NCBI GenBank assembly: GCA_902796825.1
Contig: CADBQQ010000024.1
Location: 1-34,273, forward strand
From: an uncultured bacterium
Lineage (GTDB): Bacteria; Cyanobacteriota; Vampirovibrionia; Gastranaerophilales; Gastranaerophilaceae
Reading direction: 5' to 3'
Length of the DNA: 34,273 bases
Made by a program: the position numbers and the translations under genes. Shown here one piece after another: positions 1 through 34,273 of the stretch. Below the pieces are notes generated by a model. It did not search any database and was not told where the DNA came from. It was given only the letters and a program-made list of their open reading frames with translations. Position 1 is the stretch's first letter. The number at the start of each line of letters is the position of its first letter.

Positions 1-1
1 A

Positions 2-247
2 AAATTAGAAAATAGCAAGATTTTGAACGCTGTATCCAAAAAAGTTAAATCTATGCCGAAACTGGCTAAAGGTGCTATAAAATCAGGATTGTCATTTGCT
101 CCTTGGGTATTAGTTGTCGCAGGTTTTGTTAATATGATTAGACATAATAATAAAAAGGCAAATACCTATATTGCAAATTATTACGATTTGAAAAATACCC
201 AAGCTCAGGTTCGTGATTATTTAGCTAACCAAAGTGAAGAAGTTTAA
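2..247 (+). CDS. Hypothetical membrane protein, C-terminal part (5' end outside window)
   Basis: The frame is open from base 2 to a TAA at 245-247, with no ATG in the visible part; the only visible candidate start is a TTG at base 23. This is most likely the last ~80 residues of a gene that begins upstream of the window. The visible part has a basic stretch (KKVKSMPKLAKGAIKSG), one hydrophobic segment (LSFAPWVLVVAGFVNMI) that can span a membrane, and a polar tail rich in N, Q and Y. A rho-independent terminator follows 9 bases after the stop, so this is the end of its transcript. I do not recognise the family. The basic/hydrophobic make-up resembles the polytopic protein at the other end of the window, but no alignment was done. 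Confidence 0.6.
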   Translation, partial: KLENSKILNAVSKKVKSMPKLAKGAIKSGLSFAPWVLVVAGFVNMIRHNNKKANTYIANYYDLKNTQAQVRDYLANQSEEV

Positions 248-255
248 TATAAAAT

Positions 256-291
256 AAAAACGACCGCTATAATTATTAGCGGTCGTTTTTT
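256..291 (+). terminator. Rho-independent terminator after the first gene
   Basis: A GC-containing stem ACGACCGCT/AGCGGTCGT is flanked by A-run and T-run arms, with a ~10-base AT loop and six T's after the stem. The T-run abuts the -35 element of the next gene's promoter. Confidence 0.9.
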
Positions 292-292
292 A

Positions 293-322
293 TTGCCATT
301 TTTGTGTTTTTTAGTTTATAAT
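293..322 (+). promoter_or_regulatory. Sigma70-type promoter giving a leaderless formyltransferase mRNA
   Basis: TTGCCA (293-298) and a perfect TATAAT (317-322) are separated by 18 bases. The ATG lies at 329, six bases after the -10, so the expected transcription start (about 7 bases past the hexamer) is the A of the start codon. There is no Shine-Dalgarno sequence. Confidence 0.7.
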
Positions 323-328
323 AACACC

Positions 329-1261
329 ATGAGGGTTGTTGTTTTAGGCAAAGGTTTAATGCTTGCAAATATTGTTCTTGGAGTTTTGGATTCAGGAGCA
401 GAATTAGTTGGAGTTTTTCGTTATGAACAAACCTCAAAATCACGTTTGCGTATTTTATTGGAAGATTTTTTTAAACCGCAGCCGGAAGTTACTCTGCTGA
501 AAAAACTTAAAATCCCGCAGATTAAAATGAAATCCGCAAATGATGAAAGATTTCGTAAGCTTCTTGTCCATTTGAATGTGGATTTAGTTATTGTTGGTAC
601 ATGGCATGAAAAAATAGAAAAAGAGACTTTTAATATCCCCAAAATTGCTACGTTAAATGTTCATCCGTCACTTTTGCCAAAATATCGCGGACCAAATCCT
701 TATATGCAAACAATATTACACGGTGAGGAGTATTCAGGGGTTACTATTCATTTGATGAACGAGAATTTTGATGCCGGAGCGATATTAAAACAAGAAAAAA
801 TAAAAATTTCGGATAATGATACATCAAAAGAATTGCGGGAGAAATCTGTACTTGTAGCCAGAAAACTAGTCTCTGAAATTATAAATGATTTAAATGATAA
901 GGTTCTAACACCGGTCGTTCAGGAAGAAAAATTTGCAACATATTATCCGAATATTATTGGCGAAGAACGTATGTTGGATTTTGAAATTCAAACAGCTTCG
1001 GAAGTCTCAAGAACAATTAGGGCCTTGCATCCTTTTTTGCCGTGTTATATAACGCATAAAGACAAATTTTTTATTGTAAATCCATATAAATTTATAATTT
1101 TGCGAAATTCTTTTGAACGTAAAGCCGGAACGATAATTGATAAAAATGCGGATAAAGCATCTCTTACTATCGTTTGTAAAGACGGAAAAGCTATAAGATT
1201 TTCAGATTTGAAATTATATAAATCAAAAGCCGTAAAAAGTTATATTAAAAATAATATTTAA
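329..1261 (+). CDS. Formyltransferase family protein (methionyl-tRNA formyltransferase-like)
   Basis: A 310-residue protein with the formyl_transf_N fold. The catalytic triad of the family is visible as N110 and H112 (LNVHPSLLPKYRGPNP) and D148 (NENFDAG). The 36-residue H-to-D spacing equals that of E. coli Fmt (N106/H108/D144). Length and a C-terminal beta-rich region fit Fmt, which formylates initiator Met-tRNA using 10-formyl-tetrahydrofolate. However, the N-terminal domain is divergent and the substrate loop reads RGPNPYMQ rather than RGAAPIQR. It could therefore be a formyltransferase acting on another amine, for example a sugar nucleotide. I chose ATG 329 rather than the in-frame TTG at 293 because the promoter overlaps 293-322. 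Its stop overlaps the stop of mnmG on the other strand by 4 bases. Confidence 0.75.
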   Translation: MRVVVLGKGLMLANIVLGVLDSGAELVGVFRYEQTSKSRLRILLEDFFKPQPEVTLLKKLKIPQIKMKSANDERFRKLLVHLNVDLVIVGTWHEKIEKETFNIPKIATLNVHPSLLPKYRGPNPYMQTILHGEEYSGVTIHLMNENFDAGAILKQEKIKISDNDTSKELREKSVLVARKLVSEIINDLNDKVLTPVVQEEKFATYYPNIIGEERMLDFEIQTASEVSRTIRALHPFLPCYITHKDKFFIVNPYKFIILRNSFERKAGTIIDKNADKASLTIVCKDGKAIRFSDLKLYKSKAVKSYIKNNI

Positions 1262-3138
1262 ACTCGGTGTTTGTCCAGAAGTACCATAAGTATGGAAATA
1301 TCTGCGGGCTTGATACCTCCTATGCGTGAAGCCTGAGCCAGTGTTTTAGGTTGAATTTTTGAAAGCTTGTCTTTTGTTTCGGATGAAATCTGATCGATTT
1401 TTGAATAATCAAGCCCGTCAGGAATTTTGAATTTTTCCAGCTTATCTGCCTGTAAAACCTGTTCTTCTTGACGTTTAATATATCCGTCATATTCGATTTT
1501 AACTTCAATTTGTTCGTAAACTTCGCGTGGCAAATCAAGATTTTTTGTAGTTTCATCAATTTCTTTAATTATTTTGTAATTAATATTCGGGCGTTTCAAA
1601 AGCTCTGAAGCACGCATTCCGCGATCTATATGTTCGTTATATTTTGCTAAAATTTCGTTAATTTCGTCAGATGCAGAGATCTTTAAAGCTTCAAGTCGTT
1701 TGGTTTCTTCTTTTATTAATCTTTGTTTTTCTTCAAAACGTGCAAATTGAACATCGTCAATAAGCCCTATTTTGTGCCCGATTGGGGTTAATCTTTCATC
1801 CGCGTTATCCTGACGAAGCAACAGGCGGTATTCGGAACGCGAAGTTAACATTCTATAAGGATCTTGTATATCTTTTGTTACAAGATCATCTATTAGGGTC
1901 CCTATATAGGAGGAACTCCTTGACAGTTCAAGCATTTCAGAAGCGTTAAGATAATTATATGCGTTTATTCCTGCGATTAAACCTTGTGCGGCAGCTTCTT
2001 CATAACCGCTTGTTCCGTTAATTTGTCCGCCAAAGAATAACCCGCGTATTTGTTTAGACATAAGAGAGTGGGTTGTTTGAATTGCGGGTACGTAATCATA
2101 TTCAACGGCATAAGCAGGTTTGATTATATGAGCATTTTCAAGTCCCGGCAAACTGCGTATCATTTTGACTTGAACATCAGCAGGTAAACTTGTTGAAAAT
2201 CCTTGAATGTATGTTTCGTATGTATTTAGGCCTTCAGGTTCAATAAAAATATGATGAGACGGATTGGAGGCAAATCTTACGATTTTATCCTCAATTGACG
2301 GGCAATAACGCGGACCTACACCTTGTATTAAACCTTGATACATTGGCGATTTATCGAGATTTTCTTTTATTATACGGTGGGTTTCTTCATTAGTTTTTGT
2401 CAGATAGCAAGGATAAGTTTTCCTTATCGGGCGGTTTGGCTTGAAAGAAAAGAAATTTAGTTCTTCATCTCCGGGCTGAATTATCATTTTTGAATAATCA
2501 ATCGTTCTTTTGTCAACGCGCGCAGGGGTTCCTGTTTTTAGTTTTTTGGTTTGTATACCTAGTTTATGCAGGCTATCTGATAATCCTATTGCGGCTTTTT
2601 CTCCAAGTCTCCCTGCGCTATATGAACGCAAACCTACAAAAATTCTACCCTCTAAAGACGTTCCTGTTGTCAAAATTACTGCGCGAGCATTGTATTCAAT
2701 ACCGAATTCGTCAACAGCTCCGATTATTTTGCCGTTTTCGACTTTTAATTCTGTTATACAGCATTGTTTTATGAAAATATTGTCGTTATTTTCTAATATG
2801 TTGCGCATATAGCGGGTATATTCCGCTTTGTCGGATTGAGCTCTTAATGCCCTAACAGCAGGACCTTTTGAAGAATTTAATACTTTCATTTGCAAATACG
2901 TTGCATCCGCAACTTCTCCCATAACGCCGCCTAAAGCATCAATTTCACGTACCAGAGTAGATTTTGCAGGTCCGCCTATTGCAGGGTTACAGGGTTGAAG
3001 TGCAATATTATCTACGTTTAAAGTACATAATAAAACCTGAACTCCAAGTTTTGCACAGGCTAAAGCTGCTTCGCATCCGGCATGCCCTGCACCTACAACT
3101 ATTACATCAAATTTGTTGTTTAAATACCCGCTATTCAT
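1258..3138 (-). CDS. mnmG: tRNA uridine-5-carboxymethylaminomethyl modification enzyme MnmG (GidA)
   Basis: A 626-residue FAD protein of normal MnmG length. With MnmE it installs the carboxymethylaminomethyl group at U34 of tRNAs reading two-codon boxes. Signatures include the N-terminal Rossmann motif VVGAGHAGCEAA, NPAIGGPAKSTLVREIDALGG, the FGGQINGTSGYEEAAAQG segment, and a C-terminal MnmE/tRNA-binding helical domain ending near SRIGGIKPADISILMVLL. The frame stays open up to a TTG at 3156, and an ATG lies at 3144, but a TATAAT at 3150-3145 would sit inside those longer versions. ATG 3138, six bases after the hexamer, is the likeliest start, giving a leaderless mRNA. No partner mnmE is in the window. 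It converges on the formyltransferase gene with a 4-base stop overlap and no terminator between. Confidence 0.95.
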   Translation of the reverse strand: MNSGYLNNKFDVIVVGAGHAGCEAALACAKLGVQVLLCTLNVDNIALQPCNPAIGGPAKSTLVREIDALGGVMGEVADATYLQMKVLNSSKGPAVRALRAQSDKAEYTRYMRNILENNDNIFIKQCCITELKVENGKIIGAVDEFGIEYNARAVILTTGTSLEGRIFVGLRSYSAGRLGEKAAIGLSDSLHKLGIQTKKLKTGTPARVDKRTIDYSKMIIQPGDEELNFFSFKPNRPIRKTYPCYLTKTNEETHRIIKENLDKSPMYQGLIQGVGPRYCPSIEDKIVRFASNPSHHIFIEPEGLNTYETYIQGFSTSLPADVQVKMIRSLPGLENAHIIKPAYAVEYDYVPAIQTTHSLMSKQIRGLFFGGQINGTSGYEEAAAQGLIAGINAYNYLNASEMLELSRSSSYIGTLIDDLVTKDIQDPYRMLTSRSEYRLLLRQDNADERLTPIGHKIGLIDDVQFARFEEKQRLIKEETKRLEALKISASDEINEILAKYNEHIDRGMRASELLKRPNINYKIIKEIDETTKNLDLPREVYEQIEVKIEYDGYIKRQEEQVLQADKLEKFKIPDGLDYSKIDQISSETKDKLSKIQPKTLAQASRIGGIKPADISILMVLLDKHRV

Positions 3139-3144
3139 ACCCAT

Positions 3145-3150
3145 ATTATA
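3145..3150 (-). promoter_or_regulatory. -10 element of mnmG
   Basis: A perfect TATAAT on the minus strand (3150 to 3145) precedes ATG 3138 by six bases. The -35 region is poor (nearest match TTTAAT at 3172-3167, spacer 16). A perfect 7-bp inverted repeat, CGTTTAT/ATAAACG at 3177-3196, lies just upstream and could be an activator site; its role is unknown. Confidence 0.5.
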
Positions 3151-3263
3151 AGCCAAAAATAGCCAAATTAAACCGGCGTTTATCTGTAAATAAACGTAAC
3201 AATTACACTAAATCTCTCTCATAAAACCCTATTTGGCAGCTGTCGGGGATTTTACATTTACCC

Positions 3264-3356
3264 CTATCCTTCTGCGGTCAGTTCTTCCCAGATGCTTGGA
3301 ACTACTATCAATGCAGTGTATACGATAAAACCGAATAGGATTAAGTTAATAGCCAT
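3264..3356 (-). CDS. Small membrane protein, 30 residues
   Basis: ATG at 3356 to TAG at 3264 encodes 30 residues beginning MAINLILFGF and ending WEELTAEG. It is a single hydrophobic helix of about 20 residues followed by a short acidic tail, which predicts a single-pass membrane peptide with the acidic end outside the bilayer. Support for its being real: a perfect AGGAGGT site at 3367-3361 just before the ATG, its own promoter-like sequence (TTAATT-N18-TAATAT), and no competing gene on either strand. I do not recognise it. The size and layout resemble the tiny single-helix subunits of membrane complexes, but no specific match is claimed. A GGGG/CCCC hairpin follows the stop without a T-run, so termination is unclear. 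Confidence 0.65.
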   Translation of the reverse strand: MAINLILFGFIVYTALIVVPSIWEELTAEG

Positions 3357-3360
3357 GATG

Positions 3361-3393
3361 ACCTCCTTTGGGTTCTCTTGCTATTTACCCAAA
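3361..3393 (-). promoter_or_regulatory. Consensus ribosome-binding site preceded by an inverted repeat
   Basis: AGGAGGT at 3367-3361 is the strongest Shine-Dalgarno sequence in the window. A 7-bp inverted repeat, TTTGGGT (3393-3387) and ACCCAAA (3373-3367), ends against it, so the stem would touch the AAA of AAAGGAGG. If transcription starts near 3388, only part of this can fold in RNA, and the repeat would then be a DNA operator over the start site. Confidence 0.55.
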
Positions 3394-3394
3394 T

Positions 3395-3424
3395 ATATTA
3401 ATCCCGTTTTTTAAAGAAAATTAA
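3395..3424 (-). promoter_or_regulatory. Putative promoter of the 30-residue membrane protein
   Basis: On the minus strand TTAATT (3424-3419) and TAATAT (3400-3395) are 18 bases apart, placing the start near 3388 and giving a ~30-base leader with the strong ribosome-binding site. This is a partial consensus match in AT-rich DNA, hence modest confidence. Confidence 0.35.
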
Positions 3425-3443
3425 CGTGCTATAATTTAAATAG

Positions 3444-3471
3444 TTGATAATTTTACAAAAATTCATATAAA
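3444..3471 (+). promoter_or_regulatory. Promoter giving a leaderless or near-leaderless zinc-ribbon mRNA
   Basis: TTGATA (3444-3449) and TATAAA (3466-3471) are 16 bases apart. The ATG at 3480 is eight bases past the -10, and there is no Shine-Dalgarno sequence between them. Confidence 0.55.
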
Positions 3472-3479
3472 ATATTGAT

Positions 3480-3755
3480 ATGAAAGATATAGAAAAACTT
3501 TTTAAAAATCTTTGCTGTTCAAGATGTAAAAATGATTTTACGCAAGAATCTATAAAAATAATTGAAAAGAAAAATAATATTTTAATATGTAATTTATTCT
3601 GTCATAAATGTGGAAAAGATTTTGGCAATGTTATTTTAAATTATTCTGCAAACAAAAGAAATCATCCCCCTCTTGAAATTATAGACGGACCTCCTGCGAT
3701 TAATGCGGATGATGTTTTAGATGCACACAGATTTATAAAAAATAATTTAAAATAA
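3480..3755 (+). CDS. Hypothetical small zinc-ribbon protein
   Basis: A 91-residue protein with two Cys pairs, C13-x2-C16 and C41-x2-C44 (CHKCGKDF), spaced as in a zinc ribbon. They are followed by a conserved-looking tail with PPLEIIDGPPAINADDVLDAHRFIKN. The tail's Asp-Asp-Val-Leu-x-Ala-His block suggests a defined helix rather than disordered sequence. I do not know a function; binding of nucleic acid or protein through the ribbon is only an inference. It is a single-gene transcript: it has its own leaderless-type promoter just upstream, and a perfectly palindromic terminator starts at its stop codon and is shared with aspS arriving from the other side. Confidence 0.75.
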   Translation: MKDIEKLFKNLCCSRCKNDFTQESIKIIEKKNNILICNLFCHKCGKDFGNVILNYSANKRNHPPLEIIDGPPAINADDVLDAHRFIKNNLK

Positions 3756-3781
3756 AAGACCGGATTTAAATCCGGTCTTTT
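3754..3781. terminator. Bidirectional terminator between the zinc-ribbon gene and aspS
   Basis: A perfect 28-base palindrome with the core GACCGGATTTAAATCCGGTC is flanked by AAAA and TTTT. It works symmetrically for the plus-strand zinc-ribbon gene and the minus-strand aspS, whose stop lies 4 bases beyond. Confidence 0.9.
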
Positions 3782-3784
3782 GTG

Positions 3785-5566
3785 TTACTTATTAACATTT
3801 GCTGTACTTTTAATATGAAGTTCTCGCAACTGCTGTATTGAAGCTTCTCCTGGAGCTCCTGACATCAAGCATTTCGCTCCGGCATTTTTAGGGAATGCTA
3901 TTACGTCACGAATAGAATCAGTTCTTGCAAGTAACGCAACTAATCTGTCTAAACCTATTGCTAAACCTGCGTGAGGTGGAGTTCCGTATTGCAGTGCATT
4001 AACCATAAATCCGAATTTTTCTTCAGCTTCTTCTTGAGTTAAACCTAAAGCTTTGAAGATTTCTGATTGAACTTCGGATGAGTGAATTCTTACTGAACCT
4101 CCGCCTAATTCAGTTCCGTTATAAACGATATCATAAGCAATTGATTTAACGTTGCCTAAATCGCCTGATTTTAATTTTTCTAAATCTTCCAAGTTTGGAG
4201 AAGTGAACGGATGATGCATTGCCATATATCTTTGTTCTTCATCAGACCATTCAAACATTGGGAAATCAACAACCCATAACAAATTATGTTTTGCTTCATC
4301 AATAAGGTTAAGAGTTTTACCAAAGTGAAGTCTTAATCTTCCCATAATATCGTAAACCAATTTTGGTTTATCCGCTAAGAAGAATATAATATCGCCTGCT
4401 TGAGCACCTGCTCGTTCTTGAATTTGTTTAGCTTGTTCTTCTGTCACAAATTTCAAAACTGGAGATTTTGCAGTTCCATCTTCTTGATAAATAATATTTG
4501 CAAGAGCTTTCGCACCCATTGAAACAGCAAGTTTTGTAATATCGTCAAGTTCTTTTCTTGAATATTTCGCGCCGCCCGGAATTCTTATACCGCGAACAAT
4601 TCCGCCTTGTTCAAGAGTATTCTTAACAATTTGGAATTCTGATTGCATAATAATGTCGCCAAGATCGAACAATTCAAGTCCAAATCTTGTATCAGGCTTG
4701 TCTGAACCAAATCTGTCCATAGCTTCTTGCCATGAGATTTGCGTAAATGGAGGTTTAACCTCAACACCTGCTGCTTTAAATGCATCTACAATCAAGCCTT
4801 CAACAACTCTAATAACATCTTCCTGTTTAACAAAAGACATTTCTAAATCAACTTGAGTGAATTCCGGCTGTCTGTCAGCTCTTAAATCTTCATCTCTAAA
4901 GCATTTTGCAATTTGATAATATCTTTCAATACCGCCAACCATTAACAATTGTTTGAAAATTTGCGGAGATTGAGGAAGTGCGAAAAACTTACCTTCCTGA
5001 ACACGTGAAGGAACAAGATAATCACGCGCGCCCTCAGGAGTAGTTTTTATTAAAATAGGTGTTTCAACTTCCAAAAAGTCAAGATTATTCAAATAACTTC
5101 TTATAGCTTGGACTATATTATGACGAAGAACCAGTTTAGAAAGCATAGTTTCACGTCTTAAATCCAAGTATCTGTATTTTAAACGAATATCTTCCGAAAC
5201 ATTTTCATCATCAAGTACAAAAGGTAAAACTTTTGATTCCGATAAAACTTCAACAGATTCAGGATACATTTCAACCTGACCTGTAGGATATTTTTCGTTA
5301 TATGTTTCTTCAGGTCTTTTGGTTACTTTGCCTGAAACTTTTATAACGTATTCACTTCTTACTTTGCCGAATACTTCGTGTACTTGAGGGTTTATTTGCG
5401 GATTAGCAACTAATTGGAAAAATCCGCTTCTGTCTCTCAATTCAATAAATAAAATACCGCCTAAGTCTCTTACGGTTGAAACCCAGCCTGATAGAGTAAC
5501 GGTTTGATCAATATTGTTTAAGTTTAATTTACCGCATTCATGGTCTTTAAATTCTGTTTTAATCAT
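3785..5566 (-). CDS. aspS: Aspartyl-tRNA synthetase
   Basis: A 593-residue class II synthetase of normal bacterial length that charges tRNA-Asp. Domains in order are the N-terminal OB anticodon-binding domain (GWVSTVRDLGGILFIELRDRSG), the catalytic core with motif 2 (CFRDEDLRADRQPEFTQ), a GAD insertion in the middle, and motif 3 (GLAIGLDRLVALL) near the end. In the OB domain the residue after RD is Leu, as in E. coli and other discriminating enzymes, rather than the His common in non-discriminating AspRS. This weakly suggests it charges only tRNA-Asp. ATG 5566 is preceded by AAGGA at a somewhat long distance. It stands alone on the minus strand, ends at the shared terminator, and its upstream region holds a dispersed palindromic repeat. 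Confidence 0.97.
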   Translation of the reverse strand: MIKTEFKDHECGKLNLNNIDQTVTLSGWVSTVRDLGGILFIELRDRSGFFQLVANPQINPQVHEVFGKVRSEYVIKVSGKVTKRPEETYNEKYPTGQVEMYPESVEVLSESKVLPFVLDDENVSEDIRLKYRYLDLRRETMLSKLVLRHNIVQAIRSYLNNLDFLEVETPILIKTTPEGARDYLVPSRVQEGKFFALPQSPQIFKQLLMVGGIERYYQIAKCFRDEDLRADRQPEFTQVDLEMSFVKQEDVIRVVEGLIVDAFKAAGVEVKPPFTQISWQEAMDRFGSDKPDTRFGLELFDLGDIIMQSEFQIVKNTLEQGGIVRGIRIPGGAKYSRKELDDITKLAVSMGAKALANIIYQEDGTAKSPVLKFVTEEQAKQIQERAGAQAGDIIFFLADKPKLVYDIMGRLRLHFGKTLNLIDEAKHNLLWVVDFPMFEWSDEEQRYMAMHHPFTSPNLEDLEKLKSGDLGNVKSIAYDIVYNGTELGGGSVRIHSSEVQSEIFKALGLTQEEAEEKFGFMVNALQYGTPPHAGLAIGLDRLVALLARTDSIRDVIAFPKNAGAKCLMSGAPGEASIQQLRELHIKSTANVNK

Positions 5567-5591
5567 TCTCTTAATCTTCCTTTTTGTTGTC

Positions 5592-5654
5592 TGTCACTCC
5601 GAATTCGTTTCAGAGTCTAATTATTACAGATCCCGAAATAAAATCAGGATGACA
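5592..5654. repeat. Palindromic dispersed repeat (two 27-base arms)
   Basis: The arm at 5592-5618 (TGTCACTCCGAATTC...GTCT) is the imperfect inverse (18 of 27 matching) of the arm at 5628-5654 (AGATCCCGAAA...GATGACA). The same 27-base unit recurs at 12738-12764. It is a REP/MITE-like hairpin lying between the divergent genes aspS and rqcH. Confidence 0.75.
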
Positions 5655-5683
5655 ATATGATAATAACACAAACACAAAAATAA

Positions 5684-5712
5684 TAGACAAAAATACTCAT
5701 TTTTGGTAAATT
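5684..5712 (+). promoter_or_regulatory. Promoter of the rqcH-rsmE-cca-AsmA1 operon, leaderless
   Basis: TAGACA (5684-5689), a 17-base spacer and TAAATT (5707-5712) preceded by TGG form a -35/-10 pair six bases before ATG 5719. No Shine-Dalgarno sequence is present. Confidence 0.5.
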
Positions 5713-5718
5713 TTCTTT

Positions 5719-7155
5719 ATGATTACTTTTGACAGCATTATGTTAGAGTCATTTGCAAAAGCAGAAGGTGCTTTTATATGCGGGGCGCGGGTTAATAAAA
5801 TTCAGCAGCCTTCAAGACGTGAATTGATTTTGTCATTAAGGAATAACGGAAATACCCGTCAATTTTATATAAATATTGATCCGAAGTTTTATCACGTATG
5901 TTTTATGTCGGAAGAAAATCTAAAAAAACGTCATATTGAAATTCCTCAAAAACCTCCGATGTTTTGCATGCTGCTGAGAAAATATATGAACAATGCGCGT
6001 ATTGCAAAAATTAACCAGCCGGACGGGGAACGGATTTTAGAACTTTATTTTGAAACATATAACGAAATCGGGGATAAAATTTATCTTTGCCTTGCCGTTG
6101 AATTGATGGGAAAATATTCAAATATTATTTTATACAACTGCGATACTGGTATCATTTTAGGCTGCGCTCATAATGTCGGCTCTGACAAAAGTCAGGTGCG
6201 CGAAGTGTATGGAACTATACCGTATACTTACCCGCCTAAACAAGAAACAAATGATTTTATATCAAGGCGATACGGTTTTTTACGTGCTATCGGACGCGAT
6301 ATTTATTCTGATGGCAATATAAATTCGATTATTGATAATTATTATGCTTATCATATTGGCAAATTTAAATATAACAGTTTGAAAAATAATTATAAATCTA
6401 ATGTAAGCACTAAATTAAAAAAAGTTGAAAAATCTCTACGGGAAATGGAGTGTCAAATATCAAAGAATAAACAAGCTGATAAATATTTATATTTCGGAAA
6501 CCTCATTATGGCTAACTTGTATGCCCTTAAAGATTATTCTAAAACCGTAACGGTATTTGATTATGAAAACAATAAAAATATAGAGATTAATCTTGATGAG
6601 ACCAAAACTTTAAAAGAAAATGCAAATAAATTTTTTAAAAAATACAATAAATCAAAAACATCCAACATTAAACTTTCTCAATTGATAGAATACACAAAAA
6701 TGAAAAAAGAATATTTAGACAGCCTTTTGTTTTCTATAAATTGTTCTGAAAATATTGATGATTTGTTAGAATTGTCAGAAGAAATATTTTCAGACGAGCC
6801 AATAAAAAAGTATGATAAAAAATCTATAGAGCCTATAAAAATTGAAAGCGGGGAAACTCGTATTTATATTGGAAAAAATAATAAACAAAATGATTACATC
6901 ATTTCAAAATTGGCAGATGATAATGACTTATGGTTTCATGTTCACAATTGTGCCGGTTCGCATGTTTTGTTAAAGACTCAGACCATAACGGATGAATTGA
7001 TATTAAAATGTGCAAAGCTGGCAAAAGAACATTCTACTTGTGCATATTCAGGAAAAGCCGGTGTAATTTATACAAAATGCAAATATTTACGAAAACCACC
7101 AAAGGCTCATTTGGGGTATGTTACATACAAAAATGAAAAAGAAATTGTGATATAA
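5719..7155 (+). CDS. rqcH: RqcH/NFACT family ribosome-associated quality control protein
   Basis: A 478-residue NFACT protein (formerly annotated fibronectin-binding). Family members bind stalled 50S-peptidyl-tRNA complexes and recruit tRNA-Ala to add alanine tails. The N-terminal NFACT-N domain covers roughly residues 1-200 (start MITFDSIMLESFAKAEGAFICGARVNKIQQPS), a coiled-coil middle about 220-350, and the NFACT-R domain about 380-478 (NDLWFHVHNCAGSHVLLKT, KPPKAHLGYVTYKNEK). The Asp-Arg pair needed for tailing in B. subtilis RqcH appears here as E104-R105 (PDGERILEL). The protein is also shorter than the usual ~550-580 residues, mostly in the middle. It is the first gene of a four-gene plus-strand operon; the next start is 22 bases downstream. 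Confidence 0.88.
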   Translation: MITFDSIMLESFAKAEGAFICGARVNKIQQPSRRELILSLRNNGNTRQFYINIDPKFYHVCFMSEENLKKRHIEIPQKPPMFCMLLRKYMNNARIAKINQPDGERILELYFETYNEIGDKIYLCLAVELMGKYSNIILYNCDTGIILGCAHNVGSDKSQVREVYGTIPYTYPPKQETNDFISRRYGFLRAIGRDIYSDGNINSIIDNYYAYHIGKFKYNSLKNNYKSNVSTKLKKVEKSLREMECQISKNKQADKYLYFGNLIMANLYALKDYSKTVTVFDYENNKNIEINLDETKTLKENANKFFKKYNKSKTSNIKLSQLIEYTKMKKEYLDSLLFSINCSENIDDLLELSEEIFSDEPIKKYDKKSIEPIKIESGETRIYIGKNNKQNDYIISKLADDNDLWFHVHNCAGSHVLLKTQTITDELILKCAKLAKEHSTCAYSGKAGVIYTKCKYLRKPPKAHLGYVTYKNEKEIVI

Positions 7156-7177
7156 TTATTTTCAAAAGGGATTTGTT

Positions 7178-7936
7178 ATGCCGCACTTTTTTATAAATTC
7201 AAATCAAATAGAAAAAGACACAGTAAGAATATTCGACAAAGAGAATTATCAGCATATAGCGCGCTCGCTTCGCTCGCGCGCCGGTGAAAAACTTCTTTTG
7301 ATAGATGAAAACAGAATTCAATATGAAACGACTATTTCTGAAATCACATCAACAGAAATTATTTCGACGATCGATAAATGTTATAAATCCAAAAGATTTT
7401 TAGATTTTGATTTATATTTGGCGCAGAGTCCTCTGAGGAGTGATGCTCAAAATATTTTGGTTGAAAAGGCAACGGAATTAGGGGTTAATGGAGTATATAC
7501 TGTAAAAACCGATAATTGTGCGTTAAATTCAGATATGATTGATAAAAAAATCCCGAAGTGGCAGAAGATTATGTATGAAGCTTCCAAACAATGCGAACGG
7601 GCTTATGTGCCGGAATTCTATGAAAGGACTACGTTAGAAAACCTGTTATCTGATAGCGGGTTTGATAAAATATACGTATTTTGCGAAAGAATTGCAAATA
7701 AAACTATAAGAGACTCTTTTAATTCTAATCCGATTAGAAAAGGTGAAAAAGTTCTGGTTGTAATCGGTCCTGAGGGTGGATTTTCTCAAAAAGAGTTTGA
7801 TTATTTTCAAAATTCGAAAAATGGTATTATTGAAATGCTTACTCTCGGGGATTTGATATTAAAGGCAGAAACCGCCGTGACAGTTGCTTTGGGGAATGTG
7901 ATTTATGAATACGCAAATTTTGAAAGAAATAATTAA
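7178..7936 (+). CDS. rsmE: 16S rRNA m3U1498 methyltransferase RsmE
   Basis: A 252-residue SPOUT methyltransferase that N3-methylates U1498 in helix 44 of 16S rRNA using S-adenosylmethionine. It has the N-terminal PUA-like domain (residues ~1-70) and the trefoil-knot SAM site: VEKATELGV at 95-103, GPEGGFSQKEFDYF from 197, and LGDLILKAETAVTVALG from 223. The last motif usually reads LGxRILRxETA, so the first Arg is Leu-like here. ATG 7178 has AAAGGG at 7165-7170. The gene overlaps the start of cca by 32 bases, which implies translational coupling. Codons 28-35 carry an unusual GC-rich micro-repeat. Confidence 0.95.
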   Translation: MPHFFINSNQIEKDTVRIFDKENYQHIARSLRSRAGEKLLLIDENRIQYETTISEITSTEIISTIDKCYKSKRFLDFDLYLAQSPLRSDAQNILVEKATELGVNGVYTVKTDNCALNSDMIDKKIPKWQKIMYEASKQCERAYVPEFYERTTLENLLSDSGFDKIYVFCERIANKTIRDSFNSNPIRKGEKVLVVIGPEGGFSQKEFDYFQNSKNGIIEMLTLGDLILKAETAVTVALGNVIYEYANFERNN

Positions 7937-9311
7937 AAAAGATTTTGTTTTAAATATTATTGCTCAACATTTTGACAATGAAATTTATCTTGTAGGTGGG
8001 GCTGTTCGTGATATTTTTATGGGAAAAGAAGAATTTCTTGATAGAGATTTAATCGTTACGGATGAAGATGCGAGAACATTTTCTTTAAAAGTTGCAGATG
8101 TTCTTGATGGTAAATTTATTCCGCTTGACGAAGAAAATAAAATTTATCGCATTGTGCTTAAAGATAAACAAAATTTTCTTGATATAACAAACCCTGTAGA
8201 AAATTCTTTGGAAAAAGATATTGCAAGACGCGATTTGAGGGTTAATTCAATTGCTGTTAATATTAAAAGCGGTGAAATATATGATCCTTTGAACGGGGTG
8301 AAAGATATTGAGAATAAAATTCTCAATGTGGTAAAAGAAGAAAATTTTACGGATGATCCTTTGAGACTTTTGCGTATTTTCAGATTTAATTCCGTTCTCG
8401 GGTTTGAAATTTCGCAAGAACTTCTTGATATTGCAAAAAAATACGCAAACCTTATTACAAAACCTGCAAAAGAAAGAATTGAGTATGAATTAATGAAGCT
8501 TTTTGGCGGGAAACAAGCTCACTTGGCATTATTAAAAATGGACGAGTGCGGAGTTCTTGAAAATATTTTTTCATTTGTAAAAGAATTGAAGCAGGTCCCT
8601 CCGAATGCTCATCATCATTTGGATTTGTTTCATCATTCTGTTGAAACCGTAAGGCAGATTGAACTTCAATATGAAAAAGCTGATAACAGAGTAAAACAGC
8701 ATTTGGACAAAATTGATTTTGGAGGTTTTTCTCGTCTTGCACATTTAAAACTTGCAGGCTTTATGCACGATATTGGGAAATTTTCCACTTGGACAATTGA
8801 AGAAGATACAAGGCGTCACAGATTTATTAAACATGATGATGCGGGGGCAAAAATGTGTCCTGAAATTCTTAAAAGGCTTTCATTTTCAAATAAGCAAATT
8901 GACTATATAAAATTTATTATAAAAAATCACATGTACGCTTCAATGGTAATGAGTGAACCTGATGTCAGTGAAAAAGCCATGATGCGCTATATTAGAAAAA
9001 CGGAAGATAATGCTGTTGATGTAATTATAATAGGAAAGGCAGACAGGTTATCCGCTTTAGGTCCTGAAATTACGGAAAAGATGGTTAATGACAATTTGAA
9101 TAATCTTGATAAGCTTTTATGTTTTTATTTGCAAAAGCAAGAAGAAATAAAACCGCTTCCAAAATTGTTAAATGGTAATGATGTTATGAAAATTCTTGAA
9201 ATTAAACCATCTCCACGATTAGGAGAAATTTTGGACTCTTTATATGAAGCTCAAATTTCAGGAGAGATAATAACAAAAGAAGATGCAATAAAATATATCA
9301 AAAATTTATAA
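7905..9311 (+). CDS. cca: tRNA nucleotidyltransferase (CCA-adding/poly(A) polymerase family) with HD domain
   Basis: A 468-residue class II nucleotidyltransferase. The head domain shows GGAVRD (31-36), the metal-binding D46-R-D48 (EFLDRDLIV), and the base-flipping region ARRDLRVNSIAVN (107-119). A neck and body follow, then an HD phosphohydrolase domain with HDIGK (288-292) and a C-terminal helical tail. The enzyme builds or repairs the 3' CCA of tRNAs; the HD part in E. coli Cca has phosphatase/phosphodiesterase activity. Both tRNA genes in this window already encode CCA, so a repair role is likely, and a poly(A) or A-adding role cannot be excluded from sequence alone. The start lies inside rsmE with only a weak GGGGA upstream, so it is probably read by coupled translation. 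Confidence 0.9.
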   Translation: MNTQILKEIIKKDFVLNIIAQHFDNEIYLVGGAVRDIFMGKEEFLDRDLIVTDEDARTFSLKVADVLDGKFIPLDEENKIYRIVLKDKQNFLDITNPVENSLEKDIARRDLRVNSIAVNIKSGEIYDPLNGVKDIENKILNVVKEENFTDDPLRLLRIFRFNSVLGFEISQELLDIAKKYANLITKPAKERIEYELMKLFGGKQAHLALLKMDECGVLENIFSFVKELKQVPPNAHHHLDLFHHSVETVRQIELQYEKADNRVKQHLDKIDFGGFSRLAHLKLAGFMHDIGKFSTWTIEEDTRRHRFIKHDDAGAKMCPEILKRLSFSNKQIDYIKFIIKNHMYASMVMSEPDVSEKAMMRYIRKTEDNAVDVIIIGKADRLSALGPEITEKMVNDNLNNLDKLLCFYLQKQEEIKPLPKLLNGNDVMKILEIKPSPRLGEILDSLYEAQISGEIITKEDAIKYIKNL

Positions 9312-9351
9312 TATTATGCTATTATATTGTTGGTTAAAGGAGTTTTAATAA

Positions 9352-12300
9352 ATGAAATTTAATATTAATATTTTGAAGAAAATCGGCATTACAGTTGCGG
9401 CTTTATGCTTGGGAATTTATCTTTTCTTCCTGCTTTTGCCTTTCATATTGACACCTGTTTTAAATTCTTATACAGATCAAATTTCAGATATCATAAAAGA
9501 CTCTACAGGGTATGAAGCCAAAATTGACGGTCTTGGAGTAAGCACTTCTTTTAAGTTTTCAGCAGGTATAAGTGCTAAAGAATTTGCTTTATATATTCCT
9601 AACGAAGAAAAACCTTTCCTTGATATTCAAGGTTTTAAATTGAGACTTTCTGTTTTGCCGATTTTGAAGCGTAAGATTAGATTTCAGGATGCAATTGCGC
9701 AGTCATTGAATGTTTCGTTAAAAGTTAAAGACGGCGGGGCATTTACTATTTTTGATTTTTTGAAAGAAAGCCAAAAGAAAGAGGGCGAAACTCCTGAAAA
9801 TATTTCATTACCTTTAGGCTTTGAATTGTCAAATACTTTGCCTGATGTAAAAATCAATGATTACAGATTTGAATTTATAGATGAAGTAACATCTAAATCA
9901 TATTTTGTTGAGGGGGAAGAACTTCATATCACGGATTTTGTTTTAGACCGGCATGTAAAAGTATCAACACGGGGCAAAGTAGTTTTTGATAATTCACTTA
10001 TTTCTAATTATGATATAAAAATTTATAATAAAATAATGCCCGATATAAAACTTCATGAGCTAGTATTTCCTGAAAAAACAGCTCAGGAAAATAATCAAAC
10101 AGATACGGCACAATCTTATGATTTGCCGTTTAATATTATTGATATCTTTAAATCTGTAAATAATCATAAATTACATGCAGATATTTTGATGGATGTAAAA
10201 ACTTCAGGAACATTTGAAGAACCTCATCAGCGCGGACATTTTAGAGTAGAAGGCTTAAGTGTAGCAGTAAACGGTAAATCGCTTCCTGAAAGCTATGCAG
10301 ATTTAAGGTTTAAAGGGACTAAAACTGACGTTGACTCTATATTTTTCACATCAAATGATGAAAAAGAAAAAACTCAAATTATCGGTACAATTCGTTCAGG
10401 AAAGAAACCAACAGTTGATTTAACATTACGTTCTAACGCCAAGATTAATAATATTATTAGGCTTGCTGACAGTATTGCGCAATCTTTTGGTGTAAATGAT
10501 TTGAAAACAATTTCTGCAACAGGTAGTATTGATGCAGATTTTAATATAAATTCCGACTTAAAAAAAGTTTTATCTAACGGTTATTTGAAAATAAATCCCT
10601 CAAGTATAAAATACGGACTGTATAACATTTCTGTTGATAATATTACGGCAGATGTTAATCTTGATAATAATAATATCAATATAAATAAATCAGGGTTTTC
10701 AATATTGGGGCATCCGCTAAAATTGTCGGGTTCGGTAAAATCAGATACTCAAACAGATTTAAAATTAACCGCAGACAATCTGGATTTGACTTCACTTCTT
10801 ACTTCAATCGGGCAAAGCTCCATTTTAAACGGATATAAAAATAAAGTGGGAACACTATCACTAATTGTTCTTATAAAAGGTAAATTAAATAAATTGGATT
10901 TAAATATTACCGCAAATGGTGGACTTAGTACCGGTTGGATTATGAGTTTTTTACCGTCAGATGTTCGCTCAATGTTTCCTTACACCGGTTCTTTGCCTTT
11001 TAAAGCAAATATTACGGGAGATTTGAAAACTCAAAATATTGTATTTGATATGAATGCAAATTCTTCAAATTATATAAAATTTGCAGATATTGACCTGCTG
11101 AGAGGTAAGACAACTCAAATACATTCTGATATGAAATATTCGGGAGATATTCTAAGCTTTTCTAATTCTTCGGTAAAAGCAGGCGGGAAACAGGTTGCAA
11201 CTTTAAGCGGAGATATATACAAATTAACTTCAAACCCAAAATTAAATTTAAATATAAATGTTCCTGATAAAGTCTCATTTCCTATATGGGGAATGGGGAT
11301 ATCTAATATTTCTGCATACGGAAATGCTTCTGTAACAGGCAATTTAGACAATCCTCATGTAAAAGGAATTGTAAATATTCCTGATATTTCTATAAAAGAT
11401 ATGGATTTTGCACTGACAAATCTTATCGCAAATTTAAACGGAAATGTTTTATACGGTTCTGCAACTGCTGATAAATTTAAGTTTGGCGGGATTGTAGGTA
11501 CAAAATTATCTTCTGATTTTTCTTTAAAAAATTACAGTGATTTTTATTTGAAAAATATTCAATCAGATGCTTTTTCTGGTAAAGTTAGCGGAGAATTATC
11601 TTATTCAATTCCAACGACTGCAATAAAGTTAAAACTTTCAGGCAAAGGATTGAATTCGACAGATGCGGTTTACGGTGCTGCGGGAATTAAAAATGCCTTA
11701 ACCGGCACAATGGGTTTTGATACCGATTTGACAATGCATGGTGTCACAGACAAAGAAATCATAAATTCAATGAAAGGTAATGTCAATTTCAATATAGATG
11801 ACGGTAGATTTATGAGTATAGGGCGTCTTGAAAATCTCGTTGCTGCCCAGAATGTACAATCTATATCTTTATTGAAATCAGCCATATCCGCATTGTCTAC
11901 ACTCGGAACAATTCAGGAAGCTGATAAATTTAAAAACATAAACGGTACAATGACTATGTCTAATGGAAGTGCAAATATCTCTAAAATCAATGTTACCGGA
12001 CCTTTAATGTCTTATTATGTAAAAGGAGCATATAATATCCTTCCGAATAGCGCAAATCTTGTGATATTAGGAAGATTAGACTCAAAAGTCGTTTCTGTTT
12101 TAGGGGTTTTGGGGCAATTGTCGGCAGATAAATTGCTTTCATATATCCCTAAGATTGGCGCTGCGACATCTCAAATTTTGCAAAAATTGACGGAAGATCC
12201 CGAAAACGAAAATACTTCATTAATTCCGTCTCTTTCAACAGGCAGTAAAACTTATAAAGATTTTAAAGTTATTTTTAACGGACCGGTTGAAAGTTCAAAA

Positions 12301-12639
12301 TCCGTAAGAAGTTTCAAGTGGCTGTCAAAGTGCGATACTTCTAAATTGGACATCAAACAGGATTTTAAAGACGCAAAAAATGCGGTTCAAACAAATATTA
12401 CCAATCAAATTAATGCAGAAAAAACAAAATTTGAAAATGTAAAAACGAATGTAAATAATATAATTGAGACTCAGAAAAAAGCTGTACAAGAACAAAAGCG
12501 TGAAATAGAACAGACCAAAACAGATATTCAAAATGTAAAAACAAACGCAGGGCAGGGTGCTGTAAATTTGGGTAAATTATTTTTAAACGCGGCGCAGAAT
12601 GCTAATAAGACCTACACAGCACCGGAAACTAAGGAGTAA
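9352..12639 (+). CDS. Large AsmA-like envelope protein 1
   Basis: A 1095-residue protein with an N-terminal membrane anchor (residues ~10-35, ITVAALCLGIYLFFLLLPF). It then has an AsmA-type start (TGYEAKIDGLGVS..., FLDIQGFKLRLSVLPIL), a very long beta-rich body, and an AsmA-like C-terminal region (MKGNVNFNIDDGRFMSIGRLENL, NGTMTMSNGSANISKINVTG, SFKWLSK). It ends in a charged coiled coil (~1010-1070). AsmA/TamB/YhdP-type proteins form periplasmic beta-grooves that move phospholipid between inner and outer membranes, so an envelope lipid-transport role is likely here. AAAGGAG at 9336-9342 supports ATG 9352. It is the last gene of the rqcH operon and a paralogue of the two proteins at 20870-27239, sharing N-terminal layout and the SFKWL motif. 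Confidence 0.85.
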   Translation: MKFNINILKKIGITVAALCLGIYLFFLLLPFILTPVLNSYTDQISDIIKDSTGYEAKIDGLGVSTSFKFSAGISAKEFALYIPNEEKPFLDIQGFKLRLSVLPILKRKIRFQDAIAQSLNVSLKVKDGGAFTIFDFLKESQKKEGETPENISLPLGFELSNTLPDVKINDYRFEFIDEVTSKSYFVEGEELHITDFVLDRHVKVSTRGKVVFDNSLISNYDIKIYNKIMPDIKLHELVFPEKTAQENNQTDTAQSYDLPFNIIDIFKSVNNHKLHADILMDVKTSGTFEEPHQRGHFRVEGLSVAVNGKSLPESYADLRFKGTKTDVDSIFFTSNDEKEKTQIIGTIRSGKKPTVDLTLRSNAKINNIIRLADSIAQSFGVNDLKTISATGSIDADFNINSDLKKVLSNGYLKINPSSIKYGLYNISVDNITADVNLDNNNININKSGFSILGHPLKLSGSVKSDTQTDLKLTADNLDLTSLLTSIGQSSILNGYKNKVGTLSLIVLIKGKLNKLDLNITANGGLSTGWIMSFLPSDVRSMFPYTGSLPFKANITGDLKTQNIVFDMNANSSNYIKFADIDLLRGKTTQIHSDMKYSGDILSFSNSSVKAGGKQVATLSGDIYKLTSNPKLNLNINVPDKVSFPIWGMGISNISAYGNASVTGNLDNPHVKGIVNIPDISIKDMDFALTNLIANLNGNVLYGSATADKFKFGGIVGTKLSSDFSLKNYSDFYLKNIQSDAFSGKVSGELSYSIPTTAIKLKLSGKGLNSTDAVYGAAGIKNALTGTMGFDTDLTMHGVTDKEIINSMKGNVNFNIDDGRFMSIGRLENLVAAQNVQSISLLKSAISALSTLGTIQEADKFKNINGTMTMSNGSANISKINVTGPLMSYYVKGAYNILPNSANLVILGRLDSKVVSVLGVLGQLSADKLLSYIPKIGAATSQILQKLTEDPENENTSLIPSLSTGSKTYKDFKVIFNGPVESSKSVRSFKWLSKCDTSKLDIKQDFKDAKNAVQTNITNQINAEKTKFENVKTNVNNIIETQKKAVQEQKREIEQTKTDIQNVKTNAGQGAVNLGKLFLNAAQNANKTYTAPETKE

Positions 12640-12649
12640 AGAAATATTT

Positions 12650-12864
12650 CGCTAAACAAAGAAAAAATATTTCTCAGCACGCTTTCGTTCGCTAATAAAT
12701 TGTAATGAGTTTGCTCAAGCTCGCAAACTCGCCTTATTGTCACCCTGAATTTATTTCAGGGTCTATTCGAGTAGGGCTCAGACAATGCTCGCTTTGCCAT
12801 TGCAAAGTCAAACATTTATTGCTCACTGTCGCTATTGCACGAAATACTTTTTCTTTGTTTAGCG
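12650..12864. mobile_element. 215-bp MITE-like element with 24-bp terminal inverted repeats
   Basis: The left end 12650-12673 (CGCTAAACAAAGAAAAA then ATATTTC) and the reverse complement of 12841-12864 agree at 23 of 24 positions. Inside are further hairpins: GAGTTTGC/GCAAACTC near 12707-12730, the 27-base dispersed repeat at 12738-12764, and CTTTGC/GCAAAG near 12791-12807. No protein-coding gene is evident, and I see no clear target-site duplication. It fills the space between the convergent AsmA1 and repeat-protein genes. It may be a non-autonomous mobile element or a long-range terminator structure. Confidence 0.6.
12738..12764 (+). repeat. Second copy of the 27-base dispersed repeat
   Basis: It begins TGTCACCCTGAATTT and ends CAGGGTCT, matching the arms at 5592-5618 and 5628-5654. 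The copy folds on itself through CCCTGAA/TTCAGGG with a 5-base loop. Confidence 0.8.
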
Positions 12865-12874
12865 GTTTTAATTT

Positions 12875-13837
12875 TTACAATATACAAGCAAGCACCATTA
12901 ATATTAACGTGCCGATTTGGAACGCAGTTGCCATATTTTGGCTAAAACGATTGCTATCATATCGTTTTGCAGATTTTTGCGCCGATAGAGCGCTTGAAAT
13001 TCTTGAGATACGTTCACTCTCGCTGTCAGACGGGAAACTTGTCCCGAAAACATTTGTTTCTATTCTTGTAAGACGTTCCGAAGTCGTATCGTTTTCAAAT
13101 TTTTGTTTGAATAATTTCTTTTCTATTGATGATAAGCTTAAATTCTTTGCTGGTCTATATGAATTGCTTGGCATATTTGAATAATAGCCGTTATCATCAT
13201 CGAAGCTGTCGTAAGACGGCACTTTTGAATGTGATTCATAATCATAAGGCGGTATTCCGTATTCATCAAGATGATAATTCTGCGCAAATCTGTCTATCGG
13301 GTCGTTATAAAACGAATTATCCTGCTGCATCAAACCGTTAAAACTTTGAGGTTTTAATTCAGCTTTAAGCCTGTCTACACGCGTTGATAAATCTTCTTTA
13401 TCGTAAGTTTTATTAAATGTCTTTTTTTCGAGGTTTGAAAGCCGAGTTTGTATGTTTTGACCTTTAAATTCTTTTTGAAAAACTTGCTTTTCCAGTTCAT
13501 TTATTACCGGATAATCCATAGAAGCAGCTTCTGCCGGCTCTTTTTCGTAAACAATTGAATCTTCTTCATCCCTAAATGTATCTTCTTTTGGTGCTATTTC
13601 TTGCCCCATCTGGTCAACGGATAAATCTTTCTTGAGTTTTGCAATACGTGTTTGAGTCTGTCCGGTGGATTTTTTGCCGTAAACTTGTTCTTCTATTCTA
13701 TTTAATCTGGAGTTGTCACTTTCATTGGTATATGTAAATCCGTATAAAGAATTTTCAATTTTATCAAGTGTCGGATTGACGGCAAAAGCACATTGGCAGC
13801 ATAATAATAGAGTAAATAGTACGGCAAATTTCTTCAT
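12875..13837 (-). CDS. Secreted/membrane-tethered protein with 21-residue repeats
   Basis: A 320-residue protein with a signal peptide (MKKFAVLFTLLLCCQCAFA, cleavage after A19) and a hydrophobic C-terminal end (~303-320, FQIGTLILMVLACIL) with no charged tail, which looks like a C-terminal anchor. Three blocks of ~50 residues (24-72, 112-161, 235-284) each hold two and a half copies of a 21-residue unit. The pattern is [LI]-x2-[LI]-E-x2-hydrophobic-[FY], then R-hydrophobic-x2-[LI] 16 residues after the Glu (E28/R44, E116/R132, E239/R255). A Tyr/Asp/Pro/Ser-rich linker separates blocks 2 and 3. Similar Leu-Glu-x-Val-Phe-Gly repeats occur, as I recall, in proteins of Cyanobacteria and their sister group. 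No function is known. AAGGAGA at 13851-13845 supports the start. Confidence 0.75.
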   Translation of the reverse strand: MKKFAVLFTLLLCCQCAFAVNPTLDKIENSLYGFTYTNESDNSRLNRIEEQVYGKKSTGQTQTRIAKLKKDLSVDQMGQEIAPKEDTFRDEEDSIVYEKEPAEAASMDYPVINELEKQVFQKEFKGQNIQTRLSNLEKKTFNKTYDKEDLSTRVDRLKAELKPQSFNGLMQQDNSFYNDPIDRFAQNYHLDEYGIPPYDYESHSKVPSYDSFDDDNGYYSNMPSNSYRPAKNLSLSSIEKKLFKQKFENDTTSERLTRIETNVFGTSFPSDSESERISRISSALSAQKSAKRYDSNRFSQNMATAFQIGTLILMVLACIL

Positions 13838-13914
13838 AATTTTATCTCCTTGCGAATTAAGATAAAATATTTTTAATCGGAATTTTATTCTATAAGCCGT
13901 GAATTTTTTATTTT

Positions 13915-13950
13915 ATTAAAAAAGTGCTTTTATCATAAGACAAAAGCACT
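13915..13950 (-). terminator. Terminator of the nifU-nifS transcript
   Basis: On the minus strand a 9-bp stem, AGTGCTTTT/AAAAGCACT (arms 13950-13942 and 13931-13923), is followed by a run of T's (13922-13917), 29 bases after the nifS stop. Confidence 0.85.
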
Positions 13951-13978
13951 GTGTTTTATTTAAAATTAACTGACAATT

Positions 13979-15190
13979 TTAATTCGCCTGACTCATTTTC
14001 ATTTCTTTTAAAGTTTTAAGTTCGTTTTGATATGGAGAAATTGATGTTATTTCATTAATAATTGACGGGAGTTTTTCAATTACATAATCAATTTCTTCTT
14101 CGGTTGTAAAACGGCTTAAACTCCAGCGTATACTTCCGTGAATTGATGTAAACGGAACATTCATTGCTCTTAATACGTGACTTGGTTCAAGTGAACCTGA
14201 TGTGCAGGCGGAGCCTGATGATGCGCAAATTCCAAGATCTGAAAGGTGAAGAAGAATTAATTCACCCTCGATGTATTCAAACCCAATATTAGTAGTATTT
14301 GGCACACGGTTAGCAAGCCCTGTATTAATTCTCGCGTTGTAGATATTTTGTAAAATTCCTCTTTCAAGTTTATCGCGTAAGCGCTTAACTTCCGTCATTT
14401 CATAATCAAGATTGTCGATTGCCAATTCTGCGGCTTTTCCTATCCCTGCAATATATGGAGTATTTTCTGTACCGGCACGTTTGCCGCGTTCTTGATGACC
14501 GCCGATAATAAGCGGAGTCATCATTGTCTTGGAATTTAGATACAAAGCTCCTATTCCTTTTGGTGCGTGGAATTTATGTCCTGAAATTCCTAGCATATCT
14601 ATTCCTGCTGATTGTACATCTATAGGAATTTTACCTGCAACTTGAACTGCATCAACAAAAAATTTGGTATCTTTGTTTTTTGATTTTATTATTTGAGAAA
14701 TTTCTTCAATCGGGTTTAGGACACCTGTTTCGTTGTTAGCCCACATTACAGAAACCAGTGCTGTGTTTTCGTTTATTGCGTGTTTTAATTCTTCGAGATT
14801 TAATTCGCCGTTAGAGTTTACGCCAATGTAGTCAACTTTGTAACCTTGTTTTTCAAGCATTTTATATACGTTTAGCACGCAAGGGTGTTCAATTTTTGTG
14901 GTTATTATGTGCTTTTTAGATTTGTCATAATTTAGAAATCCGCGGATTGCAGTATTTGCGCTTTCCGAACCGCAGGAAGTAAATATTATTTCTTTTTCGT
15001 CTGCTGCGTTTAGCAAATCTTTTATCTTTCCGCGTGCTTCTTTTATTGCCCGCGAAGATTTTCTGCTAAAATCATACATACTTGACGGATTTGCGTATTC
15101 TTCTTTTAAATAAGGAAGCATTTCTTCCAGAACTTTTTCGTCAACTTTTGTTGTCGCGTTGTTATCTAAATATATGATTTTATCTTCCAT
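13979..15190 (-). CDS. nifS: Cysteine desulfurase (NifS type)
   Basis: A 403-residue PLP-dependent class V aminotransferase-fold enzyme that removes sulfur from cysteine as a persulfide for Fe-S assembly. The PLP lysine is K206 (SGHKFHAPKG), the PLP-stacking His is in IEHPCV (H102), and the catalytic loop has C329 (SSGSACTSGSLEPSHVLRAM). The short C329 loop and the nifU partner place it in the group I IscS/NifS class. Its ATG lies one base after the nifU stop, with GAGGT just upstream, so the two are translationally coupled. No nitrogenase genes are present, so the pair probably serves general Fe-S cluster formation, as reported for other anaerobes with NIF-type systems. Confidence 0.95.
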   Translation of the reverse strand: MEDKIIYLDNNATTKVDEKVLEEMLPYLKEEYANPSSMYDFSRKSSRAIKEARGKIKDLLNAADEKEIIFTSCGSESANTAIRGFLNYDKSKKHIITTKIEHPCVLNVYKMLEKQGYKVDYIGVNSNGELNLEELKHAINENTALVSVMWANNETGVLNPIEEISQIIKSKNKDTKFFVDAVQVAGKIPIDVQSAGIDMLGISGHKFHAPKGIGALYLNSKTMMTPLIIGGHQERGKRAGTENTPYIAGIGKAAELAIDNLDYEMTEVKRLRDKLERGILQNIYNARINTGLANRVPNTTNIGFEYIEGELILLHLSDLGICASSGSACTSGSLEPSHVLRAMNVPFTSIHGSIRWSLSRFTTEEEIDYVIEKLPSIINEITSISPYQNELKTLKEMKMSQAN

Positions 15191-15191
15191 A

Positions 15192-16052
15192 TTAATTTAC
15201 CTCTACTACACTTATGTCATCTCCAAGTGCATTTTTCAGTGTTGTTTCTACGAATAATTTTAAGGTCATAGTAGAATTTTTGCATCCTGAACATTGACCG
15301 CGAAGTTTTACATAAACGGTTTTGTCTTTTATGTCTACAAGTTCGACATCTCCACCGTCTTTCATAAGTTCAGGCGAAATCTGTGTTTCAATTATATTAT
15401 TAACTTTCAAAATCCATTGTGTCGGAGTTAATTCTTTTTGTGTTTCTTGCGCAGAAGTTCCGTTGTAGTATTCATCAATTACTTTTTGAATATCTGCTTT
15501 GCATCTACCGCAAGCCCCTCCGGCTTTGGTGTAATTTGTCACTTCTTCAACGGTTTTGAGGTTATTTGTTTTTATTGCATCTATTATTGTTTTCTTTGTT
15601 ACTTGAAAGCATGTGCAAATAATTTTATTTTCTTCATTATTTGATGTGTTTTCTTCTTTTATTTCGTCTAAATCGACGTATCCTTCTGTTTTATAGTTTT
15701 TCAGCGCATCTTCTAATGCTTCGTATCCCATAACAGAACAGTGCATTTTTTCAGGAGGAAGTCCGCCGAGTTCGTCAGCGATGTCTTTATTAGTAATTTT
15801 ACGAACTTCATCAACGGTTTTGCCGATAATCATTTCGGTCAAAATACTTGAACTGGCAACAGCAGAACCGCAGCCGAACGTTTGGAATTTTGCATCTGTT
15901 ACGATATTATTTTCATCTATTTTTAAATATATTTTCAATTGGTCTCCACAGACTAAAGAACCGGCCGTACCAACAGCATCAGCATTTTCGATAGAACCGA
16001 CGTTGCGCGGGTGTCTGTAGTGATCCATAACTTTTTCGGTATATTCCCACAT
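15192..16052 (-). CDS. nifU: Fe-S cluster scaffold protein NifU (three-domain)
   Basis: A 286-residue full-length NifU. The IscU-like N-terminal scaffold (1-125) has ligands C35 (LVCGDQ), C61 (FGCGSA) and C105 (KMHCSV). The central BFD-like domain has C146, C148, C181 and C184 (CTCFQV, GACGRC), which hold a permanent [2Fe-2S] cluster. The C-terminal Nfu domain (~210-286) has the C254-x2-C257 pair (GQCSGCKNSTMTLK). It receives sulfur from NifS and passes clusters to apoproteins. GAAAGG upstream of ATG 16052 serves as ribosome-binding site. It leads the nifU-nifS operon and is divergent from a small XRE regulator 146 bases away. Confidence 0.95.
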   Translation of the reverse strand: MWEYTEKVMDHYRHPRNVGSIENADAVGTAGSLVCGDQLKIYLKIDENNIVTDAKFQTFGCGSAVASSSILTEMIIGKTVDEVRKITNKDIADELGGLPPEKMHCSVMGYEALEDALKNYKTEGYVDLDEIKEENTSNNEENKIICTCFQVTKKTIIDAIKTNNLKTVEEVTNYTKAGGACGRCKADIQKVIDEYYNGTSAQETQKELTPTQWILKVNNIIETQISPELMKDGGDVELVDIKDKTVYVKLRGQCSGCKNSTMTLKLFVETTLKNALGDDISVVEVN

Positions 16053-16160
16053 AAAAATTCCCTTTCTAAACTAATCCTTTGATTACATTATAACCTAAAA
16101 ATATTTTAGAAAGAGAAATTTAATTATTATTTAATTATTATTAATAAACAATATTATATG

Positions 16161-16190
16161 TTGTGATATTGATTTGTCAAATCATATAAA
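16161..16190 (+). promoter_or_regulatory. Promoter and putative operator of the XRE regulator
   Basis: TTGTGA (16161-16166), an 18-base spacer and TATAAA (16185-16190) lie eight bases before ATG 16199, with no Shine-Dalgarno sequence. The spacer carries a perfect inverted repeat, GATTTG-T-CAAATC (16171-16183), placed where a bound repressor would block RNA polymerase. Autoregulation by the encoded HTH protein is inferred. Confidence 0.5.
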
Positions 16191-16198
16191 ATACATAT

Positions 16199-16423
16199 AT
16201 GTTTGAAAAAGAATTTTTACTTAATAAGCTTGCAGAAAATATAAGGGTCGAAAGAGCCAGAAAACACATGTCGCAGGAGCTTCTTGCCGAAAAATCGGAC
16301 ATTACTCCACAGCATCTTTATAGAATTGAGAATGCAAAGGTATGCCCTACAATATTAGTCGTTGCAAATATTGCACAGGCCTTGAATGTTAATTTAGATA
16401 CTCTTTTTCATATTGAACAATAA
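16199..16423 (+). CDS. Small XRE-family helix-turn-helix transcriptional regulator
   Basis: A 74-residue protein that is essentially one Cro/CI-type HTH domain. Helix 1 is LAENIRVERARKHMS, the HTH core is QELLAEKSDITPQHLYRIENAKVCPTILVVANIAQAL, and it ends LNVNLDTLF. It has no sensor domain, so it resembles small autoregulators of the SinR/HipB size class. The start is set by a TATAAA eight bases upstream. It is divergent from nifU-nifS and shares their 146-base upstream region, so it may control them, but no Cys cluster ligands like those of IscR are present. Its TAA is immediately followed by the dnaE stop on the other strand. Confidence 0.88.
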   Translation: MFEKEFLLNKLAENIRVERARKHMSQELLAEKSDITPQHLYRIENAKVCPTILVVANIAQALNVNLDTLFHIEQ

Positions 16424-19400
16424 CTACCACTTTTTATCCATTGATTTTACTGTAATGGCAAGACGATCGCCAAAACCTTTGTTCAATGAATTAACAAGAT
16501 CATTTGAAGAATTTACCCAAAATATTGATGATGTTAAAATTTTTACATCTCCTGTTAAATCTGCCATTTTCATCATAACAGGATCTGAGCCGGAATGAGC
16601 GCAGAGCATTTGTTTCATTATCATTAATTCTTCAAATTTAAAATCGTCTTTTAATTCAATAGTGAAAATATTAGTATTATCGACAGGTTTTACCGTATCA
16701 ATCAATATTATCGGAGGTTCATCGTCACTTCTGCGGCTGACTTTACCCGATACTATTATTCTTTGTTCGCTTTGGAGTAAATCTCCATACTCTGCTATTT
16801 TTGAATTAAATGCAAGTGTATCGATTTTTCCCGTTAAGTCCTCTATAGTGACAAACCGTATAAATTTAGTCGGATCATTTTTTGTAGGGATTTGGCGTGC
16901 AGCCGTAACAAGTCCGCAAATAGTTACAACTTTATCGTTTGCTATTGCGGCAATTTGGGAAATCTTGTGGGTCATTAAGAACGGTAATTTATCCCGAATT
17001 GTCGATAACGGATGGCTTGTTACGTAAAAGCCTAAGAATTCTTTTTCTAATATTTGAAGCTGACGTGCATCGTATTCTTCGTCACTTCCTGCAAGATGGA
17101 ATTTTGCATCATTTATTGACGCGCTGTCTCCCAGCATATCGAATAAGCTTGCTTGACCGGATTCTTTTTCTTTTGCTTCTTTGGAGGCGGTGGATGTAAT
17201 GTATTCAATATTGTCCCACAATTGTTTACGGCTTTTTTCTATTGAAGAAAATGCACCTGATTTAATAAGCCCTTCAAGAGTTTTTTTATTTGAACATTTA
17301 ACATCAAGTCTTTTTATATAATCATAAATTGACTTATATTCGCCATTTGCGTCACGTTCTTTTATAATTTCTTCAATAACTCCTTCGCCAACCTGTTTGA
17401 TTGAAGCAAGACCAAATCGAATGTTTTGACCGTCAGGAGTGTATTCAAGATAAGATTTGTTGATATCAGGAGGTAAAACTTTTATACCGTATTTTAAAGC
17501 TTCTTCGATATAAGCCTGCGTTTTTTCCTGATCTCCCGGAACACTTGAAAGTAGAGCTGAAAGATATTCAACAGGATAATGGCATTTCAAATATGCCGTC
17601 TGATAAGCAACAAAAGCATAAGCAGATGAGTGCGCGCGGTTAAAACAGTATGCTGCAAAGTTTTGAATTTGTTCAAATAATTTTTTAGCATCCTGCTCAC
17701 TCATACCGTATTTTGCGGCACCTTTTACAAGTTTACCTTCTTGAGCCGCCATTGCAGCAGGGTCTTTGTGTCCCATCATACGGCGTACTTTATCGGCTTC
17801 TCCAAGAGAATAATCTGCCATAACCTGAAAAATCTGCATGATTTGCTCTTGATAAACCATTGTTCCGTATGTATCTTTTAATACAGGTTCCAAACGCGGA
17901 TGAGGATATGTTATTTTTTGACGTCCGTGTTTTCTTTCTACGAAATCATCAACCATCCCTGAACCAAGAGGTCCCGGACGGAACAGTGCAACTAAAGCCC
18001 CTAAATCTTCAAAAACGTCAGGCTGAAGTTTTTTGACCAGATTTGTCATCCCTTGTGATTCCAGCTGGAATACTCCGACGGTTTCACCTCGTATTAACAT
18101 ATCAAAAGTAGGCTTGTCATCAAGCGGAATATGGTTGATATCAATATCAATCCCCTGACATTTTTTGACAAGTTTAACGGTTTTAGAAATCATAGTAAGG
18201 TTACGAAGCCCTAAAAAGTCCATTTTTAAAAGCTTCATTTTTTCTAGGATTTCTCTATGATATTGGGTGACAACAATACCGTCTTTTCCATATTGTACAG
18301 GAACAATTTCATCAAGAGGCTTATATGATATTATGACACCGGCTGCGTGCATACCTGTTGCGTTTTTTAAGCCCTCAACGTGCAAAGCCGTATCTACAAG
18401 CCGTTTAACTTCAGGATCTTCGTCATACAATTTTTTAAGTTCCATTCCGTCTTGCAAAGCATCTGAAATCTTTGCTCCCGGATCTCCTGAAATCAAATCA
18501 GAAAGCTGTTTACTTCTTGCATACGGTATATCAAATACACGTGCAACGCTTTTCATTGCATTTCTTGCGGCAAGAGTGTTAAATGTTATAATCTGGCAAA
18601 CTTTATCGGCACCATATTTTTGAACAACATAATCAATAACTTCACCGCGTCTGTCAATACAAAAGTCCGTATCAATATCGGGCATACTGAAACGCTCAGG
18701 GTTCAAAAATCTTTCAAACAACAAATTGTTTGCAATAGGGTCTAAATCTGTAATATCAAGGCAATAAGCAACTAATGAACCTGCCGCCGAACCTCTGCCC
18801 GGTCCTACGGGAATTCCGTTTTCTTTTGCAAATCTGATAAAATCCCACGTAATAAGAAAATACGCAGAAAATCCCATTTTTTGGATAACCCCGAGTTCGT
18901 ATTTCGCGCGTTCTCTAAGTTCGGGGGTAATCTGTTCTTCTGAATATTTCTTTTTCATACCTTTTTGAACTAAAGCTTCAAGGTAAGTATCTGTAGTGTA
19001 ACCGTCAGGAACAGGAAAATCCGGTAAAGGTGCTTTCCATTCAACTGTAATATGACATTTATTACAAATATCGACGGTATTTTTTATGCATCCGTTAAAT
19101 GTTTCAGAATCCATCCAGCGAAAAGCATCACGTAATTCATCTACCGTTTTAACGTAAAATTCATTATTCGGGAAGTGAAATCTGTCTGTTTCGGATTTTA
19201 ATGATTTTGTTTGCATGCACAATAACGTATCATGCCAGTCCGCATCTTCTTTTTTAAGATAATGCGAGTCGTTTGTAATAATCATTTTTATTCCGAGTTC
19301 TTTTGCAATACGCATTAACTCAGGATTAGTTCTTTTTTGCTCATCAAGTCCGTGATCTTGAAGTTCTATATAATAATCTTCGCCAAATAAATCTTGATAT

Positions 19401-19939
19401 TTTTTAGCAACAGCTTTTGCTCCCTCATAGTCACTTTTTTGTAAAAGCTGTAAAACTTCGCCACCTAAACACGCACTGCAACAGATTAAACCGTCGTGAT
19501 ATTTCTCTAATAATTCAAAATTTATACGAGGCTTTACATAAAAACCATCTATATGTGAAAGAGAAGATAATTTTACGAGATTTTTGTAACCATTGTTATT
19601 TTTTACGAGTAAAACAAGGTGATATCTCGGGTTATGTGAGGCATTTCTTTCTTTAATATCTCCATCATGAACATAAAATTCTTCTCCTATAATGGGGTTA
19701 AAAAGATTAGGTTTGTATGTAGGATCTTCTTCCGCTTTAGCTCTTTCGGAAGCATTGATTTTGTCAGCTTCGATGTACAAATCCATTGCGCCGTACATAA
19801 CACCGTGATCTGTAATTGCGACCCCCGGCATGTTGTGTTCTTTGCAAAATTTACACAAATCTCCTATTCTTATTGCTCCGTCTAACAGAGAGTATTCCGT
19901 GTGTAAATGGAGCGGTACATACTGAATTTCATCTGCCAT
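16424..19939 (-). CDS. dnaE: DNA polymerase III alpha subunit (DnaE)
   Basis: A 1171-residue replicative polymerase of the DnaE1 type. The N-terminal PHP domain (1-~230) keeps HLHTEYSLLDG, ITDHGVM and TNDSHYL. The palm shows GPGRGSAAGS (379-388) and the catalytic aspartates in PDIDTDF (420-426). Further on are the fingers, with YCFNRAHSSAYAFVAYQTAYLK, and the tandem HhH and OB-fold region (VVTICGLVTAARQIPTK). No 3'-5' exonuclease insert of the PolC kind is present. There is no Shine-Dalgarno sequence; an extended -10 (TGATAAACT) ends nine bases before the ATG. Its stop touches the XRE gene stop with no gap and no terminator. Confidence 0.97.
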   Translation of the reverse strand: MADEIQYVPLHLHTEYSLLDGAIRIGDLCKFCKEHNMPGVAITDHGVMYGAMDLYIEADKINASERAKAEEDPTYKPNLFNPIIGEEFYVHDGDIKERNASHNPRYHLVLLVKNNNGYKNLVKLSSLSHIDGFYVKPRINFELLEKYHDGLICCSACLGGEVLQLLQKSDYEGAKAVAKKYQDLFGEDYYIELQDHGLDEQKRTNPELMRIAKELGIKMIITNDSHYLKKEDADWHDTLLCMQTKSLKSETDRFHFPNNEFYVKTVDELRDAFRWMDSETFNGCIKNTVDICNKCHITVEWKAPLPDFPVPDGYTTDTYLEALVQKGMKKKYSEEQITPELRERAKYELGVIQKMGFSAYFLITWDFIRFAKENGIPVGPGRGSAAGSLVAYCLDITDLDPIANNLLFERFLNPERFSMPDIDTDFCIDRRGEVIDYVVQKYGADKVCQIITFNTLAARNAMKSVARVFDIPYARSKQLSDLISGDPGAKISDALQDGMELKKLYDEDPEVKRLVDTALHVEGLKNATGMHAAGVIISYKPLDEIVPVQYGKDGIVVTQYHREILEKMKLLKMDFLGLRNLTMISKTVKLVKKCQGIDIDINHIPLDDKPTFDMLIRGETVGVFQLESQGMTNLVKKLQPDVFEDLGALVALFRPGPLGSGMVDDFVERKHGRQKITYPHPRLEPVLKDTYGTMVYQEQIMQIFQVMADYSLGEADKVRRMMGHKDPAAMAAQEGKLVKGAAKYGMSEQDAKKLFEQIQNFAAYCFNRAHSSAYAFVAYQTAYLKCHYPVEYLSALLSSVPGDQEKTQAYIEEALKYGIKVLPPDINKSYLEYTPDGQNIRFGLASIKQVGEGVIEEIIKERDANGEYKSIYDYIKRLDVKCSNKKTLEGLIKSGAFSSIEKSRKQLWDNIEYITSTASKEAKEKESGQASLFDMLGDSASINDAKFHLAGSDEEYDARQLQILEKEFLGFYVTSHPLSTIRDKLPFLMTHKISQIAAIANDKVVTICGLVTAARQIPTKNDPTKFIRFVTIEDLTGKIDTLAFNSKIAEYGDLLQSEQRIIVSGKVSRRSDDEPPIILIDTVKPVDNTNIFTIELKDDFKFEELMIMKQMLCAHSGSDPVMMKMADLTGDVKILTSSIFWVNSSNDLVNSLNKGFGDRLAITVKSMDKKW

Positions 19940-19948
19940 GATAGTTCA

Positions 19949-19957
19949 AGTTTATCA
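19949..19957 (-). promoter_or_regulatory. Extended -10 of dnaE
   Basis: TGATAAACT on the minus strand (19957-19949) fits TG-N-TAAACT. The dnaE ATG at 19939 follows nine bases later without a ribosome-binding site, which predicts a leader of only ~3 bases. Confidence 0.4.
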
Positions 19958-20044
19958 TGCAAAAAATGCGAAAAAATAAAATATTAAAAAAAATAAACTT
20001 TTAAAAAGTACTTGAAAAAAAAAAATTAGCATGTATGCTAAATA

Positions 20045-20050
20045 TATAAT
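20045..20050 (+). promoter_or_regulatory. -10 element of tRNA-Gly
   Basis: A perfect TATAAT ends nine bases before the mature 5' end at 20060. No convincing -35 lies at the right distance; the best, TTGAAA at 20012, is too far. Confidence 0.5.
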
Positions 20051-20059
20051 CGCAAATAA

Positions 20060-20134
20060 GCGGGGGTAATTCAGTGGTAGAATGCCTCCTTGCCAAGGAG
20101 GATGTCGCGAGTTCGAGCCTCGTCTCCCGCTCCA
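20060..20134 (+). tRNA. tRNA-Gly (anticodon GCC)
   Basis: 75 bases form a complete cloverleaf. The acceptor stem is GCGGGGG/CTCCCGC with one G-T pair, the anticodon stem-loop is CCTCC-TTGCCAA-GGAGG with anticodon GCC, and the T arm is GCGAG-TTCGAGC-CTCGT. The discriminator base is T and the CCA is encoded at 20132-20134. It reads GGC/GGU codons. Confidence 0.97.
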
Positions 20135-20170
20135 TAAAAGACAAGAGTTGTTCAAGTTCTTGTCTTTTAT
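20135..20170 (+). terminator. Terminator after tRNA-Gly
   Basis: The stem TAAAAGACAAGA/TCTTGTCTTTTA has an 11-base loop and TTTTATT at its end. It begins directly after the CCA. Confidence 0.8.
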
Positions 20171-20189
20171 TGTATATGAACGAGGTAAA

Positions 20190-20864
20190 ATGTCTGGTTT
20201 GAAATCAAAAATACATCCGTTTTTTATGCAGGTAATTACAATTATTGTTATAATCGCAATTGCTGTTATTATTTATTCTCCATTCAATAAAGCCATTACT
20301 GCTATTGAAAATCAAGATTATGGAAAAGCAATAAAAATAACTTCCATCGGTGCGGAGATTTATCCTTATCCAAAATGGTATTCTATAAGAGGTTATGCCA
20401 AATTCCAATTAGGTGATTATCAAGGCGCTATAAAGGATTACGATAAGGCATTTTCTCTTGAAACGGATGATTATAAAATTATAAATTTTGATAATAAAAT
20501 TTATGTAAAATATTATTTGAAAGATTATGCAGGTGCTTTGCAAGATTTTGATTATGAAATAGAAAACGCGAAAGATGATTTTGTTAGGGATTCTTTTTTA
20601 TGGGATAAAGCTCAATTTTTATTCAATCTGGCAAGATATAACGAAGCGTTGCAGATATATAACAAATTGCTGTTGAAATCTGATGAGGACAAAATATACC
20701 TATTAAAAACTCGTTTATTTTTTGAACGGGCTCAAGTATATGAAAAATTAGGTTTATACGAACTCGCTAAGCAAGATATTGAAAATTCTCGGAATTCAGA
20801 TATAGGTGAATCTTTTGAAAATCCAATCCCTGCTCCTGCACTTTTACTGGATAATGAGATTTAA
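20190..20864 (+). CDS. TPR-repeat membrane protein
   Basis: A 224-residue protein with a short basic N-terminus, one transmembrane helix at about residues 14-31 (VITIIVIIAIAVIIY), and then five tetratricopeptide-like repeats. Examples are WYSIRGYAKFQLGDYQGAIKDYDKAF, YYLKDYAGALQDFDYEI and FNLARYNEALQIYNKLL. TPR arrays mediate protein-protein contacts; the partner is unknown. The frame stays open back into the tRNA, but ATG 20190 with GAGGT at 20182-20186 is the sensible start. Only 19 bases separate it from the tRNA terminator, so transcription probably comes by read-through from the tRNA promoter. It converges on AsmA3 with a 5-base gap. Confidence 0.85.
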   Translation: MSGLKSKIHPFFMQVITIIVIIAIAVIIYSPFNKAITAIENQDYGKAIKITSIGAEIYPYPKWYSIRGYAKFQLGDYQGAIKDYDKAFSLETDDYKIINFDNKIYVKYYLKDYAGALQDFDYEIENAKDDFVRDSFLWDKAQFLFNLARYNEALQIYNKLLLKSDEDKIYLLKTRLFFERAQVYEKLGLYELAKQDIENSRNSDIGESFENPIPAPALLLDNEI

Positions 20865-20869
20865 TAACT

Positions 20870-23482
20870 TTATCGTAAATCTTTAAGTTCCACTTTAATT
20901 TTATTGTCGGAATTGAGATCTCCGCTTACATAAACTCTGAAAGTAGAAATGTCATCTGTAATTTTTGTTTTTATTGGGGGAATTTGTTTTATTTTGTCAT
21001 TGTATTGTTCCAGAGTATGTTCAGGTCTGAAAACTACACGATATATTAAATTTATAGGAATTTTCAGGATACGAATTTTTTTCGATGCTGTTTTATTATG
21101 TTTTCCCCATATAAAAAGATTTCCGTATTCTGTATCTATATCGTAATCTCCCTCTATAAACATTGAAAGATTATCGCTTTTTGAGTAGATTTTTACATTT
21201 TTTACAAACTCATTATCAAGTGCAAATCCGCCGTATAAATTTGAATAAAAAACATTCGGTTTTGAAAAATCTATGTTCGAAATTTTAGCTAGCGTAAATT
21301 TGAATTTCTTCTTTTTATCATTTTCTTTTTTATTTTTGGATTTAGAAATGATAAATTCAGTAGAACCAAGTTTTGGCAAAAATCCATCGTCAACCGCAAA
21401 AACAACATTTGCTTTTATGTCATTTAATTTATTTTTAGTTATGACATGCGCCGTTGCGTATGCTATACCTTGAATTTGATCTTTAAGCTTAAAAAATCTT
21501 GTTGCCGCTAAATTGGAATCAATGTCTGAAGCAAAAGCTTCGATATCGGAATTATGCTTTTTAACATCATAAGTACCTTTAGCACTCAACAATCCGCCGG
21601 CATAATTTGCTTTTGGCATAATAAATTTTACTATATGATTTTTAAGATTACCCTGAATTTCAACATTTGTAATATCAAATTGCCTGTGATAGATTTCATC
21701 AACTTTAAGACGTCCTTGTTTTATCTCAATGTTATAGTCTGAAGTGTTGCGTTGTTTATTTTTTAGATTTTCAAGCGGAATATCTTTCATTACACCTTTT
21801 TGAAGCACAAATTTTTTCAAATGTATGTCTATATCATGAATTAGTAGTCCGTTTTTAAAATTATTATCCGCATTGAAAGATGCACTTATTGGTGAATTAT
21901 AAAATGTCCCGTCAGAATTCATTACAAGGTTATTTTTTTCAACTTTTATTGATGTATTTTTGAGATACAAAAAGTCGGAATGATATATGTCGTATAAATT
22001 TATACCGCCTGATATTACTTTATTATTAAAATTATATTTTAAGTCTGCATCGAATGTTCCGTTATTTATATAGTTTTTAAGGAATGATTTTATTGTTGAT
22101 ATAGAAATTTTTCCAATGCTCTTAATTGAAGCGGAAGCAGGTTTATATTTCCCATTTTCTTTTTCAAATATTCCGTCCCCTGTAAAAATTTTCTGCCCAT
22201 CGATAGTGTAATCGAAGGATTTTAAATAAATTGTTTCACCGTTTTTATATGTATGAGCATTTAGTGTTCTTTGAGTATTAATATTTTCAAGATTGCCGTA
22301 GTTTGATATTAAATTACTGCCTTTAGGTATTACAAGAGTATAAAAAACATCAACGGCGCCATTATTAACTGTATATTTAACTTTTGGGTCTGTTATGCCT
22401 TTTATTGAAATTTCAGGAAAATATTTTTTTACAATTTTATTTGTAAATTTCGAATAAACATTTCCCTCAATGTGCAAATTTTTTGTTGCGAGTCCAGATA
22501 GGTGAAAATCTGTTTTTACCGGTTCAGAACCAAATGTTCCTTGAGTTTGTGCTGTAATTTCTCTATCTTTAAAATGAAAAATTGTACGAGGAAGATTTAC
22601 TGCTATTTTTCTTGTCCAAAAATCTGCGGATAGATTTTTGGCAACACATTCGCCGTTAAATCCTGCTTTAGTGTAATCAAGATTAATATCAAGAGTTCCG
22701 CCAAAGTTGCTGAAATTTTCTATAAAGTTTTTTTTGTTCGGATGTTTTAATTTATAAAAATATAAAAAACTACCTTCAAGTTCAGCTACTGAAAGATTTT
22801 TCCCGTATAAAGAAAGCTTGTTTTTATCTCCGGAAATAAACATTTTTGAAACACCAAGCTGTAAAGACAAATCTTCAAAAGAAAAATCTTTTTTATATAA
22901 TATTTTCCCATCTTGTCCTAATATTATCGGAGATTTTGTGTAAGGGGTAATTATTTTAGCATTAAGGGTAGTTTGTAATTGATGGTTTTGTTTTATTGTT
23001 TTAATATTTTCGGCATCAACTTTTGAATTGTTACCAAGATTTATGCTTAATTTATCTACGTTAATTGACGGGAAATATTTTATGTTAAAACCTTTTTTTT
23101 CGGATTTTTTCTGAGGTAAATTCTTTTTAATTTCTTCAACATCAGCAAAAATATAATCTGCATTAAGATTACCTTTATATATTGCAAAAAGATTTGAGTG
23201 ATACTTTAGGTTTTGAATATTTACGAGTTTTTCACGATTATTTATTACATAAATTTTCTCTACAAAAATATCAAAAGATAAATTTGGATGTGTTTTTAAT
23301 TTGAAATTTCTAACAATTGATGCATAACCAATCTTTTGGGTCAGAATATCAGAGTATTTTATTTGTGCTTCCTGCGAATTTAAAGTTTTAGGCAGAGTAT
23401 TCAAAAACGCAAAATATGAAGCTGTCAATATTATGGCACATAGAAAAATTATGCTTACTATAAATTTATTTAGAAATTTCAT
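20870..23482 (-). CDS. Large AsmA-like envelope protein 3
   Basis: An 870-residue protein with an N-terminal anchor (residues ~7-27, FIVSIIFLCAIILTASYFAFL), then an AsmA-type N-terminal region (LTQKIGYASIVRNFKLKTHPNLSFDIFVEKIYV) and a long beta-rich, Lys/Asn-rich body ending GDLNSDNKIKVELKDLR. It lacks the recognisable AsmA C-terminal SFKWL segment of its two paralogues and is the most diverged of the three. It is probably a periplasmic lipid-transfer or outer-membrane biogenesis factor by analogy with AsmA/YhdP. Its ATG lies inside the end of AsmA2 (17-base overlap) with a weak AGAAAGA, so it is probably translated by coupling. Confidence 0.75.
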   Translation of the reverse strand: MKFLNKFIVSIIFLCAIILTASYFAFLNTLPKTLNSQEAQIKYSDILTQKIGYASIVRNFKLKTHPNLSFDIFVEKIYVINNREKLVNIQNLKYHSNLFAIYKGNLNADYIFADVEEIKKNLPQKKSEKKGFNIKYFPSINVDKLSINLGNNSKVDAENIKTIKQNHQLQTTLNAKIITPYTKSPIILGQDGKILYKKDFSFEDLSLQLGVSKMFISGDKNKLSLYGKNLSVAELEGSFLYFYKLKHPNKKNFIENFSNFGGTLDINLDYTKAGFNGECVAKNLSADFWTRKIAVNLPRTIFHFKDREITAQTQGTFGSEPVKTDFHLSGLATKNLHIEGNVYSKFTNKIVKKYFPEISIKGITDPKVKYTVNNGAVDVFYTLVIPKGSNLISNYGNLENINTQRTLNAHTYKNGETIYLKSFDYTIDGQKIFTGDGIFEKENGKYKPASASIKSIGKISISTIKSFLKNYINNGTFDADLKYNFNNKVISGGINLYDIYHSDFLYLKNTSIKVEKNNLVMNSDGTFYNSPISASFNADNNFKNGLLIHDIDIHLKKFVLQKGVMKDIPLENLKNKQRNTSDYNIEIKQGRLKVDEIYHRQFDITNVEIQGNLKNHIVKFIMPKANYAGGLLSAKGTYDVKKHNSDIEAFASDIDSNLAATRFFKLKDQIQGIAYATAHVITKNKLNDIKANVVFAVDDGFLPKLGSTEFIISKSKNKKENDKKKKFKFTLAKISNIDFSKPNVFYSNLYGGFALDNEFVKNVKIYSKSDNLSMFIEGDYDIDTEYGNLFIWGKHNKTASKKIRILKIPINLIYRVVFRPEHTLEQYNDKIKQIPPIKTKITDDISTFRVYVSGDLNSDNKIKVELKDLR

Positions 23483-26400
23483 TTTTATCTTTCTTTATCG
23501 CATTTTTTAATCTGTTAAGAGGTCTTTTTGCTTCGGCTTCAGCTTTATTTTGAGCTTGAATAGCGGCTTTTTCCTGCGCTTGTTGTTCTCGCAATTGAAC
23601 AAGTTCTTCAACAGAGAGGTTTTCTTCTCCGGCTTCAGGTGTTGGCAGAGTATCAACAAATTCTTTTGCACTTTGTATCTCTGAATCAAGTGCAAGCCAC
23701 TTAAAGGATTTTATCATTTTCAAAGGCTTTCTAGTGTCACCGCGTAATTTTATTTGTATTTTTGTAGCATTTTCATCAGACTTTCCTTCACCAAGTTCAG
23801 GAATTGCAGACATTTCTTCTTCGGAAACTTCTTCGCAGAACAGAGCAAACATTTTTACTGCAACAATATTTAATCCCGGAGTCTTTTTCACGATATTAAT
23901 CGGGTTTATATTAGCTAATGGCCCTAACTTATCTGAAAAAGCAGAAGCCAGTTTTATTCTTACTTTCATATCTGCGCTGTTATCAAGAAGCCCTGCTTTA
24001 CCGATAATAAACATTGACATTACATTACCCTGTGACTTTACAGGAGAAATGTTTACAAAACCGTTTTCAAAAGTTAAATGTCCGAAAAGTGAATTATATC
24101 TTGAAGTGTCAAAAGTTACAAGATTTGTAATGACAGAGCCGATTGTTGAGGAGAAAAACGCATTTTCTCTAATATTTTCTGCCATCAGGAAGTTCTCGAT
24201 TTTGCCAAATGGACCTAACTGACCGTTTACAACATTAAAATCAATAAATCCTTTTAAACTTTTCAATTGATTTGTTATATCCGTACCTTCAAAGACTATA
24301 TCTGCAATGAAGTTTGCTGTACCGGACAGCATATCTTTCATATTCATAACATCAAGCAAGACTTTTTCTATATCAAAGTTTTGTCCGGAAACTTTTGCTC
24401 TGACTTTAGAATCAAGAATATGATATGATACGTCTCCAAAAACTTCCCCTCCAAAAGGTTTTGTTTTTAATTTATCCAGATAAACCGTACTCTTATTCAT
24501 TCTCAGTTTACTTGAGGTGTTATTGATTTGAAGATTATCCATTACAATTTTATTCAGTCTTAATGAACCGTCTTTGATTTTTACAGGGTTGTCAGGTCTT
24601 ACGCCATTATCATTACGAACCTCTTTAGCTGAACCCGGAAACGCTTTCTCCCCAGCCTGCGGAACTTTCAATATCTTATTTACATCAATGTATCTTGAAA
24701 AGATTTTTACATTATTAAAATCAAGATTAAATATTTTATCCCAGTCAGAAATTGCAATTATACTGATATCATTCCCATTAGCATTAATTCGGTGCGCTCT
24801 TGATGTAACTTGTTTTGAGCCCATATCAATGATAACTCTGTCCATTGTAGTAAGAAGTTCCGGGAAAGATAATTTTTTAAGGTCAATTTTTCCGGTAATC
24901 TTAAGATTTTCAGGTTTGCCAAAAATATGTAAATTACCCCCCATAGTAAATCTTGATTTCTTCAAAATATGAACAGAACCGCTCATCTCATTAGGGAATA
25001 CAATTTTGATAAGACTTACAAAAGGTTGTGAATTTAAATTTGAAATAATACCGCGAACTTTTATAATTTCTTTTGCCCCTCTTGTATTCGCTGCCAAATT
25101 GTCACTAAGAGCTTTTCCTAATGTTCTTGTGAATAATCCTGTATTCGAAATTTTTAAAGTATTTTTATTTTTATCAATTACAAACTGTGCAATTGTCTGC
25201 TTTCCTCTGAAATCATCCATATTAACCGGGGTTATGTAATTTTGTGGGTCAGAAGCGCCTTGCGCAATTGCTTTAAGTTTATTGCCGTTTATGAAACATT
25301 TTGCTCTGAAAGGTAAAAAACCTTTTATATCAAAATAAGGTACAGCTGTTTGTAATAAAACATCTCCCAAATCTGAAGCAGAAAATTTACCGTTTGCAGT
25401 AAATACTGCGTTCATCTTTGAAAAGGCTTCCGTTATTCCGCCGGAAATATTTATTATAGAATTTTTGTTGAATGAAACATTTGACGGATGAATTGTTATT
25501 TTGTCATTGTCTAAATCGATTTTCAATTCTTCATTTTTAATAACGGAATGCCGTTTTGGGAATTTTGCATTAAATCCGGTATTATTTAACCGCCCGTGTA
25601 GTTCTCCTGAATAATTTGCAAAGCCTAAGCGCATACTTTTATTCGTAATAACAAATTCTCCTGCTCTATCGCGAAAATCAAGGTTTTCTATATTTGATTT
25701 TAAGATAGCCATAAGATTATCAATTTTACCGTTTATTTTTGTATCAACGGTAAGAAATCCTGAATTTAAGCTGTATTTGTTTTTAATATCGCGCGGAGCA
25801 AAAGCATTGTATAGTCCTGTTAATGGTATTTTACCCCCTTTTATATATAAATTTGCGATTGAATCAGAGTCAATTCTGCCGGAAATACTTAAAGGACGAT
25901 TATTTACAGACAGGCTTGTATTTTTTATCATCAACTCATTCCCATCAAGATATAAATCTGCATTTATCCTGTCAAAGAGTATATTTTTGCCCGAGTTTGT
26001 AATATTACCGTTTTTTACAAAGATTTTACCTTCAGAAACCATAGATTTATAGTTTGTTCTAATATTTGCATCAGCCAGTAAATAACCGCTTGCCGTCATA
26101 TTTTTTATGTCGTTTTGAATATTAACCGAGTCTAAATATGCCTGAGCAATTTTTAAAATGTTATCAAGATAAACTTGATTAGAATTCATAGTTAAATCAA
26201 GAAATGGTTTTCTGCCGTAATTAATTTTACTTAGAATATTTATGTATTCTTTATCAGTTACAAAAAGGTTGGTATCAATTTCCGAATAATATTTTCGGGA
26301 TTTTAATCTGAAATGTGATTCAGGAAGCTGTAAATCCGAAATTTTTAAAGTAATATTATCTATATTTGCAAAACCGTAAAGTTTAATTTTTTTTGATTTT

Positions 26401-27239
26401 TTGTCCTGTCTGATTTTTAATTTTGAATTTATATTAGATTTTAATTCATATTTTTGGTATGCCGTCACCGGATTTACAAACGGCACAGCAAATACAGCTT
26501 CAAGATCTTCTTCTTCTTTTGGTGCAGGTGTAAATTTTGGAAGAAACGTATTTATATCTAAATTAGCACTTATTTTTTTTGTATCATCACTTGAAAAATT
26601 TGCATCCGTTTTTAATTTCGCTTTTTTGCCGTTTAAATATGCAAGTTTTAATTCAGAACCGCTTAATGAGATGTTATGCCCTGTTTTAACATCATTTGCA
26701 ACAACGAGATAGTTATGTAATTTTATATTAGGTAATGTAATTTTTATTTTAGAAATGTCAAAAGAGTTTTTTGACGAACTTTGTATTTCATATTTTTCAG
26801 GATTTGCCAGTTTATCTTTTCTTCTGTTATTTACAAAATCTTCATAAGTTCTAACGGCCTTATACTGCTCGCTATCAATAATTTCAGCATTTACAAAAGG
26901 ATTTTCGACTTTGATTTTAGTTGCAAATACCTGATACCACAAAAGCGATGGTAAAAATATTTTCGCTTTTAATTCGTCAGATGAAAAAACAGTTGAATTA
27001 TCAGGATTTGTTATTTTAATTCCATCGGATTTTATACCTGCCTCAAGAAGCGGTGTAGTGAAAAGTTTTATATCAGTTAAATCAATATTTAACCCGCTGT
27101 TATCTTTTACAAGTTTTTGAACCTCCGGAACGTATTCATTCAAATTTATAACATTAGGCAGGACAAATAAAAATGCCAGATAAAAGCAAAGTATAAAGCC
27201 CGCAAATATATATCCCGTAATTAACAAAAATTTCTTCAT
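23466..27239 (-). CDS. Large AsmA-like envelope protein 2
   Basis: A 1257-residue protein beginning MKKFLLITGYIFAGFILC with one membrane helix, then an AsmA-type N-terminal domain (LVKDNSGLNIDLTDIKLFTTPLLEAGIKSDGIKI). It has a huge beta-rich body and a C-terminal AsmA module: LKSLKGFIDFNVVNGQLGPFGKIENFL, TFENGFVNISPVKSQGNVMSMFIIGKAGL, PLKMIKSFKWLAL. A Gln/Glu/Ala-rich charged tail (~1195-1257) ends it. It is the clear paralogue of AsmA1. An in-frame start 16 codons upstream is less likely because GAGG lies just before ATG 27239. It sits 72 bases after nadE with its own promoter and overlaps AsmA3. Confidence 0.85.
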   Translation of the reverse strand: MKKFLLITGYIFAGFILCFYLAFLFVLPNVINLNEYVPEVQKLVKDNSGLNIDLTDIKLFTTPLLEAGIKSDGIKITNPDNSTVFSSDELKAKIFLPSLLWYQVFATKIKVENPFVNAEIIDSEQYKAVRTYEDFVNNRRKDKLANPEKYEIQSSSKNSFDISKIKITLPNIKLHNYLVVANDVKTGHNISLSGSELKLAYLNGKKAKLKTDANFSSDDTKKISANLDINTFLPKFTPAPKEEEDLEAVFAVPFVNPVTAYQKYELKSNINSKLKIRQDKKSKKIKLYGFANIDNITLKISDLQLPESHFRLKSRKYYSEIDTNLFVTDKEYINILSKINYGRKPFLDLTMNSNQVYLDNILKIAQAYLDSVNIQNDIKNMTASGYLLADANIRTNYKSMVSEGKIFVKNGNITNSGKNILFDRINADLYLDGNELMIKNTSLSVNNRPLSISGRIDSDSIANLYIKGGKIPLTGLYNAFAPRDIKNKYSLNSGFLTVDTKINGKIDNLMAILKSNIENLDFRDRAGEFVITNKSMRLGFANYSGELHGRLNNTGFNAKFPKRHSVIKNEELKIDLDNDKITIHPSNVSFNKNSIINISGGITEAFSKMNAVFTANGKFSASDLGDVLLQTAVPYFDIKGFLPFRAKCFINGNKLKAIAQGASDPQNYITPVNMDDFRGKQTIAQFVIDKNKNTLKISNTGLFTRTLGKALSDNLAANTRGAKEIIKVRGIISNLNSQPFVSLIKIVFPNEMSGSVHILKKSRFTMGGNLHIFGKPENLKITGKIDLKKLSFPELLTTMDRVIIDMGSKQVTSRAHRINANGNDISIIAISDWDKIFNLDFNNVKIFSRYIDVNKILKVPQAGEKAFPGSAKEVRNDNGVRPDNPVKIKDGSLRLNKIVMDNLQINNTSSKLRMNKSTVYLDKLKTKPFGGEVFGDVSYHILDSKVRAKVSGQNFDIEKVLLDVMNMKDMLSGTANFIADIVFEGTDITNQLKSLKGFIDFNVVNGQLGPFGKIENFLMAENIRENAFFSSTIGSVITNLVTFDTSRYNSLFGHLTFENGFVNISPVKSQGNVMSMFIIGKAGLLDNSADMKVRIKLASAFSDKLGPLANINPINIVKKTPGLNIVAVKMFALFCEEVSEEEMSAIPELGEGKSDENATKIQIKLRGDTRKPLKMIKSFKWLALDSEIQSAKEFVDTLPTPEAGEENLSVEELVQLREQQAQEKAAIQAQNKAEAEAKRPLNRLKNAIKKDKNEISK

Positions 27240-27264
27240 ATAAACCTCATATATTTCTTGAAAA

Positions 27265-27293
27265 ATTATAAAATAAATACAAGGCAAAATGAA
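27265..27293 (-). promoter_or_regulatory. Promoter of the AsmA2-AsmA3 operon
   Basis: On the minus strand TTCATT (27293-27288), a 17-base spacer and a perfect TATAAT (27270-27265) give a leader of about 19 bases holding the GAGG site of ATG 27239. The -35 is weak (3 of 6). Confidence 0.5.
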
Positions 27294-27311
27294 TTTTTGA
27301 TTAAATAAATG

Positions 27312-29060
27312 TTACAAGTTATTATTTACTTGAATTTTATTTAAAATTTCTTCTTCGCTTAAACTTTTATATGTTATGCGGGAAGAAGTTATAGGCTGTT
27401 TGTAATTATACTTATTTAGAGAATTTGAATCTACAACTACAAATGGAGGTAAAATTGAGCCTTTATATAATGAAGTTGCCATTCTACGGTAAAATTTGTC
27501 TAACCATTCGATTTTCTGCTCTTTAGAAATTTGATTTTTTTTCTCATACAAAAACTCAGAGTTAAGCATCTGTTCATAACTCTCATTTTTATTCTCAATT
27601 CTCCAAATAACTTCGTCTAAAAATTCGTAAGGCATAAGAGCATCTTCTGCAATTAGCGGCTTGCCTGTTTTAGGATCAATTGCGAGTTCTGCGCCCGGCT
27701 TTTTAAGAATTACGCTTTCAGGAATAGCATTTTTAACTTCTCGATTTTTATTCAGCCAGCGGGCTAATGCAAAAAGCTTAGTCTTTGTTACATCTGCAAT
27801 TGGAGCGAACCCGCCTGACATGTCACCGTTAATTGTTGCATATCCCATATAAGCTTCGGATTTGTCTGATGTAGCAATAGTCAAGCATTTCCCGAATTCG
27901 TTACTTACTCCCCACAAAATTACTGCTCTTGAACGAGCTTGTATGTTATCATTGGTAAAAGATTGTTTGTAACGATTGCCCCATTTCTTTTCGATATTCT
28001 CAAATAAATTGCTAAAATTGCATGACGTTGTTTCTACGATTTCTTTTATCGGCATAACAGTAAAGTTAATACCCAAATTATGCGCTAACTTTTCAGCATC
28101 TGTTTTGCTCTCGTTACTTGTAATTTTTGACGGCATACTAATTCCCAAAACGTTTTCAGCCCCCAATGCATCCGCAAGTAACACCGCGCAAACAGTAGAA
28201 TCAAGACCGCCGGAAAGCCCTAAAACAGCTCGTTTAAAACCTGTTTTCCAAAAATAATCTTTAATCCCAAGAACTATAGTTTTATACGTACGTTCTAAAT
28301 CGTATTCATAATCCAATGAAAAATTCTGATGTTTGCATTCTTCTTGAATTGCAGAAATTGAAGGATAGATTTTTTTGAGGCTTTTTTCTATATTAACAAT
28401 TAAAAATTGCTCTTCAAATTCTTTCGCTCTTGCAAAAATTTCTCCGTTTTTATTAAATACAGTGCTTGCGCCGTCAAATACAATATTATCAATAGCTCCG
28501 ACTTGATTTACACATATTAGCGGACAAGAATTTTCTTTAGCCAAACTGCGATATTTTGAGTATTCTGCTTTTTGAATATTGCTTGCGATTAAGTATTTTG
28601 CTTCATTAACTGAAATTTCGAAATAATCTTTGTTTTTGCGTATTATTTTTTGAATTTTCCCGTTTGAAAGTATAGCAAAGGAGTGGTAAAAACTTTCTTT
28701 ATCTTGTTCTAAAAAACCTACGATTGCAGTTGTTTTTGTTGTAAGTTTTGAGATTTGTTCAAGCCATTTAAAATTTTCTTGCGCGATTGCAGGATAGCGT
28801 TTTGTGATATTTCCAATAGGATTTCCTATCAGCGTAAGCTCAGGAAAAATAACAAGCTCTATACCTATATTTTGAGCGTGTGTAATGTATTTAACGACAT
28901 TTGTTGCATTATATTCTATATCACCGACAATCGGATTTAATTGTGCAATTCCTACAGCACCTTTTTTATAAGGTTTTAGAAGTTCTTTTAGTTTGGTTTC
29001 TGCTTTTTCAGAAAAGTTGTCAGATAAATCATATATTTGTTCTATAACATTTTTGTTCAT
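27312..29060 (-). CDS. nadE: NAD+ synthase with a degenerate glutaminase domain
   Basis: A 582-residue protein with the two-domain layout of glutamine-dependent NadE: an N-terminal nitrilase-like domain (~35-245) and a C-terminal NAD synthetase domain with the ATP-binding SGGLDST (283-289). The synthetase amidates nicotinic acid adenine dinucleotide to NAD+. The nitrilase domain keeps the Glu of the triad (FPEL, E74) and the VNQVG...NIVFDGAS end. However, the ~30-40 residues that normally carry the ICEDxW cysteine nucleophile are absent: RKNKDYFEIS (141-150) runs straight into AKYLIASNIQKAEYSKYRSLAKE. The only cysteines nearby are C179 and C183, which are misplaced. Ammonia-dependent synthesis is inferred. 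The start is fixed by a promoter six bases upstream. Confidence 0.9.
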   Translation of the reverse strand: MNKNVIEQIYDLSDNFSEKAETKLKELLKPYKKGAVGIAQLNPIVGDIEYNATNVVKYITHAQNIGIELVIFPELTLIGNPIGNITKRYPAIAQENFKWLEQISKLTTKTTAIVGFLEQDKESFYHSFAILSNGKIQKIIRKNKDYFEISVNEAKYLIASNIQKAEYSKYRSLAKENSCPLICVNQVGAIDNIVFDGASTVFNKNGEIFARAKEFEEQFLIVNIEKSLKKIYPSISAIQEECKHQNFSLDYEYDLERTYKTIVLGIKDYFWKTGFKRAVLGLSGGLDSTVCAVLLADALGAENVLGISMPSKITSNESKTDAEKLAHNLGINFTVMPIKEIVETTSCNFSNLFENIEKKWGNRYKQSFTNDNIQARSRAVILWGVSNEFGKCLTIATSDKSEAYMGYATINGDMSGGFAPIADVTKTKLFALARWLNKNREVKNAIPESVILKKPGAELAIDPKTGKPLIAEDALMPYEFLDEVIWRIENKNESYEQMLNSEFLYEKKNQISKEQKIEWLDKFYRRMATSLYKGSILPPFVVVDSNSLNKYNYKQPITSSRITYKSLSEEEILNKIQVNNNL

Positions 29061-29066
29061 ATTTTT

Positions 29067-29095
29067 ATTATATGAAAAAAATATTTTTGTGTTAA
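29067..29095 (-). promoter_or_regulatory. Promoter giving a leaderless nadE mRNA
   Basis: TTAACA (29095-29090), a 17-base spacer and a perfect TATAAT (29072-29067) lie six bases before ATG 29060, so the expected first transcribed base is the A of ATG. It is the best-formed of the leaderless promoters here. Confidence 0.75.
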
Positions 29096-29110
29096 TATGA
29101 ATTTATACAA

Positions 29111-29185
29111 AGCGGTATCGTCTAGTGGTTAGGACGGGAGATTCTCATTCTCCAAACAGGGGTTCAATTCCCCTTACCGCCGCCA
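29111..29185 (+). tRNA. tRNA-Glu (anticodon CTC)
   Basis: 75 bases. The D arm is GTCTAGTGGTTAGGAC, the anticodon stem-loop is GGAGA-TTCTCAT-TCTCC (anticodon CTC, codon GAG), and the T arm is AGGGG-TTCAATT-CCCCT. The CCA is encoded at 29183-29185. The acceptor AGCGGTA/TACCGCC pairs at positions 2-7, but the first pair is A1 against C72, where tRNA-Glu normally has G1-C72. The 5' end at 29111 is fixed by the standard 7-base acceptor count. Confidence 0.93.
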
Positions 29186-29219
29186 ATAAAAAAGACACGC
29201 TTGTCGTGTCTTTTTTATT
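29186..29219 (+). terminator. Terminator after tRNA-Glu
   Basis: The stem AAAAAAGACACG/CGTGTCTTTTTT has a 5-base loop and starts just after the CCA. Confidence 0.88.
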
Positions 29220-29582
29220 GGCATGACTTGTAATGTGGAGTTGAAAGAACCCCTACAAGGCGTTAGCCTTGTCTAAAGGGTTCAGCGCAAGCCGAGCAGA
29301 GGCTGGAGCAGTTTTGTTTGGAAGCGATGAAATCGCTGAAAACAAAATGCGTAATGCCGTTTAATGCGAGGCGCAGCAAGACAATTCCCCTTATTGCTAC
29401 ATTTTGTTTTGCTCGGCAGAGTCCTTACCGTCGCTATTTATACTAAGTTGGGGCTTATACCTCAATATTTTATTCTTTTGTCTGGTTGAAAGCCTAAAAA
29501 TCTATATCTAATATTTCAAAATAATAAATAATACTTTACTTTTTTATGTTATTATCAAAAATAAATTATAAAGGAAAATATC
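29220..29582. other. Non-coding stretch with strong stem-loops and partial tRNA-Glu copies
   Basis: About 360 bases without a gene. Hairpins: GAACCC/GGGTTC (29247-29283) enclosing ACAAGGC-GTTA-GCCTTGT, and TTTTGTTT/AAACAAAA (29312-29347) enclosing AGCGAT/ATCGCT. Long-range pairs: GCCGAGCA (29291-29298) with TGCTCGGC (29410-29417), and AAAACAAAATG (29339-29349) with CATTTTGTTTT (29400-29410). A 12-base piece of the tRNA-Glu 3' end, CAATTCCCCTTA, recurs at 29382-29393, and CCTTACCG recurs at 29423-29430. The last ~130 bases are plain AT-rich DNA, with AAAGGAAA at 29570-29577 leading into the TetR remnant. Confidence 0.55.
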
Positions 29583-29990
29583 TTGATAGAACGATTATCG
29601 ACAAAAGATTTATTATCACAATCACTTAAAGAATTAGCTAATAAAAAGTCCATTGATAAAATTACCGTATAAGAGATTACGAATAACTGTGGTTTTTCTG
29701 TAAGGACCTTTTATAACAATTTTCAAAATGTTCCCGAACTTATTTTGTGGAGTTATCAGGAAAAATTAAAAAAAGTTTTTTTGAAAGACAATATGGATTT
29801 ATCTTGGAATGAGTTAATTTTTCAAGGAATTATGATAATCGTAAATGATTATGAATATTACAAAAATGCTTTTCACACATTTGATTATAAATCTGTTCAG
29901 CTTGCCAATTTATTAGATTATGCTGAGAATACCGTTGTTGATTTTATCAAATTAAACTTGCAGAATTGGGGCTTGATGAAAAAGGGGTAG
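29583..29990 (+). pseudogene. TetR-family regulator remnant with in-frame stop
   Basis: Reading from TTG 29583 (AAAGGAAA upstream), the frame gives LIERLSTKDLLSQSLKELANKKSIDKITV, then TAA at 29670-29672, and then EITNNCGFSVRTFYNNFQNVPELILW in the same frame. This is a textbook TetR N-terminal HTH (ITVKxIxxxCGxSxRTFYxxF) with the expected Lys/Gln codon turned into a stop. The remaining 80 residues are a helical TetR-like C-terminal part that stops at 29990, shorter than the usual ~190 residues. One AAA or CAA to TAA change explains the stop. A short product restarting downstream would lack the DNA-binding domain. No other gene here reads through TAA, so stop-codon reassignment is not supported. 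Confidence 0.8.
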
Positions 29991-30214
29991 CTCAGGTTAG
30001 AGAGTTTGCACTTCAAGAAAAACACCACGGCGAAGTTACTCAAGCTATTATTGATAAGTATGCTACAGAGGATGATAAAACAGTTTCAGAACCTAAAAAA
30101 GTTTATGTTTGTTCTGTTTGCGGGTTTGAATACGAAGGGGAATTAGATAATGAACCTGATGATTATATTTGTCCTATCTGCGGGTGCAAAAAAGGGGTGT
30201 TTAATTTGAAATAA
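29966..30214 (+). pseudogene. Rubredoxin-like domain fragment
   Basis: The frame is open upstream to about 29945 (reads [28 protein letters not shown]) and overlaps the end of the TetR remnant in another frame. The C-terminal half has a rubredoxin-type iron site, [10 protein letters not shown], then [11 protein letters not shown] 16 residues after the first pair. That spacing is closer to rubrerythrin-type than classical rubredoxin domains. The helical upstream part is probably the tail of a larger redox enzyme whose N-terminal portion was deleted; I cannot name it. No convincing start or ribosome-binding site precedes it, so I treat it as a truncated gene rather than an intact 82-residue protein. 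Confidence 0.55.
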
Positions 30215-30228
30215 AAGGAGGGAAAAGT

Positions 30229-30592
30229 ATGATAAAAGTAATACCATTAAAATATTATGACGGTGGGTTTATGACACAGGCTTTTGCCTTTGGTGGAACT
30301 CGTAGATAGTTTGGTTATGATAAAAGCAGTCGGGCATACAAAAGGTAATTCGATTTCTATTTTGGAAGATAAAGAAAATAACTTATATTATATGTTTCAA
30401 GGCGATGTAACATATTGTGACGCAGCGCTTTATTCAAATGAACTTTCTGTTGTTTTTGAAGATAAAGAAAGAGCAAGAGAAACACTAAATAGGGTTCGTG
30501 ATTTTATCAAAGAAAACAAGACTATTTATTGTTCAACCCATTGTCCTGAGGGATACTTGAATGTCGAACAACATAAGATAATAAAATTGTAA
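30229..30592 (+). pseudogene. Metallo-beta-lactamase-fold hydrolase remnant
   Basis: ATG 30229, with AAAAGGAGGG upstream, encodes MIKVIPLKYYDGGFMTQAF plus a few residues and then stops at TAG 30307-30309. The frame shifted by one from about 30284 continues with SLVMIKAVGHTKGNSISILEDK, MFQGDVTYCDAALYS and STHCPEGYLN. These are the GHTxGS-like loop, the metal-bridging Asp and the C-terminal part of an MBL-fold (lactonase-like) hydrolase. The central ~100 residues with the HxHxDH metal motif are missing. Internal deletion plus frame loss means it is not a working enzyme. It ends before a strong terminator. Confidence 0.75.
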
Positions 30593-30610
30593 AATACTAT
30601 AGTGTACAAA

Positions 30611-30652
30611 AAGATATAGCTGAACTCCTTTGTTTAGGAACTTCAGCTATAT
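30611..30652. terminator. Bidirectional terminator after the decayed island
   Basis: A 17-base arm, AAGATATAGCTGAACTC, pairs almost perfectly with GGAACTTCAGCTATATTTT across a short loop. A/T runs on both sides serve the MBL remnant (+) and the M48-like gene (-). Confidence 0.8.
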
Positions 30653-30677
30653 TTTATGTTATATTAAAATAATAACT

Positions 30678-31472
30678 CTATTGCGCGTTCAATAGCCCGT
30701 AAACTGCATCCCAGCCGCTTATTCCGCCGCGAGTTTTGAATTTTGTTATACTGTTTGCAGTTTTCTTTTTAGCTTTTTTATATATTTTATTGTAGTTATT
30801 TGCCAATTTTTTATTATCTTTTCTGGTTTCAATAATATTGTCCGCATAAGCTAAGAATGTTCTGTATTCGTTGCAGCCGTAGCCTACTTTTAATTTTTCA
30901 GGGTACACATAACTTATATAATCATAAACGTTCAATGCTTTATCTGCGTTTGCAGGTCTGCCAATAATTGTATCCCAGTATGTACCTGTTTGTTTTGTCA
31001 AAACGACAATTAAAGCAAGAGGGTTGTAGCCTGCCGTTACCATTAAATTTACTGCTACCAAATCAGCTTCTTTGTCTTCTTTTGTTGTTTTATAATTTGA
31101 AGCAAAAGTTTCAACTGCGGTAGGGGTAGTTATATCGGTGTTTGAAGTTGTTTGCAATAAAGATATAACTTTGTTTTTTGAAGCGTGTCCGCAAATAATG
31201 TGTCCTATTTCAGAAGCTACAACAGAAGCAACTTCATTGTCATTTCCTGCAAAAGCAAGTTCTGCGCTTGATACATTTATAACTTTGTTTGAAACAAAAT
31301 TTGAATTATTCGGGGTATCAGAAACAACTATAAATTTAACGTTTGTTGCAGAAATACCGTTTTTTGTTAACAATTGTTGTCCGATTGCCGGAACTCTGCT
31401 TGCTGCATCATAAGCCATAGACGGCAGAGATATTGCAATTACTGCAAAAACAGATAATAAAATCTTTTTCAT
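30678..31472 (-). CDS. Secreted M48-like protein with altered zinc site
   Basis: A 264-residue protein with signal peptide MKKILLSVFAVIAISLPSMA (cleavage after A20). It shows an M48-type core: hydrophobic VASVVASEIGHIICGHASKN (82-100) and later KEADLVAVNLMVTAGYNPLAL (134-154), which match the zinc-helix and the Glu-x-x-Asp/AGY-x-P signature of M48 peptidases. The normal HExxH is S87-E88-I89-G90-H91, so the first zinc ligand is Ser (TCT, two changes from a His codon). The catalytic Glu, second His and EAD motif remain. It may be an inactive relative or bind metal differently. There is no transmembrane segment after the signal, and the tail is Lys-rich. AAAGGAGA supports the start. It is divergent from the SIMPL gene across 93 bases. 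Confidence 0.75.
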   Translation of the reverse strand: MKKILLSVFAVIAISLPSMAYDAASRVPAIGQQLLTKNGISATNVKFIVVSDTPNNSNFVSNKVINVSSAELAFAGNDNEVASVVASEIGHIICGHASKNKVISLLQTTSNTDITTPTAVETFASNYKTTKEDKEADLVAVNLMVTAGYNPLALIVVLTKQTGTYWDTIIGRPANADKALNVYDYISYVYPEKLKVGYGCNEYRTFLAYADNIIETRKDNKKLANNYNKIYKKAKKKTANSITKFKTRGGISGWDAVYGLLNAQ

Positions 31473-31565
31473 ATATTTTCTCCTTTTTTTATAATTTACA
31501 ATAAATATTATATATCAAAAAGAATATTTCGTGTTAGAATTCTATTATAAACAAAGGAGATTAAT

Positions 31566-32291
31566 ATGTGGAATAAAATTGAAAAATTTCAAATACTTTT
31601 ATTAGCGGTAATATTCACTATTGGCGGAATTTTGGCTACAGGCATGGTTGTAAATTCATTAGCTAATAATTCTGTGTCTGTTACGGGTTCATATTCTCAA
31701 AATGTAACTTCTGATAACGGGATGTTAGAAGTTGAGTTAAACGCGCGCAAGGCAAATAAATCCGCTGCGTATGAAACATTGAATAAACAAAGACCTGTAG
31801 TTATTGAATACTTGAATAAACAAGGATTTAAGCAGGAGGATATAGAAGTTAAATCTGCAAACGGTTATAATATTTACGAAGTAACTCCAAGCGGAGCTTC
31901 TACAAATAATATTGTGGCATTTAGTGCTTCTCAAAGAATTTCTGTTCGTTCGGCAGATGTGCAGAAAATTAAAAAGATTTCTACTGAAATCACTGATTTA
32001 ACTTCGCAAGGTATAGACTTAAATGTGTTTGAACCGGAATATTTTTATTCAAAATTGTCTGATTTGAAGGTAAAAATGCTTGAAGAAGCTGCAAAAGATG
32101 CTAAAAATAGAGCCTGCGCAATGCTTAAACCTACTCATAACCGCGTAGGTAAAATTAAATCCGTGAAAATGGGAGTATTTCAAGTTACACCTGTTGATTC
32201 TAACAGTGTTTCGGATTACGGAATAAATGATACTTCTTCTATTGAAAAGAAAGTTACATCGGTTGCAAACGTTACTTTCGGAATTAAATAG
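31566..32291 (+). CDS. SIMPL-domain (DUF541) protein
   Basis: A 241-residue protein with an N-terminal signal anchor (residues ~10-33, ILLLAVIFTIGGILATGMVV) followed by the SIMPL/BP26-like fold. SVSVTGSYSQNVTSDNGMLEVELNARKANKSAAYETLNKQRPVVIEYL is the typical opening, ending with a strand-rich VTSVANVTFGIK. Family members are periplasmic or surface proteins that form ring- or channel-like oligomers; the cellular role is poorly known. AAAGGAGA at 31553-31560 supports ATG 31566. The stop lies one base from the stop of the convergent phosphopantetheinyl transferase gene. Confidence 0.88.
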   Translation: MWNKIEKFQILLLAVIFTIGGILATGMVVNSLANNSVSVTGSYSQNVTSDNGMLEVELNARKANKSAAYETLNKQRPVVIEYLNKQGFKQEDIEVKSANGYNIYEVTPSGASTNNIVAFSASQRISVRSADVQKIKKISTEITDLTSQGIDLNVFEPEYFYSKLSDLKVKMLEEAAKDAKNRACAMLKPTHNRVGKIKSVKMGVFQVTPVDSNSVSDYGINDTSSIEKKVTSVANVTFGIK

Positions 32292-32292
32292 T

Positions 32293-32823
32293 TTATAACA
32301 TTTCAAGAAAGTTCTTAATCTCAAAATGCGGAACGAATTCTTTGTTTGAGGTAACAGCAATTCTATAATTGTCTTTAAAGTAACCGTAAAATATTAAAGC
32401 AGGTTTTTCTTGAAGTTTTAATTTAGCCTCTTTATCAGTCCAAAATTGATAAAAATGGTCAATTGACTTAAACTTCTCTCGATATCTTTTAGACAATTTT
32501 TCGAGATTTATATTATTGTCCATATATTCTAAATCAATTCCGCAAGGATTTTTATCAAAAGCCGCAATAATATAATCTTTTGAATGCGATAAACTGAATT
32601 CGATTTCTTTATTCGCAAATTCCGGTTTTTTATTATTAATAATTATTTTTGGATTTTCAATTGAATAGATTGTTTTAGCGGCATTTGTTAATAGAAATCT
32701 TCCAATACCATATTCAAGGCATCTTTTTTGGGATTTGAAATCCACATTTTCAAGAAAAGGCTTCAAACTTTCTATGCCGTATCGATTTAAAAATTCTTCA
32801 ATGTTTATATAGAAAATTTCCAT
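32293..32823 (-). CDS. 4'-phosphopantetheinyl transferase (Sfp-type)
   Basis: A 176-residue protein with the Sfp/AcpT signatures: FSLSHSKDYIIAAF (76-89), GIDLE (95-99; Asp and Glu bind Mg2+) and FWTDKEAKLKL (127-137; W-T-x-K-E-A). It transfers the phosphopantetheine arm of coenzyme A to a Ser of carrier proteins. It is shorter than B. subtilis Sfp (~224) and nearer the compact type. With no synthase genes nearby, the fatty-acid acyl carrier protein is a possible target, or a polyketide/peptide synthase elsewhere. There is no Shine-Dalgarno sequence; a TGTTAGTAT (32838-32830) six bases before the ATG may be an extended -10 of a leaderless mRNA. Confidence 0.88.
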   Translation of the reverse strand: MEIFYINIEEFLNRYGIESLKPFLENVDFKSQKRCLEYGIGRFLLTNAAKTIYSIENPKIIINNKKPEFANKEIEFSLSHSKDYIIAAFDKNPCGIDLEYMDNNINLEKLSKRYREKFKSIDHFYQFWTDKEAKLKLQEKPALIFYGYFKDNYRIAVTSNKEFVPHFEIKNFLEML

Positions 32824-32899
32824 AACCTAATACTAACATAAAGATATATAATCTTTTAATATTGACTTGCTTAAATTATGTATTACCATAAACTTGATT

Positions 32900-34192
32900 A
32901 TGGATATGAAAGTATCGGATACATTACCCTTTAAAGGTATTTATGATGCGACGGCTTATGTTCAAAATCATACGCTGATAAATCGCGGAATTACAACAAT
33001 AGGCGGAAGTACTATTCCGCAATGTGTAATGTCAAATAATAAATATGAAGCTCAAGAACGCGCTTTAATGGGCGGAATTTATTTTGTCGCTTCATATCTT
33101 ACTCCGATAATGCTTATTCCTTTGTATAACAAGCATTTTTTAAAAAACAAAGGAGTAATTAAAGAGCTTGACAGTATCGGCAAACGAATTATTCAAGTTC
33201 CTAAAAAATATTTAAAACCTGATTCGGATTTAAAAAAAGGACTTGAAGAAACCGCACGTATTTTTGATTCTAAAGCAGGGGATGACAAAACATTCAAGGC
33301 TTTTAACGAAATCTATTCAAGATATAATAATCCTGCGAAATTGAAAAAAGATTTGTTATCCGTTCACGAAAAAGTTCTGATGACAGACTTTATTACAACC
33401 GGCGCGATGTGGTCTGCAATACCGTGGATTGCTACTGAATTTACGGAACATAGAACAAAGCGCAGAGATTTTTCTGGCGGGTTTTATTTAAAAAACGATA
33501 ATAAAAAATCTTCTGAGGAAATTAAAAAATCAAAAAATAAAAAACTTTTCTGGAATATATTATTTTCTGTAGTTCCCGGTATTTTATTTGCAAAAACAGT
33601 AACTAAAGGGCTTTCGGCTCAAAAATTCTCTGACAATATTTTCGGCAAGGTATTAAAACGAATTTCAAACAATCCGCACAATTTTGATTATACTTCCGGT
33701 ACAAATATGTCCAAAACGATATATGCTGCGATTTGGGTGTTATCAAGCTTCCCAGCAAAAATTATTTCTTCTCGAGATGCAAATGAGCGCAGAGACAGAA
33801 CCTTACGCGATATAGGTTTATTTACAATGTTTTTTGGTGGAGATTTTATCATAAATAACATTGCAGGTAGAATAGCAGATAAACTTTTTGGCACTAAAAT
33901 AATGAATGATGATGGGAAAAATCGAAATTTCTTCCAAAAATTCAGCTTAGGTTTACGTAATTTTAGAGATGAAGAAGTTTTTTCAAAAATGCCTAAAGAA
34001 GTGGCTCGCAAAACAAAAAACATTGGTGCCGGCTTATACTGGTTTTCACTACTGACTAATACTGCATTAATCGGTTTTTTACTCCCAAAAGTTCTAAATA
34101 AATTCTTGAGATATAACATAAATAGAGAAAAAAGAACACAAAATCAAACTGATTTTAATTCTGTTTCAATGTCGAAATTTTTGAAAATTTAG
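32900..34192 (+). CDS. Hypothetical polytopic membrane protein
   Basis: A 430-residue protein with about six hydrophobic segments, near residues 53-75 (LMGGIYFVASYLTPIMLIPLY), 155-177 (FITTGAMWSAIPWIATEF), 212-232, 270-288, 300-322 and 380-400. Long Lys/Arg-rich loops lie between them, and the tail is basic. I recognise no family. It may belong to a lineage-specific group together with the fragment at the window start. The in-frame TTG at 32867 lies in a possible -35 (TTGACT at 32862), so ATG 32900 or the ATG two codons later is preferred; neither has a Shine-Dalgarno sequence. A strong terminator follows the stop. Confidence 0.75.
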   Translation: MDMKVSDTLPFKGIYDATAYVQNHTLINRGITTIGGSTIPQCVMSNNKYEAQERALMGGIYFVASYLTPIMLIPLYNKHFLKNKGVIKELDSIGKRIIQVPKKYLKPDSDLKKGLEETARIFDSKAGDDKTFKAFNEIYSRYNNPAKLKKDLLSVHEKVLMTDFITTGAMWSAIPWIATEFTEHRTKRRDFSGGFYLKNDNKKSSEEIKKSKNKKLFWNILFSVVPGILFAKTVTKGLSAQKFSDNIFGKVLKRISNNPHNFDYTSGTNMSKTIYAAIWVLSSFPAKIISSRDANERRDRTLRDIGLFTMFFGGDFIINNIAGRIADKLFGTKIMNDDGKNRNFFQKFSLGLRNFRDEEVFSKMPKEVARKTKNIGAGLYWFSLLTNTALIGFLLPKVLNKFLRYNINREKRTQNQTDFNSVSMSKFLKI

Positions 34193-34230
34193 ATTGTTAT
34201 ATTTTTAGCTGTTTTCAATGTTGTCAAACA

Positions 34231-34268
34231 AAAATTAAAGAGAATAGAAAATCTATCCTCTTTAATTT
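34231..34268. terminator. Terminator after the last membrane-protein gene
   Basis: AAATTAAAGAG-(A)-ATAG pairs with CTAT-(C)-CTCTTTAATTT across a 5-base loop, with A- and T-rich flanks on both strands. It may also serve a gene arriving from beyond the window. Confidence 0.8.
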
Positions 34269-34273
34269 ACGCC

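Follow-up and report, generated by a model that had tools for sequence, protein, structure and literature searches.

A predicted single-span membrane protein of 30 residues conserved in Gastranaerophilales, with a candidate alternative-sigma promoter

A short minus-strand gene beside a zinc-ribbon gene

The window analyzed here is a 34,273-nucleotide stretch of DNA from an uncultured bacterium of the Gastranaerophilaceae. Its minus strand carries a frame of 30 codons plus a stop at 3264..3356 (MAINLILFGFIVYTALIVVPSIWEELTAEG), predicted to encode a single-span membrane protein; re-reading of the minus strand returned the same coordinates, strand and sequence as the initial annotation. The frame had been placed in a 340-base gap between mnmG and a zinc-ribbon gene, and this size is right provided that mnmG starts at about 3138-3156 and the zinc-ribbon gene at 3480. 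The latter, the usual neighbor of the small gene, is divergent (3480..3755, plus strand) and encodes 91 amino acids with two CxxC motifs; a sigma-70-like promoter candidate, TTGATA-N18-TAAAAT, precedes it at 3444..3473 on the plus strand and is a consensus match only. An extended Shine-Dalgarno sequence, AAAGGAGGTCATC (3357..3369, minus strand), abuts the ATG of the small gene. Scored against the canonical 13-base anti-Shine-Dalgarno complement AAAGGAGGTGATC, it matches at 12 of 13 bases while every other site in the 34-kb window reaches at most 10, and its description as the strongest ribosome-binding site (RBS) of the window is correct. Most genomes of the genus carry the near-identical variant AAAGGAGGTNATC. 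Upstream on the same strand lie a J-box-like -10-like element, GGGATTAATA (3396..3405), and a -35-like GTTA (3422..3425) exactly 16 nt upstream of its GGG, which upstream alignment and pattern searches mark as a dedicated promoter. A terminator-like stem with a T-rich tail (3162..3177, minus strand) separates the small gene from mnmG in this window (one found versus 0.1 expected from shuffles). This stem suggests a monocistronic unit, which is how the locus is best read from the sequence.

A genus-level search covered the window's assembly and 59 relatives. Of the 37 genomes of the genus, 32 have a frame 93-100% identical to the small gene; matches elsewhere were all weak. Across 30 genomes, pS was 0.62 and pN 0.023 (pN/pS about 0.04), with dS about 1.3 and dN about 0.023, and synonymous change is thus near saturation. 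The few changes in the protein fall mainly in the C-terminal tail, with conservative swaps at positions 16, 17, 19 and 24. Mean identity is 84% over the coding stretch and 32-43% in the flanks, with the exception of the RBS. Frame conservation in relatives and a synonymous bias were the checks proposed for this frame, and both came out in its favor, bearing out the view that it is hard to explain by chance. With purifying selection at the amino-acid level, a conserved start and a conserved RBS, the frame at 3264-3356 is almost certainly a real, translated small membrane protein.

A family-profile search found the small gene in a single copy in 103 of the 107 sampled genomes of the family (order Gastranaerophilales), spread over 22 genera, and nowhere among the 137 genomes sampled from the rest of the phylum. 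Diverged members, read one by one, include genomes of a second Gastranaerophilales family (G042, G047 and G050). No credible relative was seen in other Vampirovibrionia or in photosynthetic cyanobacteria, the best outside match having an E value of 0.0023 (G363). The four family genomes lacking a match are nominally 98-99% complete; since about 4% missing equals the gap rate expected of assembly holes, gene loss is not claimed. For the same reason, we rejected the joint absence of the small and zinc-ribbon genes in some genomes as an informative signal. All 48 distinct proteins share Y-x6-P, most of them conform to L-x3-G-x3-Y-x2-L-x3-P-x3-E, and in some genera the protein carries a 20-residue C-terminal extension of the type EEF-x2-AYFSHLAS-x3-NSYGK. 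A 30-codon frame that standard gene finders overlook can thus be one of the best-conserved genes in a bacterial family.

Conservation along the predicted helix

AlphaFold2, run with the family alignment, predicts a single helix spanning residues 2-29 (mean pLDDT 93.9), and residues 3-22 form the single hydrophobic stretch. This prediction, together with the conservation and the synonymous bias, supports the description in the initial annotation of an unannotated single-helix membrane protein. Weighted column entropies of 48 distinct homologs gave a conservation moment with its maximum at 100 degrees per residue (p 0.0004). Y13 and P20 had served as anchors; the moment was retested without them (p 0.01), and without G9 as well (p 0.04). 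The strongest positions, L5, G9, Y13, L16 and P20, all fall within some 50 degrees of a common line and E24 extends the series, while the opposite face drifts among hydrophobic residues. The layout had been called amphipathic. For polarity this does not hold, since the helix is wholly hydrophobic and the tail acidic; the protein is one-sided in its conservation.

One fixed and one drifting face point to a helix that packs against protein, and we consider it fairly likely that the small protein exerts its function in this way, on a partner in the membrane. The earlier suggestion that it regulates a membrane complex or is a small subunit of one fits the clustering of conservation on a single helix face, a feature looked for in that class, although the role itself stays inferential. 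The N-terminal segments are neutral or acidic in 48 of 48 proteins and the C-terminal tails are basic in many genera, and acidic in the window's genus. Because the C-terminus in that genus has no K or R, the positive-inside argument depends on the other genera, and an N-out/C-in topology is weakly predicted.

A conserved promoter and its candidate sigma factor

Alignment of the upstream regions revealed a common element, GTTA-N16-GGG-N-(A/T)TAATA, whose exact spacing is held across genera. Of 96 distinct upstream regions, 55 have its strict form with a spacer of 16; no other spacer exceeds 3, and shuffled sequences yield 0.0. A looser pattern is found in 71 of the 96. Whole-genome pattern searches in nine genomes of two genera placed a perfect site at the small gene in eight of them, and in six of these it is the sole perfect site. 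One further perfect site each occurs in G036 and G060, and G069 has a near match only. In five genomes a repeat-like stretch separates the promoter from the RBS, and the element is kept 156-161 nt upstream with the same spacing. That it survives such a natural rearrangement is an argument for a functional element that does not depend on the RBS. The stretch itself is a REP-like repeat of about 100 bp (GATTCTTCGG...CAGAATGAC; loci L012, L018, L020, L024 and L038).

The J-box of Nostoc punctiforme SigJ, GGGaAtacT, also precedes pilB in many cyanobacteria (PMC6495340). The element at the small gene resembles these J-box promoters in its GGG-N-(A/T)TAAT core, an extended -10 of GGG followed by an AT-rich core as in SigJ/SigF-type promoters, and a SigB/F/G-type sigma factor is present in Gastranaerophilales genomes. 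It differs in that the -35 is weak in Nostoc, whereas GTTA at the fixed spacer of 16 is strongly conserved here, and in that Nostoc has about 100 such promoters versus about one perfect site per genome here. We conclude that the promoter probably belongs to an alternative sigma factor of the SigF/J type. As a well-defined candidate alternative-sigma promoter for Gastranaerophilales, it makes the targets of the SigF/J-like sigma factor directly testable.

A wider regulon drawn from one-mismatch matches was rejected because their counts approximately equal those of the reversed-pattern control. Despite this control, sites of this type in genus g18 recur in orthologous positions before two genes. 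One encodes 97-106 residues with an RWYD motif; tandem genes for proteins of about 100-120 residues that repeat the RWYD motif and belong to no Pfam family were seen at L166, L167, L152 and L135, and RWYD genes adjoin the small gene in L069. The other encodes 317-319 residues with CLCCG and C-x2-C motifs, is HNH-like in appearance (L169, L163 and L156), and is followed by a related frame. The small protein could conceivably be the principal and almost the only target of this promoter class, with a SigB/F/J-type sigma factor kept mostly for a 30-residue subunit and a few uncharacterized genes, but we regard this as unlikely. If true, it would amount to a lineage-specific membrane response of non-photosynthetic cyanobacteria.

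A SigB/F/G-like sigma gene directly adjoins the prepilin peptidase gene pilD in seven of seven genomes from several families of the order (L137-L143). Its product scores 143-193 bits to TIGR02980, below the cut-off of that model, and it was absent from the matches read in the window's own genome, which is about 91% complete. From family resemblance this sigma factor is a candidate only for recognition of the small-gene promoter.

The prepilin loci showed features of their own. Matches to the prepilin N-terminus FTLAEVLITLGIIGVVAA are extremely expanded, with 112, 52 and at least 150 in G023, G060 and G079, respectively, in genomes of about 2 Mb (L308-L337). Either at the prepilin start or immediately ahead of it, 11 of 30 loci have a tract of 10-11 G within a short leader frame (RBS-ATG-...-TCGGGGGGGGGGC; named loci: L308, L309, L311, L314, L317, L326, L331, L011, L162 and L165). 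The tract looks like those of slipped-strand phase variation in pilin genes.

Alternative readings and proposed role

In Synechocystis, SigF controls pilA1 (PMC2758279) and sigF mutations suppress the loss of PilD (PMC8546353). The sigma gene beside pilD made a pilus link attractive, as did the resemblance of the small-gene promoter to the J-box known before pilB, and the promoter was sought at pilus loci. The small protein would then be a membrane effector of type IV pili or type II secretion, co-regulated with prepilin genes by the pilD-adjacent SigF/SigJ-like sigma factor. The promoter was found at none of 30 prepilin loci and none of seven sigma loci, and one match among 30 PilB/PilT-family loci had no gene start behind it; that the pilD-linked sigma factor uses the small-gene promoter is, moreover, our own supposition. 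With no prepilin locus and no convincing PilB/PilT-family locus carrying the promoter, the pilus link is not supported and appears improbable. The genomic neighborhood raises another possible partner, since the small gene usually diverges from a zinc-ribbon gene of 91-113 residues, the second family of the order included; family f7 and most genera of family f1 have the two side by side in this orientation. The small protein might cooperate with this zinc-ribbon protein, perhaps anchoring it in the membrane. In genera g30 and g33, however, the small protein is present but no zinc-ribbon gene was found, and families f2, f3, f4 and f6 have the zinc ribbon with no recognizable adjoining small gene, so a working pair seems slightly less probable still than the pilus link. 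As the remaining neighbors also vary between genera, the neighborhood points to no partner. The zinc-ribbon family (CxxC...CxxCGK...DDVLDAHxF) itself falls in no curated family; its best weak similarity, from a relative, is to Trm112 (3e-05), below the cut-off.

Two further readings were considered. Thirty residues, a single hydrophobic helix and a standalone gene would be compatible with the hydrophobic toxin of a type I toxin-antitoxin pair. Such toxins are typically patchy in distribution, multicopy and translationally shielded, whereas the small gene is present once in 96% of the sampled family genomes, its residues are almost frozen with synonymous sites near saturation, and its near-perfect RBS is exposed. 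We rejected the toxin reading on these grounds as very unlikely. As a short frame that lies ahead of mnmG in the same orientation, it could instead be a leader peptide or RNA element controlling the downstream gene. The downstream gene differs between genomes, which already contradicts this reading, the terminator-like stem intervenes, conservation lies in the amino-acid sequence and not in codons, and a search of Rfam gave no family above threshold at the locus; a leader has almost no likelihood left.

We somewhat favor a reading in which the locus encodes a core small membrane protein, transcribed from an alternative-sigma promoter, that acts as a subunit or modulator packing on a larger membrane protein. 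The gene would be a monocistronic unit of one Gastranaerophilales family, transcribed from its own GTTA-N16-GGGATTAATA promoter of the SigJ/SigF J-box type and translated from the near-perfect RBS. The product is predicted to insert as one helix, probably with its short N-terminus outside and its C-terminus inside, and the face L5-G9-Y13-L16-P20-E24 would pack against the larger protein; the product would be an accessory subunit of that membrane complex or would modulate it. Near-unchanged sequence across the family, together with an unusual promoter of its own, suggests that the protein probably does a core job. Gastranaerophilales are a common and hardly studied gut lineage, and the signature L-x3-G-x3-Y-x2-L-x3-P-x3-E defines a family that can be searched for in gut metaproteomes.

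KdpF, CydX, AcrZ and MgrB are proteins of about 30-50 residues with one helix that are thought to pack on a larger membrane protein. The small protein is comparable in size and in its one predicted helix; it differs in showing no sequence similarity to them (Pfam, NCBIfam, PDB) and in lacking a constant adjoining transporter or oxidase operon. Single sequences and family profiles gave nothing above cut-off in Pfam, NCBIfam or PDB. A weak match to fungal ATP synthase subunit 8 (PF05933; E 0.098) covers the helix, but at 13.3 bits versus a cut-off of 26.1 it probably reflects hydrophobic composition. Judged against these databases, the protein is a new family among predicted small single-span membrane proteins. 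It resembles the uncharacterized small-protein families of microbiomes, for which the GMSC catalog cites 4,539 from the human microbiome (PMC11364881), in being conserved, short, predicted to be transmembrane and free of any Pfam domain.
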